Source: Caldicellulosiruptor kronotskyensis 2002
GTDB taxonomy: Bacteria > Bacillota > Thermoanaerobacteria > Caldicellulosiruptorales > Caldicellulosiruptoraceae
Direction of reading: 5' to 3'
NCBI RefSeq assembly: GCF_000166775.1
Contig: NC_014720.1
Span: 1,916,501-1,980,500, forward strand
DNA: 64,000 bases
Positions within the stretch are counted from its first letter, which is position 1. Every line of letters begins with the position of its first letter. The notes beneath the pieces are model-generated. The model was not told where the DNA came from and ran no database searches. It worked only from the letters and a program-made list of their open reading frames with translations. Positions 1 to 64,000 of this stretch are shown here, piece by piece. The position numbers and the translations under genes were made by a program.

Positions 1-432
1 AAAATAACCTGCTAAACATATTAAGGCTGAAAAAACTGAAGAATAATGAACATAAAAACACTTTACTATATCATTAAAGTCCTGCTCTAATCTATTTAAA
101 ATCTCACCTTGTCCATATTTTTCTATTAATGAATATTTGTTATTCAAAAACAACATAAATAACTTTTTCTTTAGTTCAATAATTCTATTCTCTTTAAAAA
201 ATTCAATTAACAATGAAAAAAATAATTTGCCAGAAATAATAATAAGATAAATTAAAAGAAAGGTAACTACATTACATATAAAAACCTCCATATCTTTTTG
301 GATAGCTAATGAAAATAATTTAGCAAAGGTATTAGAAATATATATGTTTATGATACCCTCAATTAAATTTATAAAAACAATGAAAATAGTAGGTAATAAC
401 AATACTATTTTTACATAGTATTTAAAATTCAT
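1..432 (-). CDS. ABC exporter, N-terminal part (runs off the left edge)
   Basis: Reading down from an ATG at 432 there is an open frame of 144 codons with no stop before the window edge. The protein starts MNFKYYVKIV and has two strongly hydrophobic stretches (about residues 7-28 and 55-72). They are followed by a helical segment with YSLIEKYGQGEILNRLEQD, the pattern of the first cytoplasmic loop of type I ABC exporter membrane domains (usually E.G.i..R...D). The ATP-binding domain would lie outside the window. It starts 45 bp after the kinase-like gene at 477-1538 and is last in the visible peptide operon, so export of the mature peptide is the likely role. Whether it carries a C39 peptidase cannot be seen, but the N-terminus goes straight into membrane helices, which argues against one. 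Confidence 0.75.
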   Translation of the reverse strand, partial: MNFKYYVKIVLLLPTIFIVFINLIEGIINIYISNTFAKLFSLAIQKDMEVFICNVVTFLLIYLIIISGKLFFSLLIEFFKENRIIELKKKLFMLFLNNKYSLIEKYGQGEILNRLEQDFNDIVKCFYVHYSSVFSALICLAGYF

Positions 433-476
433 CCTTTTGCACCCTTCCCCAATAAATATAAGCTTATTCAATAATT

Positions 477-1538
477 CTACTCTGTATTGTTATATAAATT
501 ATCTAATAACCAATTACATGTTACTTTTGAATCAATCACCTTTTCTTCTAAATTCCAATCTGGCAAAAGTAATCTGTAATAGGTACATTTATTAGAAAGC
601 TTCTCAAATAACTCAAGTGGAATGTACAAATCAACAATTCGTTTGTTAGGATTAATTTTATTCTTCAAAAAAAAATATAACGCTTCTTTCCTATTTAATC
701 TTTTTATTTTCGGTTCACTTATTGGCACTTTTTCTACAAATATAACATAATCAATCTTTGAAAAAGCAATAAATTTATCTCCCAAAACCTCTCTTGCTTT
801 ATAATATGTTTGACAATTATCACAATATAATGGTTTATGATTATTCGTTAACAAAGACCAATAATTATACAATAACTTATTATTTCTATCAACCCTCAAT
901 CCTATGCTTTCATCAATACAATATCCAGTTATATCATTTGATATTATTAAGCAAATAAGATCATTTGATAACAATTTACCTCCCTCATATATTAATTGCA
1001 ACGCCAAGGTTGACTTCCCTACTTCACTTTCACCTACAAAAATTATACCTTTATCGCCTATTTTTACAGCAGAAGCGTGCAAAGGTAAACTAAAATGAGA
1101 ATACAGTGAACTAGCAATATAAAATTCAATTATTGATTCACAACAAGTAATTGAAGCTGGACTATTTTGATTTAAAAATACTTTTAAATATCGATTTTCA
1201 TAACTATATACTAAGCAAGAAAGAATTACATCTTTTTCTCTTTGCACTATTATTCTAAATTTATTGTTTTCGAAATGATATAATTCCGGTATATAAGTAA
1301 CATTCAAAGTTTTATTGTAATTCTTTAATTTTGATACGAATTCATTGAAGTTATTTTGTATTTTAAATTTTGTTCTTATATCTATTAATAAAGTTCTTTC
1401 ATTTTTTTGTAACACATTTTTATAATCCATAAATTTACAAAATCTCTCAATTAAATTTATGTCATCACACCTTATAATTAAATCCAAAACTGGTAATTTA
1501 AATCTTTTAATTGTAATTGATGATTTGCTATTTTTCAA
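477..1538 (-). CDS. HPr kinase-like (PEP carboxykinase-fold) protein of a RiPP cluster
   Basis: Protein of about 353 residues. Its C-terminal half carries an HprK-type P-loop GESEVGKSTLAL (about residues 169-180), preceded by LHASAV and followed by a SND motif. The N-terminal half (about 150 residues) matches nothing I recognise. Such kinases lacking normal HPr context occur in RiPP clusters: PadeK-type kinases phosphorylate the C-terminal Ser of some lasso peptides, and ScmC belongs to the SynChlorMet cassettes. Here it follows a radical SAM enzyme by 53 bp. A GTG at 1550 is in frame, but the Shine-Dalgarno AGAGGTGA overlaps it, so I prefer the TTG at 1538. The substrate is inferred to be the precursor at 3400-3510, which has a run of three serines. 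A scaffold role without kinase activity is also possible. Confidence 0.7.
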   Translation of the reverse strand: MKNSKSSITIKRFKLPVLDLIIRCDDINLIERFCKFMDYKNVLQKNERTLLIDIRTKFKIQNNFNEFVSKLKNYNKTLNVTYIPELYHFENNKFRIIVQREKDVILSCLVYSYENRYLKVFLNQNSPASITCCESIIEFYIASSLYSHFSLPLHASAVKIGDKGIIFVGESEVGKSTLALQLIYEGGKLLSNDLICLIISNDITGYCIDESIGLRVDRNNKLLYNYWSLLTNNHKPLYCDNCQTYYKAREVLGDKFIAFSKIDYVIFVEKVPISEPKIKRLNRKEALYFFLKNKINPNKRIVDLYIPLELFEKLSNKCTYYRLLLPDWNLEEKVIDSKVTCNWLLDNLYNNTE

Positions 1539-1591
1539 ATTACAGTTCACCTCTTTATAATAATTTAGTTTAAATTATTAAATTTATAGGA

Positions 1592-2659
1592 TTATCTAAA
1601 TAAAAACGGAGTAAGTTTATCTCTATAGATATTATTAAACAACGTTTGAATACATACAAGCGGAGATGGATATGTTATATCATTCCAATATTTATAGTTT
1701 TTTGCTATACATACAACACAATCATGCAATAATTCACATCTTAAACATTTTTGAAATGCATGATCTTTGACTTTTCTTATCTCCTCTATTAAAGTATTTC
1801 CATTAATTATTTCTTTGAACGATTTTTCCTTTAAATTATCTACGTTTTTGATATAGTGTTCTTTATCAATTACAAACTCCGGACAAGGATATACATATCC
1901 TTTATAATCTATAAAAAACGAACTTCTTCCCGCTTTGCATGTTATTCTTTTTTTAGAGGAATTTTCCTTGATTGTTCTAGAAAACTTTTCAAACATGCTT
2001 CTGAACGTTTTTACTTCATCAAAATTAAGCATATACATACTCCTCTTGAAATAATCTCCACTATAAGTTGGGGCAATTTCTACATCAGCAAACCATTCAA
2101 CATTTAATTTAGAAACTATTTCTTCTAACTTCTTTAAAGAAGGTAATCCTTGTTTTGTAACTACTGTTTTAATGACTAAATTAGCATTATATATCTTTAA
2201 AAGATATACAGCATTTAATGCTTTTTCCCATGCCCCCTCTTTTCTTACAAGAAAATCATGAATCGACGGTTCACCAGCATGAATACTAATTTCAATCTTC
2301 CCAAATAGTCTAGTTATGTCCTTTGCAACCACACTATCTTGAATTAATTCCCCATTTGTATACAATATCAACCCCATTCCTTTTTTTCTTGCATAATTAG
2401 CAATATCAAATATATCATTTCTCAATAACGGTTCCCCGCCTGTTATTGTAACAACAAAAGTTCCCATAGAAGATAATTCATCTAAAATATTAAAATACTC
2501 ATCTGTCTTTAATTCACCTTCTTCATGCTTCTCAATATAGCAAAATCTGCAATCCCAAGTACATTTTCTTGTTATCTCACAAACAATTTCAACTGGGTAA
2601 TTATCTTCTATTATCTTGCTTAAAATTCTATAAACATTCACTATTTTGTCAACCTCCAT
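1592..2659 (-). CDS. Radical SAM/SPASM peptide maturase
   Basis: 355-residue protein. CTWDCRFC (Cys33, Cys37, Cys40) is the CX3CX2C radical SAM cluster site, and TITGGEP near residue 75 is the SAM-binding GGEP motif. The C-terminal third has a SPASM-like set of cysteines (a CPE motif, then KCLRCELLHDCVVC and a last Cys near residue 340) that would hold auxiliary Fe-S clusters. SPASM enzymes make thioether, C-C or C-O crosslinks in peptides. The ATG overlaps the stop of the PqqD-like gene by one base (TAATG), so the two are translationally coupled. That fits the PqqD-like protein presenting the leader to this enzyme. The type of crosslink cannot be read from sequence; the core peptide offers Cys, Trp, Arg, Ser and Thr. 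Confidence 0.85.
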   Translation of the reverse strand: MEVDKIVNVYRILSKIIEDNYPVEIVCEITRKCTWDCRFCYIEKHEEGELKTDEYFNILDELSSMGTFVVTITGGEPLLRNDIFDIANYARKKGMGLILYTNGELIQDSVVAKDITRLFGKIEISIHAGEPSIHDFLVRKEGAWEKALNAVYLLKIYNANLVIKTVVTKQGLPSLKKLEEIVSKLNVEWFADVEIAPTYSGDYFKRSMYMLNFDEVKTFRSMFEKFSRTIKENSSKKRITCKAGRSSFFIDYKGYVYPCPEFVIDKEHYIKNVDNLKEKSFKEIINGNTLIEEIRKVKDHAFQKCLRCELLHDCVVCIAKNYKYWNDITYPSPLVCIQTLFNNIYRDKLTPFLFR

Positions 2660-2934
2660 TAATTGTTCTCAAGTACTAACTTTTTTTCAATTAACTCATT
2701 TATAAACTCGTTAACATCATTTAATGCTGTTTCAATTGAGCAATCAAAACTATTTGCTAAATTCGTTGCTATTTCTTCAGGATCAGTTATACCATTTACT
2801 AAACACTCCCATATAAAAGTAGCAGTTTCATTGAATATACAATAATTTTCATTTTTTAATGAGTATACAACAATTAAGTCGTCAATCTTTGCATAACCAA
2901 TATCTGGAGCAGGAACTATATGCTCTTTTTTCAT
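2659..2934 (-). CDS. PqqD-like RiPP recognition element
   Basis: 91-residue stand-alone PqqD-type protein: an N-terminal beta-rich part (IVVYSLKNENYCIFNETA), then a FIWECL...G.T..EI helical region and a C-terminal helix, as in PqqD and lasso B1 proteins. These bind the leader peptide and hand it to the processing enzymes. It lies between the B2-like peptidase gene (18 bp gap) and the radical SAM gene (1-bp overlap). The ATG is at 2934, preceded by AAGGAG. The leader motif Y..P of the predicted precursor is the kind of signal this family binds. Confidence 0.85.
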   Translation of the reverse strand: MKKEHIVPAPDIGYAKIDDLIVVYSLKNENYCIFNETATFIWECLVNGITDPEEIATNLANSFDCSIETALNDVNEFINELIEKKLVLENN

Positions 2935-2952
2935 TTAACAGCACTCCTTCTA

Positions 2953-3336
2953 CTATATTGTATAAATGTATGCTTTCTTATAAATTTGCTGAACATTTCC
3001 TCTTTCAAACATAGGTATGTCATCAATTTCTATCCAAGCATGCCCTAAAATTTTTTTATGATTTTCTGTTTTTTCGCACCGAAAACCAATTACTAAGGAT
3101 ACTTTTCCTTTGTAATTACTACATAAATAGAATAAAATCAATGACCGTTTTAAACATGTTAACTTCAATTTTTCAAATATAAAATTATTATCTATAATTT
3201 TACAACATTTTTCTGCTACTTGGATAATATCTGTTAATTCCTTATTTTTTTTAGATTTTCTCTTTATGTATTCTACTACCTTTTGCAAATTTGCAAACTT
3301 ATATAATACTAAAATATAAAATATTCCCATAATCAT
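2953..3336 (-). CDS. Transglutaminase-fold leader peptidase (lasso B2-like)
   Basis: Small protein of about 127 residues, a little shorter than typical B2 proteins (about 140-150). The conserved Cys is in LTCLKRSLILFYL and the conserved His in LGHAWIEID, followed by Asp, giving the Cys-His-Asp triad of the Transglut_core3 family. In lasso clusters this protein cuts off the leader. A hydrophobic segment occupies the first 15 residues. The reading frame can start with GTG at 3348, but the ribosome site GAAAGGTGA fits the ATG at 3336 better. It follows the precursor gene after a strong hairpin at 3357-3381, so it is probably made in smaller amounts than the precursor. Confidence 0.75.
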   Translation of the reverse strand: MIMGIFYILVLYKFANLQKVVEYIKRKSKKNKELTDIIQVAEKCCKIIDNNFIFEKLKLTCLKRSLILFYLCSNYKGKVSLVIGFRCEKTENHKKILGHAWIEIDDIPMFERGNVQQIYKKAYIYTI

Positions 3337-3356
3337 AATTAATTTCACCTTTCTTT

Positions 3357-3381
3357 AGAGCCGAGGGACTCCCCCGGCTCT
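3357..3381 (-). terminator. Hairpin between precursor and processing genes (attenuator)
   Basis: The arms GAGCCG and CGGCTC continue inward through three G-C pairs and one G-U pair to a 3-base loop. No U run follows, so it is more likely a partial terminator or an mRNA-end stabiliser than a full stop. This position, directly behind a precursor gene, is common in RiPP operons, where the precursor must outnumber its enzymes. Confidence 0.6.
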
Positions 3382-3399
3382 TTAGTTGTTTCAAGACAT

Positions 3400-3510
3400 T
3401 CATCTGCACCACGTTCTACAACGACTACTACTTCTGCCTCCACTTAATACTACTGTTTCAAGATTACCAATTTCTATTATTTCAGGCTTTACATATATTT
3501 TTTTACTCAT
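3400..3510 (-). CDS. RiPP precursor peptide (36 aa)
   Basis: Short gene with a consensus ribosome site (AGGAGGTGA, 5 bases before the ATG at 3510). The leader contains YVKPEIIEIGNLE, matching the Y..P.(I/L)...G pattern of lasso-type leaders bound by PqqD-like proteins. The C-terminal part, SGGRSSSRCRTWCR, is a plausible core: glycines, three serines, two cysteines, one tryptophan and four arginines. It is followed at once by a hairpin and then by the leader peptidase, PqqD-like, radical SAM, kinase-like and exporter genes on the same strand. The cleavage site is inferred to lie near LSGG. With no lasso cyclase visible, a crosslinked rather than lassoed product is likely. That this is a real gene rests on the ribosome site, the leader motif and the position. 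Confidence 0.75.
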   Translation of the reverse strand: MSKKIYVKPEIIEIGNLETVVLSGGRSSSRCRTWCR

Positions 3511-3540
3511 TCTTTCACCTCCTTCTTACTATATTAATTT

Positions 3541-3648
3541 TTAACCTTTTGCATAAACGCTCAAAATGAGCGTTATCAAGCTCTTTGCTAATTTCAAAAA
3601 ATCTAGCCCCTCTGTCACTATATCTTGTTTAGCACGTGTTGAAGACAT
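3541..3648 (-). CDS. Small ORF of unknown function upstream of the precursor
   Basis: 35-codon ORF (starts MSSTRAKQDI, ends SVYAKG) with a good ribosome site AGGTGG 5 bases before the ATG. It ends 30 bp before the precursor gene. The C-terminal half (FLKLAKSLITLILSVYAKG) is an amphipathic to hydrophobic helix. It has no leader motif and no Cys, so it does not look like a second precursor. Its last codons contain the inverted repeat at 3556-3574. It could be a leader ORF, a small membrane peptide or a chance frame. Its start overlaps the end of a transposase remnant in another frame. Confidence 0.35.
   Translation of the reverse strand: MSSTRAKQDIVTEGLDFLKLAKSLITLILSVYAKG
3556..3574. repeat. 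Inverted repeat AACGCTCA-AAA-TGAGCGTT
   Basis: Perfect 8-bp arms around a 3-base centre. The same arm sequence recurs in the longer palindrome at 3828-3854. Two copies flanking the start region of the peptide operon could be operators or remnants of a small mobile element. Confidence 0.6.
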
Positions 3649-3805
3649 ATTTACCACCTAATTTATTACAAAACAGAGAGTAAAAAATACCAACCTTTTT
3701 TAGTATATCCTCAAGGAGTAAAGTAGGAAATTGAAACACATGGGAGGAAACCAGAGTTTTAGAGCCTTTGAACTTTTCAAATGGTGTTCTCACATTCATC
3801 CCTCT
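3629..3805 (-). pseudogene. C-terminal remnant of an integrase-type transposase
   Basis: An open frame of about 57 codons contains RGMNVRTPFEKFK followed by SSHVFQFPTLLLEDILKKVG. The M..RTP.EK pattern is typical of the extreme C-terminus of rve-type (DDE) transposases. Nothing upstream of about 3855 continues the family, so only the tail is left. It lies directly upstream of the peptide cluster and suggests past transposition there. Recognition is from memory of the motif, so confidence is moderate. Confidence 0.4.
3665..3693 (-). promoter_or_regulatory. Possible promoter of the RiPP operon
   Basis: On the minus strand TTGGTA (3693-3688), a 17-base spacer, then TGTAAT (3670-3665). The transcript would begin only about 10 bases before the ATG of the 35-codon ORF, so the ribosome site would sit at the very 5' end. 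It lies within the transposase remnant. Confidence 0.35.
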
Positions 3806-3827
3806 TGTTAGAATATTTTGTAATGTT

Positions 3828-3854
3828 ATAAAACGCTCATTATGAGCGTTTTAT
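3828..3854. repeat. 27-bp perfect palindrome
   Basis: The half site ATAAAACGCTCAT is repeated inverted around a single central T at 3841. It shares the AACGCTCA arm with 3556-3574. No U run follows on either strand, so it is not an ordinary terminator. Confidence 0.6.
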
Positions 3855-4195
3855 GTAATAGTTTAGATTACCAAGTGTCAAATCATTCTTTTGTAAGATA
3901 AAATTGAACCTCAATAATTATATATTAAGCATGTTTTAATATTTTCTTTTTTATATTCTCTGGTATACCATCCTATTTGCATATAAACTATCTCATTTAC
4001 GAGAGGCAATATGTAAATTGCTATATTTATTAATATTCTCCTTGGAATTTTCACCTCAATTTTACTTTATTAATTTTTATCCTGTCAAACTTCGTTTTTT
4101 TTTTTTTTTAGTTTAATTTCATGCAATTTTTAGCTATCAGCTCCCTCTTTCTTTTAATATCTCTAAATTTCTTAAATTCTCTCTTGTTTTTTCAC
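3855..4195. other. AT-rich gap without a convincing gene
   Basis: It contains a 47-codon minus-strand frame (3911-4054, starting GTG AAA ATT CCA) with no spaced ribosome site and no family I recognise, and a run of about 14 T residues near 4097-4110. I see no RNA gene here. Confidence 0.4.
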
Positions 4196-4230
4196 AAACA
4201 AAAAGCTGCCCCCTTCTCTGGAGGCAGCTA
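4196..4230 (-). terminator. Intrinsic terminator of the MMPL gene
   Basis: Ten-base-pair stem (AGCTGCC at its base) formed by 4204-4213 and 4220-4229, followed on the minus strand by TTTTTGTTTG. It sits 26 bp after the stop codon. Confidence 0.85.
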
Positions 4231-4255
4231 TCTAAATTGCTTTTTAAAAGCATTT

Positions 4256-7200
4256 TTAAACTATATCCCTTTTTATCCTCATCAAAGTATTGTACAAAAA
4301 TGGCAGCAGGAAAAATGCAAGCAGAACAAGGCCTATCACAACACAGATGGAAACCTGCATGAGTGTCAAAATCCCAGATGGCAGCATTGCCGCAAATGTG
4401 CCGGCTAAAATTATCACTGCTGATGTTACAACATGACCAATGTTTGCTGAAGTGAGCCTGAGTGCTTCGTTCATCTCTAAGTCTTTATATTCATAAAACC
4501 TTATCAGCAAGAATACACTGTAGTCTATTCCAAGAGCTAAGAACACAACAAAGGTGAAAAATGGCACTGCCCAGTTGAGTGCTTCGTACTTGAATATTCC
4601 TTTGAAAATCATCTCTGTTATAGAGAGTGCAAGGTAGTAGTCGACAAAAACTATCACCACCATTATTGCAGCATTAAAGATTGACCTTGAAATTAGGAAC
4701 ATGAGAATAAAGATGCTTATTATCATTATTAGTCTCAAAGTCTTAAAATCTTTAAAATAAATGCTCTTCAAATCATGGTTTGAAGATGATATCCCACCAA
4801 CTCCTACCGACACAAACTTTGTGTTTATAAACTCTAAAGAGTTATTTAAAACCTTTTCCACATTATCAACAATATCAATTGCCTTGTTTGTATACGGATT
4901 TGTGTCAAGAATCAAGATTATCTTTGTTATTGTTCTATCTTTGTTCATATATGAATCTAAAGCCTTTTTGAAGCTACTGCTTTTTATAGCTTCTGGTGGG
5001 ACGTAAAAGATGTTTGTTGTTTTGTATCCTTCAAAATAACTCTTCATACTCTGCATAGAATTTGCCATCTTGTTAAGTGCATCAGAAATCTGTAAAAGAG
5101 CTGATTTTAAGCTTGTAAACCCTGTCTGAAGTTCATCAACTTTTTTTAGAATCTGTTCTTTTTGTTTCTCAAATTCCTGAAGTTTTGAATACATAAGTTT
5201 TACACCTGAGATTATTTGTTTTTGACCTTTGTCAATTTGATAGTAGCCACTTAGAACCTTCCCTTGAGCATCAGCAAGCTGTTTTGAAGCTGAAGCTATG
5301 CTATTAATAGAATTTGAAATAAGCTTCAGAGCTTTGTCAGCTTCATTTATCTGGGCTGAAATCTTTTCATATTCAGAAGAAAACTCTTTTAACTTTGGAG
5401 CAAACTTATTTGCTTCAGTTTCAATTTTTGATAAAATCTCAGATGCCGTAATATAATTGATATCCCTTGAGATTTCCGGATACTTATTTGAAAGTGCTTT
5501 TAAATTGTTATTAGCAGTATTAATACCTGTCAATAAAAGTTCAATTTGATTTACATCAAATCCCTGTAATTCACTTTTTACCTTATTTATTGACCTTGTA
5601 TACTCAAAATAGAATTCTTTAAAGCCTTCAGACAGCTTGCTGCTTCCAATTGAAAGCTTATTAAGACCATCATATATCTTCTTAGAACCATTTAACCCCT
5701 GTTCAAATCCACTGTTTAGTTTTTCTAAAGAAATTTTCAATTCATATACACCATTTTCAAGCTGTGAAATGCCAGTTACAAGTTTTTGAACATCAAATTC
5801 TTTTGTTGACATATTTAAATTTTTGTTTATAGTCTCAATTGCATTGTTAACTTTCAAAAGACCATTTCTCAAACTATCAATACCTTTTATAACAGTATTT
5901 GCTTGGTTTGACAAACTAAATTGTTTTATAATCTGCCCTTCAGGTCTTGTGACTGAATACACATCTTTTATACCTTTTTGCTTACTCAATATCTCAGTTA
6001 TTTTTTCAATGTCAGATAATGCGTCAGAAGTTGCTAAACTCTTATTAGATTTCAAATAAATGGTAACAGGAAATGTCTTACCGCTACTGAAGTTTTTTGA
6101 AATTATGTTAAATCCCTTCACAGATTTGTATTTTTCAGAAAGTTCGTTTAGTGTGTTAAATGATAAATCGCCTCTCACTGATAAGAGAAAAGGTATCAAG
6201 ATTAAAATAACTGTTGTCAACACCACATAAGGATATTTAGTTGAAAGTCTTGCAGCAGCTTCCCAGAGTCTGCTATGGGTGTGCTGTATTTCTTTATTAA
6301 ATGGCCAGAGAAGATTTTTACCAAAAATTTTGAGTACAGCAGGAACCAGTGTCAAAAGCACAAGTAAAAGCACAAGCACACTTACTGCAATTGCTGACAT
6401 TGCCCTGAAAAAGTTAAAAGACGCTGCCGCAAAAGCCGCAAAACCTGTAAAAACCGCAAGACAGCTAAATACCACTGTTTTTCCTGCTGTTTTAAACGTT
6501 GTTATTATTGCATCATCAACATCTTTCCCATTTGCAAGCTCTTCTCTGAACCTTGAAATAATCAATAGATTATAATCCGTCCCAATTCCAAATAGGGATA
6601 CAACTATAAATGTTCTTGTAAAAGTATTGATTGGAAAATTAAACTTATCTGCTAAGTGCCCAACTATGCTAAGTGAGATTAAAAACGAAACACCAACTGT
6701 TAAAAGTGAAACAATTGGAGTGACAGGCGAGCGGAAAACAAGGACCAACACAATGATTATAAATACAATTGTGATGACATCGGTCTTTTTAACACCATCT
6801 TCTGAAGCCTTTACAAAGTCTTGGGTAATTAAATCTCCACCTGTCAGATACACTTCTAAACTCTTTGGTTTTCTAACAGAATCTATAAACTTATAAATAT
6901 CGTCTCTTATCTCAATAATTTCTCTCTTTGACTTGTCTGCCTGAATGCTTGCAAGGATAACCTTGTTGTTGCCTGATACGTAGTAGTTTTTTAGCTCAGG
7001 ATTCTTGAAATGAGTTGAAATATTTTCAATGTTGTATTTTTCTCTGTTACTGTTAAGTCCATAAATTATCTTTTTAATTGCCACAATGTCTTCATCTGAA
7101 AGACCATTTTTGTCATAAAATACAATTGCTACTGTTGAAAGCTTTTTATCCTTTGGTACTCCCTGATATTCTTTTTCTAACGCTGCTGCAACTTGAGATG

Positions 7201-7336
7201 GGTATTCCTGACCAATTTTAGGTTCACCTTTGAGTCGCACTATTTTATTTATATCTGGCATAGTAACTACAAATATTACTGTTAAAATAGCCCATATAAT
7301 AGTGCTCAGCCACGGACGCTTTAAAATTACTCTCAC
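4256..7336 (-). CDS. MMPL/RND-family membrane transporter (YdfJ-like)
   Basis: About 1026 residues with the two-repeat MMPL layout. Each half has one N-terminal helix, a large extracytoplasmic domain and a block of about five helices. Signature motifs are GTDYNLLIISRFREE in the first half and GIDYSVFLLIRFYE in the second. Between the repeats lies a long stretch rich in coiled-coil or helical-hairpin sequence (about residues 450-760), as in Firmicute YhgE/MmpL-type exporters. The family exports lipids, siderophores or drugs using the proton gradient; the substrate here is unknown. A GTG at 7345 is in frame, but it overlaps the ribosome site AAGAGGTG, so GTG at 7336 (MRVILKRPW) is preferred. 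It stands alone, with its own terminator. Confidence 0.85.
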   Translation of the reverse strand: MRVILKRPWLSTIIWAILTVIFVVTMPDINKIVRLKGEPKIGQEYPSQVAAALEKEYQGVPKDKKLSTVAIVFYDKNGLSDEDIVAIKKIIYGLNSNREKYNIENISTHFKNPELKNYYVSGNNKVILASIQADKSKREIIEIRDDIYKFIDSVRKPKSLEVYLTGGDLITQDFVKASEDGVKKTDVITIVFIIIVLVLVFRSPVTPIVSLLTVGVSFLISLSIVGHLADKFNFPINTFTRTFIVVSLFGIGTDYNLLIISRFREELANGKDVDDAIITTFKTAGKTVVFSCLAVFTGFAAFAAASFNFFRAMSAIAVSVLVLLLVLLTLVPAVLKIFGKNLLWPFNKEIQHTHSRLWEAAARLSTKYPYVVLTTVILILIPFLLSVRGDLSFNTLNELSEKYKSVKGFNIISKNFSSGKTFPVTIYLKSNKSLATSDALSDIEKITEILSKQKGIKDVYSVTRPEGQIIKQFSLSNQANTVIKGIDSLRNGLLKVNNAIETINKNLNMSTKEFDVQKLVTGISQLENGVYELKISLEKLNSGFEQGLNGSKKIYDGLNKLSIGSSKLSEGFKEFYFEYTRSINKVKSELQGFDVNQIELLLTGINTANNNLKALSNKYPEISRDINYITASEILSKIETEANKFAPKLKEFSSEYEKISAQINEADKALKLISNSINSIASASKQLADAQGKVLSGYYQIDKGQKQIISGVKLMYSKLQEFEKQKEQILKKVDELQTGFTSLKSALLQISDALNKMANSMQSMKSYFEGYKTTNIFYVPPEAIKSSSFKKALDSYMNKDRTITKIILILDTNPYTNKAIDIVDNVEKVLNNSLEFINTKFVSVGVGGISSSNHDLKSIYFKDFKTLRLIMIISIFILMFLISRSIFNAAIMVVIVFVDYYLALSITEMIFKGIFKYEALNWAVPFFTFVVFLALGIDYSVFLLIRFYEYKDLEMNEALRLTSANIGHVVTSAVIILAGTFAAMLPSGILTLMQVSICVVIGLVLLAFFLLPFLYNTLMRIKRDIV

Positions 7337-7429
7337 ACACCTCACCTCTTTTAAAATTTTACACAGCCTATTTTAACATATGCACTGGCCAAACGTCAAT
7401 GACTAAAAGTCAATTTAAAAATTAAATAA

Positions 7430-7515
7430 AAAGCTTTTGTGAAGGTCTTTGCCTTCACAAAAGCTTTATCTTTACAAACTTGAGTTTACCAACCTGCAAA
7501 AAATTACATCGCCAA
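7430..7515 (-). pseudogene. Remnant copy of the tyrS 3' end plus its terminator
   Basis: Translating 7501-7454 on the minus strand gives LQVGKLKFVKIKLL and a stop, identical to the last 14 residues of TyrS (gene at 11427-12617). The bases differ mostly at third codon positions. Upstream, GGCGATGT still aligns with the tyrS GGAGATGT after a small indel. The stop codon is embedded in a 16-bp hairpin (7430-7445 with 7452-7467), as in tyrS itself. It lies right behind the lipoprotein stop codon and serves as that cassette's terminator. Confidence 0.8.
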
Positions 7516-8271
7516 TCAATACTCTATTCCAGCTTCTTCAGCAAAACTTTTCAAAGACTCCTCAGTCTCTTTCCTCGACTTCTCCAGCATTATCTCATAA
7601 TCCTTCTTCCACTGCTCAACATCTCCCCTGTCTATATCATTCCTTTTCGCATGTATCTTCCCCTCTTCAGTGTTAAAAAACCATTTCTCTTTTATCTTCC
7701 AGTCATATTGCACATTCAATAACTTCGGTCTAATGTCGAGTGTAAACTCTTTATATCTTTTCCACACTTCTCTCCAATTTTGTGGATTTTCCCTCAGTTC
7801 CTTCAACAAGCCCTCATACACCTTTATCGCTTCCATTGCAAGCTCTTCTCTACTTTTCCATTCAAGAATATACAACTCACTATATTTTTCTGGATGTTCT
7901 GCTATATCTTTAGAGGTTCTCTTCCAAGAATCAGAATAATAAAAATCAGCTAAAGCAGAACTTGAAACCAATATAATACCATACAGTTCTTTTATACGCT
8001 TATCAGTAAATCTGTCTGTAGGGTCACTGTATACTGCAGTATCAACATCTTCTTTTTGCTGATTCTCAGTTAAATTCTGGTTATCTTGATTGACATCTGT
8101 TATATTCCCCTCTCTCTCCGCCTGTTCTGATGCCAATACCACCTTCTGAGCTCCTGCATCAACACCTTTGCCTGTACCTGCCTTCCCTCTATATATCGCA
8201 CAACCTATACCTGCACAACCAGCAAATATAAATGTGCATACCAACACCAATATAATCACTTTTCGCCTCAT
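7516..8271 (-). CDS. Secreted lipoprotein of unknown function
   Basis: 251 residues. A basic N-terminus and hydrophobic segment end in FAGC, a lipobox with the acylated Cys near residue 19; a second Cys follows shortly after. Then comes a low-complexity linker (about residues 35-75) and a helical, charged domain rich in Trp, Glu and Lys with no motif I recognise. The gene is 37 bp downstream of the amidase gene, so the two are probably cotranscribed and the protein may act with it at the cell surface. The ribosome site GGGGAG precedes the ATG. It could be an inhibitor or immunity protein for the amidase, but nothing in the sequence proves it. Confidence 0.75.
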   Translation of the reverse strand: MRRKVIILVLVCTFIFAGCAGIGCAIYRGKAGTGKGVDAGAQKVVLASEQAEREGNITDVNQDNQNLTENQQKEDVDTAVYSDPTDRFTDKRIKELYGIILVSSSALADFYYSDSWKRTSKDIAEHPEKYSELYILEWKSREELAMEAIKVYEGLLKELRENPQNWREVWKRYKEFTLDIRPKLLNVQYDWKIKEKWFFNTEEGKIHAKRNDIDRGDVEQWKKDYEIMLEKSRKETEESLKSFAEEAGIEY

Positions 8272-8308
8272 TTATATCTCCCCTCTCTTCTTCTTTTAAC
8301 CTCTCTTG

Positions 8309-9376
8309 CTAATTTGAACTTATCCTATATAAGATTACCCAGTTCATGGGTAATGTGTCTTTATTTAAGTACTCGCGAAAACTCCTACCAGAATAGAAAT
8401 ACTCTGGTGTAGTGGAATGTTGTGCGTACAAAAGATCTGTTGCTGTCTTACTAACTATTACCTGTGAATGATAAGCTTCGCAGTTATCATATCGTACATG
8501 TTGAACAATATCCCCCTCTTTTAAAAACCCTAATACTACACTGCTATATCTCTCCAATGCATACCATACAGGATATATTCTCATCTGATACGCTCTGTTT
8601 CTTCCGGCACCATCTAAATTGCCCCAGTGCTGCCTAAAATAATTCGCACCCGTCCACGTTGTAGTTCGGTTTGTTGATGTCCGGTAAAACCAGTAGTTAA
8701 CATTACCTTCTATCCCCGAAGATGTAGAATATATCATATCCATATACCCCGCAAACAGCACCTGTGAAGCAAAATTTGTGCAATCTCCTCCATAGTTCGC
8801 AAAATTAGCAAACGTAATACCCCTGCATGTATAACTATTCTTATACGTTGCATTGTCTATAGCATAATTCTTTGCTGCTGTCCTGTTGTAGCTCGTATTC
8901 GTATTACCCGAATTATATGATGACCTCATTAATTGAAGAGAATAATAATGAGAACCTGAATGTCCATACGCACTTGATACTAAAATATAATAATTCCCAC
9001 TACTTGGAACTGTGTACTGAATAAATTCATTCTTACCTTTTGGATTCGTAGATGATGCTACTAAATTCTGTGATGAATTGTATAAATATATGTTGTAATC
9101 TACAAGCTCATGCGCATTAATAAAACTTATTGCTACTATGTCCCCTGCTCTAAAATAAATCTTAAAATAATCTTTGTCTTGCGATGGATTAGTAGATTGA
9201 TATATTAATCCTTTTACAAAATCTCCAAAATTAATTGTATTTGCTGTTGAAAAGCTGTTGTTGTTCTCTTGTTCATATACCTCCCCTGCTTTTGCAATCT
9301 CATTATACCAAATTGTTAATGTAAATACAATTAAAAACATTAAAAATTTAGAGAAGCATTTTAAAACCCTTTTCAT
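8309..9376 (-). CDS. Secreted PPC-domain protein with Amidase_6 (NlpC/P60-like) domain
   Basis: 355 residues from the ATG at 9376, which has a GAGAGGGGTG ribosome site; the frame runs open to 9448 without support. There is a signal peptide of about 30 residues. A pre-peptidase C-terminal (PPC) beta domain (about residues 35-150, with DKDYFKIYFRAGD and Y.IYLYNSSQN) is followed by a putative amidase domain. That domain has YNRTAAKNYA, then GGDCTNFASQ with the likely nucleophile Cys and a later YHSQVIV with the catalytic His. The family is thought to act on cell-wall peptides or protein amides. It is the first gene of a two-gene cassette with the lipoprotein and is preceded by a triplet-repeat promoter region. 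Confidence 0.85.
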   Translation of the reverse strand: MKRVLKCFSKFLMFLIVFTLTIWYNEIAKAGEVYEQENNNSFSTANTINFGDFVKGLIYQSTNPSQDKDYFKIYFRAGDIVAISFINAHELVDYNIYLYNSSQNLVASSTNPKGKNEFIQYTVPSSGNYYILVSSAYGHSGSHYYSLQLMRSSYNSGNTNTSYNRTAAKNYAIDNATYKNSYTCRGITFANFANYGGDCTNFASQVLFAGYMDMIYSTSSGIEGNVNYWFYRTSTNRTTTWTGANYFRQHWGNLDGAGRNRAYQMRIYPVWYALERYSSVVLGFLKEGDIVQHVRYDNCEAYHSQVIVSKTATDLLYAQHSTTPEYFYSGRSFREYLNKDTLPMNWVILYRISSN

Positions 9377-9499
9377 CAAATAAACACCCCTCTCACTCTT
9401 TTGTATTTTCAATTTGTGATTGTAAGTTAAAAAATTTTTCTTTGGCACAAAATTGAACTTTACATAACCAAACTCACCTCTTGAGTAATTTGTTTACTT

Positions 9500-9556
9500 T
9501 TACTTTAGCACAACAACAACAACAACAACAACAATATACAAACTGCCTAAATTTTA
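9500..9556. repeat. (CAA)8 triplet repeat and flanks, upstream of the amidase
   Basis: Eight perfect CAA units at 9511-9534. The flanks (TTTACTTTTACTT before, TACAAACTGCC and AAATTTTA after) are shared with 11283-11342. On the minus strand this is (TTG)8 followed by TGTGCTAAAGT, so the repeat covers the -35 region of the likely amidase promoter. Confidence 0.7.
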
Positions 9557-9786
9557 ATTTTGGTATTTGTAAAACTATAATAAATTAAAATGCTCATTCT
9601 GTATATATTGCATATCTTAGAGTTATAAATATATGATTATACTTAAAATGATAAATCATCTGCAGTGGAAGCTATATAATTGAACTAAAAGGAGAATTTG
9701 ATATAAAAATTTGAACCTACCATTAATTAAAATTGCCACTTATTTTAAATATCCTCAATTTCGGCTTTATAGCCTTACAAAAACAA

Positions 9787-9864
9787 AAAGCTTTTGCGAA
9801 GGTTTTACCTTCACAAAAGCTTTAGTTTTGGCTTTACAAATTTTGTCTTTTAGCTGTATGGCAT
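9787..9864 (-). pseudogene. Second degenerate copy of the tyrS 3' end and terminator
   Basis: The hairpin arms 9787-9802 and 9808-9823 have almost the same sequence as those at 7430-7467 and 11402-11439. Upstream on the minus strand GATGCCATACAG aligns with the tyrS GATGTCTTACAA, and AAATTTGTAAAG with AAATTTGTGAAG, separated by small indels that destroy the frame. It acts as terminator for the toxin/immunity cassette. Confidence 0.7.
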
Positions 9865-9892
9865 CAAAGCTTTTAAATGTCAATTTCAAAAT

Positions 9893-10252
9893 TTACACTC
9901 CAAAACAAATCATATATTTATTCTCCTCTTTTGCTTTTTTAATCTTCTTCAAAAGTTCCTTAAGACTTTGGTCTTCTTTTGTCCTCGGGTCACTTTCTAC
10001 TACTTTCTCTAATTCAGGAAGAGACTCGGGCGGTATCAATGTGACTCCATTTACGTCTATACCATAAAACTCTTTATCAAAACCTCCTCCAACATAGGTT
10101 TTTACTCTCCTCAGCCCCATCTCCCACCAGTCCAATACAATATCACTATCCACATATATACAATCATACTTTTCAGGCTCATACTCACCATAATATTTGT
10201 TTCTATCTATCTCGTCAATAATACCAAATTCACACATTGTACCTTTGTACAT
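9893..10252 (-). CDS. Putative immunity protein for the upstream secreted toxin
   Basis: 119-residue soluble, acidic protein with no signal peptide. It has a Tyr- and Trp-rich N-terminal half (DIVLDWWEMGLRRVKTY), a central GVTLIPPESLPELE and a Lys-rich C-terminal helix. I cannot assign a family. It starts 43 bp after the secreted protein gene with a strong ribosome site (GGAGGTG). A small cytoplasmic acidic protein directly behind a secreted protein with a toxin-like C-terminus is the usual toxin-immunity arrangement. The role is inferred from position. Confidence 0.5.
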   Translation of the reverse strand: MYKGTMCEFGIIDEIDRNKYYGEYEPEKYDCIYVDSDIVLDWWEMGLRRVKTYVGGGFDKEFYGIDVNGVTLIPPESLPELEKVVESDPRTKEDQSLKELLKKIKKAKEENKYMICFGV

Positions 10253-10295
10253 TTATAAAAACACCTCCATAATGTAATAAATTAACACAACTTTA

Positions 10296-11096
10296 TTATT
10301 TACCAAAACTAATTAAATCCCCGGTTGGAACTAAGTTCACGCATACTGCATCTAAATAATACCCATTGTATCTGAATCTGTACACATTAGGAGTTTTACC
10401 ATCAACAAGTTTTTGTGGCGTTAATTTCAATTCAATAACTCTTTTCCTAAATTCATCAGCCTTTCTTACATACTCACATATATTTGATGCTGCTACTTCT
10501 TTACCGTGTGTTTTGAAATGATAATTTAAACACTCAGCTCTTGAACCAAAACTTCCTGGTCCCCATAGATTAAGTAAACTCTGGGGAATTTGACGACTTC
10601 CTGTTGATGTGGCACTTCCAAAAGTTTCTCCCCCATCTTTAGCATACCATGTTATTTTAATTTTTTCTTCACAAGTTAAAAGCGGAACTCCACTTACAGT
10701 GTATTTGTTCTTCCCAATCCCAACATTAGAAAATTGGAAGCTTTTCTTCATGTTCCCAGTATCTATAGTACCATATACCAAGTCTACTGAATCTATTCCT
10801 AAATTTGTTATATCGAAAATAATCGAATCTTCTGTTGCAACCCAATTTAATATTACATAATTTGGTAATGTGTTTCCTAATATTTTCTCTTCGCCTTTAT
10901 TAGTTTGAATTTCTCTAATTTCAGAACTGCTATCTGAACTACCTAAAATTACATTGCCATAGTTCTGGGTAATATTAATAACTTGTTGTGCTCTTAAATC
11001 ATCTGCTACATTTGCTAAAGTTCCTGTACAAAAAACTCCTACTAATACAAGTATTACAGCTATCATACTTGTAAGTCTTAAGATGCCTTTTCTCAT
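10296..11096 (-). CDS. Secreted protein with toxin-like C-terminal domain
   Basis: 266 residues. A signal peptide (about residues 1-28, probable cut near TLA-NVADD) is followed by a low-complexity linker, a beta-rich middle domain (about residues 65-165) and a C-terminal domain of about 90 residues starting at GPGSFGSRAECLNYHFKTHG. The pattern HF..HG, then a helix ...Y.RKA..F, then VYRFRYNG and a final ISFGK resembles C-terminal domains of secreted bacterial toxins, several of which are RNases. The exact family needs a profile search. Ribosome site AAGGAG. The downstream small acidic protein would be its immunity partner. It could instead be an extracellular adhesin or a protein binding wall polymer. 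Confidence 0.55.
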   Translation of the reverse strand: MRKGILRLTSMIAVILVLVGVFCTGTLANVADDLRAQQVINITQNYGNVILGSSDSSSEIREIQTNKGEEKILGNTLPNYVILNWVATEDSIIFDITNLGIDSVDLVYGTIDTGNMKKSFQFSNVGIGKNKYTVSGVPLLTCEEKIKITWYAKDGGETFGSATSTGSRQIPQSLLNLWGPGSFGSRAECLNYHFKTHGKEVAASNICEYVRKADEFRKRVIELKLTPQKLVDGKTPNVYRFRYNGYYLDAVCVNLVPTGDLISFGK

Positions 11097-11282
11097 ATCC
11101 CCAAATCTCCTTTCTATTTTTTACACTATAATTCTTTTTTTATCTACATAACCAATAACAAAATCCTTATAACTTCTATAGGCTACAAAGGGCAAAAATA
11201 ATAATTTTAATTACCACAGGCAACACTTTTTCTTTAGTTCAAATTAAAACTTTTTATAACAATGTTACTTTTTTAACTATTT

Positions 11283-11342
11283 ATTTACTTTTACTATATC
11301 ACAACAACAATAACAATAACAATATGCAAACTGCCCAAATTT
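11283..11342. repeat. Degenerate (CAA/TAA) triplet repeat, paired with 9500-9556
   Basis: Seven YAA triplets at 11302-11322 with the same flanks as the copy upstream of the amidase. On the minus strand the TTG/TTA repeat precedes TGATATAGT, a likely -10 for the toxin gene, so the repeat length would set the -35/-10 spacing. Confidence 0.65.
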
Positions 11343-11401
11343 TTATTTAGAGTGCTTGTAATATTGCAACAAAAATACAACCACTGTTTTATGCAAAATA
11401 A

Positions 11402-11439
11402 AAAGCTTTTGCAAAGGAAAAACCCTTTACAAAAGCTTT
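11402..11439 (-). terminator. tyrS terminator, overlapping the end of the gene
   Basis: The 16-base arms 11402-11417 and 11424-11439 pair, and on the minus strand a TTTTTATTTTG run follows. The tyrS stop codon (11429-11427) lies inside the stem. Two diverged copies lie at 7430-7467 and 9787-9823. Confidence 0.85.
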
Positions 11440-12617
11440 ATCTTCACAAATTTGAGTTTCCCAACTTGTAAGACATCTCCGTTTTGAAGTTCAATGTCAA
11501 GGTCATTTACCTTCTCACCGTTGAGTTTAACAGCACCGCTTTTTATAAGCCTCATTCCCTCACTTGTAGATGAACATAGTTTATTTTCTACCATAAACCT
11601 TGGCAGGTAAACCTTGGAGCTCTCAAGCTCAACCTCTGGAATGTTATCTGGTATGTCTTTTTTCTGGAACACTTTTATAAATTCCTCTTCAGCTTTCAGC
11701 GCCGCCTCCTCGCCATGGTAAAGCTTTACTATCTCTCTTGCAAGTCTCATCTTTGCATCCCTTGGATGCAAAGTTCCTTCTTCAAGCTTTCTTTTTATCT
11801 CCTCAATCTCTTCAGGCTCTAAATCGGTTGTCAGTTCATAGTACGAAATCATAATCTCATCAGGGATTGACATCACTTTCCCATACATTACATTTGGCGG
11901 TTCGTTTATTCCAATATAGTTTCCAAGGCTTTTGCTCATCTTGTTGACTCCGTCTGTTCCAACCAAGATGGGCATCAAAAGTGCAACTTGGATTGTTTTG
12001 CATCCATACTCCTTTTGCAGCGTCCTTCCCATCAATATATTGAATTTTTGCTCGGTTGCACCAAGCTCAACATCAGCTTCAATCACAACAGAGTCATAAC
12101 CTTGCATAAGTGGATAGAAAAATTCATGGATAGAAAGTGGAAGGTTCTTTTCCATTCTCTGTCTGAAAGTTTCCCTTTCAAGCATTCTTGCAACTGTGTA
12201 TTTTGATGCAAGGTTTATTACATCTAAAAAGTTCATGGGTTCAAGCCATTCACTGTTATATCTTATTGTGGTCTTTTGCGGGTCAAGAATCTTTAAAATC
12301 TGCTGTTTGAAAGGCTCTGCATTTTTTTGGACCTCTTCTTTTGTAAGCTGTTTTCTTGTCTCCGACTTTCCTGTCGGGTCACCAATCATTGCAGTAAAAT
12401 CACCAATTATCAAGATTATATTGTGTCCAAGGTCCTGAAGCTGTTTAAGTTTCCTTAAAACAACAGCATGCCCAAGATGAACGTCTGGCACGTTCGGGTC
12501 AAGACCAAGTTTTATGTTTAATGGTCTATCCTGTTTTAGCTTTTCAACAAGCTCCTCTTCTGTAATTATCTCAGCAGCACCTTTTTTAAAAACCTTCAAT
12601 TGATGTTCGATATCCAT
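11427..12617 (-). CDS. tyrS: Tyrosyl-tRNA synthetase
   Basis: 396 residues, class I synthetase that charges tRNA-Tyr. HLGH at residues 47-50 is the HIGH motif and KMSKS is at 226-230. GYDSVVIEADVELGATEQ is the tyrosine/tRNA pocket region. An S4 RNA-binding domain covers about residues 335-394 (SGAVKLNGEKV). The length and HLGH fit the TyrRS type related to TyrZ. It lies 30 bp after murJ as last gene of the long core operon; no T-box is seen. The ribosome site AAGGGGAAG precedes the ATG. Confidence 0.97.
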   Translation of the reverse strand: MDIEHQLKVFKKGAAEIITEEELVEKLKQDRPLNIKLGLDPNVPDVHLGHAVVLRKLKQLQDLGHNIILIIGDFTAMIGDPTGKSETRKQLTKEEVQKNAEPFKQQILKILDPQKTTIRYNSEWLEPMNFLDVINLASKYTVARMLERETFRQRMEKNLPLSIHEFFYPLMQGYDSVVIEADVELGATEQKFNILMGRTLQKEYGCKTIQVALLMPILVGTDGVNKMSKSLGNYIGINEPPNVMYGKVMSIPDEIMISYYELTTDLEPEEIEEIKRKLEEGTLHPRDAKMRLAREIVKLYHGEEAALKAEEEFIKVFQKKDIPDNIPEVELESSKVYLPRFMVENKLCSSTSEGMRLIKSGAVKLNGEKVNDLDIELQNGDVLQVGKLKFVKIKLL

Positions 12618-12647
12618 CTTAAAGCTTCTTCCCCTTTCTGTAGTTTT

Positions 12648-14204
12648 TCAAATTCCAAATTTTTCTCTTACCATTTTAACAATCAAACCTACTTCTTCTA
12701 CCTTCAAAAGGTATATAAGCCCTGCATATATTCCCATTCCAAGCAAAATACTTGCCGAGGTATAAATGGCAAAGTATTTAAATGGCATCGTTAAATAAAT
12801 AAATTTTTGTTTAAATGCATATACAAAGACGCCCATTACTAAGCTTGCAACAAGCGCCTTTACAAACACACCTGCAATCCTTTTCCAGCCAATTGAACCA
12901 AGTTTTTTTCTAAGAGAAATAAACAATAAAACTGCTGCAATGTAGTTCGCCGAAGCAAATGCCATAGCAGCACCGGTGTGCTTGAACTTATGAATAAATA
13001 TTATGTCAAGTATAATATTGCAAACAATAGCAATAACACCGTTTTTTACAGCTGTTTTTGAATCCTTCAAAACATACAAAGTCCTATTTAACATATCCCT
13101 AAGACCAAGGCCTACAAAACCCAAACAGTAAAACATAAGTGGTGAGGCTGTAAGCAAGGTAGACTCAATGGTAAAATTTCCTCTCTGGTAAATGAGTCTT
13201 GTTATCTCCTTCGATAGAATTATTCCACCTATGGCAAACGGCATCATCATCAGAATAATCGAGTTTACAGCAGAAACAAAGAACTTTCTAAAATTCTCTT
13301 TATCTCCTTTTGCCTGCAGATTAGAGAGGGTTGAAAAAGCTAAAACAGAAATTGAGGATGAAAAAACTCCAACCACCACATCGTTCAGCTTCCCTGCATA
13401 TGCAACAGCCGCAACAGCACCGGTTGATGTCCCTGTCAAAAGGTATCTATCAATGAATGTGTAAAGCTGAGCCATGCTGCTGCTTATGAAAACCGGGAAA
13501 GAAAATTTTATCATCTTTTTTATGTTTTCATCCTTCAGCCCGACCACAGGATAAAATTTAAAGCCATATTTCTTTGAGTTATTAAGCTGGTAAACCAAGC
13601 TCCAAAAATACCCGACAACAAATCCTACTGCCACTATATATATATCAAATTTCTTGAACGGTTCAAAGTATGATAAAAATATCGCGACAAAAATTGAGAG
13701 ATTAAAAGGAATGCTTGATAGTACCGGCTTTGTAAAGTTCCCGTTTGCTTGCAAAAAACCCTGAAGTATGTTTGCTGAACTTGTAAATATTATCATAAAG
13801 ATTGTAATTTTCAAAATTCTCGACGCATACATTATCTGGAGTTCTTTACTTTGGTGCACCTGAAGCATAATAAGTTGTTTTGAGAAGATAAAGCCAAAGA
13901 TTGCAACAATGCTTGATGCAAGAAGCAATGTATTTATCACACTGTTTGTAAATTTTATTCCCTCATCCTCACCTTTTTTTTCACGTATATCTGTGTAAAA
14001 CGGTATAAATGAGGTTGAAAAAGCAGCAAAAATAGAAGCAAAAAGGATGTTCGGAAGCTGCAGTGCAAGGGGGAAAGCATCTGCCTTTACGCTTGTACCA
14101 AACCTTGCACCAAATGCTACCTCTCTTATAAATCCTATTAGTTTTGTAAAGACTGTTACAACAAAAAGCTGCAATGCTATTTTTGTTGCCTTTTTATACT
14201 GCAA
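12648..14204 (-). CDS. murJ: Lipid II flippase MurJ
   Basis: 518-residue polytopic membrane protein of the MOP superfamily with about 14 helices. Conserved features are GFIREVAFGARFGTS near the N-terminus, and RDMLNRTLYVLKDSKTA and NIILDIIFIHKFKHTGAAMA further on. It moves lipid-linked peptidoglycan precursor across the membrane. The start is TTG at 14204 with GGAAGG upstream. It sits between the deaminase gene (34 bp gap) and tyrS (30 bp gap). Confidence 0.92.
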   Translation of the reverse strand: MQYKKATKIALQLFVVTVFTKLIGFIREVAFGARFGTSVKADAFPLALQLPNILFASIFAAFSTSFIPFYTDIREKKGEDEGIKFTNSVINTLLLASSIVAIFGFIFSKQLIMLQVHQSKELQIMYASRILKITIFMIIFTSSANILQGFLQANGNFTKPVLSSIPFNLSIFVAIFLSYFEPFKKFDIYIVAVGFVVGYFWSLVYQLNNSKKYGFKFYPVVGLKDENIKKMIKFSFPVFISSSMAQLYTFIDRYLLTGTSTGAVAAVAYAGKLNDVVVGVFSSSISVLAFSTLSNLQAKGDKENFRKFFVSAVNSIILMMMPFAIGGIILSKEITRLIYQRGNFTIESTLLTASPLMFYCLGFVGLGLRDMLNRTLYVLKDSKTAVKNGVIAIVCNIILDIIFIHKFKHTGAAMAFASANYIAAVLLFISLRKKLGSIGWKRIAGVFVKALVASLVMGVFVYAFKQKFIYLTMPFKYFAIYTSASILLGMGIYAGLIYLLKVEEVGLIVKMVREKFGI

Positions 14205-14238
14205 TTCTTGTCCTTCCTTTCATGGCTTAAAAAGATTT

Positions 14239-15525
14239 CTAAACACTCTCTTTCAAAAACTTCTCTATGCTCTTTACCTCTTTTACAAGAGCCTCTTCAT
14301 CAAGTGTAAAAAGCTTTCCATTCATGTAAAGTATCTGACCATCCACTATTGTAGCATACACATTCGAAGGATTGCTACTGTAAACAACATTTGAAATCGG
14401 ATTGTAACATGGCAGCATGTTAAAATCATTTGCTTTCAGCAGTACTATATCAGCGCAAAAACCTTCCTGAAGAACGCCTGTCTTTTTTATACCTGCTGCT
14501 ATGGCTGCATTTACTGTTGCCATCTTTAGAATCTGCTGTGCATTCAAAATATCTGATAACCTATACATTCCCTTTTCAAGCAAAGATGCTATGTGCATCT
14601 CTTCAAGCATATTCAAGTTGTTGTTGCTTGCTGCAGAATCTGTGCCAATGGCAACATTTACACCAGACTTTATCATATTTTGCACAGGTGCAAAGCCATT
14701 GCCAAGCTTGAGATTGCTTGTCGGGTTGTAAACACAAGATACATTTTTCTCTGCCATAATTTCGATATCCTCATCATCGACATACACGCAGTGTGCTGCT
14801 ATACAAATTGTATCAAAAAGCCCTGCCTGATTGCATAGTTTTACAGGTGACATGTCATATTTTTCGTAACATCCATTAACTTCATTTTCTGACTCACTAA
14901 GATGTATCATCACACCTGTTTTAAACTCCTGTGCAAGCTGTGCAACTTTTTCTAAAAGCTCATATGAGCATGTATAAATAGAATGCGGTCCAAAAAATAC
15001 TTTTATCTTGTCACTTGAATAATTATAAATCAGCTCTTTTGTCTCATCAAGTCTAACATCTTCTTTTTCATCTGTCTGAAGCCCTCGTGATAAAACTGCC
15101 TTTATACCTGTTTGCTGCACAGCTTTTGCTGTCATATCCTCATGAAAATACATGTCAAAAAACATTGTTGTGCCACTTTTGAGCATCTCTGCAATACCAA
15201 GAAGAGAAGAAAAATAAATCATCTCTTTCGTAAGCTTTTCTTCTGCCGGGAAAATCTTTTCAAATAACCACTCATACAAAGGCAAATCATCTGCAAAAGA
15301 ACGCAAAACTGTCTGACCACAGTGTGTATGGGCATTTATAAGTCCCGGTATGGCTATTAAATCTTTTCCTTCAATGACTTTAACAAAAGCTTGCTCACTA
15401 AAGGACAGCTCTATATTTTCTGCTATCCTTGCAATCTTGCCACTCTTTATAAGAATATCACCTTTTAAAACCTCATTTTGCGCATTACAAGTAATAACTG
15501 TTGCGTTTTTAATTAATATATCCAT
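14239..15525 (-). CDS. mtaD: 5-methylthioadenosine/S-adenosylhomocysteine deaminase
   Basis: About 428 residues, amidohydrolase fold. NAHTHCGQ gives the first metal His pair, MIHLSESENE and IAAHCVYVDD the next metal and catalytic residues, and GTDSAASNNNL the final Asp. The family turns S-adenosylhomocysteine, MTA or 5'-deoxyadenosine into the inosine forms. The frame is open to a TTG at 15543, but ATG at 15525 (MDILIKN) gives the normal family start and is spaced correctly from GGGAAG. The ribosome site lies in the last codons of ahcY, six bases away, so the pair is tightly coupled. This suggests SAH disposal through deamination. Confidence 0.88.
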   Translation of the reverse strand: MDILIKNATVITCNAQNEVLKGDILIKSGKIARIAENIELSFSEQAFVKVIEGKDLIAIPGLINAHTHCGQTVLRSFADDLPLYEWLFEKIFPAEEKLTKEMIYFSSLLGIAEMLKSGTTMFFDMYFHEDMTAKAVQQTGIKAVLSRGLQTDEKEDVRLDETKELIYNYSSDKIKVFFGPHSIYTCSYELLEKVAQLAQEFKTGVMIHLSESENEVNGCYEKYDMSPVKLCNQAGLFDTICIAAHCVYVDDEDIEIMAEKNVSCVYNPTSNLKLGNGFAPVQNMIKSGVNVAIGTDSAASNNNLNMLEEMHIASLLEKGMYRLSDILNAQQILKMATVNAAIAAGIKKTGVLQEGFCADIVLLKANDFNMLPCYNPISNVVYSSNPSNVYATIVDGQILYMNGKLFTLDEEALVKEVKSIEKFLKESV

Positions 15526-15530
15526 TTTAC

Positions 15531-16781
15531 TTACACTTCCCAACTTTCAAGGTATTTTTCCTGCTCAGGTGTAAGCCTGTCTATTTCAATCCCAAGAGAC
15601 CTCAATTTAACCTCAGCAACAAACCTGTCAATTTCCTCTGGAACATTATATACTTTCTTTTCCAATTGTCTATGATTTTGGACAACGTATATACTCGACA
15701 GTGCTTGAATTGCAAACGACATATCCATAATCTCAATTGGGTGCCCGTCTGCTGCTGCAAGGTTGACAAGCCTTCCCTCTGCTATTACAAAAACCTCTTT
15801 GCCATTTTCAAGAAGATACCCCTGGATATTTTTTCTTGCCTCGTACTTTTTGACTGCCTTTTTCTCAAGCGTAGCAATATCAATCTCAACATTAAAATGC
15901 CCACTGTTGCACAAGATTGCTCCATCTTTCATTTGCAAGATATGTTCATACCTTATTACATCCTTGCACCCTGTTGCAGTAACAAATATATCCCCAATCT
16001 TAGCAGCATCTTGCATCTTCATTACCTCAAACCCGTCCATATACGCTTCTAAAGCCTTGATCGGGTCAACCTCGCTAACTATCACTTTTGCACCAAGTCC
16101 CTGGGCTCTTTTTGCAATTCCCTTGCCGCAAAAACCATATCCCGCAACAACCACATACTTACCTGCAACTGTTATATTTGTGGTTCTCATTATCCCATCC
16201 CAAGTAGACTGACCAGTTCCAATTCGATTGTCAAAAAGATGTTTGCAATAAGCATTGTTGACTGCAATCATAGGGAATTTGAGCTTGCCTTCCCTTTCAA
16301 GGGCTCTGAGCCTTATTACCCCTGTTGTTGTCTCTTCACAGCCACCAATTATTCTATCTCCCAAATCTTCTCGCTTGGTATGAAGAAGATACGTCAAATC
16401 TCCGCCATCATCAATGATTAGGTCTATATCATTTTCAAGAGTTTTCTCAAGATGACTAAAATATTCGGATGTGTCCACACCTCTTATCGCAAATACTTCA
16501 ATGCCCTCATGAACAAGAGCGCTTGCAACATCATCCTGAGTAGATAAAGGATTGGACCCTGTAACAAAAACATTGCTACCTAAGTCTTTCAAAAGCAGGG
16601 CAAGGTTTGCTGTCTTTGCCTCAAGATGAACAGAAATTGCTATGTTCAAGCCTTTAAGCGGTTTTTTGTCTTCATATTCTTTTCTTATCTGATTTAAGAT
16701 AGGCATAAACCTTCTTGCCCAGTTAATTTTTTTGAGCCCATCTTCCCACAAAGAATAATCTTTGATAATTGACAACAGCAT
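15531..16781 (-). CDS. ahcY: Adenosylhomocysteinase family (SAH or S-inosylhomocysteine hydrolase)
   Basis: About 416 residues. The substrate region includes SVHLEAKTA and ITGS-type [21 protein letters not shown] and [23 protein letters not shown] are family signatures. The NAD-binding loop is [22 protein letters not shown]. It lacks the C-terminal Lys-Tyr extension of bacterial and eukaryotic enzymes and ends at KYLESWEV, as in short archaeal and thermophile types. In Methanocaldococcus the equivalent short enzyme works on S-inosylhomocysteine made by a deaminase. The deaminase gene directly downstream raises the same possibility here. ATG at 16781; a GTG three bases upstream is also in frame. 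Confidence 0.93.
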
Positions 16782-16813
16782 CACACCCTTTTTTGATTTT
16801 ATAGTTATTTTAC

Positions 16814-18157
16814 TTATCTATTTTTCTCCAAATCTTTGAACTTTGTATGTTTGTCCAAGAAAAGAAGCTCAATTGTACCAGTGGGTCCATTTCTGTGCTT
16901 TGCAATTATAAGCTCTGCTATGTGTTTTTTGTCAGTGTCAGGATTGTAATACTCATCCCTGTACAAAAACGCAACAATGTCAGCATCCTGCTCGATTGCT
17001 CCACTTTCGCGAAGGTCAGAGAGAATCGGTCTGTGGTCAGCCCTTGTTTCAGGTGCACGGGATAGCTGTGAAAGAGCAAGTACTGGGACATTTAGTTCTC
17101 TTGCCAAGGCTTTTAATGACCTTGAAATCTCAGCAATCTCCTGCTGTTTGCTTTCAAACCTGCCACGAGCAGTCATAAGCTGCAAATAGTCAACCATCAC
17201 AAGACCAAGCCCTTTTTCTTTGAGCTTGAGCCTTCTACACTTTGCCCTCATCTCGCTAACTGTTATGGCAGGCGTGTCGTCAATATAAATTGGAGCGTTT
17301 GATAAAAGTGCTAAAGCCTTTGCAAACTTTTTCCACTCTTCATCCTCTAAGTTGCCAGTTCTAAGCTTGTGGCTGTCTATCATTGCTTCTGAGCAAATCA
17401 TACGGGTTACAAGCTGTTCCTTTGACATCTCAAGACTGAAAATAGCAACAGGCACGCCAGCTCTCAAAGCTGCGTGCTGGACAATGTTTAGCGCAAAACT
17501 TGTCTTGCCCATTGCAGGTCTTGCTGCAATAAGTATCAGGTCTGATGGCTGAAGACCTGCTGTCATTCTGTCAAACTCAGCAAATCCTGTGGGAACACCT
17601 ATTATATGTGATTTTCTGAGGTATAGTTCTTCTATCTTGTTGTATGTTTCAATTAAAATCTCTTTTAAATGAGAAAAATCTTTTGAATTCTTGTGAGAAA
17701 TCACATTGAAGATTGTCTTTTCAGCAAAATCAACAATGTCTTCAACTCTTTCTGTCTGGCTCTTACACTTTTCAATAATCTTCATTGAAGAGTTTATGAG
17801 CTTTCTAAGTAGCGATTTTTCTTCAACAATCTTTGCATAATATGTAGCATTTGCAGTTGTCGGAGTATTTATCACAAGGCTTGTCAGATACTCACTTCCT
17901 CCAACGCCATCGAATGTTCCTCTCTCTCTCAGTCTTTCAGCCACAGTTATGACATCCACCGGTTTGCCCTCTTCAAAAAGGTCCATTATAGCAGCAAAAA
18001 TCTCTTTAAGCTGTGGCGTTGCAAAATCTTCTTCTGTCAAAATCTCTGCAACATCAGAAATTACCTCGCGGCTCAAAAGCATTGCACCTACAACCGCTTC
18101 TTCTGCTTCGCGGCTTTCGGGCATCTGACCCTGGTTTTGAACAATGTCGGGCTCCAT
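16814..18157 (-). CDS. dnaB: Replicative DNA helicase DnaB
   Basis: 447 residues. The N-terminal primase-binding helical domain begins at [16 protein letters not shown]. The RecA-like C-terminal domain has Walker [14 protein letters not shown], Walker [13 protein letters not shown] and the [23 protein letters not shown] motif, with [13 protein letters not shown] near the end. No intein is present. It unwinds DNA at the fork. It lies 25 bp after rplI, the usual Firmicute order rplI-dnaB. Confidence 0.97.
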
Positions 18158-18182
18158 CTTTTACTCACTTCCTCAAATCTAC

Positions 18183-18629
18183 TTAGCTTGCTGTCACATG
18201 AACTTTAAGCTTTGCCACAACTCCCTGATATAGTCTAATAACAACATCATAGCTTCCGATAAGCTTTATAGGGTCATCAAGCTCTATTTTCTTCTTGTCA
18301 ATGTCAAACCCAAGCTGCTTTTTTATCTCATCAGCAATCTCTTTGTTTGTTATAGAACCAAAAAGCTTTCCATTTTCACCTGCTTTTGCTTTTATAATAA
18401 TCTGGCTCTTTTCAAGCTTACTTGCCAAATCCTTTGCAGCTTGCAATTCTTTTTCTTTTTTCTTTTGTTCAGCCTCTTTCTTTTCTTTTATATGCTTTTC
18501 TAACCCTTCTGTTGCCGGTAGAGCAAGCTTTCTTGGAATTAAATAGTTTCTGGCATACCCATCGTTTACTTCAACTATTGAATCTTTCTTCCCAAGTCCT
18601 TTTACATCTTGCAAAAGTACAACCTTCAT
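18183..18629 (-). CDS. rplI: Ribosomal protein L9
   Basis: About 148 residues from the conserved start [29 protein letters not shown] is the N-terminal rRNA-binding signature. A long Lys/Glu-rich connecting helix follows (about residues 45-78), then the C-terminal domain with [13 protein letters not shown]. The frame extends four codons upstream to GTG 18641, but that start lies only one base after the ribosome site AAGGAG; the ATG at 18629 matches the family. It follows gdpP by about 30 bp. Confidence 0.95.
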
Positions 18630-18659
18630 CTTAGAATACACACTCCTTTTTGTTTCAAT

Positions 18660-20663
18660 TTAGATGTTTCTGTTTTCGTTAATATATTCTTGAATGGCCT
18701 TTAAAAGAACCTCTTTTGCCTCTTCAATGCTTCTGTTTTCAAGTCTTGCTCCTGCTGTCTCTAAATGACCTCCACCGCCAATTTTTTCTAATATAACCTG
18801 AACATTTATCTTTCCATTCGACCGGCCGCTTATTAGCACACTGTTTTCTATTTTGCACACAACAAAAGAAGCGTCAATCCCTTTTATGTTCAAAAGCTCA
18901 TCTGCCACCTTTGCTATTATAACATTATCCCGGCACACTTGTGAATAATCAACCACAAGCGCAATATTGCTATAAATGATTTCCAGGTTGGATATGAGCT
19001 GACTTTTTAAAATGTAACTTTCCAAGTCTTCTTTTAAGTACTCTTTAATAGCTTCTGGCATTGCATCATTCTCTCTGAGGTATGTTGCAACCTCAAAAGT
19101 CCTCACACCAACATTTTTTGTAAATCCTCTCGTGTCAATCATTATACCCGCTAATAATATCTCTGCTTCAAATTTTTTCAGCTTTATCCCTTCATAGCTC
19201 AAAAGCTCTGCAACAAGTTCAGATACAGATGAAGCGTATGTCTCTGAATAGCAAATGAGAGCCTGTTCTATCCAGTCGGCAGGTCTTCTGTGATGGTCAA
19301 TTACAATTATCTTTTCAAACTCCAAAATCATCTGCGGCATATCGATGTAACTTGTTCTTTGAGTGTCTACCACAAACAAAAGAGAGGTTTTTGTTTTCAT
19401 CTTCAGAGCTTTCTGCTGGTCAATTATTATGTTCTGGTATTGAGGGTCATCAAGCAGAACTTGAAGAAAGTTTTTAATCGTAGGATTGTAAGAATTAATT
19501 ACAATGTACACTTCCTTGCCCAAATTTAGGCACAACTTGCTCAAACCCACAGCTGCACCCAAACAGTCAAGGTCAAAATACTGATGGCCAATAATAAATA
19601 TCTTATCAGAATGTTTCACAATCTCTTTTATTGTCTGTGCCATAACACGTGAGCGCACCTTTGAACGCTTTTCGTGTTCTTTTGTTTTACCTCCAAAAAA
19701 TTCAAATTTACCATCATGAAATATTACAAACTGGTCACCGCCGCGGCTGAGTGCCATGTCAAGAGCTGTTTTTGCATCCTTTTGTGCCTGGAATATAGAG
19801 TCTTGCCTTATGCCAATACCGCAGCTTATGGTAGGAATTATCTTATTGTACAAATTTACTTCTTTTATCTGCTCCAAAATATTAAATCTTCTTTCCTGCA
19901 TCTTGTAAAAGGCTTCTTTATTGCATATAAAAAAGTACTTGTCCCGTTCATACTTCATTAAAAACACATCTGACCTTATTTGATTGTAAAACCAATCAGT
20001 GATACGTTTTTCTATCTCAGAAACAATAGAAGATTTAGATACCTCCGGTGCTGAATTCAGAACATCTTCATAGTTGTCAATGGTCAAATAACCAAAAACA
20101 ACATTTTGTATTTCATATTTCTTTTGAAGAATAACAAAATCAGTAACATCAACAAAGTAAAATAGGTTTAAAAACCTCTTCTCGTTCTTCCCTTCCTCCA
20201 CCTCAACAACGGTTACCAAAACATCAAAGAAAGCACCTTCATATTCAAACTTTTCAATCTTATTTTTTCCCTCCAAAACAGCTGAATAAAGCTCAGGAAA
20301 CTCATCTTTGAGATTTTTGCCAATCAATTTCTTGTTCTTTACTGTATTTAGAAATTTATGATTGTACCATATTATATCCCCATTGTACTCTGAAATAAGA
20401 ATCGGAAATGGAAACTTCAAGAGTGTATCTTTTGATGCTGTGTCTATGTTAAGAGTGAGAGTTTCTATATATTCTAAAAGCTGTTTGTTCTTTTTTCTGT
20501 TGAGCCTCAAATTGTAAATGGCAAGCAGAACAATCAGTGAAAGACAAATCAAGCCAATCTTGATATCAAAATATAGGATTATAAAATCAAAAAGTAAAGA
20601 AAGTATAAAACCTGCCTGGGAGACAGAAAAGTCAAATCTTAAGTGAGACTTTTTATCTTTCAC
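18660..20663 (-). CDS. gdpP: GdpP-type cyclic-di-AMP phosphodiesterase
   Basis: 667 residues: two N-terminal membrane helices (about residues 12-55), a PAS domain, a degenerate GGDEF domain (SRGGDQFVIF), and the DHH domain with HQYFDLDCLGAA and VIDHHRR. The DHHA1 domain with GGGGHLETAGA follows. It hydrolyses c-di-AMP to pApA, controlling osmolyte uptake and wall stress. The start codon overlaps the end of the yybS-like gene by 4 bases, and rplI follows at 18629; this is the conserved yybS-gdpP-rplI-dnaB order. Confidence 0.93.
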   Translation of the reverse strand: MKDKKSHLRFDFSVSQAGFILSLLFDFIILYFDIKIGLICLSLIVLLAIYNLRLNRKKNKQLLEYIETLTLNIDTASKDTLLKFPFPILISEYNGDIIWYNHKFLNTVKNKKLIGKNLKDEFPELYSAVLEGKNKIEKFEYEGAFFDVLVTVVEVEEGKNEKRFLNLFYFVDVTDFVILQKKYEIQNVVFGYLTIDNYEDVLNSAPEVSKSSIVSEIEKRITDWFYNQIRSDVFLMKYERDKYFFICNKEAFYKMQERRFNILEQIKEVNLYNKIIPTISCGIGIRQDSIFQAQKDAKTALDMALSRGGDQFVIFHDGKFEFFGGKTKEHEKRSKVRSRVMAQTIKEIVKHSDKIFIIGHQYFDLDCLGAAVGLSKLCLNLGKEVYIVINSYNPTIKNFLQVLLDDPQYQNIIIDQQKALKMKTKTSLLFVVDTQRTSYIDMPQMILEFEKIIVIDHHRRPADWIEQALICYSETYASSVSELVAELLSYEGIKLKKFEAEILLAGIMIDTRGFTKNVGVRTFEVATYLRENDAMPEAIKEYLKEDLESYILKSQLISNLEIIYSNIALVVDYSQVCRDNVIIAKVADELLNIKGIDASFVVCKIENSVLISGRSNGKINVQVILEKIGGGGHLETAGARLENRSIEEAKEVLLKAIQEYINENRNI

Positions 20664-21568
20664 AATTCCACCCTCTTTGGTTTGCGTTTTTTAAAATCAA
20701 GTATAAGGTCCAGAAAACCTATAAATATCATTAAAATTAAAAATTGCATACCGAATATGATTAAAACTGTAAAAAGCCAGCCTCTAATAAATTGTGAATT
20801 AATCTTTTCTTCTATCACCGCATATATCAAAGAAAGTGACTGAATAAACAAAAGCAATAAAAGGATTATTATCATATTGCTCACAACAACATAAAAAGCA
20901 CCAACGGTTGTTGGAAATAGAGAAAGAATAAAGAATACTACAACTCCAACTGTAACTTCTTTGGGCATAAATAGCTTTGAAAAAGGTAAAAACTCCTTCT
21001 GAATTCCAACTTTGTTTGCAACAAATTTAGCAATATAATATCCAAAAAGCGCAAATACGATTGCTTCAACAATTACAAATCCAGGCATCATGAGTTTAAA
21101 AAATTCAACTAACCTATCTGAGAGATTGTCGTCACCAATTACTCTAAAATAACTTTCAAACATCCCCTTTAAAAGAGAAAGAACTTGGGCAACTTCATCT
21201 TTCTTATAAAGAACCTTTATAGCTTTTATAACAAGCACCTGGTAGAGCAAAAATCCTGCTGTCAGCGTTGCAAAATCCATAACAGTGGTCTTTGAAATTT
21301 GCAAAAGCAAAAATACGCATATGGGCAAGATAAATGTAATTAAGAGAAAAAGAAAATTAATTGGAGATTTACCAATAATCATAAGAATTAGAACAGAAAT
21401 GGCATATGATATAGCCATCCTTTTTACAAAATTCTCTTTTACTGCTACAACATAAAGAGGAAAACCTGCTAATGTCAAAACAGGATTAAACTGAAGTAAA
21501 AATAAAATTATTTGAAAAACTCCAATTACTACCGATATAAGACCTTCTTTTAAAAGTTTATTGTTCAT
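20660..21568 (-). CDS. YybS family (DUF2232) membrane protein
   Basis: 302 residues with about eight predicted helices. DUF2232 proteins of unknown function regularly precede gdpP in Firmicutes. They resemble energy-coupling or S-component-like membrane proteins; the exact role is unknown. The gene starts 20 bp after pheA and overlaps gdpP by 4 bases. The C-terminus is basic (FKKRKPKRVEL). Confidence 0.85.
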   Translation of the reverse strand: MNNKLLKEGLISVVIGVFQIILFLLQFNPVLTLAGFPLYVVAVKENFVKRMAISYAISVLILMIIGKSPINFLFLLITFILPICVFLLLQISKTTVMDFATLTAGFLLYQVLVIKAIKVLYKKDEVAQVLSLLKGMFESYFRVIGDDNLSDRLVEFFKLMMPGFVIVEAIVFALFGYYIAKFVANKVGIQKEFLPFSKLFMPKEVTVGVVVFFILSLFPTTVGAFYVVVSNMIIILLLLLFIQSLSLIYAVIEEKINSQFIRGWLFTVLIIFGMQFLILMIFIGFLDLILDFKKRKPKRVEL

Positions 21569-21588
21569 ACTTCATTCACATCCATTTA

Positions 21589-22419
21589 CTAATTTTTATT
21601 ATCTGAATCTGAACAGATAACAGAATAAGAACCTAAAAGTTTGTAAAATGTAGATTTTCGTTGAACCACTTTCAGCGCATCACTTACATCTTCATCATCC
21701 ACAAATCCATCTATATCAACAAAAAAAACATATTCACCAAGATTAGTCTTTGCCGGTCGTGACTCTATCTTTGTCAAATTTAAGTCATAAAGATTAAAAA
21801 TAGCCAAAATCTTGTAAAGACTTCCTGGCTTATCATAGGTTGAGAAGATAATTGATGTCTTATTCTTCTCGCCCTTTTCAAAGTTAGCGTTCTTGCTTAT
21901 AATAAAAAACCTTGTGTAATTGTTGTCGTGGTTTATTGGCCCAGCCAAGATTTTAAGATTATTTTGCCGTGCTGCAAAAGATGAACAAATTGCAGCGTCT
22001 ACTTCACCTTCTGCACACATCCTTGCTGCATATGAGGTACTGCTAACTTGTATCAGTTTTGCCTGTTTAAAATTCTTTCTCAAATAGTCATGGCACTGAG
22101 AAAATGCCTGCGGATGTGAGGCAATTGTTAAAATTTGTTTTTTTTCTTCTCTTGCGCTAAGATAATGCTCTACTTTCAAAACTATCTCTTTTACTATATA
22201 AACCTGGGATTTTAACAGATAATCAAGGGTTGTTGAGACGCTTCCTTCAATGGAGTTTTCAACAGGAACAACTCCAAACTCAGCTCTATTTTCTTCAATG
22301 GTCTCAAACACATCATCTATAGTCTCGCATGCGATAAGTTTTTCTCTTTCTTCGCCAAAAAATCTTCTTGCAGCTTCATATGAATATGAACCAATAGGAC
22401 CTAAATATGCAACCTTCAC
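21589..22419 (-). CDS. pheA: Prephenate dehydratase
   Basis: 276 residues. VAYLGPIGSYSYEAA at the N-terminus, GVVPVENSIEGSVSTTLDYL and the substrate loop around residues 170-175 (HDNNYTRFFIIS, with the catalytic T-R-F) define the dehydratase domain. A C-terminal ACT domain (KTSIIFSTYDKPGSLYKIL, ESRPAK) gives phenylalanine feedback. It makes phenylpyruvate. GTG start with GAGGTG upstream. It is the first gene of the long minus-strand operon and is separate from the other aromatic genes at 57.6-61.9 kb. Confidence 0.95.
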   Translation of the reverse strand: MKVAYLGPIGSYSYEAARRFFGEEREKLIACETIDDVFETIEENRAEFGVVPVENSIEGSVSTTLDYLLKSQVYIVKEIVLKVEHYLSAREEKKQILTIASHPQAFSQCHDYLRKNFKQAKLIQVSSTSYAARMCAEGEVDAAICSSFAARQNNLKILAGPINHDNNYTRFFIISKNANFEKGEKNKTSIIFSTYDKPGSLYKILAIFNLYDLNLTKIESRPAKTNLGEYVFFVDIDGFVDDEDVSDALKVVQRKSTFYKLLGSYSVICSDSDNKN

Positions 22420-22490
22420 CTTTTCACCTCATAACCTGCTTTTTATATATTTTAACATTGATTGTGAAAGTATAAAAGACAAACATATCA

Positions 22491-22544
22491 AAAAGGCTCT
22501 CCGCCTAAAATTTATTACAAACTTCTCAGGCAGAGAGCCTTTTT
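22491..22544 (-). terminator. Terminator behind porB (works on both strands)
   Basis: Stem of AAAAAGGCTCTC..GCCT with AGGC..GAGAGCCTTTTT around a 21-base loop, with T runs on both ends. It separates the por operon from pheA. Confidence 0.85.
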
Positions 22545-22567
22545 GCTTTTGCTATACATTATATCGA

Positions 22568-23506
22568 TTATTTTTCACCACAAAGTTCTAAAAGTCTTTC
22601 CCATCTTCTGTCAACTTCCTGCTGAATCTGCTCAATTAAGTGTTCATTTCCCTTTTTGAACAGATGTCTGAACCTTCCTTGAGTCTTTAAAAACTCAACA
22701 ACAGGAAGCTTTTCTTTTGGCTTGTAAGTGAGCCTGTACTGACCATTTACAACCTCATAAAGTGGCCAGAAACATGTATCAACTGCAAGCTTTGAAATTT
22801 CAATGAGCTTTGATGTCTCATACCTCCAACCTCTTGGACATGGAGCCAAAACATTTAAAAATGCTGGTCCATCTGTATAAAGTGCCTTTTCAGCCTTTTC
22901 AATTAAGTCTTTGAGGTTTGGCGTGATGAAAGCTGTCTGTGCAACATACGGAATTCCATGCGCAACCATGACTTCTGTTAAATCCTTTCTCCACTGCATC
23001 TTACCTGGAATCACTTTTCCCTGTGGAGATGTTGTTGTATCAGCGTAAAGCGGTGTAGCAGAAGATCTCTGGATACCTGTGTTCATATAAGCACCGTTGT
23101 CATAGCAGACATATACCATGTTGTGACCTCTTTCCATTGCACCAGAGAGAGATTGAAGCCCAATATCGTATGTTCCACCGTCGCCACCAAACGCGATGAA
23201 CTTAAACTCGCCCTGGACTTTTCCTTTTTTCTTCAAAACCTTGTATGCAGCCTCAGCACCGGCAACTGTTGCAGCAGCGTTTTCAAATGCGCTGTGGATG
23301 AATGAATCCTTCCATGCTGTGTATGGATAAATACAGCTTGAAACCTCCAAACATCCTGTTGCAACACCAACAACAGCCCTATCTTCTGGTTTGAGTGCGC
23401 GTAATATTGCTCTTACAGCAACAGGTGCACCGCACCCTGCACACATTCTGTGCCCGCCTGTAAACCTTTCAGGCCTTGTAGCAAGCTCTTTTATATTGTA
23501 TGCCAT
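22568..23506 (-). CDS. porB: Pyruvate:ferredoxin oxidoreductase, beta subunit
   Basis: 312 residues. CAGCGAP and a later CLEV supply conserved cysteines for a 4Fe-4S cluster (a further Cys lies near residue 220). FGGDGGTYDIGLQSLSGA is the ThDP-Mg binding motif, with YDNGAYMNTG completing it. With the alpha, gamma and delta subunits it converts pyruvate and CoA to acetyl-CoA, CO2 and reduced ferredoxin. It is last in the porCDAB order, 17 bp after porA. Confidence 0.95.
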   Translation of the reverse strand: MAYNIKELATRPERFTGGHRMCAGCGAPVAVRAILRALKPEDRAVVGVATGCLEVSSCIYPYTAWKDSFIHSAFENAAATVAGAEAAYKVLKKKGKVQGEFKFIAFGGDGGTYDIGLQSLSGAMERGHNMVYVCYDNGAYMNTGIQRSSATPLYADTTTSPQGKVIPGKMQWRKDLTEVMVAHGIPYVAQTAFITPNLKDLIEKAEKALYTDGPAFLNVLAPCPRGWRYETSKLIEISKLAVDTCFWPLYEVVNGQYRLTYKPKEKLPVVEFLKTQGRFRHLFKKGNEHLIEQIQQEVDRRWERLLELCGEK

Positions 23507-23523
23507 CTTTAATTTGCACCTCC

Positions 23524-24705
23524 TTATTCTCTCACACCAATGTAGTTGTAAACTTCACCAACATTTCCTGTCTTGACAATGTCAAGAAGCCTGTCATAAA
23601 CCTTTGCGATGTCATCTGTCTTGACATCTCTTCCACCAAGACCATAGATGTAGTTGATAGCCTTTATACCATCTGCTCTTCCATAAAGAGCGCTTGTAAT
23701 CTCAGTGAAAAGTGGACCGCCAGCTGCGTTAAACCCATCTGACTTGTCCATTATAGCAATTGCTTTTAAGTGCTTGAGTACCCCTACAATCTCATCAACA
23801 GGGAATGGTCTGAAAAGTCTTGGTTTTAAAAGACCTACCTTGTATCCTTTGCTTCTGTACTCATCAACAACAGCTTTAGCTGTTCCTGCTGTTGAGTTCA
23901 TAACAACAATTGCAACCTCTGCATCGTCAAGCTTGTAGCTTTCGAAAAGACCATACTTTCTTCCTGTCAAGGCAGCAAACTCTTCCGCAACTTCAAGGAC
24001 TACCTTTTTAGCGTTTCTCATAGCTTCAGCCTGCTGTCTTTTGTGCTCAAAGTAGTACGGTGGTAAATCTAACGGACCCATTGAAATTGGGTTTTGTTCG
24101 TTCAAAAGATAAAACTCTGGATTGTATTCGCCCACAAATTTCTTTACAAGTTCATCTTCTAAAAGCTCTATATTTTCAACAGCATGGCTTGTGATAAATC
24201 CGTCATAGCATACCATCACAGGAAGTCTTACATCCTTGTGTTCAGCAATTCTTATTGCCTGAATCAAAGAGTCGTAAGCTTCCTGGTTGTTTTCGCAGTA
24301 AATCTGAATCCAGCCACTGTCTCTTGCACCCATTGAGTCTGAATGGTCATTATGAATATTAATAGGACCAGAAAGAGCTCTGTTTATAACTGCCATGACA
24401 ATTGGAAGTCTCATTGACGCTGCAATGTAGAGCATCTCCCACATCAGCGCCAAACCTTGTGAGGATGTTGCTGTCATAGTTCGAGCTCCCGCAGCTGATG
24501 CACCAATACATGCGCTCATTGCGCTGTGCTCAGACTCAACAGCAACAAACTCAGTGTCTACCTCACCATTTGCAACATATTGAGAAAAATATTGTGGCAC
24601 CTCAGTTGAAGGTGTAATTGGAAAAGCAGCAACAACATCAGGGTTTATCTGTTTCATTGCCAAAGCTATCGCTTCGTTACCAGAAAGTCTATCACGAATA
24701 GCCAT
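23524..24705 (-). CDS. porA: Pyruvate:ferredoxin oxidoreductase, alpha subunit
   Basis: 393 residues. GNEAIALAMKQINPDVVAAFPITPSTE is the N-terminal pyrimidine-binding domain start; ESEHSAMSACIGASAAGARTMTATSSQG follows. VMNSTAGTAKAVVDEYRSKGYKVGLLKPRLFRPFP is domain II. The separate-subunit form is typical of thermophiles and archaea, unlike the fused clostridial Pfor. Ribosome site GAGGAGG. Confidence 0.95.
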   Translation of the reverse strand: MAIRDRLSGNEAIALAMKQINPDVVAAFPITPSTEVPQYFSQYVANGEVDTEFVAVESEHSAMSACIGASAAGARTMTATSSQGLALMWEMLYIAASMRLPIVMAVINRALSGPINIHNDHSDSMGARDSGWIQIYCENNQEAYDSLIQAIRIAEHKDVRLPVMVCYDGFITSHAVENIELLEDELVKKFVGEYNPEFYLLNEQNPISMGPLDLPPYYFEHKRQQAEAMRNAKKVVLEVAEEFAALTGRKYGLFESYKLDDAEVAIVVMNSTAGTAKAVVDEYRSKGYKVGLLKPRLFRPFPVDEIVGVLKHLKAIAIMDKSDGFNAAGGPLFTEITSALYGRADGIKAINYIYGLGGRDVKTDDIAKVYDRLLDIVKTGNVGEVYNYIGVRE

Positions 24706-24736
24706 CTGTAGTTTCCCCTCCTCAAATTCAAAATTC

Positions 24737-25027
24737 TTATTTCTTCTCCTCTACAAAATCGAAAGCTTTAAATGGACAAACCTCTGTGCAAACCCCGCAA
24801 CCTTTGCAGTGGTCATAGTCAACTCCGACCATCTTCCCATTTTCAACCTTTATTGATGAATCTGGACATACATAGAAGCAGAACAGACACTGCTTGCACT
24901 TATCTTCATGCCATACAGGTCTCATTGTTCTCCAGTCGCCTGTTTTAAAGTCCTCTGCATTACCCGGGTCTATAATTACACCTGCTGGTGTTATTTCCTT
25001 CCATGTAACATCCTCTGTTATTTTCAT
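24737..25027 (-). CDS. porD: Pyruvate:ferredoxin oxidoreductase, delta (ferredoxin-like) subunit
   Basis: About 96 residues with two 4Fe-4S motifs, CKQCLFCFYVCP and CKGCGVCTEVCP. It passes electrons from the catalytic subunits to free ferredoxin. Two in-frame ATGs exist. The one at 25036 is only one base from AAGGAG, so that at 25027 (MKITEDVTWKE) is preferred. The upstream frame overlaps the end of porC. Confidence 0.94.
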   Translation of the reverse strand: MKITEDVTWKEITPAGVIIDPGNAEDFKTGDWRTMRPVWHEDKCKQCLFCFYVCPDSSIKVENGKMVGVDYDHCKGCGVCTEVCPFKAFDFVEEKK

Positions 25028-25032
25028 CTTTC

Positions 25033-25611
25033 TCATTCTCCTTGCACCTCCTGCATTCCTCTAACAAACGCTTTGAGGTTACCCTCAATCACATCTGGCT
25101 TTGTTGCAAACTTGTGCTTGAGCGACCCTTCCATATCCTTTATTGCTTCTTCTTCGGGAATAATACCTGTTACCTTAATAACTGCACCAAGCACAGGGAT
25201 GTTGGGGAAGTACTTGCCCAAACACTCCATTGAAATCTTTCTTGCATCAATTGTGTAAACCTTTCCATCAAAGTTCCCAAGCATCTTCTTTACTTCTTCA
25301 GGAGACTTTGAAGTGTTGACAATTATCGCACCATCTTTTTTGAGCCCTTTTGTTACATCAACACTTCCGATTAACGTTTCATCAACAACAACTACATAGT
25401 CAGGTTCATAAATGTTGCTGTGAATAGTAATCTTCTCATCGCTTATTCTGTTGTAAGCTGTGATAGGAGCACCCATTCGCTCTGGACCATACTCAGGAAA
25501 ACCTTGAACGTACTTGCCTGTGTTGAAAGCAGCTTCAGCTAAAAGAAGAGAAGCTGTCTTTGCACCCTGGCCACCTCGACCATGCCATCTTATTTCAATC
25601 ATCTTGCCCAT
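25033..25611 (-). CDS. porC: Pyruvate:ferredoxin oxidoreductase, gamma subunit
   Basis: About 192 residues from MGKMIEIRWHGRGGQGAKTAS, the classic gamma start, with GGGAGG seven bases upstream. The frame continues 20 codons further up without support. GFPEYGPERMGAPITAYNRIS is the family signature. First gene of the por operon, with a good promoter at 25693-25721. Confidence 0.94.
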   Translation of the reverse strand: MGKMIEIRWHGRGGQGAKTASLLLAEAAFNTGKYVQGFPEYGPERMGAPITAYNRISDEKITIHSNIYEPDYVVVVDETLIGSVDVTKGLKKDGAIIVNTSKSPEEVKKMLGNFDGKVYTIDARKISMECLGKYFPNIPVLGAVIKVTGIIPEEEAIKDMEGSLKHKFATKPDVIEGNLKAFVRGMQEVQGE

Positions 25612-25692
25612 GTTCAAACCTCCCTCAAAAAAACATTTGAAAACTTTATTTGAAAAAGATAAACTCATCACTATAAGGCTACTTACCTTTTT

Positions 25693-25721
25693 ATTATATA
25701 TTTTGAATGTTAAAAAATCAA
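25693..25721 (-). promoter_or_regulatory. Promoter of porCDAB
   Basis: On the minus strand TTGATT (25721-25716), a 17-base spacer, then a perfect TATAAT (25698-25693). It lies about 80 bp before the porC start. Confidence 0.7.
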
Positions 25722-25849
25722 CATATTTTTGAATACACCATAATTGTATATATATGGATTAGGGATTGCAAAGAATCTGTAAGTAGGTTATAGTAATATG
25801 GTGAGAGTTATATTATAAAACATCTTAAGTATGACATTGGAGGGCAAAA

Positions 25850-26560
25850 GTGAAGAGGAAAAATCTTTCAATTGTCTTAAATATCATTGCAATTGCAGGA
25901 TTTATTTTACTGGCAACGGCAGTAGCCATACGATACTCTCATTTTCTTGTAAATATTGTCTCAAATCCGCAGAAATTTAAAAGCTGGGTTTTGTCTTTTG
26001 GTCATCTTGGTGTGCTTGTCTTTATCCTAACTCAAATTCTTCAGGTTATTATTTCTGCTATTCCAGGTGAAGCTGTGCAAATCTCTGGCGGATACCTTTA
26101 TGGTACGCTGCTTGGCACAGTATATTCGCTAATTGGCATCATGATAGGCTCTGTGTGTGTATTTTATATAACAAGGCTTTTGGGATTTGGTCTTGTGAGG
26201 AAAATTGTCTCCGAGGAAAAGCTCAGAAAATTTTACTCGCTTATTAATTCACCAAAAGGAGAAATAGCCATATTCTTACTCTTTTTAATTCCAGGACTTC
26301 CAAAAGACATTCTGACATACATTGCTGGACTTTCGCCAATAAAACCACTAAGATTTTTTGCAATTGTAGCCATTGCAAGACTGCCAGGAATATTTTTTTC
26401 ATCATACATTGGAAGCAGCCTTGAAGAAAAAAACTACACAATGGCAATTGTAGTTTCTGCTGCAGCTGCTATTTTGTTTGTCTTGGGTGTTGTATACAGA
26501 GACAAAATCATAAAAACCATTCATAATTGTGTGCACAAAAAAGGTAGCAGCAATCTTTAA
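25850..26560 (+). CDS. TVP38/TMEM64 family membrane protein
   Basis: 236 residues with about six hydrophobic segments. The SNARE-associated/VTT core carries the family pattern ISAIPGEAVQISGGYLYGTLLGTVYSLIG and FLIPGLPKDILTYIAGLSP. The family is related to DedA proteins and is linked to lipid scrambling; the exact substrate here is unknown. GTG start with GGAGGG upstream. It is transcribed divergently from the por operon, and its last codons fall in the serS terminator hairpin. Confidence 0.88.
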   Translation: MKRKNLSIVLNIIAIAGFILLATAVAIRYSHFLVNIVSNPQKFKSWVLSFGHLGVLVFILTQILQVIISAIPGEAVQISGGYLYGTLLGTVYSLIGIMIGSVCVFYITRLLGFGLVRKIVSEEKLRKFYSLINSPKGEIAIFLLFLIPGLPKDILTYIAGLSPIKPLRFFAIVAIARLPGIFFSSYIGSSLEEKNYTMAIVVSAAAAILFVLGVVYRDKIIKTIHNCVHKKGSSNL

Positions 26561-26582
26561 ATGATGTACTGCTGCTACCTTT
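26540..26582 (-). terminator. Terminator shared by serS and the TVP38 gene
   Basis: Thirteen-base stem (AAAGGTAGCAGCA with TGCTGCTACCTTT). On the minus strand TTTTTT follows, making it a strong serS terminator; on the plus strand the T run is weaker. It overlaps the stop of the plus-strand gene. Confidence 0.8.
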
Positions 26583-26597
26583 GTTCTTCCCTAATTT

Positions 26598-27955
<1,358 letters not shown>

Positions 27956-28003
27956 TATCTTTGCGCCTCTTTCCAAGCTACCTTGATTTTTGTGTCAAGG
28001 ATC

Positions 28004-28032
28004 TTTACAATAGCCTCAAAATGTTGTATTAT
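28004..28032 (+). promoter_or_regulatory. Promoter of the tRNA-Arg gene
   Basis: TTTACA at 28004-28009, 17-base spacer, TATTAT at 28027-28032, ending 20 bp before the mature tRNA 5' end. Confidence 0.65.
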
Positions 28033-28052
28033 ATTGTTTGCAAAAACGTTGT

Positions 28053-28129
28053 GCGCCCGTAGCTCAGTAGGATAGAGCAATGGTTTCCTAAACCATGTGC
28101 CGGAGGTTCGAGTCCTCTCGGGCGCACCA
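28053..28129 (+). tRNA. tRNA-Arg (anticodon CCU)
   Basis: Full cloverleaf. The acceptor arm GCGCCCG pairs with CGGGCGC, the D arm has GCTC/GAGC, and the anticodon arm ATGGT/ACCAT holds the loop TTCCTAA (anticodon CCT). The T arm carries GGTTCGAGTCC. CCA is encoded at 28127-28129. It reads AGG codons. Confidence 0.97.
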
Positions 28130-28156
28130 GTGAAAAGTAAATATCTTTAAGTAAGC

Positions 28157-28213
28157 AAAAAACCTGTGCTACGAAGAAAGCTAAGTCTAAAAAATGGTCA
28201 GCACAGGTTTTTG
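28157..28213. terminator. Terminator between tRNA-Arg and the YgjP-like gene
   Basis: AAAAACCTGTGCT (28158-28170) pairs with AGCACAGGTTTTT (28200-28212) around a 29-base loop. T runs are present on both strands, so it can serve both genes. Confidence 0.75.
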
Positions 28214-28240
28214 TCTTATGTAAAGTAGTGAGCTTAGTCC

Positions 28241-28915
28241 CTATAAAGTTAGCAGATACCCATTTTTCTTCAGCCAATCCTCATGTTTCTTGTAATCAGG
28301 CATGAGCAGTTTTACCTTTGTCCAAAAATTTTTGCCATGATTTTTCTCTTCAAGGTGCACAAGCTCATGAACAATCACATAGTCTATTACAGACAGCGGT
28401 GCCATAATAAGTCTCCAAGAAAAGTTTAAGTTACCTTTTGCAGAACAAGAACCCCATCTTCTCTGTGCATTTGTTATATTTACTTTGTTGTATTTAAAAT
28501 CTCTTTTTTGAGCCCACCAGTTTACTCTCTCAAGAATCTTCTCATAGGCAGCTTTTTTATACCAATCTATGAATACATTCTTTGCTTCTGGCAAAGCACT
28601 TCTTGAGAGATAAAACCCATTTTCGAATTTGAGCGGGACATCTTGGTTTTCAACTATGTGCAGTTTATAATACCTGCCAAGGTATAAAAATCCCTCTCCG
28701 CTGACAAATTCTTTTGGCAAGACTTTGGGATCTCTTAATTCTATCTCTTTCTTTCTCTTGTCAATCCACTTTCTATGTTTTTGAATAACATCCCATATTG
28801 TTTTTTCATCCACATTGATCGGAGCTTTGACTATGAGTGTGCTATTTTCTGTTATTTGCAAAGCTATGGTTTTTCTATTTGAGCGTATGATTTTTTCAAT
28901 TTTAATGTCTAGCAT
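28241..28915 (-). CDS. YgjP/SprT-like zinc metallohydrolase (DUF45)
   Basis: About 224 residues. The HELVHLEEKNHGKNFW stretch near the C-terminus is the HExxH zinc motif with a third ligand His, preceded by NAQRRWGSCSAKGNLNFSWRL, the family signature. Such proteins are thought to be proteases or metal hydrolases of unknown target; some are linked to restriction systems. ATG 28915 is favoured over GTG 28924 because the site GGGGTGA overlaps the latter. It lies beside the degraded type I restriction island. Confidence 0.85.
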   Translation of the reverse strand: MLDIKIEKIIRSNRKTIALQITENSTLIVKAPINVDEKTIWDVIQKHRKWIDKRKKEIELRDPKVLPKEFVSGEGFLYLGRYYKLHIVENQDVPLKFENGFYLSRSALPEAKNVFIDWYKKAAYEKILERVNWWAQKRDFKYNKVNITNAQRRWGSCSAKGNLNFSWRLIMAPLSVIDYVIVHELVHLEEKNHGKNFWTKVKLLMPDYKKHEDWLKKNGYLLTL

Positions 28916-29070
28916 AAATGTCACCCCAAAATATCTTCAATTGTCTTTTAATACAGCATTAAAACCTGTTTATTTTCTGTAAAATTATAGTATTTTTCTA
29001 TCCTGTGTAAACTCTCAATACTTCCATTTCTTAAATGATGTCTTCAAGAATTACTTTTAGTATACGCTTT

Positions 29071-29361
29071 TTAGACATATACTGCTTCCTCCATTATGAA
29101 AGGCTTTAGACGTGGATTTATAGCTGATTTAATCACAAGGTCAACCTTTTTACCAAAAAGTTCTTCAAGGTAGAATTTCAAATTCATATAATTATCGAAT
29201 GTTTTGTAACCCTCTTTAAAATCAACAATGATATCTATATCACTATCTTTTCTTTGTTCGCCTCTTGTATAGGAGCCAAAGATAGCAATTTCAGTTACTC
29301 CGAACTTTTCCACTAAATAATTTTTTCGTTCTTGTAGAATTACTTGTATATCATTGTTCAT
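29071..29361 (-). CDS. MNT-type nucleotidyltransferase (MntA-like)
   Basis: 96 residues with FGSYTRGEQRKDSDIDIIVDF, the GSxxRG...SDxDxxV motif of minimal nucleotidyltransferases. Members usually pair with a HEPN RNase toxin (HepT), which they AMPylate. No HEPN gene is seen on either side. The start overlaps the hsdS stop by four bases, so it is translated with hsdS. An orphan antitoxin or a modifier attached to the restriction locus are both possible. Confidence 0.85.
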   Translation of the reverse strand: MNNDIQVILQERKNYLVEKFGVTEIAIFGSYTRGEQRKDSDIDIIVDFKEGYKTFDNYMNLKFYLEELFGKKVDLVIKSAINPRLKPFIMEEAVYV

Positions 29362-30617
29362 TTTTCTTCCTCCTCAATAAGGTGGTTTACCCTGACTTTG
29401 CCTGTTAGCAAATCTTCCATTAAGCCTTTTTTGATTCTTTCAAGTTTTTCCTTATAGGCTTGCTCTTTTTCTATGACTTCATCTATTTGAGATAAAATTG
29501 AAGCTATGCGTTGTTGTTCGGGAAGAGGTGGAAGAGGAATTAAAATTTCCTTAAAGGTTTCTCTCGTAATTGTATTAAATACATTTCCATATGCTAATGA
29601 TAAAAATGAAGTAATAAAATGTTTTAAAGCATAATATAGGAAATCATTGGAGAGCTTCATTTTATCTTTTGCATCAAGGCCGTAGCATGACTGATTGAAA
29701 GCCATATCCGCCCCAAGTTGTGCTAACACACCTACAGTACCGCGTGCAGATATTATCAACATACCTTTTTTAAGTAGCTTTGTTGCACTTTGCTTTAATC
29801 CTAATTCAGTTATGTATTTTGAACTTGAGAAAACCCATCTTTTGCCTATATTAAAATCTTCTACAGATAGCCAAGGTATACTTCCATTCCAAAACTCGGG
29901 CCTTTCTGTGCTTGGAGTTCCTCCATTAATTAAGTTGACATGTCCGTAGACATCCACCACTTCCCACTCCTCTGGAATCCTCCCAAGCGGTGAATCCTTG
30001 AATTTATCAATATTCTCATCTCTCAACCTCCACCTCTCACTTTCACCCTCACCCTCATTTACCACTCCTTTAGTAAGCAAATCTTGCATCAAACCTTGCT
30101 TTATGCGTTTATACTTTTCTATAATAGCGTCAGTTTTTTCAATTGCATTATCAATTGTCTCAAGTATTTCAGCGATTTTGCGTTGTTCGGGGAGAGGGGG
30201 AAGAGGAATTAAAAATTTAGAATATTCAGAAATCCAAAATCTTTTATGTTCACTTCCCGGTTTAAAATTAAGTAATTGCATTGAATTATAAACATAATAA
30301 AGGTTCACAAAGTTACACTTAGACTTAAGAATTTTAACCGCAGAAGATTTTAATTTGAATGGGAATGCAATATATCTACTTTCAGTGGTAAAATCATCAA
30401 ATATTATCACAGGAATATTGTTGTATATTCCTTGATGCTCTTGAGTAAATCCTAATATGAAAGTTTTCCCTGGAGTTAAAACAGGTATTCCATGTCTTTT
30501 ATCATATTGTTCATCTTTGACTATATACTTATTAGGCTGTTCATACGCTAAAACTTCCCCCAACTTTACCCATTTCCAACCTTCAGGAAGTTTTCTCTTA
30601 TCCACTTTCACAGTCAT
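29358..30617 (-). CDS. hsdS: Type I restriction-modification specificity subunit
   Basis: 419 residues with two target recognition domains, each followed by the conserved helical spacer: IPLPPLPEQRKIAEILETIDNAIEKT in the middle and IPLPPLPEQQRIASILSQIDEVIEKE at the end. The protein recognises a two-part DNA sequence. The frame is intact, although the partner hsdM is split and the regulator gene between them is broken, so it may have no working complex. Ribosome site GGAGG directly before the ATG. Confidence 0.93.
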   Translation of the reverse strand: MTVKVDKRKLPEGWKWVKLGEVLAYEQPNKYIVKDEQYDKRHGIPVLTPGKTFILGFTQEHQGIYNNIPVIIFDDFTTESRYIAFPFKLKSSAVKILKSKCNFVNLYYVYNSMQLLNFKPGSEHKRFWISEYSKFLIPLPPLPEQRKIAEILETIDNAIEKTDAIIEKYKRIKQGLMQDLLTKGVVNEGEGESERWRLRDENIDKFKDSPLGRIPEEWEVVDVYGHVNLINGGTPSTERPEFWNGSIPWLSVEDFNIGKRWVFSSSKYITELGLKQSATKLLKKGMLIISARGTVGVLAQLGADMAFNQSCYGLDAKDKMKLSNDFLYYALKHFITSFLSLAYGNVFNTITRETFKEILIPLPPLPEQQRIASILSQIDEVIEKEQAYKEKLERIKKGLMEDLLTGKVRVNHLIEEEEK

Positions 30618-30667
30618 ACCTCCATTTAATTCCTTTGGTTTTTTGGCTCATTCGGATTATTTTTGGC

Positions 30668-30877
30668 TCATTTTTGATTCATAAGTATATAATGTAATGT
30701 CCTTTTACCCTCTCCACAAATCGAGAAAATACCCATATTAACAAGTTCTGTCAAATCTCTCGTTGCTGTTGCTTTTGAGATATTACATATTCCCTGATAC
30801 TCCTTATTCGTTATTTTCCCTTTCTCCTTTACATACATAACTGCCTTTATCTGCCTTTCATTTAACCCAAGCTTGGC
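30668..30877 (-). pseudogene. C-terminal winged-helix piece of an AlbA_2-type regulator
   Basis: Reads KLGLNERQIKAVMYVKEKG, then ITNKEYQ and KATATRDLTELVNMGIF to a stop at 30670-30668. This is the HTH tail of AlbA_2/COG2865 ATP-binding regulators. The rest of the gene lies beyond the TnpB element at 32182-32492, so the element split it. Confidence 0.75.
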
Positions 30878-30879
30878 TT

Positions 30880-31010
30880 AATACTCTTCTGTGTATATGT
30901 CTTTGTGAACTACCATCCGCCTAAAGAGGTGGAGGCTTTGTGAGAAGTTTGGTAGCACTATGCCACCCTTATTCTCACAGGATGGTTCACACACCCACTA
31001 CTGGCTATCT
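30880..31010 (-). ncRNA. Right end of the TnpB element; probable omega RNA region
   Basis: Downstream of and overlapping the tnpB 3' end, the minus strand holds a stem CCACCT-CTTT-AGGCGG (one mismatch) followed by about 40 bases to the element edge. In IS200/IS605 elements the guide (omega) RNA comes from this right end and its tail pairs with target DNA. Assignment is by position only. Confidence 0.3.
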
Positions 31011-32175
31011 GCTTTAAAGCAGACTCACCAGCTACTTTTTTCAATATGTTTATTGCTCCATTTATATCCGTATTTACAACATTCCCGCACTCCTTGCATA
31101 CATATAAACCCCTAAATTTCCTATTGCTTTTACTTACTATCCCACACCTGCTGCACTTCTGCGACGTGAAACTTTCATCCACTTCTACGTACTCTATGCC
31201 ATAGAAATGACACTTTGCCCCAAGCTTTCTCTTAAATTTCTCATACGGAATAGCTACAAAATTTTGATTATTTACTCTACCAAGGTTTATTCCTTGCTTT
31301 ATATCCTTCAGTTCGCCAATCACTACTCTGCCAATTTGATTACTTAAGCAGTGCTTGACTATTAAGTTTGCTGCTTGATTTAAAAAATTGTCAATTATAT
31401 GCTGTCTTTTAAGAGAAATTTGAGCAAGTTTTTTGCCATATTTAATCCTCTGCTTTGAGTATATACTCTGCAGTCTTGCCCTCTCTTTGTTATACCATCG
31501 GTTAATTGATTTTATATACCTGCCTTCTATCAAAAAGGCAGTCCCGATGGTATCAACTACTGCTGCAAAATTATCAAGTCCTAAGTCTATTGATAAGCAC
31601 CTGTCTTTATTGAAATTGCAGGGTTGTGTTGTTTCTTCGTATACATACTCAATCTCAAACCATCTGCCATCGAATTTTGGCACTATCCTGACTTCTTTTA
31701 TTCTATTACCTAAAACTGCAGGTGGCAAATTAAAATACAGGTATCTTACTCCGAACTCTTTGTAAAAACTCCTGCCTAAACTTAATCTTAATTTATCTTG
31801 TTTTACTTTGAACTGGTCTTTTGGGAAACTAAGAAGAAACATTCCGCCTTTGGGCAAATATTTTGGCAGTGAAACTTTCCTTTCAACTTTTCCTTCTTTC
31901 TTTGCTGAAAGTATTGCAATAAATGATTTAAAAGCTTCATCTACTGCCTTTACTGTCTGCTGGGCAACCTGAGAAGGTAGCAGTCTATAATTTTCGTTTC
32001 CCTTCACAAGATGATATACAATTTCATATCTTAGGTATTGCTGATTTGTGAAATAATGCTGCCTAACTTGGTAGAGTGTGTAGTTATACAAATTTTTCGA
32101 AAAATGACACAGGATTCTTAGCAACTTGTATGTTTGTTTGTGACACCTTATATGATTTTTTTGAGTTTTATACAT
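30958..32175 (-). CDS. tnpB: TnpB RNA-guided nuclease
   Basis: 405 residues with all RuvC residues in place: SIDLGLDNFAAV (first Asp), VVIGELKDIKQG (Glu) and NTDINGAINI (last Asp). A zinc ribbon CSRCGI...CKECG sits between the last two. The N-terminal helical/OB part is complete. TnpB is an RNA-guided DNA nuclease that keeps the element in place after excision. ATG 32175 with GGTGAGG upstream. No TnpA transposase is near, so movement would need one from another copy. Confidence 0.9.
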   Translation of the reverse strand: MYKTQKNHIRCHKQTYKLLRILCHFSKNLYNYTLYQVRQHYFTNQQYLRYEIVYHLVKGNENYRLLPSQVAQQTVKAVDEAFKSFIAILSAKKEGKVERKVSLPKYLPKGGMFLLSFPKDQFKVKQDKLRLSLGRSFYKEFGVRYLYFNLPPAVLGNRIKEVRIVPKFDGRWFEIEYVYEETTQPCNFNKDRCLSIDLGLDNFAAVVDTIGTAFLIEGRYIKSINRWYNKERARLQSIYSKQRIKYGKKLAQISLKRQHIIDNFLNQAANLIVKHCLSNQIGRVVIGELKDIKQGINLGRVNNQNFVAIPYEKFKRKLGAKCHFYGIEYVEVDESFTSQKCSRCGIVSKSNRKFRGLYVCKECGNVVNTDINGAINILKKVAGESALKQIASSGCVNHPVRIRVA

Positions 32176-32181
32176 TTGACC

Positions 32182-32492
32182 TCACCCGAAGAATATTGTA
32201 TCATATCTTTTGCAATTCATCTCCATCTTGCAGAAGATGGAATCTTCTTGCTGACTTCTTTGATAAAATTCGACCACAAAACCGCCTTCTTCTTTAAACT
32301 CAGGTTCTGGCAGTCCTGCTTCTTTGCAAAGTTTAACCATTCTTTTTGTGCCGCTTCCCCATTTTTCAATCAATCCTGCAAGGAAAAATACATAAGCAAT
32401 ATGCCTACTGCATAGTATTAAAATGCACAGATTGTTTTAAGATGCTCGTCGCTCCACTGTGCTTTAAATTCCACTTGTTTAGACTCTCTCAT
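32182..32492 (-). pseudogene. AlbA_2-type ATP-binding regulator, N-terminal and middle pieces
   Basis: Starting at 32492 (ATG overlapping the hsdM stop) the frame reads [19 protein letters not shown] and stops after 24 codons. In another frame from about 32415 down, RHIAYVFFLAGLIEKWGSGT and MVKLCKEAGLPEPEF follow, a later region of the same protein. A deletion with frameshift therefore removed most of the gene, and the TnpB element then cut it before the HTH tail at 30668-30877. These regulators are common between hsdM and hsdS in type I systems. Confidence 0.75.
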
Positions 32493-34509
32493 AGTATCCA
32501 AGTTCCTCCAAAAATTTATTTAACCTACTGACTTCCTGCTCTCGTTCCTTTAAAAGATGTTCAAGAGACACATGATATTTATCCCAAAGCTTTTCAAAAA
32601 TCTTTATCAGTTCTTTTTTCTCTGCATTTAAGTACTTTTCAAGTTGATTGCTAATTAATTCAAAGAACTTTTCAAGCAATAGCTCCTTCGCTTCTTCTTC
32701 GGTAATAGATTCAATCTTTTCATCTATCTTATTTTCAATTTCCTTTTGCTTTCTGCTTATCTCACTTCTCACCTTTTTAATTTCCTTTTCTTTTTGAGCA
32801 ATATTTTCTAACAAATCTTCCCATTTTTTTGCTTCTCTTCTCGCAGCCTCGCTGTCTTTTGATTTTAAATCTTTAACCAAGTCCTTCAGAAACTCTTTGA
32901 CCTTGCTTGCAGTTTTATCTCCCTGCTGCTCTTCATCCCAATCTTCAACTTCTTCTAAAAGCTCACTTAAATCTGCTTCAATTTCGGCAAGCCTGCTTTC
33001 AACATCTTCAATTTTTTCTATATCTTCTTTAAAATATTTTTCTTTAATTCTTTCTCTTTCAACCAAATTCTTGTTCCAACCAGCAGAAACTATACTTTTA
33101 AAATCATAAACAAGCTCTTCCCACCAATTTGCAAATATGCCCGCTATTTTGAACTCATCAAATGTTCCAATTGGCAATAAGCTATCTTTCAATTTTTCCA
33201 AAGCTTCATTTCTAAACTTCCAAAGATTATTTCTGCCAAAAAACTGTTCAATTTCAGTCCTTACAAGCTGCCACCACTCCAAAAGTTTTTCTTTGTGTTT
33301 TTCTATTGTAGCTTTCACTTCAGTGCAATTATCAATCAGTTCCCTAATTTGATTTCTGTCAGTAATATCTTTTTTAAACTCCAAATAATTTTCACTCTTC
33401 TCTGCCAGCAAAATATCATAGCTCAAGTTAAATTTCCTCAACTGTTTTTCATACAGCAATACTTCTTTTTTGGGTAGACCACCAAAAAGATGTGCACGAA
33501 CATCTTCAATTTCAGGATCTGGGGAATTGTCCACATAACGTCTAATATTCAGATTAAAATCGTTTTCTTCTATCTCCTTTATATCAACCAACCTGGAGTA
33601 TTTAGGTATCTCTTTCTTTTCATCGAACACTGTAACTATTTTTTCTATGTCCTCTGGTCTCAAGAAATTCTGATTTCTACCTTCTCCATACTCTCTATCA
33701 GCGTTGATAAACAAGATCTTATTTTTTAAATGTTCTGGCTTGTTTTTATTAACCACAATAATACAAGCTGGTATTCCAGTGTTGTAGAAAAGCTTCGGCG
33801 GCAGTCCTATTATTGCCTCAATTAGATCATCTCTTACAATCCCTTCCCTTATAACCTTTTCCTGTCCACCTCTGAACAAAACTCCATGAGGCATAACTGT
33901 TGCCATTACTCCGTCATCTTTCAGGCTTGCAATCATGTGCTGCAAAAACATAAGGTCTGCCTTTTTTCCATTCTCAGGAGTAAAGCCATATTTAAATCTT
34001 TCTTCAAACTGCATATTTGCGCGGGTATAGTTTTCTGAAAAAGGCGGATTGGCTAATATTCTGTCAAACCTTTTTATGTATCCATTTTCCAAAAACATGG
34101 GGGTTGTCAACACATCTTCATTTTCTATGTGCGCATCATTGATGCCATGCAAAATCATATTCATTTTGCATATAGACCATGTCAATCCGTTAAGTTCTTG
34201 ACCATAAAGTGCTAAGTTTCTTGGGTTTTGTCCTTGTTCCTCAACGTAGTGGAATGCCTCGATCAAGAAACCACCAGAGCCCACAGTTGGGTCGTAAATT
34301 GACATACCCTCACGGGGTTTGACTAACCTTACCATCAATTTTTTAACATGTGATGGTGTGTAAAATTCTCCTCCTTTTTTACCAGCTGAATCGGCAAATT
34401 CCTTTAACAAATACTCATAAGCAGCACCAAGCAGATCAGGAAATTCAAAGTTTGAAGGTGTTAGTTTATACTTGTTGAAATGGTTAATAAGATTAAAAGG
34501 CATCACCAT
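32479..34509 (-). CDS. hsdM: Type I methyltransferase subunit, main part (5' end lost to a deletion)
   Basis: 676 residues holding the catalytic region: [32 protein letters not shown], the SAM motif [11 protein letters not shown] and NPPF ([11 protein letters not shown]). A long coiled-coil C-terminal tail (about residues 470-670) follows. The normal N-terminal HsdM_N domain is in a separate frame at 34493-34744. About 100 residues between the two are missing, and the frame shifts at the joint (near 34495). The ATG at 34509 has no ribosome site, so expression would need reinitiation. It probably has no function, although the catalytic core is complete. Confidence 0.75.
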
Positions 34510-34744
34510 AAGAGCTTGGATCTTCTAATAGTTCATGTATTTGCTTTTCAGAAAATCCCATAACTTTAAATCTATCTTTTAACTCCTGTCTTTTTTCTTC
34601 AAAAACATCCGAAGTATATTTTAGGAAAATCATGCCAAAAATATATTCTTTATACTCAGAGGCATCCATCTTACCTCTGAGTATATCAGCTGCTTTGAAA
34701 AGATGTGTTTCTATCTGTCTTAAGGTTATTTTGTCACCAGCCAA
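34493..34744 (-). CDS. hsdM: Type I methyltransferase, N-terminal piece (truncated)
   Basis: 83 residues matching Hsd[21 protein letters not shown] and [20 protein letters not shown]. It ends DPSSYGDAF and a stop made by the deletion joint. Intact relatives continue through about 100 more residues before LINHFNKY, which is where the next frame picks up. TTG start at 34744 with GGAGGGG. Confidence 0.7.
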
Positions 34745-34861
34745 ATCAACCCCTCCGATTAAACTTTATTGACACAACAAATTTTTCATTATAATCATTT
34801 TATTCTTTGTTATCTATTTTACCAATTACTAAATTATTTTTCAATCAATTCAACCTGTGAG

Positions 34862-36470
34862 GATAGTGTCAAGAGTTTGTAGGAAAAAATTTTATTAGAA
34901 TATACCTGCATTATAGAAGCTACAACTAATCAAAGACTTTAGTGCTCTTCGTAACTGGTTAACTTTACCATTTGCTATAACTGGTATATTATTCCATTTT
35001 TCCGTACCTTTTCGTACTCTTTTCCCGTTCTTTATAATTCCTTTTGCTATTTCTTTAACTTCTTGCCTTTCTGCTTTCTTAGCTTTTATCTTCTCTAAAT
35101 ATACATTCATAAGTTCAAAACCATTGTATTTTAAACTCAATAACTTTACCATGGTCTCTGCTATATCTTCACTCCATCCTCTTGGTCTTGAACTCATCCT
35201 CTCTGCTAATACATGACTTACATGCCCTTCTGCACTACATCCCTTTATATTAACATTCGCTGCTTCTAATACTATATTATCCCAGTGCGAAAGTATGTAT
35301 CTCCTTCCCTTCTTTATCCTCCTCTTAGCTAACTCATCTTCTTTAACCTCCTCCATCTTTTCTTTTACTAATGCCTCAAATCCCTCTCTATCCTTCTCTC
35401 TTAATGCTTTCAAAATCTCATTAAATAATTTTCTATCCCCTCCTGCTATTTTCATTATCTCCTTCGTTAAGTGAAACTTATCTAATACAAATTCCGCTCC
35501 ATCTATCCACTCTAATCCCTTCTTTATCCAATTAGCTCCATCTCCTAAAAGATATATGTTTTCTATCTTCTCAACTTCAAAATTCTCTTCAATATACTTA
35601 CCCACTTTTGCCCAAAAATCATCTGCATCCTCTTTTACACTGCTAAAATAATGCAAATCCTTTAATTCCTTCCTAATAACAACGCCCTTCTCTTCCTTAT
35701 ATCCCGTATTTATGTAAGCAAGCTTCGCTATCTCTTTCTTTCCATTCTGTAATGAAATATGGTCTTCATCCGCCTCTATATAAAGCTCTTTTACAACTTT
35801 CTTCTCTCCTCTTACACTCTTGCTATGCTGGATTTCATCTAATTCTTTACTATCTATCCCTTTCAAAATATTCATTACACTTTGTCTACTAATCCTATCC
35901 TCCCCTAATACTTCCTTTGCTGCCTTCTCATATGACATGTCTACTACTCTCTCTATTATCGCTCCCTTTACCGCATTGTCTATCCTTTGATATCTCTCTA
36001 TCCCTAAAACTATATCAACTAAATAAACATATCCTTTGCCTTCCTTATCTTTGTAATATGTTCTCTCATATTCAATATCACCAAATATTGTCTTTAAACC
36101 CCTCTTGTCTCTCCTCACAACCTCATACCTCTTCTTCCTCTCTTCGTTCTCTTTCAATGATTCATCTATAAGTTCACATGCTTCCTTTATCATCTCCTTG
36201 CCTATCAGGTCTAACTGCTTCTTAAGTTCAATTGAATATTCCGCTAAATCCTTCTCCCTTTTCACTATCTTCTCTAATCCTTCCTCAAAAGTCTTTAAAA
36301 GTTCTTCTATTTTTGATACAATATTTTCAGTCATTTTGCTCCCTCCTTTGGTTTGTTTTTCCTTTTTCTTTTTTTTATTTTTCATCATTATATTCTACTT
36401 CATTTTTTCTCTTCTACCAAGAGGAGGGAGCTTTTTTCCATCCAATGTCCTATAAATATTTTACACTAAG
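34862..36470 (-). mobile_element. ISLre2-family insertion sequence
   Basis: About 1.6 kb with one transposase gene. Both sides carry the 9-bp direct repeat ACCTGTGAG (34853-34861 and 36471-36479), a target duplication. The ends are imperfect inverted repeats: TAGTGTCAAGAG..TGTAGGA on the left and TAGTGTAAAATA..TATAGGA read inward from the right. The conserved duplication implies a fairly recent insertion. Confidence 0.85.
34895..36334 (-). CDS. ISLre2-family (UPF0236) transposase
   Basis: About 479 residues from MTENIVSKIEEL, with AAGGAGGG upstream; an in-frame run of lysine codons lies above without support. The family pattern includes the YERTYYKDKEGKGYVYLVD region, ELYIEADEDHISLQ, LLGDGANWIKKG, FVLDKFHLTKEI, and GCSAEGHVSHVLAERMSSRPRGWS near the end. 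The frame is intact, so the element may still move. Confidence 0.9.
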   Translation of the reverse strand: MTENIVSKIEELLKTFEEGLEKIVKREKDLAEYSIELKKQLDLIGKEMIKEACELIDESLKENEERKKRYEVVRRDKRGLKTIFGDIEYERTYYKDKEGKGYVYLVDIVLGIERYQRIDNAVKGAIIERVVDMSYEKAAKEVLGEDRISRQSVMNILKGIDSKELDEIQHSKSVRGEKKVVKELYIEADEDHISLQNGKKEIAKLAYINTGYKEEKGVVIRKELKDLHYFSSVKEDADDFWAKVGKYIEENFEVEKIENIYLLGDGANWIKKGLEWIDGAEFVLDKFHLTKEIMKIAGGDRKLFNEILKALREKDREGFEALVKEKMEEVKEDELAKRRIKKGRRYILSHWDNIVLEAANVNIKGCSAEGHVSHVLAERMSSRPRGWSEDIAETMVKLLSLKYNGFELMNVYLEKIKAKKAERQEVKEIAKGIIKNGKRVRKGTEKWNNIPVIANGKVNQLRRALKSLISCSFYNAGIF

Positions 36471-36479
36471 ACCTGTGAG

Positions 36480-36814
36480 AATTTCCAATTTATATAGCTT
36501 TGAATTTGGTATACATAGAAATCACTTTACCCTCTTCAATCTTGTATTAATAGTCACACCAGGAATTCTTCCTGTTATTCTGCATATTTACTACTAAATT
36601 TTTTATATCCACTGTCATGTTAGTTGAAGGTACTTCAATGTTTTCATAAAAAGTACATACCTGTAGTCAAACCCATTTTAATCTCTTCATGTTGGACAGA
36701 AAAAAATAATCTTTCATTTTCGATTTTGAATTTTTCCACATCATCAAGTCTACTAATCCTCATATGGTCTGCTCACTTCCCTTTAAAAATTTTTGATTTA
36801 GTAGCCCTAACATC
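36480..36814 (-). pseudogene. Gap with a degraded ORF (possible nicotinate phosphoribosyltransferase start)
   Basis: On the minus strand an ATG at 36765 opens a 39-codon frame with EEIKMGLTTGMYFL before a stop. The (E)EIK.G.TTD.YF pattern begins some nicotinate phosphoribosyltransferases. The following bases are broken by stops. It lies between the cobalt/nickel operon and the ISLre2 insertion. Weak evidence; nothing else is seen in this gap. Confidence 0.25.
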
Positions 36815-37564
36815 TCAAACCTCAAATTCTTCATCTATGACCTCAGCTTCAATCAAAAGATTTTTATCCTCTAAAATCTCTTTTGTAGTGCCAATCTTCA
36901 GTATTCTGTGGTCTGGTGAAAGCAAAATTGTATAGTCAGCTAAGCGAAAAAGCAAGTCAAAGTGGTGTGTAGAAACAATTAGAGTTTTCCCGACATCTTT
37001 GAGCTGTTTTAAAATCCTTGCAAAAAACCTTATGCTTTTGGGGTCAAGGTCGTTTGTTGGCTCATCAAGTATTAAAACCTCCGGGTTATTTGCAAGTATT
37101 GAAGCAAGTGCTACTCTTTTTTTCTCCCCACCGCTCAATGTCAGTATATCACTTTCAAGTAAATTATCAATACCTATAAACTTTGCTACCTCCAAAACTC
37201 TTTTTTGGATTTTGCTTTCATCATTCATAAACTGCCTTGGGCCAAAAGCAATCTCATCAAACACAGTGAGATTAAAAAGCTGAAGTTCTGTCTCCTGAAA
37301 CATATAACCTACCTTTTTGTAAAATCCGTTTTTGAAAAGCTCATTAAAAGAAGTTTTATCAACTTTTTTATCATAAAAGTAAAGCTCTCCTTCAAAATCA
37401 AGTATGATTCCAGAAAGTATTTTCATTAGTGTGGTTTTTCCACTTCCGTTGCAACCTACAAGCGCATAAGCCTTTCCTTTCTCAATCTCAAAACTTGCTA
37501 CTTCAAGAATGGTTTTGTTGTTTACCCTGTATGTTATATCTTTTCCCCTGAACACTGCACTCAT
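36815..37564 (-). CDS. cbiO: Cobalt/nickel ECF transporter ATPase
   Basis: 249 residues. Walker A GCNGSGKTTLMK, signature LSGGEKKRVALA, Walker B VLILDEPTNDLDP, H-loop VSTHHFD. It powers metal uptake with the CbiM/CbiN-like/CbiQ membrane parts encoded just upstream. The start overlaps the cbiQ stop by four bases. Cobalt or nickel cannot be told apart from this gene. Confidence 0.92.
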   Translation of the reverse strand: MSAVFRGKDITYRVNNKTILEVASFEIEKGKAYALVGCNGSGKTTLMKILSGIILDFEGELYFYDKKVDKTSFNELFKNGFYKKVGYMFQETELQLFNLTVFDEIAFGPRQFMNDESKIQKRVLEVAKFIGIDNLLESDILTLSGGEKKRVALASILANNPEVLILDEPTNDLDPKSIRFFARILKQLKDVGKTLIVSTHHFDLLFRLADYTILLSPDHRILKIGTTKEILEDKNLLIEAEVIDEEFEV

Positions 37565-38352
37565 TTTAAAATCCTCTCCAAAATACTCATAATAATTAAT
37601 GAAAATACCACCAAAAGTTCTGAGATAGTGACCTTAAATCTATACTCAGATTTAATATTTCCAGATGAAAAGCCACGCGTTTTCATGGAGATATAAGTAA
37701 CCTCTGAAATATACATGGTCTTTTGAGCAAAGGCCTTTATCATAGATTTTACAAAATCTAATCTATTCCTTGATACACCCACCGTCCTTATCTTTTTTGC
37801 GAACAAAATATCTGTAATTGTATGTAAAAGTACAAAGATGTTCCTTATCGTGAGCTCAACAAGCCATATGAATTCTTTCAATCCCCCAAAAAAAGAAAAA
37901 GGCTTAAAAAGCCTGTCAATTCTTGAGTTATATATTACAACCTCACCTGTCATTATAATGATACCTGTCTTTAAAACCTGCAAAATAGCTGGCATAATAT
38001 TCTTTGTTATAAGCATATAAGGAATACTTATTATAAATGTAACAAGCGGCACAAACCCCCAAGATGAAACAATCAATGCTTTGATATCAGCTTTTGATAT
38101 TGCTGCAACTACCAATACAAAAGTAAAAGCAACTGCTAAAAACAAAATACTATCAGAGATACTCACAAGTAAACTAAACCATATTAAAAACAAAAGTTTT
38201 GCCCACTCATCAATTCTTGTAAATGAACTTTTGCTTCTTTTGAAAAACCACTGTGAAACTTTCAAGTAACCAGAAAGACTCTTTTCCACATATCCTTCTT
38301 TTGCAACTTTGACTTTAGCGTTATCTTCTTCTCTCAAAAAATCTGGCAGCAC
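37561..38352 (-). CDS. cbiQ: Cobalt/nickel ECF transporter T component
   Basis: 263 residues, about five helices. The N-terminal RIDEWAKLLFLIWFSLLVS and C-terminal coupling motif YISMKTRGFSSG (A/S-x-x-x-RG type) mark the energy-coupling T component that contacts the ATPases. It lies between the PDGLE protein gene (6 bp) and cbiO (overlap). Confidence 0.9.
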   Translation of the reverse strand: MLPDFLREEDNAKVKVAKEGYVEKSLSGYLKVSQWFFKRSKSSFTRIDEWAKLLFLIWFSLLVSISDSILFLAVAFTFVLVVAAISKADIKALIVSSWGFVPLVTFIISIPYMLITKNIMPAILQVLKTGIIIMTGEVVIYNSRIDRLFKPFSFFGGLKEFIWLVELTIRNIFVLLHTITDILFAKKIRTVGVSRNRLDFVKSMIKAFAQKTMYISEVTYISMKTRGFSSGNIKSEYRFKVTISELLVVFSLIIMSILERILK

Positions 38353-38358
38353 TTTATC

Positions 38359-38679
38359 TTACTTCCTTTCAGTCATCAAATGTTTTAATAATAAAAATAT
38401 CGCGAATATCACTGCTATTCCAATTAGTGCTGATAAAATATAGCCAATGTACTGGTTGTGAATAAATTTAACTGAATAGCCATCAAAAAGGTCAAATTTA
38501 TAAACCTCAGCATACCTTTTTAATCCCTCAGGCACAAACCCCAGCATCTTCTTTATTTCTTCTTCAGTCCACTCGCCAAACGCCGGGTTTTGCGTCAAAA
38601 GCCCAAGCGGTGTCAAAATAGCAAGGGCAAACAGAATTATTATACTCACCTTGAGGTTATTGTCAACTCCCCTTTTCAT
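38359..38679 (-). CDS. PDGLE-domain component (CbiN-like) of the metal transporter
   Basis: 106 residues: one N-terminal helix, an extracytoplasmic segment (GEWTEEEIKKMLGFVPEGLKRY) and one C-terminal helix. This is the fused CbiN/NikN-like auxiliary subunit with a PDGLE-related layout, needed for metal loading with CbiM. It is 15 bp after cbiM. Confidence 0.82.
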   Translation of the reverse strand: MKRGVDNNLKVSIIILFALAILTPLGLLTQNPAFGEWTEEEIKKMLGFVPEGLKRYAEVYKFDLFDGYSVKFIHNQYIGYILSALIGIAVIFAIFLLLKHLMTERK

Positions 38680-38694
38680 AACAAAAACACCCCT

Positions 38695-39354
38695 TTAAAC
38701 TTCCTTTTTTATCTTAGCAAAATTTTTTAAAGGTGAATATAGCAAAACTGTCAAAACTGCTTCAACCACCCCAACAATCAAAAGGTGTGGAACCATCATA
38801 GCAGGAATGGTTGTTTTCAAGTCGTACATAAAATATAAGGGTTTTCCTGCTTTTGTAAATAAAATTGGTTGAAGTCCAAGCTCAACTGCTGTCAAAAGTG
38901 CAGCCACATTTGTTGAAATGTATGTGCTTATAAACATTCTCACCTTTTCATTCTTGAGATTAGCCATTTTTAAAAGGCTGTCGACAAAAATGGTAACCAG
39001 CGGAATAGCAATGGCCATATTAAACACATTTGTTCCAAGTGCTAAAATTCCTCCATCTCTGAACAAAAGAGCTTGAATTATCAAGACCACTGTAGATGCT
39101 ATGATTGAAGCAAACGGCCCGAACAGATAAGTTATAAGCGGTATTCCAGTAATATGAGCAGAACTTCCTCCCACTACCGGAAAGTTGAACATCATAACAA
39201 TAAATGTAAATGCTGATGCCACTGAAAGATGAACAAAGGTCTTTTCATCAACTGATTTTTTAAACTTTGCAAATGCAAAGCCAACTGATGCCACAGATGC
39301 AGCATAAAATGTAGCACAAGTTTGCGGACTTAAATAACCATCAGGAATGTGCAT
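38695..39354 (-). CDS. cbiM: Cobalt/nickel ECF transporter substrate component
   Basis: 219 residues starting MHIPDGYLSP, whose N-terminal Met-His forms the metal site of CbiM/NikM. Further conserved pattern: FPVVGGSSAHITGIPLITYLFGPFAS. About seven helices. It is the first gene of cbiM-PDGLE-cbiQ-cbiO. A strong hairpin lies 45-87 bp upstream. Confidence 0.93.
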   Translation of the reverse strand: MHIPDGYLSPQTCATFYAASVASVGFAFAKFKKSVDEKTFVHLSVASAFTFIVMMFNFPVVGGSSAHITGIPLITYLFGPFASIIASTVVLIIQALLFRDGGILALGTNVFNMAIAIPLVTIFVDSLLKMANLKNEKVRMFISTYISTNVAALLTAVELGLQPILFTKAGKPLYFMYDLKTTIPAMMVPHLLIVGVVEAVLTVLLYSPLKNFAKIKKEV

Positions 39355-39398
39355 TTGTACCTTTCCTCCTTTTTTTAAAGTATTTGTGAAAAAATAAA

Positions 39399-39441
39399 AA
39401 AGCCCACGAAAAGCTGCTTACTTCAGCCCTTCGTGGGCTTT
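39399..39441 (-). terminator. Strong nested hairpin with U run before cbiM
   Basis: The 12-base arms AAAGCCCACGAA and TTCGTGGGCTTT enclose an inner GCTG/CAGC stem, followed on the minus strand by TTTTTTATTTTTT. It is 157 bp behind the GH2 stop and 45 bp before the cbiM ATG. It could end the GH2 transcript or attenuate the metal operon; a weak promoter (TTGCTC-18-TAAAAT, 39534-39505) above it would favour attenuation. Confidence 0.8.
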
Positions 39442-39597
39442 GATTCAGATATTTTGTTCTTTTAGTAATCCCTATTTACTCTGTCGTTTTTAATTTTATC
39501 ATATAACTCGATTACTGAGCAATACTTTTTGTTGAAAGGCAATTATACCCAAAATATCCATTTAACTAAATTAGAAAAAATTGATAATTAAATCCCC

Positions 39598-42030
39598 TTA
39601 AATACATTTTACAAAAACTTGTGCACCATCCAATCCTTCTGCCCAAGCTTTCAATTTAAATTCTCCTTTTTTGCCAATGCTCTTTACTATTGCCAATGCT
39701 CGCCCCTTATAGAGCTTTCTCTCTCGGCTAACAAATGGTTCTGTTGACAAAGGATTGCTACTTCCTAAAGCAACAAGTTCACCAACACCTTCAACTTCTA
39801 CAACTATTCTGTTATCTGCAAAAACAACCTCTCTTCCATTCTTATCTACTGCAATTATTTTTATATAACACAAATCGCCATAAGAAGAGGACATAACATC
39901 TCTATCAGGCAACAGTTTTAAGGCTATGGGCTCACCTGTTGTTTCTATTTTGTCTCTGCCAATCTCTTTACCATCTTTGTATGCTACAGCTTCTATCACT
40001 CCTGGTTCATAAATTGTGTCATAAACCATTTTAAACTGAGTATTAATCCCTACTTCTTTTCTTCCCAAACTTCTGCCATTTACAAACAGCTCAACCTCAT
40101 CTGCATTTGCATAGACATGTATCGCTATTGGCATCCCTTCACATCCAGGAAAAGTGTAGCTTCGTTCAACTGGCTCCCATGCCCAGGGTTTAAAGTATAG
40201 TTTTTTGCCATACATTTGCGGTGGAAGTATTACAATATAAGGGTCTTTTCTATTTCCCCAAACAACATCTCTATAATACGATTGAGGACGTTTTTCACCA
40301 CAGATATCAATATCCCCACAATTTGCTAAAAACCATGGATAAGACCCGCAGAAAGATTTAAGGTCATCTGCTTCAATACTTACCCTACCAAGACCTGCTT
40401 CGCCCAAATAATCAATAGCCGTCCACACAAAATCACCTATAACATTCGAATTTTCCATTGTTTGTTTCCAGTTTTTAAAAAGAGTATATGGATAAGTTTC
40501 TGTGCCACAGATTACTCGGTCAGGATATTTATACCTATCGTATCCATATCTATCTACTTTATAGTTATAACCAACTACATCAAGAAACCTCGAAAACTTT
40601 TCTGAAAATTCGCCCCATTTATCTTCAATAACATCTGCTTCTTGTTTAAGCATTCTAATTACATAGTCACCTTCTTCAATTATAGCAAAAAGCCTTTTAT
40701 AATCATCCGGAATTGCGCACAGTGCCGCTGTTATCAGCCTTGATGAATCCAAACTTTTTACCTTTTTAGCTAATCGCTCGCACCAGGTGTATATTGAGTA
40801 GCTGCTATCATCGTCAACATCAACTCCAACTCCCCATGTAATCTCGTTTCCTATTGACCACATTATTATCGAAGGATGATTATAGTCCCTCATTATGGTG
40901 GACTCCAAATCTTCTTCCCAGTACTTGTCAAAAAATAGATGGTAGTCAAAGCTAACCTTGCCAGCATGCCATACATCAAAAAATTCTTCTATCACAAGCA
41001 TCCCTAATCTATCACATGCATCCAAAAAAGCTGGGGCAAACGGATTATGAGCAAGTCTTACCGCATTGAATCCAGAAGCTTTTAAAAGTTCTACTTTTCT
41101 CTCTTCTGCCCTATCGTAACTCGCACTTCCAAGTGGTCCATTGTCATGATGAATACAGCCACCTTTTAATTTTAATGGCTTACCATTTAATTTAAATCCT
41201 TTCTTTGGATCAACTGAAATTGTCCGAATACCAAATAATGTAGAAGCACTATCTTCAATACTCTCATCACAAATAATAGTTGCTTGAATTTTATAAAGAT
41301 ATGGGTCTTCTATATCCCAATATTTAAATGGTTTTTGTACTAAGGATTTGGCAATTATCTTTTCTTCACTTTTACCAATCAAAAACCTCTCTTCACTGCT
41401 GAGAATTAGTTTCTCATCTTTTGAAAATACATCAAATTTTATTACCCCTTGAACTTTTTCATTAACACTGTTGACAACAACAGCTCTTACTTCTAACTTT
41501 GCAGTTCCATTTTCAATTGCTTTAGTTTGAACATGCAAATGCCATGGTTTTATATACACCTTGCCACCAATGTGTAGCCACACATGTCTGTATATGCCAC
41601 AACCCGCGTACCATCTTGAGCTTGGCTTATGAGTATTTTCTACACGCACAATAACAATGTTCTTATCATCAAACTTGACATGCTTTGTTATATCAATTAG
41701 AAAACTTGTGTATCCATTGAAGTGTTTAGCAACTAACCTACCATTTACAAAAACCTCAGCTATACCCATGATTCCTTCAAACTCAAGTATTAAGTTTTTG
41801 CCTTGCCACTCTTCATCTAAAATTAATTCTTTTTTGTAATACAAACTGCATCCTGCAGTATACCCTTCCCCAGCACCTGAGGGATTGACCTCACTTCTTT
41901 CCTTCTCAATTACAGCATCATGTGGCAGATCCACCTTTTTCCACTCATATTCTGAACTTGTTAAGTTTAATACATTTGCAAAACCAAGCTCAAGATACTC
42001 CCATGACCTGTCCAAATTTATCTTCTGCAT
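39598..42030 (-). CDS. Glycoside hydrolase family 2 enzyme (beta-galactosidase/beta-glucuronidase type)
   Basis: 810 residues, no signal peptide, so cytoplasmic. The N-terminal sugar-binding domain begins at RSWEYLELGF. The TIM barrel has GGCIHHDNGPLGSA, NAVRLAHNPFAP, the acid/base Glu in MWSIGNEITWG and the nucleophile Glu in ICGTETYPYT. The C-terminal part (KPWAWEP, then NADEVELFVNGRSLG) is a DUF4982-like beta domain followed by an Ig-like one. It lies in the aldouronate locus behind uxuA, so glucuronides or galactosides from xylan side chains are candidate substrates. No good ribosome site precedes the ATG; a 14-bp perfect hairpin ends 16 bases before it. Confidence 0.9.
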   Translation of the reverse strand: MQKINLDRSWEYLELGFANVLNLTSSEYEWKKVDLPHDAVIEKERSEVNPSGAGEGYTAGCSLYYKKELILDEEWQGKNLILEFEGIMGIAEVFVNGRLVAKHFNGYTSFLIDITKHVKFDDKNIVIVRVENTHKPSSRWYAGCGIYRHVWLHIGGKVYIKPWHLHVQTKAIENGTAKLEVRAVVVNSVNEKVQGVIKFDVFSKDEKLILSSEERFLIGKSEEKIIAKSLVQKPFKYWDIEDPYLYKIQATIICDESIEDSASTLFGIRTISVDPKKGFKLNGKPLKLKGGCIHHDNGPLGSASYDRAEERKVELLKASGFNAVRLAHNPFAPAFLDACDRLGMLVIEEFFDVWHAGKVSFDYHLFFDKYWEEDLESTIMRDYNHPSIIMWSIGNEITWGVGVDVDDDSSYSIYTWCERLAKKVKSLDSSRLITAALCAIPDDYKRLFAIIEEGDYVIRMLKQEADVIEDKWGEFSEKFSRFLDVVGYNYKVDRYGYDRYKYPDRVICGTETYPYTLFKNWKQTMENSNVIGDFVWTAIDYLGEAGLGRVSIEADDLKSFCGSYPWFLANCGDIDICGEKRPQSYYRDVVWGNRKDPYIVILPPQMYGKKLYFKPWAWEPVERSYTFPGCEGMPIAIHVYANADEVELFVNGRSLGRKEVGINTQFKMVYDTIYEPGVIEAVAYKDGKEIGRDKIETTGEPIALKLLPDRDVMSSSYGDLCYIKIIAVDKNGREVVFADNRIVVEVEGVGELVALGSSNPLSTEPFVSRERKLYKGRALAIVKSIGKKGEFKLKAWAEGLDGAQVFVKCI

Positions 42031-42046
42031 TTTTGAAACTCAAGAA

Positions 42047-42146
42047 CATCTTGAGCCGCTTCAGAAAATCAGCGGCTCAAGATGGCTGGGGTATTTATAG
42101 TCCGCCACATCAAAGTCTCCCAGCCCCAGCAGGCGGTTTTCTGGGG
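42047..42146 (-). other. Highly structured RNA leader or intergenic element
   Basis: First hairpin: CATCTTGAGCCGCT (42047-42060) pairs perfectly with 42071-42084. Beside it, GGCTGGGG (42084-42091) can pair either with CCCAGCC (42119-42125) or with CCCCAGC (42124-42130). CCGCC (42102-42106) can pair with GGCGG (42132-42136), and CTGGGG (42141-42146) with CCCCAG. Several pairings exclude each other. It fills the whole uxuA-GH2 gap. Confidence 0.6.
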
Positions 42147-42168
42147 AAACTTTTCTCTTTTCTACTCA

Positions 42169-43260
42169 CTACTTTTTCCCATTTCTTGACATCTTGTCAA
42201 TTGCCTCCCACAGCCCGTTCAAATACGCAATGCCAAGTGCTCTATCATAAAGTCCATAACCAGGTCTTCCTTTTTCGCCCCAAATCATCCTTCCATGGTC
42301 AGGTCGCAAATACCCGTCAAAACCTATGTCGTATATAGCCTTTATAATCTCAAACATGTCAAATGAACCATCTGTCGATAGGTGTGATGTCTCGTAAAAA
42401 GATCTCTCACCTGTAAATTTTATATTTCTCACATGCATAAAATGTATTCTTCCCATTTTGCCAAAATACCTTATAAGTTCCGGAATGTTGTTTTCCCTGT
42501 TTGCCCCAAGCGACCCTGTGCACAAAGTCAACCCATTGTACGGACTGTCAACCGCTTTTAAAAACTTTTCTATATTTTTCTTGTTTGTTACAACCCTTGG
42601 AAGACCAAAAAGTGACCAAGGCGGATCATCAGGATGTATTGCCATTTTAACATCACACTGCTCACACACAGGAATTATATTCTCCAAAAAGTAGATAAGA
42701 TTTTGCAAAAGCTTATTCTCATCAACATCTTTGTACATCTCAAACAGGCTCTGGAGCTGTTTTAACCTGTAGTTCTCCCAACCAGGAAGAGAAAATCCTT
42801 GTGAGCCCCTTTCCATGCTTTTTACAAGTTCATCTGGTGTCATATTTTTAAGTATCTCATGGTTATATTCCATAACCTCAGAACCATCAGGGAGCTTTTT
42901 TGCAAGGTCTGTCCTCAGCCAGTCAAATACAGGCATGAAGTTATAGCATATTACTTTTACACCCGCTTTTGCTAAGTTCCTTATGGTCTGCTTATAGTTT
43001 TCTATATACCTATCTCGACTTGGAAGACCAAGTTTTATGTCCTCATGGACATTTACGCTTTCTATTACCTCAAACTTAAGCCCTGCACCTTCTACCAATT
43101 TTTTTAGCTCAAAAATCCTATCTTCCGGCCATACCTCTCCAACTGGAATATCAAAAAGCGCTGTTACAACACCATATATCCCTGGGATTTGGCGTATGTA
43201 TTCAAGTGGAATATTATCATCCTTTGGTCCAAACCACCTAAATGTCATTTTAAAACCCAC
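42169..43260 (-). CDS. uxuA: Mannonate dehydratase
   Basis: 363 residues. MTFRWFGPKDD near the start, CYNFMPVFDWLRTD, AIHPDDPPWSLFGLPRVV and FMHVRNIKFTGERSFYETSHLSTDGSFDM are family hallmarks supplying the metal ligands. It turns D-mannonate into 2-keto-3-deoxygluconate. GTG 43260 has AAAGGGG nine bases before it; ATG 43248 is the alternative. It follows uxuB by 31 bp, so AguA, UxuB and UxuA act in sequence on glucuronate. Confidence 0.95.
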   Translation of the reverse strand: MGFKMTFRWFGPKDDNIPLEYIRQIPGIYGVVTALFDIPVGEVWPEDRIFELKKLVEGAGLKFEVIESVNVHEDIKLGLPSRDRYIENYKQTIRNLAKAGVKVICYNFMPVFDWLRTDLAKKLPDGSEVMEYNHEILKNMTPDELVKSMERGSQGFSLPGWENYRLKQLQSLFEMYKDVDENKLLQNLIYFLENIIPVCEQCDVKMAIHPDDPPWSLFGLPRVVTNKKNIEKFLKAVDSPYNGLTLCTGSLGANRENNIPELIRYFGKMGRIHFMHVRNIKFTGERSFYETSHLSTDGSFDMFEIIKAIYDIGFDGYLRPDHGRMIWGEKGRPGYGLYDRALGIAYLNGLWEAIDKMSRNGKK

Positions 43261-43291
43261 TTTTAAAAACCCCTTTCTTTTTTAAAATCTT

Positions 43292-44911
43292 TTAATTTAC
43301 ATGCTTTTGCAATGTCTTTCTCACAGCTCCAATGCCTTGTATCATCTCTTTAAAATATTCCACTACCCTCTGAGATAGTCCCACTTCAAATAAGTCAACC
43401 CTGAAAATAACCTCATTAGTTAGAATTGGTCTTAGCCTTTCTTCCAAATCTTCATACTCTTTGCCAAGTTCTATGCCCTCAAGATGTTTTTTAAGCTCAA
43501 GTATAAGTGGGTCTGGGCTTGGCTCAAAAGCTCTCCCTTCATCATCAATGCACATTAAATACCTCAGCCACCCTGCTATTACAAGAGGGATGTATCTGAG
43601 GCTTTTCACATCTAAATCCGGGCTTTCTAAATATGCTTTTATAGTCTCTCCAAATCTAATTGGCATCTTTTGTGATGTGTCTGTTGCAATCCTCTGCGGT
43701 GTATCAGGTATATACGGATTCGGAAATCTCTCTTCTATCACTTCCCTTATATACTCCCTTGGATTTATTATTTTTGGGTCAACAACAACCTTCAATCCCT
43801 CATCATATCCTATCTTCTCGATAAGCCTTTTTAAATGCTCATCTTTTACCTCTTCATAAATTGTCTTATACCCAAGCAGACAGCCAAATATAGCCAAAGC
43901 CGTGTGAAGAGGATTCAAACATGTCTGAACCTTCATCCGCTCAGAGTCTTCCACAGTCTTTCTATCTGTCATAAATACTCCTGCTCTTTCCAGTGGCGGT
44001 CTTCCATTTGGAAAACTATCTTCTATTACAAGATACTGAGCCTTTTCTGTATTGACAAACGGCGCAATGTATGTATTTTTCGATGTGCAAATGATATTCA
44101 TATTTTCAAGTCCATCTTTCTCTAAAAGTTCCTTTATTCTCTCCGATGGCCTTGGGACAATCTTGTCTATCATGCTCCACGGGAAACTTACCAAAGAATT
44201 ATCGTTCAAGTATTTAACAAAATCCTCTTCAACAAAACCTCTTTTTGCCCACTCTTTAGCTATTTGAACTATTGAACTTTGCAATTTTTCACCATTTTTA
44301 GAACAGTTGTCAAGGCTCACATATGCAATTGGCTTTTTGCCGCTTTTGTATCGAACATATGCCAAGGCTGCAACCTTGCCCATTGAACTTTTTGGACTTT
44401 GAGGTCCATTTTCTATATCCTCTTTAACTGTAGGCAGATAGTCTCCTTTGAGGTCAAACAGGTTGTATCCTTTTTCTGTTATTGTGAATGTCACCAGCTC
44501 AAGAGTGGAACTTTCAAAAATTCTACAAAGTCTTTTCCAATCTCCCTCAAAACTTTTATCGCACTTTAGCCCTTCTGTAATGCTTGCAATCACTCTTTTT
44601 TCTAAATTTCCTTTTGCATCAGATGTCACAACCAAGCAGAGATTGTCATAAGGCTTGTATATTCTGTCAATTATCTCATAGTCAAAAAGCTCTGCTGCAA
44701 TCACTCCTCTGTCAAGTTCTCCTCTTTCAATTAAATCCTGAACTATTGCTGCAATATACCCTCTAAAGATGTTACCTGCTCCAAAATGTACCCAAACAGG
44801 ATTTGTGTAAGTAGCATTTTTTATTTTTTCAATGTCAAACTTAGGCAAAATAATATTGGCTTTTTGCCATAAATCTTGCTTTGATATATCTTTTATCTTC
44901 AGTTCAAACAT
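43292..44911 (-). CDS. uxuB: Fructuronate reductase (mannitol dehydrogenase family)
   Basis: 539 residues of the long-chain mannitol dehydrogenase family. VHFGAGNIFRGYIA is the N-terminal NAD-binding loop, and VSFPWSMIDKIVPRPS and CLNPLHTALAIFGCLLGY are active-site segments with Lys and His. It reduces fructuronate to mannonate, which UxuA dehydrates. Tagaturonate reductase is the main alternative, but the uxuA and aguA neighbours favour fructuronate. It is 35 bp after aguA. Confidence 0.92.
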   Translation of the reverse strand: MFELKIKDISKQDLWQKANIILPKFDIEKIKNATYTNPVWVHFGAGNIFRGYIAAIVQDLIERGELDRGVIAAELFDYEIIDRIYKPYDNLCLVVTSDAKGNLEKRVIASITEGLKCDKSFEGDWKRLCRIFESSTLELVTFTITEKGYNLFDLKGDYLPTVKEDIENGPQSPKSSMGKVAALAYVRYKSGKKPIAYVSLDNCSKNGEKLQSSIVQIAKEWAKRGFVEEDFVKYLNDNSLVSFPWSMIDKIVPRPSERIKELLEKDGLENMNIICTSKNTYIAPFVNTEKAQYLVIEDSFPNGRPPLERAGVFMTDRKTVEDSERMKVQTCLNPLHTALAIFGCLLGYKTIYEEVKDEHLKRLIEKIGYDEGLKVVVDPKIINPREYIREVIEERFPNPYIPDTPQRIATDTSQKMPIRFGETIKAYLESPDLDVKSLRYIPLVIAGWLRYLMCIDDEGRAFEPSPDPLILELKKHLEGIELGKEYEDLEERLRPILTNEVIFRVDLFEVGLSQRVVEYFKEMIQGIGAVRKTLQKHVN

Positions 44912-44946
44912 TTCAACTTCTCAACCTCGCTTTCAAAAAATATATA

Positions 44947-47028
44947 TTACGGATATATTAGTCTTCCCTTTTCATCAGGTATTCCTGTTTTTCTATAAAA
45001 ATATGTGTTGATAACATCTCTCCATTCCATTGCATGTTCTTTTTGCATATTCAATCTTTCATATACTCTGTTGAAGATCTCCTCATCAATCTTTCCTCTC
45101 AGTTCCTCCCACTTTTCTATAAGTTTATCTACCATCTCAGCTCCTTCAAAGTGAGAGTCATACATAAACTGCAGGAGCGTCTTTCCATTTTTCAGCCTAA
45201 AATCATACGGCACTCTGTGGAAAAATAAAAGAAGTTCTTCAGGACATTTATTTATATCATCGAATATTTCCTGCCAGGGCTTGTGATATTGCAACGTATA
45301 ACCTGTCCCTCTTGAAGTTCTGTCAACCCCAATTGCTTTTATGTCTGCCCGATGATATGTTCCCCACTTTGAATACTCATACCCTTCCGGGTTTGGACCA
45401 TAGTGATGACCTGGATTTACCATCCAGCCAAGCCCAAGCGGCGTTGTATACTTTTCGTAGATTGCGTGAGAATTAAGAAGCATCCATAAAATGTTGTCAA
45501 CCACTTTTTTGTCATCTCCAAATGTTAAAATGGTCCACTCTCTTGCTATATCTTCAATCTTTTTATCTGGGTCCCACGCAAGTTTTCCAAACGTCCACAG
45601 ATTCGCCTGTGCAAGGTCATGACCTGTCCAGTTGATGCTATCCCCAATATTCGAAACACCTGCAAATCCTGCATATTTCATTCCAAAAAGACTTCCATCC
45701 ACTATTCTCTTTACGTACGAACCTTTTCCTTTGCAATATGTGTCAAACTCTAAAATCTCTTTCCATAGCGTCCCCAAATAGCACAGATGAATTTGTTGAC
45801 CTGTATATTCTTGGGTTATTTGAAACTCTATCATCTGGTTTGTCTTTTCCATAGCGCCAAAAAGAGGTGAGACAGGTTCTCTTACCTGAAAATCCATCGG
45901 ACCATACTTTATCTGTAAAATGACATTTTCAGAAAAATTTCCGTCAAGCGGCTTAAAGTTGTCATATGCAGCCTTTGCTCTATCTGTCTTAGTATCTCTC
46001 CAATCCTGCAAGCAGTTGTAAACAAACGCACGCCAGATAACAACTCCTCCATAAGGCGAAAGTGCCTCTGCAAGCATGTTTGCCCCATCTGCGTGCGTTC
46101 TTCTGTATACATAAGGTCCTGGATTGAACTCAGAATCGGCTTTTACCAAAAATCCACCAAAGTCTGGTATGTAGCTGTAAATATTCTTTACAGTTTCTTT
46201 CCACCAAATTTGAACGTTTTTGTCAAGTGGGTCTGCAGTGTTAAGACCTCCTATATAAATTGGGCTTGCAAAGTTTATGCTAAGGTAAAGTTTTATCCCA
46301 TAGAGTCTAAAAATTTCTGCTATTTTCGAGAGGTCATTTAGATATTTTGGCGTAATTAACCATATAGCCTTATCTCTTACATTTACATTATTTATAACAA
46401 CACCGTTTATTCCAATTGATGCAAGAAGTCTTGCATAATCCAATATACGTTTATAATTGCGTTTTACTCTACCATTAGCAAAAAATATAGATTTGCCTGC
46501 ATATCCTCTTTCAATACTTCCATCCATATTATCCCAATGGTTAATAATTCGTAACGGGGCCTTTGGATTTTCTACACAATTGAGTTCTTTTAAGCTTGTT
46601 TTAAGTATAATCTTGTTTATCAAATGAAATATCCCATATATTATTCCTTTTTCACTTTTTGATGCAACAATAATGTATTTTCGTTTATTTTCATCTATAA
46701 CTTTTATCAAAAATCCTTCCTCGCTTACTTCTTTTCTCTCCTCATCAGTTATAAAATTGTTGAGTCTTTCATCTGTTACTTTGCCTAAAATGATTCCACT
46801 GTCAATATTAATATTTATAGAATTGCTGAGCCTCAGCTCAGTTCCAAAAAGTGCACATAAAGCTTTCTTTAATTCATTTCCTGCATTCTGAAAATATATA
46901 TTTTTCTCAAGCAATACTATCTGATCTAAAAATTTTTCGATTTCCTGGACATATTCAATTTCCTCTATAGGTTTATAAGAAAGCCAACACGTAGAATATT
47001 TTGGGTTACTGCTCCTTGATAAAATCAT
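44947..47028 (-). CDS. aguA: GH67 alpha-glucuronidase
   Basis: 693 residues, no signal peptide, the usual size for intracellular GH67. Conserved stretches are [34 protein letters not shown] (catalytic region), [17 protein letters not shown] and [14 protein letters not shown]. It releases (4-O-methyl)glucuronic acid from imported aldouronates. First enzyme gene after yesN, 57 bp downstream, followed by uxuB. The gap holds AGAAAACGATTTCT (47056-47069), a near-palindrome that could be a catabolite or LacI-type operator. Confidence 0.95.
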
Positions 47029-47055
47029 AACAAATCACTTCCCCCTGCTTATTTT

Positions 47056-47069
47056 AGAAAACGATTTCT
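47056..47069. promoter_or_regulatory. Near-palindromic cre-like site before aguA
   Basis: AGAAAACGATTTCT has a central CG and near-symmetric arms, as in CcpA cre or LacI-family operators, but does not match the cre consensus fully. Confidence 0.3.
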
Positions 47070-47085
47070 TTTTAGTTTCTGAAAA

Positions 47086-48615
47086 TTAACTTTCATTGAC
47101 AGATACAGAATTCCTAAATTTAGAAGGACTTTTTCCTACATACTCTTCAAATTTTAATGAAAAGTAGTCAGGGTCACTATAGCCTACTTCTTTTGCTATT
47201 TCATAAATCTTCTTATCAGTTGTCAATAGCAGTTTTTTTGCATTTTCAATACGTACAAAATGTAAATATTTATTAAATGGCATATTAAAATGTTTTTTAA
47301 ACATCCTGCCTAAGTAGATGGGGTTAATAAAAAACTGCTGGGCTATACTTTTTATTGTTAAGTCTTTGTTGTAGTTTTCTTTTATAAATAACTCTATTTT
47401 TTTCATAAAGCTTGATCCACTAAATTTTGAATTGTGGTCAATACAATTTATTACCTGGTCTAAAATTTCCATAACCTTAGAAATAAATTTGCTTTTTTGT
47501 ATGTCTGTTCTAAATATAAACTTTATACTATCAGTTTCGAATAGCTGATATACCTCAAAGTAATCTATTATTTCAAGCACAGCAAAGAGAATATAACCTT
47601 TTATCACTTCTGGTGATACTTTGTTGTTCTGACATTCATCAAAAAATCTTGAAAGTTTTACTTTTATATCATCAAATCGCTTTTCTTCAATAAGCCTAAT
47701 TAGTTCTTTTGAAAGTTTTTTATCCTCAAGGTAGTGTTCAAATTCTCCAATCTCGGACGCCTCTATAATACCACTCTTTTCGTAAAATTGAGCAAAGTTA
47801 AATTTTTTCAAAAGTTGTTTATATAATGTATGCATCTTCTGACCAGATGTATATTCCTGCACAATTATTGTCTGCAAATCTAATAAACTCCTTATTTCGT
47901 CAAAAGCCTGTTTAACTAAACTATTTTTCTTTTGCCCTTGAATGGCATTAATTAATAAAATTAAGTTAAAGTAATTATCCCAATAGCACTTAATCTCAAT
48001 GCCTTTGACCAAATAATTGGCATTTATATTTTTTTCTGTTTCCATTAACTTCTCATAAACTGTCAAATCGTCTTCATATTGAAAAGCTTCCTGTTTGGAA
48101 ATTCCAAGATATTTTTTTACTCCATTTTCAGTACTATCTACAATATAATCATCATCTTGTATTTCAAGAGCTCTTATAAAAGCTGAGTTCCTTCTTACAT
48201 ATTCAAATAATTCTTTCTTTTTATAGTCTTCCTTTTCGCTTGATATCCTCGTTTTTATCCTCTCTAATGTTTGCATAAGCTCAATCTCATCTATAGGTTT
48301 TAATAGATAATCATTTACACCATACTTTATAGCTGCTTTTGCAAATTCAAACTCATTGTACCCACTGATAATTATTATTGCAGGTTTGTTTTCAAACTCC
48401 TCTGAAACTCTCTTTATCAGCTCAATTCCATCCATCACTGGCATCTTTATGTCTGTTATTATTACATCTACTTTCTTACTTTTGAGAATATCAAGGGCTT
48501 CCTGCCCATTTCCCGCTTCATATGCAATTTCAAACCCGAGCCTCTCCCAATCAATAAGTTTAATTATACCCTTTCTCATGAATATCTCATCTTCAACCAA
48601 AAGAATTTTTATCAT
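47086..48615 (-). CDS. YesN-type response regulator with AraC output domain
   Basis: 509 residues. The N-terminal receiver has ILLVEDEIFMRKG, the phosphorylated Asp in VDVIITDIKMPVMDG and a KP motif near residue 105. A long central region precedes a C-terminal AraC double HTH (IAQQFFINPIYLGRMFKKHF, then IYEIAKEVGYSDPDYFSLKFEEYVGKSPSKFR). It lies 24 bp after the YesM-like kinase. Probable activator of the two binding-protein promoters via the repeats at 54373-54405 and 57391-57423. Confidence 0.93.
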   Translation of the reverse strand: MIKILLVEDEIFMRKGIIKLIDWERLGFEIAYEAGNGQEALDILKSKKVDVIITDIKMPVMDGIELIKRVSEEFENKPAIIIISGYNEFEFAKAAIKYGVNDYLLKPIDEIELMQTLERIKTRISSEKEDYKKKELFEYVRRNSAFIRALEIQDDDYIVDSTENGVKKYLGISKQEAFQYEDDLTVYEKLMETEKNINANYLVKGIEIKCYWDNYFNLILLINAIQGQKKNSLVKQAFDEIRSLLDLQTIIVQEYTSGQKMHTLYKQLLKKFNFAQFYEKSGIIEASEIGEFEHYLEDKKLSKELIRLIEEKRFDDIKVKLSRFFDECQNNKVSPEVIKGYILFAVLEIIDYFEVYQLFETDSIKFIFRTDIQKSKFISKVMEILDQVINCIDHNSKFSGSSFMKKIELFIKENYNKDLTIKSIAQQFFINPIYLGRMFKKHFNMPFNKYLHFVRIENAKKLLLTTDKKIYEIAKEVGYSDPDYFSLKFEEYVGKSPSKFRNSVSVNES

Positions 48616-48639
48616 GGTTTACACACCCTCACTATATTC

Positions 48640-50472
48640 TTATGAAACAAATGCTGGCAATTCTAAAGGAAGTTTAATAACAACCTTTGTCCCTTTATTG
48701 ATAGAACTTTCAATATAAAACTCAGCATTGTCGTTGTAGTACAGCATTAACCTTCTGTAAACATTTTTAAGCCCAATACTTTTATCATAGAGTGGATTGT
48801 TAAGATTAGCATAAAGCTCCTCAAGCTTTTTCTCGTCCATCCCTATCCCGTTGTCAGCAACTTCTATTATTAAATTTATACCCCCTTTTTTTACTTTAAC
48901 TATTACTTTACCACTGTCTTCTTTTTCTTCTATACCATGTATACACGCATTTTCAACAAGTGGCTGGATTGTCATCTTAGGAATCAAACAATTTTTAGCA
49001 TCCTCTTCTACAAAAATTTCATATGTCAATTTTTCACCAAATCTGTATTGCTGTATTTTTAGAAAATCTTCTACAAAATTGATTTCTTCCTGAACTGTGG
49101 TTATATCATTTCCCCAGTAAATAAGCCTCCTTAAAGTCCTTGTTAGATACTTAATTATCTCAGCTGTTTCCAGTTCATTCTTCAAAACAGAACGCATTCT
49201 TATTGAATCCAGTGTATTGAAAAGAAAATGTGGATTTATCTGACTCTGAAGCGCATTTATCTCTGCCTGCTTTTTTTCAACTTCAAGTGTCTTCTTTTGA
49301 ATTTCAGAAAGCATTTCCTTCTCTATAAGTTCTTTAAGTCTTATTGTCATATTGTTAAATTCTCTTATAAGATTTCCAATCTCATCGTTCCCTTCTCTGC
49401 ATGTCAGAATCTCGAAGCGCTGCTTCTTAACTTTTCTCATATGTCTTTCTAAAAGCTCCAGTCTATTTGATATAGAAGAAGTTATGAGTCTTATTAAAAA
49501 GGTTGCAAATATCAAGCTCAAAAGGGAAATAAGTAATATGAACTCAATAGCTTTGTATATCTCTCCCATCATATACGATCGCGAAAATACTCCAACAAGT
49601 TTCCATCCATTTAAAAGATTTATATCCAGATTATTCACAAACACATACGAACCTTTCGGCACAAATTTACTCGTCTCAAATTTTACAAAAGGCTTGGTAA
49701 AAATTAAATTATTGTATGTATGAGCTGCAATTATTCTGTTACTGCTGTCTATTAAGTAAATCTCTCCACCAAATACCTCAAAATTTATGGAATTAAAAAA
49801 GCTTGAAAGATAAATATCAATTTTTGCTATTTTCGTATATTTACTATTGTTTCCCGTCGAAGTACTTCTTTGCTCATATTGATTGAGATTTCTTATCAAT
49901 GACACATATCCTTCTTCTCCATTAACTCCATTGTCGCTGGTAGGTATTATAACTATTCCTTGCAGATTATTAATTACTTTATCATACCATTCTTTAACCT
50001 CTTGTATATTTAACTTTCTATACCCGTCACTGTTTAAAATTGTAGGATTGTTTGTATATATTGTTACGCGAGCAATGTTTGAATACACATTTCTACCCTG
50101 ATATATCCTATTTCTCAGATACTGAACATAATTAGAATAAAAATCATCCATACCATGGTAATTAATGTCAAGCATATCGTTAAGTAAATCATCTGTATAC
50201 AATGTATTTGAATACAATATAGCTTCATCTATTACCTTTTTTATGTTAGTATTTAAGATGTTAAAAGCACTTTTTATCTGGGTAATTTTTTGTTGCTGAA
50301 GATTTTTTATAATGAAAATGGTAAATATAAAATGGCTCACTACTGTGGGGATTAAAACACATAGAATGTATACAAGTAACAATTTCTTTCGGACAGAAAG
50401 ATTATCTAATCTGTCAAGTATTCTTTCTTTTGAAAATTTAAAAAACTTTTTTAACACTTTATTCCACCACAA
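48640..50472 (-). CDS. YesM-type sensor histidine kinase
   Basis: 610 residues. A helix near residues 30-50 and another near 305-330 frame a large extracellular sensor (Cache-like). They are followed by HAMP, the His_kinase motif ALQSQINPHFLFNTLDSIR with the phosphorylated His, and an ATPase domain with VENACIHGIE (N box) and VADNGIGMDEKK. It senses the oligosaccharide or a binding protein outside the cell and signals to the adjacent YesN. Confidence 0.93.
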   Translation of the reverse strand: MWWNKVLKKFFKFSKERILDRLDNLSVRKKLLLVYILCVLIPTVVSHFIFTIFIIKNLQQQKITQIKSAFNILNTNIKKVIDEAILYSNTLYTDDLLNDMLDINYHGMDDFYSNYVQYLRNRIYQGRNVYSNIARVTIYTNNPTILNSDGYRKLNIQEVKEWYDKVINNLQGIVIIPTSDNGVNGEEGYVSLIRNLNQYEQRSTSTGNNSKYTKIAKIDIYLSSFFNSINFEVFGGEIYLIDSSNRIIAAHTYNNLIFTKPFVKFETSKFVPKGSYVFVNNLDINLLNGWKLVGVFSRSYMMGEIYKAIEFILLISLLSLIFATFLIRLITSSISNRLELLERHMRKVKKQRFEILTCREGNDEIGNLIREFNNMTIRLKELIEKEMLSEIQKKTLEVEKKQAEINALQSQINPHFLFNTLDSIRMRSVLKNELETAEIIKYLTRTLRRLIYWGNDITTVQEEINFVEDFLKIQQYRFGEKLTYEIFVEEDAKNCLIPKMTIQPLVENACIHGIEEKEDSGKVIVKVKKGGINLIIEVADNGIGMDEKKLEELYANLNNPLYDKSIGLKNVYRRLMLYYNDNAEFYIESSINKGTKVVIKLPLELPAFVS

Positions 50473-50552
50473 GTTTTATATCTCCTAAGTTTAATTATAT
50501 CATAATACATAAGGATAATAACTGTATTTTATTTACTTATAAAAAACAAATC

Positions 50553-50577
50553 AAAGTGGGCGAAAATCACCCACTTT
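50553..50577 (-). terminator. Terminator behind the LplC permease gene
   Basis: AAAGTGGG pairs with CCCACTTT; on the minus strand GATTTGTTTTTT follows. It separates the transporter genes from yesMN. Confidence 0.75.
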
Positions 50578-50589
50578 AAAAAGCTTTGA

Positions 50590-51498
50590 TTACTCTCCTT
50601 TAACGCTACCAAGAGTAAGACCCTTTACAAAATATCTCTGCAAGAATGGATAAACCATAATAATTGGAGCTGTGGCAACTATTGTCATACTTGCTCTTAC
50701 CGAGTTTGGAGTAACCTGCTGAGTTTCAGCCATTGCTCCCATTTGATAGTCAGGATTTCTTCCAACCTGCATACTTACAGATGCCAGAATCTTTTGAAGC
50801 TCATACTGAAGAGTACTCAGGTCAGGTCTTTGTGAGTTAAAGATATACACATCAAACCACGAATTCCAATGTCCAACTCCTATAAACAGGGCTATTGTTG
50901 CAACTGCTGGCAGGGTAAGTGGAAAGATTATCTGCCACAAAATTCTAAATTCACTTGCTCCATCAATCTTAGCAGATTCAATCAAACTTGAAGGAAGTGA
51001 CTCTATATAGCTTCTGACTACAACAACATTAAACATTCCCAAAAGTGCAGGAACAATATAAACCCAAAATGTATTCAAAAGTCCCAATGACCTATACAAT
51101 AAGTAGGTTGGAATCAATCCTGCGCCAAAATACATTGTTAGAACCATTATTGCTGAAAACGGACGTCTTAAAACAAAATCTTTTCTTGAAAGTGGATAAG
51201 CAACAAACATTGTACAAATAATACCAAGCACTGTACCAAGAACTGTTCTTGCAACAGATACTAAAGCTGCATTATATATCTGTGGATTGCTAACAATAAT
51301 TTCATAGTTTTTTAATGTCCATTTTCTTGGCCAGATATAAATTCCTCCTCGAACTGTGTCAAGTGCATCGTTGAATGAAACAGCTAATACATTTAAAAAT
51401 GGATATAAAGTCACAATACCGACAAAAATCAAACTTATATAAACAACCAAGTCAACTATAATATCCTCGGCTGTTTTTTTCTTAAACATCTTACCCAT
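50590..51498 (-). CDS. ABC sugar permease, LplC/YtcP type
   Basis: 302 residues with six helices. The EAA loop ESAKIDGASEFRILWQIIFPLTLP marks the ATPase contact. CUT1-type permease of the aldouronate system; the pair LplB/LplC forms the channel. No ATPase gene is in the locus, so a shared MsmX-type ATPase elsewhere is expected. It is 40 bp after lplB. Confidence 0.92.
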   Translation of the reverse strand: MGKMFKKKTAEDIIVDLVVYISLIFVGIVTLYPFLNVLAVSFNDALDTVRGGIYIWPRKWTLKNYEIIVSNPQIYNAALVSVARTVLGTVLGIICTMFVAYPLSRKDFVLRRPFSAIMVLTMYFGAGLIPTYLLYRSLGLLNTFWVYIVPALLGMFNVVVVRSYIESLPSSLIESAKIDGASEFRILWQIIFPLTLPAVATIALFIGVGHWNSWFDVYIFNSQRPDLSTLQYELQKILASVSMQVGRNPDYQMGAMAETQQVTPNSVRASMTIVATAPIIMVYPFLQRYFVKGLTLGSVKGE

Positions 51499-51538
51499 TC
51501 CCTCCTGTTTATATTGTTGAAAAACGCTACCTGACTTT

Positions 51539-52477
51539 TTATACTACAGTGGATGCATTTAATTTTGCAGCAACTTTATTTGCAAACAAAACAAGCAAAA
51601 TACTTACGATGCTCTTAAACATACCAGCAGCTGTAGCATATGAATATCTGTACATTGTAATACCATAGTCAAGAACATATGTGTCAAGAATTTGAGAGTA
51701 ATCTTGAACAAGCGGGTTTCTGAGCAAAAGAACCTGTTCAAAACCAGCATTCAAAAGCCAACCAACGTTGAGAATAAGAAGCATGCTAATTGTTGGCGCA
51801 ATCCCCGGCAGTGTTACATACCTTATCTTTTGCAACCTTCCACAACCATCTACGCTTGCCGCATCGTAAAGTTCAGGGTCTATACTTGTCATTGCTGCCA
51901 AATACACTATAGCATTCCATCCTGTTTCCTTCCAAACATTCGAGAAAGCCAATATCCACCAGAAATAATGTCCTTCACCCATCCAGACAATTGGCTGTTT
52001 AATAATCTTGAGTGACATTAAAATCTGATTGAGAATACCTGACTCTGGTGCTAGCACACTTATAACTATGCTTGCCGCAACAACCCAAGAAACAAAGTGG
52101 GGAAGATATGAAATTGTTTGAATAGTTCTTTTAAATAACATATTCTTCACTTCGTTAAGCATCAATGCAAGTAAGATAGCTGCTGCAAAGGACGTAACAA
52201 GCTTCAAAAAGCTTATAACAATTGTATTTCTCATAGCAAGCCAAAAACCAGAGTCGCTGAATAAATCTTTAAATTGCTGCAAACCTACCCATTCTGAACC
52301 CCAAACACCTTGGAATGGCCTGTATTCTTTAAATGCAATGACCCACCACCAAAGTGGTATGTAGTGAAACAAAATTACATACAAGACAAATGGAAATATC
52401 ATAAAAACAAGTTCTTTCTGCTCTTTTACTTTTTGCCAGAACGTTTTCTTTGAACCATTGTAGTATACTGCATCCAA
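51539..52477 (-). CDS. ABC sugar permease, LplB type
   Basis: 312 residues. The N-terminal extension (WQKVKEQKELVFMIFPFVLYV) and ALMLNEVKNMLFKRTIQTISYLPHFVSW are typical. The EAA loop is DAASVDGCGRLQKIRYVTLPGI. Partner of the LplC protein. It is separated from the binding-protein gene by a hairpin at 52561-52588. Confidence 0.92.
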   Translation of the reverse strand: MDAVYYNGSKKTFWQKVKEQKELVFMIFPFVLYVILFHYIPLWWWVIAFKEYRPFQGVWGSEWVGLQQFKDLFSDSGFWLAMRNTIVISFLKLVTSFAAAILLALMLNEVKNMLFKRTIQTISYLPHFVSWVVAASIVISVLAPESGILNQILMSLKIIKQPIVWMGEGHYFWWILAFSNVWKETGWNAIVYLAAMTSIDPELYDAASVDGCGRLQKIRYVTLPGIAPTISMLLILNVGWLLNAGFEQVLLLRNPLVQDYSQILDTYVLDYGITMYRYSYATAAGMFKSIVSILLVLFANKVAAKLNASTVV

Positions 52478-52560
52478 TGTAATTACCTCCTTTTAAAACT
52501 TTGCTCCTACAAGATTAGTACCCATTATAATGAAGTCTTAATAATTTAGAAATTTTATAT

Positions 52561-52588
52561 AAGGGAAGAGGGTTTTACCTCTTCCCTT
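52561..52588 (-). terminator. Hairpin between the binding-protein and permease genes
   Basis: AAGGGAAGAGG pairs with CCTCTTCCCTT (11 bp), followed by ATATAAAATTT with no U run. Probably allows partial read-through so that the binding protein is made in excess. Confidence 0.7.
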
Positions 52589-52604
52589 TGAGGTTTCAGA
52601 AACA

Positions 52605-54281
52605 TTACTTAACTTTAATCCCGTACCAATCTGCCATTCTCTGTCTCATTTCCTGTGTATAGAACTCTTCAATTGGTTTTGTGTTAATCTTTGATCTAAC
52701 CTCTGCTTTGTATTTGTTCCATACCTCATCATACTTGCCCTTTGGAGCCATTATAAGCATTGGTATATACTTCCTTGCAAGGTCGTTAGCAATGTTGAGT
52801 GGAACCTGGATTTCTTTTTGCTTTTCAGGTGGAACGTTGATCTCCCATGCATATCCCCAAGGTGGACATTCAGGTTCATCAGCAAATGGTGGTTCAACAA
52901 ATGTTTTTGCTTTGTATGCTTCAAGCACTTTCTTTTGTGCTGGTGCCCATTGCATATATGCAATATCTGGATCAAGTTCAGGTTTTACATAATTTCCATC
53001 TGGAAGCTTGAGCTGCCATCTTGGCCAGATGTTCCAGTAGCCAAGCCCTTCTTGTTTCTGGTAAACAGGGTCTCTTGCTTTGTCAATCATAGCTTGTGTT
53101 CTGTACATCTTACCTTTATTGTCAACAAGATAATCTCTTCCTTTAATACCCCAGAACATAAGTTTCTGAATATCTGGATTGAGCATTTGGTCTAAGAACT
53201 GGAATGCTCTTACAGGATCTTTACACTTCTTTGTAATGCTTATGCCATCTCTTGTTCCAATTGACTGAAGCATCACATATCTTGATTTTTTAACCCCTTT
53301 AAATACAATGCCAAATGGAACAAGGATTCTATCATCTTCGCCATTCTTTCGTAGTGTATTGAATGCTGTGTTAAAGTGCCATGACCTTCCCCAGCTTGTC
53401 ACAACTCTACCTTGAGCAACTTTCGCAGCCCACTGGTCATATGTCTGAACAAATGCCTCTTTATCAAACAAACCTTCATTCCACAGAGCATTTAGCGCCT
53501 TGTAAGCTTTGTACATTCCTATTCCTGCAGGGTCATAGCTTGCTTTATATGTTTTCGGATCAACTTGTACAGTATCTGCTATAAGACCATTCAAACCTGT
53601 TGCAGGATCTTGAATTACATAGAATCTTGCGCCTTCTGTAATTGCTGACATGCCTATTACAGGCATACCTTTGTACTTTGGATATTTCTTAACATAATTT
53701 CTTAACATTGGTACCAAATCTTCCCAGTACTTTAATCTTGGCCAGTTATTCTTTTGTAACATGTCAATCATTACATATAAACCTTCACCACTTGCACTAG
53801 GTGACACTTCACCTCTTGTGTAGCTCAAGAAATAAATATGTCCATCAGCTTGGCGAAGTTTCCTCAAATCTGCCTGAGAGTACGCCTTCTTTGTCCACTG
53901 ACCATATTTTTGAATGTAGTTATCAAGCGGAACTAAAGCTTTGTTCTGAATAAATTGTTTGTGCTCACCACTGCCATAAACCAAGTCTGGTAAATCACCA
54001 GATGCAAGCATAAGTGATATCTTTGTTGCCTGGTCCATTCCTACAAAGTGTTCGATTTTCAATCTTACGCCTGTCCTTTTTGTAATCTCTTGCCCAATAG
54101 CAGTACTGAAGATATCTGGGTGATATTGTACTGTCGCATCTGCACTAAACATTGTAAAAGTTACAACCTTTTTTGATGCACCTTCAACCTTCTGGGAAGA
54201 TACAGGTACAATCCCACCCAGCACCGCGGAAATAATGAAAACAAGCGCTACCACAATCGAAATTTTTCTTAAAAATTTCAA
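52605..54281 (-). CDS. Extracellular solute-binding protein, LplA family (aldouronate type)
   Basis: 558 residues. A signal peptide of about 36 residues with no lipobox Cys (LGGIVPVSSQKVEGA) is followed by a family 1 extracellular solute-binding fold (IKIEHFVGMDQATKISLMLASGDLPDLVYG). It binds oligosaccharides for the LplB/LplC permeases. It closely resembles the protein at 55618-57288 throughout, for example RDGISITKKCKDPV.AF.FLD in both. TTG start with GGAGG. Its promoter and operator-like repeats are at 54345-54405. Confidence 0.92.
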   Translation of the reverse strand: MKFLRKISIVVALVFIISAVLGGIVPVSSQKVEGASKKVVTFTMFSADATVQYHPDIFSTAIGQEITKRTGVRLKIEHFVGMDQATKISLMLASGDLPDLVYGSGEHKQFIQNKALVPLDNYIQKYGQWTKKAYSQADLRKLRQADGHIYFLSYTRGEVSPSASGEGLYVMIDMLQKNNWPRLKYWEDLVPMLRNYVKKYPKYKGMPVIGMSAITEGARFYVIQDPATGLNGLIADTVQVDPKTYKASYDPAGIGMYKAYKALNALWNEGLFDKEAFVQTYDQWAAKVAQGRVVTSWGRSWHFNTAFNTLRKNGEDDRILVPFGIVFKGVKKSRYVMLQSIGTRDGISITKKCKDPVRAFQFLDQMLNPDIQKLMFWGIKGRDYLVDNKGKMYRTQAMIDKARDPVYQKQEGLGYWNIWPRWQLKLPDGNYVKPELDPDIAYMQWAPAQKKVLEAYKAKTFVEPPFADEPECPPWGYAWEINVPPEKQKEIQVPLNIANDLARKYIPMLIMAPKGKYDEVWNKYKAEVRSKINTKPIEEFYTQEMRQRMADWYGIKVK

Positions 54282-54344
54282 ATTGAAACGCCTCCTCTCT
54301 TTGAATTTTTATCAAGGATGAACAATTATCATCCTCTACTGTTC

Positions 54345-54405
54345 ATTTTACATAGTATTTAGATAAAAACAACCCTTAAAATCTAACATATTTCCCCCAT
54401 AAAAT
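54345..54405 (-). promoter_or_regulatory. Promoter and paired direct repeat (YesN operator candidate) of binding protein 1
   Basis: On the minus strand: -35 TTGTTT (54372-54367), 16 bases, -10 TAAAAT (54350-54345). Directly above the -35 are repeats CCCTTAAAAT (54373) and CCCATAAAAT (54396) in plus orientation, spaced 23 bp. The same layout occurs at 57363-57423. Confidence 0.6.
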
Positions 54406-54420
54406 TGATATGTCAAAAGT

Positions 54421-55506
54421 CTATATTTTTCCATATTCTTGAACTGCCCACATGTATATTTTTATATTTTCAAGAGGAGTACCTGATGCAACAGAACCTG
54501 CTGGTGTTTCGATAAAGTTTCCATCATCTTTTAAAACTTGCATATCTCTTTTTACGTACTCGATAATTTCTTCTGCACTCCCATTTCTCAATATAAATGG
54601 TGGCATCTGTCCATAAATCAATGCATTTGGCATAAACTTTCTTATCGTTGCAGGGTGAATTTCAGGCCCAAAATTAACGCTATTTACTCCAAGGTCATTT
54701 AAAATAGGAAGTAGGTGCTGCATATTGCTATCCGAATGTTGATAGCGAGTATCTTCTTTTCTTGGTGCAAAATTTTTAAACAAACTCTCTAAAATAGGTG
54801 CACAGTATCTTTCATATAACTTGGGCGAAAATAAAAAACAGTTATCATCGTTAATTGCAATTCCATCATATTCAACGTTACAATAACCTCTTAAATTTTT
54901 TATATACTCCACAAGTTTTTCTTTCAAAATCTCAAAAAATATATCCATCAACTCGGGTTCATCCATCAAAAGTATACAAAGATTTGTTGTACCTAACAAA
55001 CTTGTTGCAATTGTAGCAGGTCCTCTTGTCATATGCCCCCATTTTAGCTTCTTCCCTGTCGCTTTTTCATAATCTTCTTTTGCTTTCAAAAGTTCAGGTG
55101 TAATCACCTTTTTTACATCAATCCTCTCCATTTTTTCTATAAAACTTTTTACCTCATCTAAACTTTCAACTGCAGGCTCGAGCCAAGGCGTTCCACCTTC
55201 TGATATCACAACCTTTGAACCCATTACAACCTCAAATCTTGTTGGTTCTAGAGGGTCAAGCTCTTCTTCTGAATAAAATCTTCTGCCAAGCTCTTTTTCC
55301 AAAATTTCATTAGCTTTTTTATGAATTTGAAGTCTGTATGATTTGTCAGAATAATAATCAACTGTTGAAAAAGGACCCACCAGCTCAAACAGAAAATGGT
55401 CATCAAGCCAAAAGTGGATAGGAATCCTTGTTTTTTTGTCAAAATTAAGCCTACAAAAATCATTTTCTTCCCAGAATTTTTTTACATCAAATTTAGATAA
55501 GTCCAC
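54421..55506 (-). CDS. Uroporphyrinogen decarboxylase-like (URO-D superfamily) protein
   Basis: 361 residues. The fold pattern includes KWGHMTRGPATIATSLLGTTNLCILLMDEPELMD, YDGIAINDDNCFLFSPKLYERYCAPIL and a His-containing RYQHSDSNMQHLLPILNDLGVNSVNFGPEI, as in URO-D and MtaA/CmuA-type methyltransferase relatives. It lacks heme-gene neighbours and sits between two oligosaccharide-binding proteins, so true heme synthesis is unlikely. A methyl-transfer role on methylated sugars is conceivable but unproven. GTG start with AGGAGGAG. Confidence 0.75.
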   Translation of the reverse strand: MDLSKFDVKKFWEENDFCRLNFDKKTRIPIHFWLDDHFLFELVGPFSTVDYYSDKSYRLQIHKKANEILEKELGRRFYSEEELDPLEPTRFEVVMGSKVVISEGGTPWLEPAVESLDEVKSFIEKMERIDVKKVITPELLKAKEDYEKATGKKLKWGHMTRGPATIATSLLGTTNLCILLMDEPELMDIFFEILKEKLVEYIKNLRGYCNVEYDGIAINDDNCFLFSPKLYERYCAPILESLFKNFAPRKEDTRYQHSDSNMQHLLPILNDLGVNSVNFGPEIHPATIRKFMPNALIYGQMPPFILRNGSAEEIIEYVKRDMQVLKDDGNFIETPAGSVASGTPLENIKIYMWAVQEYGKI

Positions 55507-55554
55507 AAGAACTCTCCTCCTTTGTTGAAATTATTTTTTAGGCTACAAAAATTT

Positions 55555-55590
55555 ATAGGGAAGACCTCTAAAATAAGAGGCCTTCCCTAT
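55555..55590 (-). terminator. Hairpin behind binding protein 2
   Basis: ATAGGGAAG..CCTCT pairs with AGAGG..CTTCCCTAT with one mismatch, followed by AAATTTTTG. Acts as terminator or attenuator before the URO-D-like gene. Confidence 0.75.
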
Positions 55591-55617
55591 AGAATATACC
55601 ACAAATTTATTCCATAT

Positions 55618-57288
55618 TTAGTTCCAATTCTTTACTCTCCAGCGAATCATTTCTGTCTTGAACTGCTCATAAACTTTGTAATTTGTTTTTTCAAATGCCT
55701 GAACAAATTCTTTCCATATTCTATCAAAATCTGCATCTGTCTTTGCCATTACAAGTTGTGGTAGATATTTTCTTCTCACTTCGCTCATCTTCTGTTGAGC
55801 AATTGTAACTTGAGGCTTATCAGCAGGAATATTGATTTCCCATGCAAATCCATAAGGTGTTTCAAGTGGAGGATCTGTAAATGGAGGTTGCATGAAGTAT
55901 TTAGCTTTATATGCATCGAGAACTTTCTTTTCAGCTGGTGAGAAGTTCTTGTATACATACTCTGGGTCAAATCCTGGCTCTCTGTAATTTCCATCCTGCA
56001 GCTTCAAATATGCATGTGGAAATACCCACCAGTATCCAAGACCTTGTTTCTTCCTGTAAACAGGGTCTTCTCTCTGTTTTTTCTGTTTATCTGTTAGGTA
56101 CATTTTTCCGTTTTTGTCTACACTGTAATCAACACCTTTTATTCCCCAATACATAAGTTTTTGAGCTTCTAAAGAGCACAGTTTGTCCAAGAACTTAAAT
56201 GCTGTGACAGGGTCTTTACACTTCTTTGTTATGCTAATACCATCTCTTGCGCCAATCGGCTGAATCATAAGATATCTTGCTCTTTGAACACCTTTGTAAA
56301 CAACTGGGAATGAAATATGCATTCTATTGTATTTCTTTGCATTCTTCAGTGAAGCCTCTGCATCATATCCAAATTGCCACCACTGATCATAGAATCCTAC
56401 AACTCTACCCTGAGCAATCTTGGAAAGATATGTGTCATAGTTTTGAACGAATACCTCTTTGTCAATAAGCCCTTCTTTCCACATCTTATTCAAATCTTTA
56501 TAGTATCTTCTTGAACCTTCCATTGTTGAATATACTTTTGCTGTGTAAGTTTTTGGATCAACTATCACATCACCGTCATTTTGATATCCCATAAGATATG
56601 AAGGCGGATTTTCTAATGTAAAGAATCTCCAGCTTTCTGTTATAAATGTGAATCCTATAGTAGGTTTGCCATCAATAGTTGGATTTTTCTTTACATAATC
56701 TCTAATGAGCTGCTGATAGTCCTCCCAATACCTTACCTTCGGCCATTTTGCTTTTTCAAGAAGATCAATTGGTAGCCAGAAACCATCTGGTTTTAAGTCT
56801 GGAGTTATTTCGTTTCTGTAAGGAGACAAGAAATAAATTTTTCCATCTTTCTGTCTGAGTCTTTTGAGATCTTTATCAGTGTAAATCTGTTTACAATATT
56901 TCCCGTATTTTTGAATATAGTTATCAAGTGGTACCAATACACCAGCTTCTATTAACTTTCCATGCTCCTGATGACCATGAATCAAATCTGGCAAATCACC
57001 AGATGCTAACATAAGACCAATCTTTGTCGCCTCATCCTGTCCTGCTAAGTATTCGATTTTGAGTTTTACACCTGTAAGCTTTGTAATTTCTTTACCAATA
57101 GGAGTGCTAAACAGGTCTGGATGAGGATCTGCATTTGAATCTCCATAGAAAAATGTCAATGTCTTTACGGGTTGATTGCTTGAAGCCGCTTTCACAGAAT
57201 CAGATTTTAAACTTGGGAATGTAACAAGAGTTGAAAAAATGAACACAAAACAAATAAAACAAGCAAACGATTTTAATTTTTTTGACAT
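55618..57288 (-). CDS. Extracellular solute-binding protein, LplA family (second copy)
   Basis: 556 residues with a signal peptide (about residues 1-35; KKLKSFACFICFVFIFSTLV) and the same fold as the protein at 52605-54281 (LKIEYLAGQDEATKIGLMLASGDLPDL). The two are paralogs of nearly equal length that probably differ in the oligosaccharide bound. GAGGAGG precedes the ATG. It is the first gene of the aldouronate transport locus and has a well-formed promoter with the shared repeats. Confidence 0.92.
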   Translation of the reverse strand: MSKKLKSFACFICFVFIFSTLVTFPSLKSDSVKAASSNQPVKTLTFFYGDSNADPHPDLFSTPIGKEITKLTGVKLKIEYLAGQDEATKIGLMLASGDLPDLIHGHQEHGKLIEAGVLVPLDNYIQKYGKYCKQIYTDKDLKRLRQKDGKIYFLSPYRNEITPDLKPDGFWLPIDLLEKAKWPKVRYWEDYQQLIRDYVKKNPTIDGKPTIGFTFITESWRFFTLENPPSYLMGYQNDGDVIVDPKTYTAKVYSTMEGSRRYYKDLNKMWKEGLIDKEVFVQNYDTYLSKIAQGRVVGFYDQWWQFGYDAEASLKNAKKYNRMHISFPVVYKGVQRARYLMIQPIGARDGISITKKCKDPVTAFKFLDKLCSLEAQKLMYWGIKGVDYSVDKNGKMYLTDKQKKQREDPVYRKKQGLGYWWVFPHAYLKLQDGNYREPGFDPEYVYKNFSPAEKKVLDAYKAKYFMQPPFTDPPLETPYGFAWEINIPADKPQVTIAQQKMSEVRRKYLPQLVMAKTDADFDRIWKEFVQAFEKTNYKVYEQFKTEMIRWRVKNWN

Positions 57289-57362
57289 CTCAAACCCTCC
57301 TCACTGTATATTTTGACATTTCTACGAGCAAAAAGACTTTAAAAATTGTGAATCTGAAATAA

Positions 57363-57423
57363 ATTATAACTATAAATTGTAGAAATGTAACCCTGAAAAA
57401 TTTTATATTTTCCCCCTGAAAAA
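57363..57423 (-). promoter_or_regulatory. Promoter and paired direct repeat (YesN operator candidate) of binding protein 2
   Basis: On the minus strand: -35 TTACAT (57390-57385), 16 bases, -10 TATAAT (57368-57363). CCCTGAAAAA occurs twice in plus orientation (57391-57400 and 57414-57423), 23 bp apart, the first touching the -35. The arrangement and spacing are identical to 54345-54405. Confidence 0.65.
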
Positions 57424-57523
57424 TTGACTTTTTTGGAGCCTGATAAATTAAAAAGTTTATAACTAATCCACAAACATTTCTGCTAAATTAAATCTACTCT
57501 ATTTTTTGTCCATCACTTTTTTC

Positions 57524-57553
57524 TTGACAACTACTAATAGTTGATAATAAAAT
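57524..57553 (+). promoter_or_regulatory. Promoter of the aromatic amino acid operon
   Basis: TTGACA (57524-57529), 18 bases, TAAAAT (57548-57553), 33 bp before the TTG start of the aminotransferase gene. Confidence 0.55.
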
Positions 57554-57585
57554 TATTGAAAATCGTAAAATAGGGGTGTGTTAAT

Positions 57586-58662
57586 TTGTTCAGAGAAGTA
57601 ATTAATACAATTTCACCCTATATCCCTGGCAAACCTATTTCTGAGGTGAAAAGAGAGCTTGGCCTTGAAAAGGTAATAAAACTTGCTTCAAATGAAAATC
57701 CTTTAGGACCATCCGAAAATGTTAAAAAAGCTTTGATGCAAAACTTGGATGAACTTGGTATTTACCCGGATGGAAACTGTACAGAGCTAAAACTCAAACT
57801 TTCAAAAAAGCTGGGTGTAAAACCATCGCAGATACTTCTGGGGGCAGGGTCTGATGAAATCACTCAATTTATAGCAGCTGTATTTATTAATCCAGGGGAC
57901 AATGCAATAATGGCAAAACCTTCTTTTCCCCGATACGAAACAGTTACAAAAGTGATGGGCGGTATACCAATCGAACTTCCGTTAAAAGACTTTACCCATG
58001 ATTTAGAGGCTTTCTATAACAATATAAATGAAAGAACAAAAGTAATTTGGATTTGCAATCCAAACAATCCAACTGGTACTATTGTTAAAAGGAAAGAATT
58101 ATATGATTTTATAAAATCAGTACCTTCACACATTGCGGTTGTTGTTGACCAGGCTTATAAAGAGTATATAGATGACCCTGAATACCCAGATGCTACAGAG
58201 TGGCTTTATGAATTTGAAAATCTTATTGTTCTTCAGACATTTTCAAAGATCTATGGTCTTGCATCTTTAAGAATTGGGTATGCAATAGCATCAGAGGAAA
58301 TCATTGAAAAATTAAACAGAGTAAGACCACCTTTTAATGTAAATCATCTGGCACAGATTGCAGCTTCTGCTGCTCTTGACGATGAAGAACATGTAAAAAA
58401 GGCAAAAGAACTTAATAAAAAGTCTCTTGAATTTTTCTATAAAAACTTTGAAGAAATGGGTCTTTTCTATATAAAATCATATGGAAATTTTGTAATGGTA
58501 GATGTAAAGAAGGATGCTGTTGATGTGTTCAAAAAGCTTCTTTTAAAAGGTATAATAGTAAGACCAGGCGACATATTCGGTATGCCAACATATCTGAGAG
58601 TCACAACTGGGCAGGAAGGTGATAATATGGGATTCATAAAGGCTTTGAAAGAAATTCTATAG
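57586..58662 (+). CDS. hisC: HisC-like aminotransferase (probable aromatic amino acid aminotransferase)
   Basis: 358 residues, PLP fold type I. KLASNENPLGPS, LLGAGSDEITQFIAAVF, WICNPNNPTGTIV, VDQAYKEY and the PLP lysine in TFSKIYGLASLRIGYA are the histidinol-phosphate aminotransferase pattern. It heads the operon with aroF, tyrA and aroA and not a his operon. A main role in tyrosine/phenylalanine transamination, perhaps shared with histidine synthesis, is therefore inferred. TTG start with AGGGGTG upstream. Confidence 0.9.
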   Translation: MFREVINTISPYIPGKPISEVKRELGLEKVIKLASNENPLGPSENVKKALMQNLDELGIYPDGNCTELKLKLSKKLGVKPSQILLGAGSDEITQFIAAVFINPGDNAIMAKPSFPRYETVTKVMGGIPIELPLKDFTHDLEAFYNNINERTKVIWICNPNNPTGTIVKRKELYDFIKSVPSHIAVVVDQAYKEYIDDPEYPDATEWLYEFENLIVLQTFSKIYGLASLRIGYAIASEEIIEKLNRVRPPFNVNHLAQIAASAALDDEEHVKKAKELNKKSLEFFYKNFEEMGLFYIKSYGNFVMVDVKKDAVDVFKKLLLKGIIVRPGDIFGMPTYLRVTTGQEGDNMGFIKALKEIL

Positions 58663-58739
58663 AAAAAGAAAATTTGAAGAATGGTAGAACGGATGCAAAC
58701 TATAGTAAAATAAAAAATGGTAGTATGGAGGCGATGAAT

Positions 58740-59753
58740 ATGATTATTGTAATGAAAAAGGATTGTAAAGAGTCAGATATTGAAGAAGTTGTAAAACTTA
58801 TCACATCACTTGGCCTGCGGCCCCACATTTCACAGGGCGTTGAAAGAACTGTGATTGGTGTCATTGGCGATGAGAGAATTCTGTCTGATGTTCCTGTTGA
58901 GCTTTTACCAGGTGTCGACAGGATAATACCAATCCTTGAGAGCTACAAACTTGCAAGCAGAACATTCAAATCCGAACCTACAGTTGTAAAAATTAAAAAT
59001 GTAGAAATTGGTGGAGACACACTTACGCTCATTGGTGGTCCTTGTGCAATTGAAAGTTATCAGCAGATGTTTGAAGTTGCAGAAAAGATTAAAAAAAGCG
59101 GTGCGAAGATTCTGCGTGGTGGAGCTTACAAACCAAGAACATCTCCATATTCTTTCCAGGGTCTTGAGGAAGAAGGACTGAAAATATTAAAAGAAGCTGC
59201 ACAAAAGTATGATCTTTTAGTAATAACAGAGGTAATAAGTGAAAGCGCTGTTGACAGAGCGTATAATTATGTAGATATTTTCCAAATTGGTGCAAGAAAT
59301 ATGCAAAATTTTAATTTGCTAAAATATGTAGGAAGACAAGACAAGCCAGTTCTTCTCAAGAGAGGGCTTGCAGCAACAATTGAAGAGTGGCTGAATGCTG
59401 CTGAATACATTTTAAGCGAAGGAAATCCAAATGTTATTTTATGCGAAAGAGGAATAAGGACATTTGAGACAGCAACAAGAAACACTTTGGACATTTCAGC
59501 AATCCCTGTTGTAAAGGAAAAAAGTCATCTTCCAATAATAGTTGACCCGAGCCATGCAGCAGGGAAAGCAAAGTATGTTCCAGCACTTTCAAAAGCGGCA
59601 ATTGCAGCAGGAGCTGATGGGCTTATGATTGAGGTCCATCCAAATCCGCAAAAGGCTTTATCTGACGGGCCTCAGTCAATCACACCTGAGGAGTTTGACA
59701 AACTTGTAAAAGAGATATCTTTAATAGCAAAATCAATTGGAAAGAGTGTATAG
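58740..59753 (+). CDS. aroF: DAHP synthase, type I-beta with N-terminal regulatory domain
   Basis: About 337 residues. A ferredoxin-like N-terminal domain of about 70 residues precedes the barrel, as in the Thermotoga-type enzyme where it senses Tyr/Phe. Barrel motifs: GGPCAIES, LRGGAYKPRTSPYSFQGL, FQIGARNMQNFNLL, VLLKRGL, CERGIRTFE and DPSHAAGK. It condenses PEP and erythrose 4-phosphate. ATG 58740 is eight bases after GGAGG; the frame upstream to 58674 lacks a ribosome site. Confidence 0.94.
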   Translation: MIIVMKKDCKESDIEEVVKLITSLGLRPHISQGVERTVIGVIGDERILSDVPVELLPGVDRIIPILESYKLASRTFKSEPTVVKIKNVEIGGDTLTLIGGPCAIESYQQMFEVAEKIKKSGAKILRGGAYKPRTSPYSFQGLEEEGLKILKEAAQKYDLLVITEVISESAVDRAYNYVDIFQIGARNMQNFNLLKYVGRQDKPVLLKRGLAATIEEWLNAAEYILSEGNPNVILCERGIRTFETATRNTLDISAIPVVKEKSHLPIIVDPSHAAGKAKYVPALSKAAIAAGADGLMIEVHPNPQKALSDGPQSITPEEFDKLVKEISLIAKSIGKSV

Positions 59754-59758
59754 AGAAA

Positions 59759-60601
59759 ATGGTAAGGGAAAGGATACTCATAGCAGGGCTTGGTCTCATT
59801 GGTGGTTCACTTGCAAAAGCGTTCAAAAGATGCGGGTATGAAATTCATGCTTACGATATAAACAAAAGTGCAGTTGAAAAAGCTATTTGTGAGGGCATTG
59901 TAAAAGAAAAGATTGAAGACTTAGATGAAGCAGAAGATGAGTATGCCTTTAGTTTCATATGCGTCCCAGTATTAGAAAGTATACCTATTCTTAGCAAATT
60001 ATCATCAAAAATCAAAAATGGAATCATAACAGATGTTGGAAGTACAAAAACTCAAATTTGCAAATATTCCATCGAACATAAAATTACCAATTTTATCGGT
60101 GGACATCCCATGGCAGGCACTGAAAAGATAGGCTATGAATATTCATTTGATACACTCTTTAATGGTGCATACTACTTCATAACCCCAACTGGTATCAATA
60201 GAGAAGAGGATATTGAAAAGCTTAAGAATCTATTACAATCAATTGGATGCAAAGTTGAGGAGATTGACTTCGAACTTCACGACAAAATAACTGGTGTTAT
60301 CTCACATCTTCCTCATGTTGTGTCTGCAGGGCTTGTGAATATGTTAAGTAGTAGCGAGATATATTGCAAATTTGCTGGAGGAGGTTTTAAAGATATAACT
60401 CGTATTTCTTCCTCCAGTCCAAAAATGTGGGCAGATATATCAATCTCCAACAAGAACGTGTTACTTGAACTTATTGATGCTTATATTGAACTTTTGAAAA
60501 ATTTTAAATTAAGTTTGCAATATGAAAACTATAACCAAATTTACTCTTACTTTGAAAAAGCAAAATTAATTAGAGATAAGATTGTGAGTGATAGAAAGTG
60601 A
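59759..60601 (+). CDS. tyrA: Prephenate dehydrogenase
   Basis: 280 residues. GLGLIGGSLAKAFKR is the NAD-binding loop. ITDVGSTKT, GGHPMAGTEKIGYEYS and SHLPHVVSAGLVN (catalytic His) define the family. No C-terminal ACT domain. It makes 4-hydroxyphenylpyruvate. It starts five bases after aroF and overlaps aroA by four. Confidence 0.94.
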   Translation: MVRERILIAGLGLIGGSLAKAFKRCGYEIHAYDINKSAVEKAICEGIVKEKIEDLDEAEDEYAFSFICVPVLESIPILSKLSSKIKNGIITDVGSTKTQICKYSIEHKITNFIGGHPMAGTEKIGYEYSFDTLFNGAYYFITPTGINREEDIEKLKNLLQSIGCKVEEIDFELHDKITGVISHLPHVVSAGLVNMLSSSEIYCKFAGGGFKDITRISSSSPKMWADISISNKNVLLELIDAYIELLKNFKLSLQYENYNQIYSYFEKAKLIRDKIVSDRK

Positions 60602-61899
60602 ATGTTAAGATTGATGGAAGAAGAAAAATAAACTCAAATGTAATTGTTCCGCCTGACAAGTCAATATCCCACAGAAGTATCATGATTGGAAGTTTGGCAA
60701 ATGGTGTGACAGAAATAGAAAACTTTCTCTTTTCAGACGATTGCTTAGCCACCATAAACTGTTGCAAAAATCTTGGCACTGATATAGAAATTCGAAATGA
60801 CAAAATAATTGTTAGAGGAAATGGCTTTGCTCTTAGTGCTCCAAAACAGATACTGGACTGTCAAAATTCAGGAACAACCACAAGACTTCTCCTTGGTATT
60901 TTGTCAACCCAGGAATTTGAATCTATTTTGACAGGTGACAGCTCCCTTAAAAAAAGACCTATGAAAAGGGTCACAGTACCTCTTTCTCAAATGGGAGCTG
61001 AGTTTGAGTTTTTAGAAAAAGAAGATTTCTTGCCTATTAAGGTAAAAGGCAGCAAAAAATTAAAACCGATTGAATATACCTTACCTATTCCAAGTGCGCA
61101 GGTAAAATCTGCATTGATTTTTGCGTCTTTAAAAGCTGAAGGCAAAAGTGTCATAAAAGAAAGTCCTAAGTCAAGAGATCACACAGAGCTTATGTTAAAG
61201 CATGCAGGAGCAAATATAAAAAGCTGGGAAAAAGATGGGGTATATACAGTAGAGATACTGCCGAGTCAAATTTCCAGTATAAAGATAAAAATTCCATCAG
61301 ATATATCATCTGCAGCATTTTTTATTGTTCTTGCACTGATATGTGAAGGTAGCTCAGTGGTAATTGAAAACTGCATTTTAAACCCAACAAGAACAGGTAT
61401 AATTGATGTTCTAAAACAAATGGGTGCTGAGATTAAAATTGAAGATGTGGAAAATAGAAATGGAGAGCTTGTGGGAAAAATAGTTGCGAGAAGCAGCAAC
61501 CTAAGAGGTGTAAAGGTTGAAAAAAACGATATTCCGCGTATCATAGACGAAATACCTATTTTGGCAGTTGCAGCGGCATTTGCCGAAGGTAAAACCACAA
61601 TTGACCATGCTTCAGAGCTAAGAGTAAAAGAGAGTGATAGAATAAAGACAACAGTTGAGATGCTGAAAAGTTTTGGAGCTGAGTGCTATGAACTTGAAAA
61701 CGGACTCGAAATAATAGGTTCAAGAGAAAAACTCAAAAGTGCAGTTGTAAATTCATATAAAGATCACAGAATAGCAATGGCAGCATCTATCATGGCATGT
61801 GCAGTGGAGGGTGAAAGTACCATTTTGGATGCAGACTGCGTATCAATCTCTTTTCCAAACTTTTACGACATTCTTTTTTCCTTAACAAAAAAGATATAA
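60598..61899 (+). CDS. aroA: 3-phosphoshikimate 1-carboxyvinyltransferase (EPSP synthase)
   Basis: 433 residues. PPDKSISHRSIMIGSLANG, DCQNSGTTTRLLLGIL, the substrate-binding SLKKRPMKRV, and LRVKESDRIKTTVEML with its catalytic residues are all present. It joins PEP to shikimate 3-phosphate. GTG start overlapping the tyrA stop (GTGA). The pattern at the glyphosate-site loop was not classed. Confidence 0.96.
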   Translation: MNVKIDGRRKINSNVIVPPDKSISHRSIMIGSLANGVTEIENFLFSDDCLATINCCKNLGTDIEIRNDKIIVRGNGFALSAPKQILDCQNSGTTTRLLLGILSTQEFESILTGDSSLKKRPMKRVTVPLSQMGAEFEFLEKEDFLPIKVKGSKKLKPIEYTLPIPSAQVKSALIFASLKAEGKSVIKESPKSRDHTELMLKHAGANIKSWEKDGVYTVEILPSQISSIKIKIPSDISSAAFFIVLALICEGSSVVIENCILNPTRTGIIDVLKQMGAEIKIEDVENRNGELVGKIVARSSNLRGVKVEKNDIPRIIDEIPILAVAAAFAEGKTTIDHASELRVKESDRIKTTVEMLKSFGAECYELENGLEIIGSREKLKSAVVNSYKDHRIAMAASIMACAVEGESTILDADCVSISFPNFYDILFSLTKKI

Positions 61900-61924
61900 A
61901 AAAGGGGCTATTTGCCCCTTTTTT
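61900..61924. terminator. Bidirectional terminator between aroA and the DeoR gene
   Basis: AAAAAGGGGC-TATTT-GCCCCTTTTTT: a 5-bp GC stem extended by A-T pairs, with T runs on both strands. It contains the stop codon of the DeoR gene. Confidence 0.85.
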
Positions 61925-62687
61925 AGCAATATACAATCTCTACATTTTTCTCTCTGATTGCATTTTCTTGGCTTGGCGGCAGTATCTTGTCTGTGAAGAT
62001 AAAATCAACATCGTCAAGTGTTGCAATGTTTACTAAAGCTGTCTTGTTCATCTTTGTATGGTCTACTATCATGTAGACTTTATCTGCTATCTCAATCATG
62101 AGTTTTTTGACCTGAGCTTCAAGCTCGTTTGACTCAGTAAACCCTTTTTCAATATCAAAACCTTTACAGGATATTATTGCTTTGTTTGCATTTAAAGACC
62201 GCAAAGTCTGTTCAGCTATTGGTCCGACAAGCGACAAAGATTTGTTTCTAAGTGTCCCACCAGTTGAGATAACTTTTATTGTGTCTTCAAAAACTTTTAG
62301 CTCACTGATTATCTGCTCTGAGTTTGTAATAACAGTGATTTTTTTCTTTGTTTTCAAAAGCTTTGCAACCTGAAGTGCAGAGGTGCTCGAATCCATAACA
62401 AGAGTATCGCCATCCTCGATGTACTTTATCAAGCTCAGTGCTATCTGCTTTTTACCCTCTATGTTTGTAACATTTCTAAACTCAAAAGGAATATCAACAT
62501 TGTAGTTCTCAACCAATACCGCCCCGCCATACGTTCTTTTCAGAAGACCTTCTTTTTCAAGCTTTTCAAGGTCACGTCTTATTGTCTCTTCTGTAACATT
62601 GAAAAGCTTTGCAAGCTCAGGTACAAGCACACTTTTGTTTTCATTCAACATCGCCATAATCTTTTGTCTTCGCTCAATCGCAAGCAC
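61923..62687 (-). CDS. DeoR-family transcriptional regulator
   Basis: 254 residues. N-terminal HTH: RRQKIMAMLNENKSVLVPELAKLFNVTEETIRRDLEKL, then GGAVL. The C-terminal sugar-phosphate sensor domain has VMDSSTSALQVAKLL, STGGTLRNKSLSLVG and KGFDIEKGFTESNELEAQVK. It lies 8 bp after the rhamnulokinase gene, so it probably represses a rhamnose or related deoxysugar operon with the kinase product, or its aldolase product, as effector. Confidence 0.9.
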   Translation of the reverse strand: MLAIERRQKIMAMLNENKSVLVPELAKLFNVTEETIRRDLEKLEKEGLLKRTYGGAVLVENYNVDIPFEFRNVTNIEGKKQIALSLIKYIEDGDTLVMDSSTSALQVAKLLKTKKKITVITNSEQIISELKVFEDTIKVISTGGTLRNKSLSLVGPIAEQTLRSLNANKAIISCKGFDIEKGFTESNELEAQVKKLMIEIADKVYMIVDHTKMNKTALVNIATLDDVDFIFTDKILPPSQENAIREKNVEIVYC

Positions 62688-62695
62688 TTTTCCTC

Positions 62696-64000
62696 TTACC
62701 TCCCTTTGTAGTATTCAAACTGTATACTCTTTTTGAGAAGCTCTCTTCCTTCCTGCAGATCCTTAATTTCACCTAAAGCTATAAGTTGCATAATAATATT
62801 GCCAAGTACTGTTGCCTCAACAGGTCCTGCCACAACATCTCTTTGTGTAATCTTTGATGTAAGCTCGCAAAGATACTTATCTCTAATGCCTCCACCAACC
62901 ATATTTATTGTATAAATCTTAAGCCCTGTTAAGTTTTCTATCTCCTCAACTGTATTTTGGTATTTTTTAACAATGCCATTGTAAGCTGCTTTTGCAATGT
63001 CGCCAAGTGTTTCTGGTTCTTTTCCAAAGTGTGTTTTGCAGAAGTTCTTTATTTCCGAAATGATATCGACAGGTGCTAAAAACTGTTCACTGTCAGGGTC
63101 GATTGCGTAATCAACATTGGATTTTTGTGCAAGTTCACTTATGAGATTGTAATTTACTTCTTCGAACTTTTTGCTCCATGCGCTTTTTAGCTGCTGGATA
63201 ATCCAAAGCCCAGTGATATTTTTCAAAAACCTTATTTTGTTCTCAACCCCGCCTTCGTTCGTAAAGTTTTTTACAAATGTTTTCTCGTTTATTAAAGGAC
63301 TGTCAAGTTCAACCCCCATCAACGACCATGTGCCACAGCTAAGAAAAACTGTTTGTTTTCCGTCAGAAAACGGTGCTGCCACAACAGCTGAAGCTGTGTC
63401 ATGGCTTGCTACTGCTATAACAGGTATGCTTTCTACCTCAAGCTCTTCTTGAATCTCCTTTGAAAGTTTTCCTAAAATGTTTCCTGGATAAATTATATCA
63501 TTAAATAAATCTTTTTCAAACCCAAGTTTTTCAATGATCTCAAAACTCCATTTTCTCTTGTGGGCATCTAAAAGCTGAGAAGTTGAAGCGATAGTGTATT
63601 CGTTTACCTTTTCACCTGTTAAAAAATAAGCAAAAAGATCTGGCATCAACAAAAGCGATGAAGCATTTTTCATTATCTCAGGTCTTGTTTTGTAGTCTAT
63701 GTACAGCTGGTAAATGGTGTTGAAATTCATAAATTGAATACCAGTGGTGTTATACAACTGATTGAGGGGTATAATGTTTCCTACTTCCTCAATAGCTGAT
63801 TTTGTTCTCAGGTCACGATAATGATAGGGGTTTGAAATAAGATTTCCACATTTGTCTATCAAACCATAATCCACACCCCATGTGTCAACCCCTATGCTTG
63901 TTATACTTTCAAATTCTTTTTTTGCTTTGTAGATTCCAATCTTAAGATTGTTAAAAAGGTAAAGGAAATCCCAAAAAAGACTTTTACCAAGCCGCACAGG
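62696..64000 (-). CDS. rhaB: Rhamnulokinase (partial, 5' end outside the window)
   Basis: At least 434 residues of an FGGY-family kinase. SIGVDTWGVDYGLID, NPYHYRDLRT, TTGIQFMNFNTIYQL, CGTWSLMGVELDSP and NMVGGGIRDKYLC are rhamnulokinase-type. The frame is open through base 64000, and the first visible residues (LGKSLFWDFLYLF) correspond to a point about 50 residues into the protein, so the N-terminal phosphate loop is missing only because of the window edge. It phosphorylates L-rhamnulose. It is linked to the DeoR gene. Confidence 0.88.
   Translation of the reverse strand, partial: PVRLGKSLFWDFLYLFNNLKIGIYKAKKEFESITSIGVDTWGVDYGLIDKCGNLISNPYHYRDLRTKSAIEEVGNIIPLNQLYNTTGIQFMNFNTIYQLYIDYKTRPEIMKNASSLLLMPDLFAYFLTGEKVNEYTIASTSQLLDAHKRKWSFEIIEKLGFEKDLFNDIIYPGNILGKLSKEIQEELEVESIPVIAVASHDTASAVVAAPFSDGKQTVFLSCGTWSLMGVELDSPLINEKTFVKNFTNEGGVENKIRFLKNITGLWIIQQLKSAWSKKFEEVNYNLISELAQKSNVDYAIDPDSEQFLAPVDIISEIKNFCKTHFGKEPETLGDIAKAAYNGIVKKYQNTVEEIENLTGLKIYTINMVGGGIRDKYLCELTSKITQRDVVAGPVEATVLGNIIMQLIALGEIKDLQEGRELLKKSIQFEYYKGR

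Follow-up and report, generated by a model that had tools for sequence, protein, structure and literature searches.

Gene content and layout of the locus

The window, a 64-kb stretch of the Caldicellulosiruptor kronotskyensis genome (bases 1916501-1980500 of a single 2.84-Mb contig), carries at its left edge the first genes of a minus-strand operon, the order of which is precursor, B2, PqqD, radical SAM/SPASM, HprK-like, ABC exporter 1, ABC exporter 2, and NTP_transf_5. Beyond base 1, the operon comprises the remainder of ABC exporter 1 (548 aa in total, lacking a peptidase domain), ABC exporter 2 (534 aa), and the NTP_transf_5 protein, and then stops. The features are as follows:

3400..3510, minus strand: precursor peptide, 36 aa (open reading frame, SD, YxxPxI motif)
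3357..3381, minus strand: hairpin between the precursor and B2 genes (fold of 57 nt)
2953..3348, minus strand: B2 leader peptidase, transglutaminase-like (NF033537; ATG at 3336 is a likelier start than GTG at 3348)
2659..2934, minus strand: PqqD-like stand-alone leader-binding protein, B1/RRE (PF05402)
1592..2659, minus strand: radical SAM/SPASM enzyme, 355 aa (PF04055 and SPASM)
477..1550, minus strand: HprK-like protein (HPr kinase C-domain, just below cut-off)
1..471, minus strand: ABC exporter 1, N-terminal part (continues beyond the window as L009:13471..11825)
L009:11807..10203, outside the window: ABC exporter 2, following ABC exporter 1
L009:10173..8557, outside the window: NTP_transf_5 protein, following ABC exporter 2
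3926..5462, strand not given: right copy of a 1.5-kb direct repeat (MMPL gene 3′ end and downstream sequence; left copy at L009:6748-8279)

The six elements named in the first-pass annotation (precursor, B2, PqqD, radical SAM enzyme, HprK-like protein, and exporter) were all recovered by open reading frames and profile models at the same place, on the same strand, and in the same order. All reading frames are intact and tightly packed, with the PqqD and radical SAM genes overlapping by 1 base. The hairpin (−21 kcal/mol, with no T-run behind it) is possibly a processing or attenuation site that raises the level of the precursor over that of the enzymes.

Precursor, leader-binding protein, and leader peptidase

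The precursor, MSKKIYVKPEIIEIGNLETVVLSGGRSSSRCRTWCR, carries a YxxPxI motif at Y6-I11 (YVKPEI), and its start is preceded by a strong ribosome-binding site (AAGGAGGTG). Among the 12 SD-preceded open reading frames of 20 to 80 aa on both strands of the 64 kb, it is the only one with YxxPx[LIV] near the N terminus, so that the call is unlikely to be due to chance. YxxP has been named as the lasso motif (PMC12710340). With the cleavage site placed by spacing to the B2 substrates of PMC10368454 (Tyr at −17), cleavage is predicted between L22 and S23, which would release the core SGGRSSSRCRTWCR, with an expected average mass of 1598.8 Da before modification. This predicted core is basic (pI near 11.5) and contains no Asp or Glu at all, including at positions 7 to 9 where a lasso ring acceptor would sit, and closure of a lasso ring from it is therefore impossible. 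Position −2 of the leader is Val, not Thr. In BsfA, an Ile-to-Val change at −2 nearly abolished cleavage (PMC10368454); phosphorylated lasso peptides with Val or Ile at −2 are known (PMC10368454, PMC9266682).

The lasso-type combination of a YxxP leader with a PqqD-like B1 and a B2 is present, the YVKPEI motif having the right spacing and PqqD being assigned by Pfam (PF05402, 53.9 bits; cut-off, 23.4). The B2 protein exceeds the cut-off of its lasso-specific model (NF033537, 39.8 bits versus 33), while the leader and B1 stay under theirs: The precursor scores 15.7 bits with lasso_leader_L3 (cut-off, 19), and the best NCBIfam model for PqqD, lasso_PqqD_Strm, scores 37.6 bits (cut-off, 70). Cys65 and His103 of B2 (numbered from GTG 3348) are conserved, as in lasso peptidases, and this is the only B2 gene in the genome.

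Absence of a lasso cyclase

The first-pass annotation had read the locus as lasso-type leader, B1, B2, and kinase-like genes with a radical SAM enzyme in place of the lasso cyclase, a reading that would have become a plain lasso cluster with an extra enzyme if a cyclase gene lay directly beyond the left edge. Inspection of the adjoining genome sequence disposed of that candidate: There is no asparagine synthetase-like gene in the operon or in the adjoining 13 kb on the left side. Genome-wide, the only full-length Asn_synthase match (251 bits) lies 570 kb away, and two further matches are weak and partial. This part of the original reading is supported.

The radical SAM/SPASM enzyme

The enzyme matches PF04055 at 67.9 bits (cut-off, 29.5) and SPASM at 45.0 bits (cut-off, 21.5). 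It has the features of a radical SAM/SPASM RiPP maturase, namely a CxxxCxxC motif (C33-C37-C40), SPASM cysteines (seven: C241, C259, C305, C308, C314, C317, and C336), and an adjoining precursor and leader binder. None of the models of characterized maturases reached its cut-off: StsB scored 117 bits (cut-off, 625), with AhbD, WgkB, and others scoring alike, and WgkB, the third best, 110.5 bits (cut-off, 650). The reaction is consequently a guess. The solved structure nearest by sequence is the sactipeptide maturase SkfB (PDB; E = 4e-10), and the AlphaFold2 model of the enzyme itself was poor (pLDDT, 58). The core is compatible both with a sactipeptide thioether, as two Cys are present, and with a Trp carbon crosslink, as Trp34 lies between Arg32 and Arg36.

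Relatives of the enzyme are distant. The gene occurs in 0 of 11 congeners, the best relative among 399 genomes of the phylum is 34% identical and sits in unrelated settings, and genome contigs with one genome per species gave 20 to 28% identity. Viral contigs held no close relatives, PHROGs gave nothing useful, and plasmid records gave generic radical SAM matches only, plus one weak kinase match. A neighborhood search with the radical SAM protein, the check suggested by the first-pass annotation, thus did not yield a second complete set, and B2 was absent from the neighborhoods of the relatives in the 399 genomes.

The HprK-like and NTP_transf_5 proteins

The HprK-like protein scores 30.3 bits against the HPr kinase C-domain (cut-off, 33.3). 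Residues His158, Lys179, Ser180, and Asp197 are kept, whereas Asn196 takes the place of the first Asp in the Asp-Asp pair, so that the His-Lys-Ser-Asp-Asp set of the phosphorylated-lasso subgroup is incomplete. This Asp is kept in all aligned kinases of Bacillota lasso clusters (7 of 7) and of the cyclase-free loci described below (6 of 6), and in BsfK both Asp of the pair matter (PMC10368454). Since an essential Asp is replaced, phosphorylation of the peptide is uncertain; judged from these residues, it may be possible but would not be expected. The earlier description of the product as "possibly phosphorylated" therefore survives in weakened form, with four catalytic positions kept and the first catalytic Asp lost. 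Outside the genus, kinase matches at E ≤ 1e-6 in the 399 genomes occurred only in B2 loci. The NTP_transf_5 protein (538 aa) keeps its SDID stretch and has ~140 added C-terminal residues that are absent from its relatives. In pseudomycoidin, the corresponding kinase and nucleotidyltransferase (NTase), PsmK and PsmN, act together to yield a Ser phosphate plus hexose (PMC9266682).

Cyclase-free B2 loci in other Bacillota

Among the B2 loci found in sampled Bacillota, two further kinds were seen. Nine loci are lasso clusters that have both a kinase and a cyclase (L043-L046, L060-L064), while six combine PqqD, B2, and an HprK-like protein without a cyclase (L034, L035, L058, L059, and the short contigs L056 and L057). 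A B12-radical SAM gene is present in five of these six, and an NTP_transf_5 gene in all but L056 and L057. Small open reading frames of the form YxxPxL...T(A/G) plus a short tail adjoin these loci, and one such precursor, MKQDYEKPQLIEYGDLNSLTAGNYYPSNIGV, scores above threshold with the lasso leader model (28 bits; cut-off, 19). In none of the four genomes G217, G396, G514, and G515 is there a full-length Asn-synthase; their best match reaches 35 bits and spans ~60 residues. Hence, lasso leader machinery does occur without a cyclase. Peptide pathways of this cyclase-free kind recur among bacteria and have been little described.

The focal B2 is 21 to 26% identical to the B2 proteins of cyclase-free loci versus 11 to 16% to Bacillota lasso B2 proteins, and in a tree of 23 rows it groups with the former at a moderate support of 89/79 and on a long branch. 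Besides these nearest B2 proteins, the focal and cyclase-free loci share the leader machinery and tiny YxxP precursors. They differ in that the cyclase-free loci have a B12-binding radical SAM enzyme, glycosyltransferase surroundings, and Thr(−2) leaders, and, unlike the focal locus, no dedicated ABC exporter was seen in them.

No second complete cluster of the focal type was found in the 11 congeners, the 399 phylum genomes, or the one-per-species scan, and the class of G131 (10 genomes only) added no loci. One lasso locus, L044, was considered as a lasso cluster with an extra radical SAM enzyme and rejected: It consists of a full lasso set and a separate module of PqqD, radical SAM enzyme, YCKPEL precursor, and ScmC-like protein, and is hence a neighbor rather than a twin of the focal arrangement.

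Genomic setting and history in the genus

The cluster has a GC content of 25.7% versus 35% in the window and is flanked by the two direct repeats of an MMPL-gene 3′ end, which are 88.7% identical. Every one of the 12 genomes of the genus has matches to the repeat (1 to 12 each), the strong ones grouped over at most ~35 kb. The cargo between repeats varies across the genus and includes a secreted toxin (Ntox44), transporters of the ABC and MFS families, and another RiPP set, which in four genomes consists of a precursor (MKNYSKPVVKRVVRGLVVMGGHKV, or MKNYSKPVVKRIVRGLVVLGGHKV in one; 24 aa, ending in GGHKV), PqqD, and two SPASM enzymes. The position of the cluster in this hotspot of toxins, transporters, and RiPPs argues for an antibacterial product.

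Six congeners carry the part of the focal cluster that encodes the exporters and the NTase, with 98 to 99.8% DNA identity. The precursor, B2, PqqD, and radical SAM genes are absent from these remnants, and the kinase is truncated or deleted in each. Both exporters are full length in five of the six, with few changes and dN < dS. This pattern fits retention of the exporters as immunity after loss of production; recent spread would look the same. As to whether related genomes hold a conserved precursor, the lack of which would have weakened the claim of the first-pass annotation, the answer is divided: The precursor is not conserved in congeners, and sister cyclase-free B2 loci with YxxP precursors exist.

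Interpretation and rival explanations

We interpret the locus, with a probability of roughly 60%, as a complete RiPP operon in which the lasso leader machinery is used in the absence of a lasso cyclase. The radical SAM enzyme would most likely be the modifier and the product a small Cys/Trp-crosslinked bacteriocin. While the gene content is read from the sequence, the steps of the mechanism draw on family knowledge. PqqD would bind the YVKPEI leader, thereby delivering the basic core, and the radical SAM enzyme would oxidatively crosslink its CRTWCR end (loss of 2 H), either by a thioether from Cys or by a carbon link of the Trp/Arg type. Provided that they are active, the HprK-like and NTP_transf_5 proteins could place a phosphate and a sugar or nucleotide on Ser of the SGGRSSS stretch. 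B2 would then cleave behind Leu22, and the two ABC transporters would export the product, with a possible role in immunity.

Several observations run counter to this interpretation. The cluster is a singleton, its exact gene set occurring in no other genome found; the leader is sub-threshold with Val at −2; the kinase lacks one essential Asp; the radical SAM enzyme has no characterized match above cut-off; and the B2 tree is of moderate support, with a long focal branch.

What the crosslink would be can be read in two ways. A sactipeptide-like product, in which Cys31 and/or Cys35 is linked to nearby α-carbons and the lasso parts serve only to recognize and remove the leader, is possible without being probable: The two Cys of CRTWC, the full SPASM set, the SkfB match, and the StsB score speak for it, but that score is far below the StsB cut-off and is shared by AhbD, WgkB, and others. 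Many sactipeptide maturases, moreover, carry a fused leader-binding domain, which the focal enzyme lacks. A carbon-carbon crosslink of Trp34 to Arg32 or Arg36, of the cyclophane or streptide/WgkB-like kind, we regard as rather unlikely; the lone Trp between Arg residues in a basic core and the third-best rank of WgkB are consistent with it, against which stand the WgkB cut-off and the lack of any close relative of known chemistry. The short precursor, SPASM maturase, and ABC export are shared with RaS-RiPP and sactipeptide clusters (StsB, WgkB, and SkfB), from which the focal locus differs by its lasso-type leader, separate PqqD, B2 protease, kinase-like protein, and NTase.

Two further explanations would remove the radical SAM enzyme from a lasso-derived pathway or the product from the antibiotics, and we consider both improbable. 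If the locus were what remains of a lasso cluster, decayed or incomplete after loss of the cyclase, with a radical SAM gene next to it by chance, the Asp-to-Asn change in the kinase, the broken remnants in six congeners, and a gene list resembling paeninodin would be accounted for, but not the intact, tightly packed frames, the PqqD/radical SAM overlap, the core without a ring acid, or the four genomes that hold similar sets and no full-length Asn-synthase. Little credence likewise goes to a SynChlorMet-type or pro-cofactor (PQQ/mycofactocin-like) system. The parallel drawn by the first-pass annotation is real in that PqqD-like, HprK-like, and radical SAM proteins occur together in both the SynChlorMet cassette and the focal locus; the trio recurs with ScmC-like kinases in L042 and L044, and the hotspot neighbors pair the GGHKV-ending precursor with PqqD and two radical SAM enzymes. 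Membership does not hold, as the PQQ, mycofactocin, and SCM models all stay far under cut-off (ScmD, 23.5 of 100 bits; ScmE, 91.5 of 400; ScmF, 62 of 400; ScmC, no match), and the focal locus has B2, NTP_transf_5, and ABC exporters beyond the cassette. The dedicated exporters and basic core indicate secretion.

Relation to known systems and significance

Kinase-containing lasso clusters (paeninodin, pseudomycoidin, and Bradymonas bsf) have in common with the focal locus a YxxP leader, discrete B1 and B2, an HprK-like kinase, an NTP_transf_5 protein, and an ABC exporter. The focal locus differs in having no cyclase, a core without a ring Asp/Glu, an added radical SAM/SPASM enzyme, an Asn-Asp instead of an Asp-Asp kinase pair, and two ABC exporters. 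RRE-Finder counted, but did not study, ~300 discrete lasso-type RREs adjoining radical SAM enzymes; the discrete lasso-type RREs numbered some 8,000, about half of them without a peptidase plus cyclase (PMC7470986). Text searches of the open-access literature found nothing that describes B2 together with a radical SAM enzyme in the absence of a cyclase. The parts are thus known, the combination was not found described in that literature, and two tested features exclude a lasso peptide.

More tentatively, the lasso leader binder, B2, kinase, and NTase may form a portable cyclase-free set whose defining modifiers are radical SAM enzymes, of the SPASM type here and of the B12 type in the sister loci. 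Such sets could amount to one or two RiPP classes not yet described, with a small, basic, crosslinked, Ser-decorated peptide as the focal product.

Lasso mining keys on B1/B2 plus cyclase and treats the remaining loci as false positives. The present loci indicate that part of that remainder is real, as whole genomes hold B2, B1, kinase, and YxxP precursors with zero cyclase genes. The role of B2 and of the HprK-like/NTase pair outside lasso peptides becomes testable, and, should the focal enzymes prove active, a single pathway could join lasso leader chemistry to radical SAM chemistry, which would be of use in peptide engineering.

Cyclase-free loci and a module beside a lasso cluster

In other genomes, we observed PqqD/B2/HprK loci that lack a cyclase (L034, L035 and L056-L059), five of the six with a B12-radical SAM gene; they come with one to three tiny YxxP precursors, and some have glycosyltransferases nearby; no full Asn-synthase was found in four of the genomes carrying such loci. 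At L044, a complete kinase lasso cluster is adjoined by a second module (5843-8462) that comprises PqqD, a radical SAM enzyme, a YCKPEL precursor of 57 aa that contains Cys residues, and a protein of ScmC/HprK-like type, whose gene is followed by a signal-peptidase-like gene. The NTP_transf_5 protein of the focal operon (L009, the adjoining stretch of the same genome, 8557-10173, minus strand) bears a C-terminal extension of ~140 residues, which is absent from its relatives and gave no Pfam match.

Repeats and possible exchange around the focal cluster

Short palindromic repeats (ACGCTCAnnATGAGCGT) lie at window 3540-3600, with nine more similar copies in the genome, and at 3830-3855; these are possibly the ends of a small mobile element. 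Each of the genus's 12 genomes contains repeated copies of the 3' end of an MMPL gene (L074-L092), marking a genus-wide hotspot whose cargo between the copies includes toxin, transporter and RiPP genes.

MMPL 3'-end repeat copies at the focal cluster
L009:6748-8279
window 3926-5462

A second RiPP set has a 24-aa precursor, MKNYSKPVVKR(V/I)VRGLVV(M/L)GGHKV; PqqD, a pair of SPASM radical SAM enzymes and an MFS transporter complete the set, and it would recall pro-cofactor systems if the core were as short as HKV.

24-aa GGHKV precursor (minus strand where marked)
L074:8458-8532 (-)
L077:11974-12048
L079:12396-12470 (-)
L086:4322-4396

In three congeners, a 5' allele of the HprK-like kinase gene (85-87% DNA identity) adjoins gene fragments.

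Kinase 5' allele with fragments
L083:8799-9482
L085:12756-13170
L093:7784-8138

In L083, where they were read, the fragments look like what is left of another radical SAM/PqqD pair, and this juxtaposition points to module exchange.

Follow-up and report, generated by a model that had tools for sequence, protein, structure and literature searches.

The window, by which we mean the whole 64,000-nucleotide stretch of Caldicellulosiruptor kronotskyensis 2002 DNA analysed here, contains the first genes of a minus-strand operon, which runs on beyond its edge and whose leading gene, A, encodes a short peptide. A is followed by genes for a B2 peptidase, a PqqD/RRE protein, a radical SAM/SPASM enzyme, an HprK-like kinase, two ABC exporters and an NTP_transf_5 protein. 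The operon and its surroundings comprise:

3400..3510, minus strand: precursor gene A (ATG start, 36 aa, MSKKIYVKPEIIEIGNLETVVLSGGRSSSRCRTWCR), identified from the ORF list, the ribosome-binding site and orthologs in three lineages
3360..3384, minus strand: hairpin in the gap separating A from B2 (-21 kcal/mol, z -4.3)
2953..3348, minus strand: B2-type leader peptidase, transglutaminase-like (PF13471, 6e-10; NF033537, above cut-off)
2659..2934, minus strand: discrete RRE of the PqqD family (PF05402, 2e-14)
1592..2659, minus strand: radical SAM/SPASM enzyme (PF04055, PF13186; CxxxCxxC plus seven SPASM cysteines)
477..1550, minus strand: HprK-like kinase (PF07475, 3.5e-7, below cut-off)
1..471, minus strand: beginning of one ABC exporter gene, the first of a pair, which continues outside the window
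L009 12058-16972, minus strand, outside the window: remainder of the first ABC exporter, second ABC exporter and NTP_transf_5 protein
3926..5462, no strand: right copy of a 1.5 kb direct repeat, imperfect (88% by blastn across 1538 bases) and made up of the 3' end of an MMPL-type gene
L009 10249-11780: left copy of the same MMPL-type repeat, flanking the cluster on the other side

The initial annotation had called a 36-residue precursor here, and its coordinates are exact. The consensus ribosome site it reported is an AGGAGG seven bases 5' of the ATG, and its count of two Cys, one Trp, four Arg and a Ser triplet is correct. At the equivalent place in Paenibacillus silagei, beside the orthologous enzyme, an ORF encodes a peptide 67% identical to A (tblastn E ~8e-8; BLASTP 7e-11), and 13 residues are invariant in an alignment of four precursors from three lineages. 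When 62 whole genomes were searched with a profile of these four precursors, E fell below 1e-20 solely in the four with an intact cluster; those genomes supplied the profile, so that their own scores are circular, which the absence elsewhere is not. All remaining matches, whether in the 11 further genomes of the genus, in a genome from a different genus of the family or in the decayed cluster described below, had E > 0.01. The hairpin between A and B2 likely stabilises or attenuates the transcript, and the Laceyella precursor is also trailed by a terminator-like hairpin. Because of the ortholog match, the invariant residues, the specificity of the profile and the stable hairpin, A exceeds what chance would offer for a 36-codon ORF; it is confirmed as a real ORF and is almost certainly a genuine RiPP precursor of the adjoining enzyme set. 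The absence of the ORF from genomes carrying the same enzymes had been named as evidence that would count against it; the ORF was found at the equivalent place in those genomes, since in each intact cluster a precursor gene lies immediately next to that of the radical SAM enzyme. Just upstream of A (window 3517-3600) lies a short dispersed repeat, possibly a MITE or REP-like element, with nine other copies in the genome that are 78-95% identical, and a palindrome-like AACGCTCATTATGAGCGTT is found near 3834-3853.

The cluster has a GC content of 25.5% versus 35% on either side, and the MMPL-type direct repeats around it are the trace of an insertion or duplication. It is absent from 11 of 11 other genomes of the genus and from one genome of another genus of the family. 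Given its low GC, the flanking repeats and its absence from the rest of the genus, the operon is apparently an acquired island.

Genome contigs from 84,980 species were scanned for orthologs of the radical SAM enzyme by a method that detects conserved stretches, so that members can be missed. Two clear orthologs, 38-39% identical, were found in Laceyella sediminis (L023) and P. silagei (L024), and the next full-length matches had ≤30% identity. Among 400 genomes searched from the Paenibacillus family, one more intact cluster (G626) and one decayed cluster (G664) came to light, bringing the Paenibacillus clusters to two intact and one decayed. A genome of the order of Laceyella (G824) carries a close radical SAM gene cut by the contig end, and no precursor was found in this fragment. 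Sampling 399 genomes across the phylum and another 400 within the class to which the Paenibacillus genome belongs yielded no further members. Scans of viral contigs and tblastn searches of plasmids yielded nothing beyond distantly related radical SAM proteins and housekeeping TlyA; among these, one 'plasmid' match carries the chromosomal recN-tlyA region.

In P. silagei and G626 the gene order is ABC-ABC-rSAM-A-B2-PqqD-HprK-NTase; in Laceyella it is rSAM-A-PqqD, then two tlyA-like genes on the same strand. The precursor adjoins the radical SAM gene in every intact cluster, and only radical SAM, A and RRE are common to all of them. The gene, the operon, their conservation and their co-occurrence are established by these observations. 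The Laceyella cluster lacks kinase, NTase and B2, and the sole B2 of that genome sits in a true lasso cluster on another contig (L103 1148-2710, with cyclase; precursor MKKNLKVEEPKLILVGTLEQCTGEDGNSTKDGWGYSPQDKKD). In the decayed cluster the precursor and most biosynthetic genes are deleted, and TlyA and the exporters are still open.

Several neighboring features deserve mention. The Paenibacillus clusters run on (L024 13006-16926, likewise L119) into genes for an acyl carrier protein and an FkbH-domain protein, together with a match to a DOT1-like methyltransferase; the peptide may therefore gain a glyceryl-type unit in these bacteria. A divergent XRE/TPR-type regulator-like gene lies near the Laceyella cluster (L023 6043-7389), in a stretch that also holds tyrosine recombinase genes. 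Another true lasso cluster with cyclase occurs in G021 (L018 8581-11443; precursor ending in YSKPSIIKYGSAIRIIKGSGGSKYESYASHARS). A separate family of radical SAM-associated precursors, with an F/Y-x-K-P leader and a conserved K-S-A-x-C-S-G core, is present in Macrococcoides, Clostridium, Lactococcus and Streptococcus (L020, L037, L042, L045, L046, L047, L049, L050).

The leader YVKPEIIEIG, the RRE and the B2 peptidase are all lasso-type, a feature that, like the B2, RRE and kinase genes themselves, was missing from the initial annotation's finding. The NCBIfam lasso leader model matches weakly, the RRE scores best in NCBIfam against lasso PqqD chaperones (without reaching their cut-off), and Cys65 and His103 of B2 are conserved in the alignment. 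YxxP/WxxP leaders are bound by RREs (PMC13381572), and by analogy the RRE would bind the A leader through Y-x-K-P-x-I. Lasso B2 enzymes prefer Thr, rarely Ile or Val, at position -2 (PMC10368454), and in studied leaders the Tyr/Trp is found at -15 to -17. Setting Thr19 at -2 puts Tyr6 at -15, the position of the paeninodin Trp, and makes Ser23 core Ser3. From this spacing and the Thr rule, B2 is predicted to cut at ETV/VLSGG. The core proposed earlier, SGGRSSSRCRTWCR, is probably too short; the same two considerations point to VLSGGRSSSRCRTWCR. A cut after Ser-Gly with Ser23 at -2 was dropped because Tyr would then fall at -19, outside the range of -15 to -17.

HprK-like kinases phosphorylate Ser3 of both BsfA (PMC10368454) and LppA, where a Ser3Thr change blocks the reaction (PMC13381572). 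The P-loop region of the kinase and its preceding His are kept in the P. silagei ortholog, and no family model matched the Paenibacillus kinase homologue at E <= 0.001. Across the three lineages, those with B2 and kinase have E-T-V-V-L-S, whereas Laceyella, with neither in its cluster, has E-A-V-A-F-T. This correlation between Ala and Thr at the two key Laceyella positions and the missing B2 and kinase is small-sample but pointed. As for the NTP_transf_5 protein, PsmN was reported to add a sugar to a phosphate (PMC9266682), and the homologue of the LPP system had no activity in the host tried (PMC13381572). The protein encoded here may likewise add a sugar to the Ser phosphate.

The four aligned precursors share K-x2-Y-x-K-P-x-I-x3-G-x2-E-x-V-x3-G and a core ending in S-x3-C-x-T-x-C (S27, C31, T33 and C35 in the window's numbering). 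All ten Fe-S cysteines are invariant in the three radical SAM orthologs, so the radical SAM chemistry is probably intact. The enzyme is below every curated maturase family cut-off, so that any assignment of crosslink type is one of analogy, not membership. An AlphaFold model built from three sequences had a mean pLDDT of 60 and was left out of fold searches. The ranthipeptide CteA has the same C-x-T spacing, with a C-gamma thioether joining Cys32 and Thr34, which earlier work had placed at Thr37 (PMC8326336). Our best guess by this analogy is a Cys-to-Thr thioether in C-x-T-x-C. The ring on the two cysteines that the initial annotation envisaged is plausible because C-x-T-x-C is invariant.

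Overall, the cluster is probably a RiPP operon that couples leader handling of the lasso type to a radical SAM/SPASM enzyme standing where the cyclase would be; its bond type, kinase site, cut site and export are predictions. The PqqD/RRE protein would hold the leader by its Y-x-K-P-x-I motif and the radical SAM enzyme would act on the S-x3-C-x-T-x-C tail, in all likelihood forming the Cys-to-Thr thioether, with the second Cys also crosslinked or left as thiol or disulfide. Ser23 (core Ser3) would be phosphorylated by the HprK-like kinase and its phosphate decorated by the NTP_transf_5 protein. B2 would release the core at the predicted site, with Thr19 at -2, and the ABC pair would export a product that is probably antibacterial.

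The strongest competitor concerns the partner of the cysteines: one or both may instead be joined, in sactipeptide-like fashion, to a Ser, Gly or Arg residue at its alpha carbon. The StsB-type sactipeptide maturase is among the best family matches of the radical SAM enzyme, SkfB is its best solved relative, and the Ser four residues before the first Cys is invariant, as is Gly. Thr, however, is the sole invariant residue within three positions of both cysteines, and the StsB family score (117 bits against a cut-off of 625) is far too low for membership; we regard such a ring as the less probable outcome, yet one to be taken seriously. A further possibility is that a lasso-derived cluster has simply lost its cyclase, the radical SAM step being minor and the product an essentially linear, LPP-like phosphopeptide with a disulfide. 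Kinase, NTase, RRE and leader do resemble those of LPP and paeninodin clusters, but the precursor always lies beside the radical SAM gene, and it is kinase, NTase and B2 that Laceyella does without, not radical SAM, A or RRE, which makes this reading improbable.

A carbon-carbon link from Trp, to Arg as originally suggested or to another residue, is very improbable. The window's core does contain CRTWCR, and WgkB-type enzymes are among the family matches of the radical SAM protein; but orthologs whose enzymes are 38-39% identical over their full length have CHTAC and CRTCC instead of CRTWC. Across the three lineages the Trp position is thus W/A/C and the residue before Thr R/H/R; of the four Arg in the window's core a single one recurs, in Laceyella. 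Because Trp is not conserved the link was rejected. That A is a chance ORF, as its shortness and its failure to reach any family's curated cut-off might suggest, has a negligible likelihood, being already refuted by the P. silagei match, the precursor alignment and the 62-genome profile search, which show sequence and position conserved in three lineages and the ORF missing where the enzyme is missing.

A housekeeping TlyA was present in all 36 genomes surveyed. An extra intact, full-length TlyA was found only in the four of them with the cluster or its remnant, as a pair in Laceyella; in one further genome a small contig bears an additional copy that is broken. A single clade with full support, apart from housekeeping TlyA, unites the Paenibacillus copies with the second of the Laceyella pair, its long branches calling for caution:

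L023 11496-12329: TlyA-like clade member
L024 4117-5061: TlyA-like clade member
L119 4134-5078: TlyA-like clade member
L120 4211-4981: TlyA-like clade member

Among the 36 genomes, this clade occurs only with the RiPP cluster or its remnant. Its members keep the four motifs holding K-D-K-E, which we take to be the four catalytic residues. That two lineages as distant as Paenibacillus and Laceyella each carry, next to the cluster, a dedicated TlyA-like rRNA 2'-O-methyltransferase suggests ribosome self-protection in these bacteria. TlyA in the G664 remnant fits retained immunity, which one deletion cannot show, and changes in the decayed cluster were too few for dN/dS to reveal whether TlyA is under selection. 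The methylation target of TlyA enzymes is C1920 of 23S rRNA and, in one subtype, also C1409 of 16S rRNA (PMC9403184). Against a ribosomal target are the window's genome, which has no second TlyA but only the housekeeping copy, and the increased capreomycin sensitivity conferred by known TlyA marks (PMC9403184). The ribosome is put forward as the product's target only tentatively.

Rather unlikely in its entirety is the reading that the system represents a new RiPP class. Its product would be a short, cationic peptide, crosslinked by the radical SAM enzyme within C-x-T-x-C, bearing a phosphate or phospho-sugar at Ser3 and trimmed by a lasso peptidase; it would bind the ribosome at the interface of the subunits, and a dedicated TlyA-like 2'-O-methyltransferase would counter it in Paenibacillus and Laceyella. 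Should the TlyA link hold, this interface will have been named as a likely target before the product is isolated. A lasso-type leader machinery working with a different core enzyme bears on the exchange of parts among RiPP classes. The variants found in nature, which have or lack B2, kinase and TlyA, diverge at precisely the two residues on which the absent enzymes would depend; swapping parts among them can therefore test what governs leader cleavage and Ser3 phosphorylation.

Compared with known systems, the cluster has the general makeup of a RiPP: a leader-conserved precursor beside an RRE, a modifying enzyme and an exporter. The YxxP leader, discrete RRE and B2 peptidase are those of lasso peptides. 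There is no Asn-synthetase-like cyclase in the cluster, the only full-length Asn_synthase of the whole genome being AsnB beside carA, and neither Asp nor Glu occurs at core positions 7-9 or anywhere after Glu18 in any precursor; without cyclase or acceptor residue, a lasso peptide was rejected. Paeninodin-type lasso clusters share the discrete RRE, B2, HprK-like kinase, NTP transferase and an aromatic residue at -15, but differ in their macrolactam cyclase, core Asp/Glu and leader Trp (Tyr here), and in the radical SAM enzyme present here.

The LPP system (PMC13381572) is likewise cyclase-free and has a discrete RRE, an HprK-like kinase, an NTP transferase and an MsbA-like ABC exporter, together with a YxxP leader in which E-T stands close to the cut and is followed by a Ser a few positions later. 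It differs in its SpI-type peptidase, which cuts after T(-1), and no radical SAM enzyme is mentioned for it. No SpI-type (SipW-like) peptidase is found among the cluster's ORFs, each of which is accounted for, and B2 is present instead. Compared with the LPP leader YxxPxVLxHQxIxFETxxS, YVKPEIIEIGNLETVVLS has YxxP, ET and Ser, lacks the HQ motif and has one more residue before Ser; the C-x-T-x-C core is a further difference.

With ranthipeptides and sactipeptides the cluster shares a radical SAM enzyme whose SPASM domain has seven cysteines for auxiliary clusters; the enzyme scores far below the known maturase cut-offs. Ranthipeptides (CteA/CteB, NxxcA, freyrasin/PapB; PMC8326336) have the full cysteine set and, in CteA, the Cys-x-Thr thioether spacing; here, the precursors are not of the SCIFF type, the enzyme is below the PapB cut-off, and a short Arg/Ser-rich core follows a lasso-type leader with B2. 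StsB/StsC sactipeptides also pair a radical SAM/SPASM enzyme with a separate RRE reading a W/Y-x-x-P-type leader (PMC12710340), but B2, kinase and NTase are additional here. The core Trp and partner of Trp-linked RiPPs (streptide, WgkB, Trp-Arg type) are not conserved across the orthologs. RRE-Finder located ~300 lasso-type RREs near radical SAM enzymes (PMC7470986); in the open-access literature we found no description of B2, RRE, radical SAM, HprK and NTase with a C-x-T-x-C core, nor of a TlyA link. Within that literature the combination is new, and the parts of RiPP logic that it brings together are already known.
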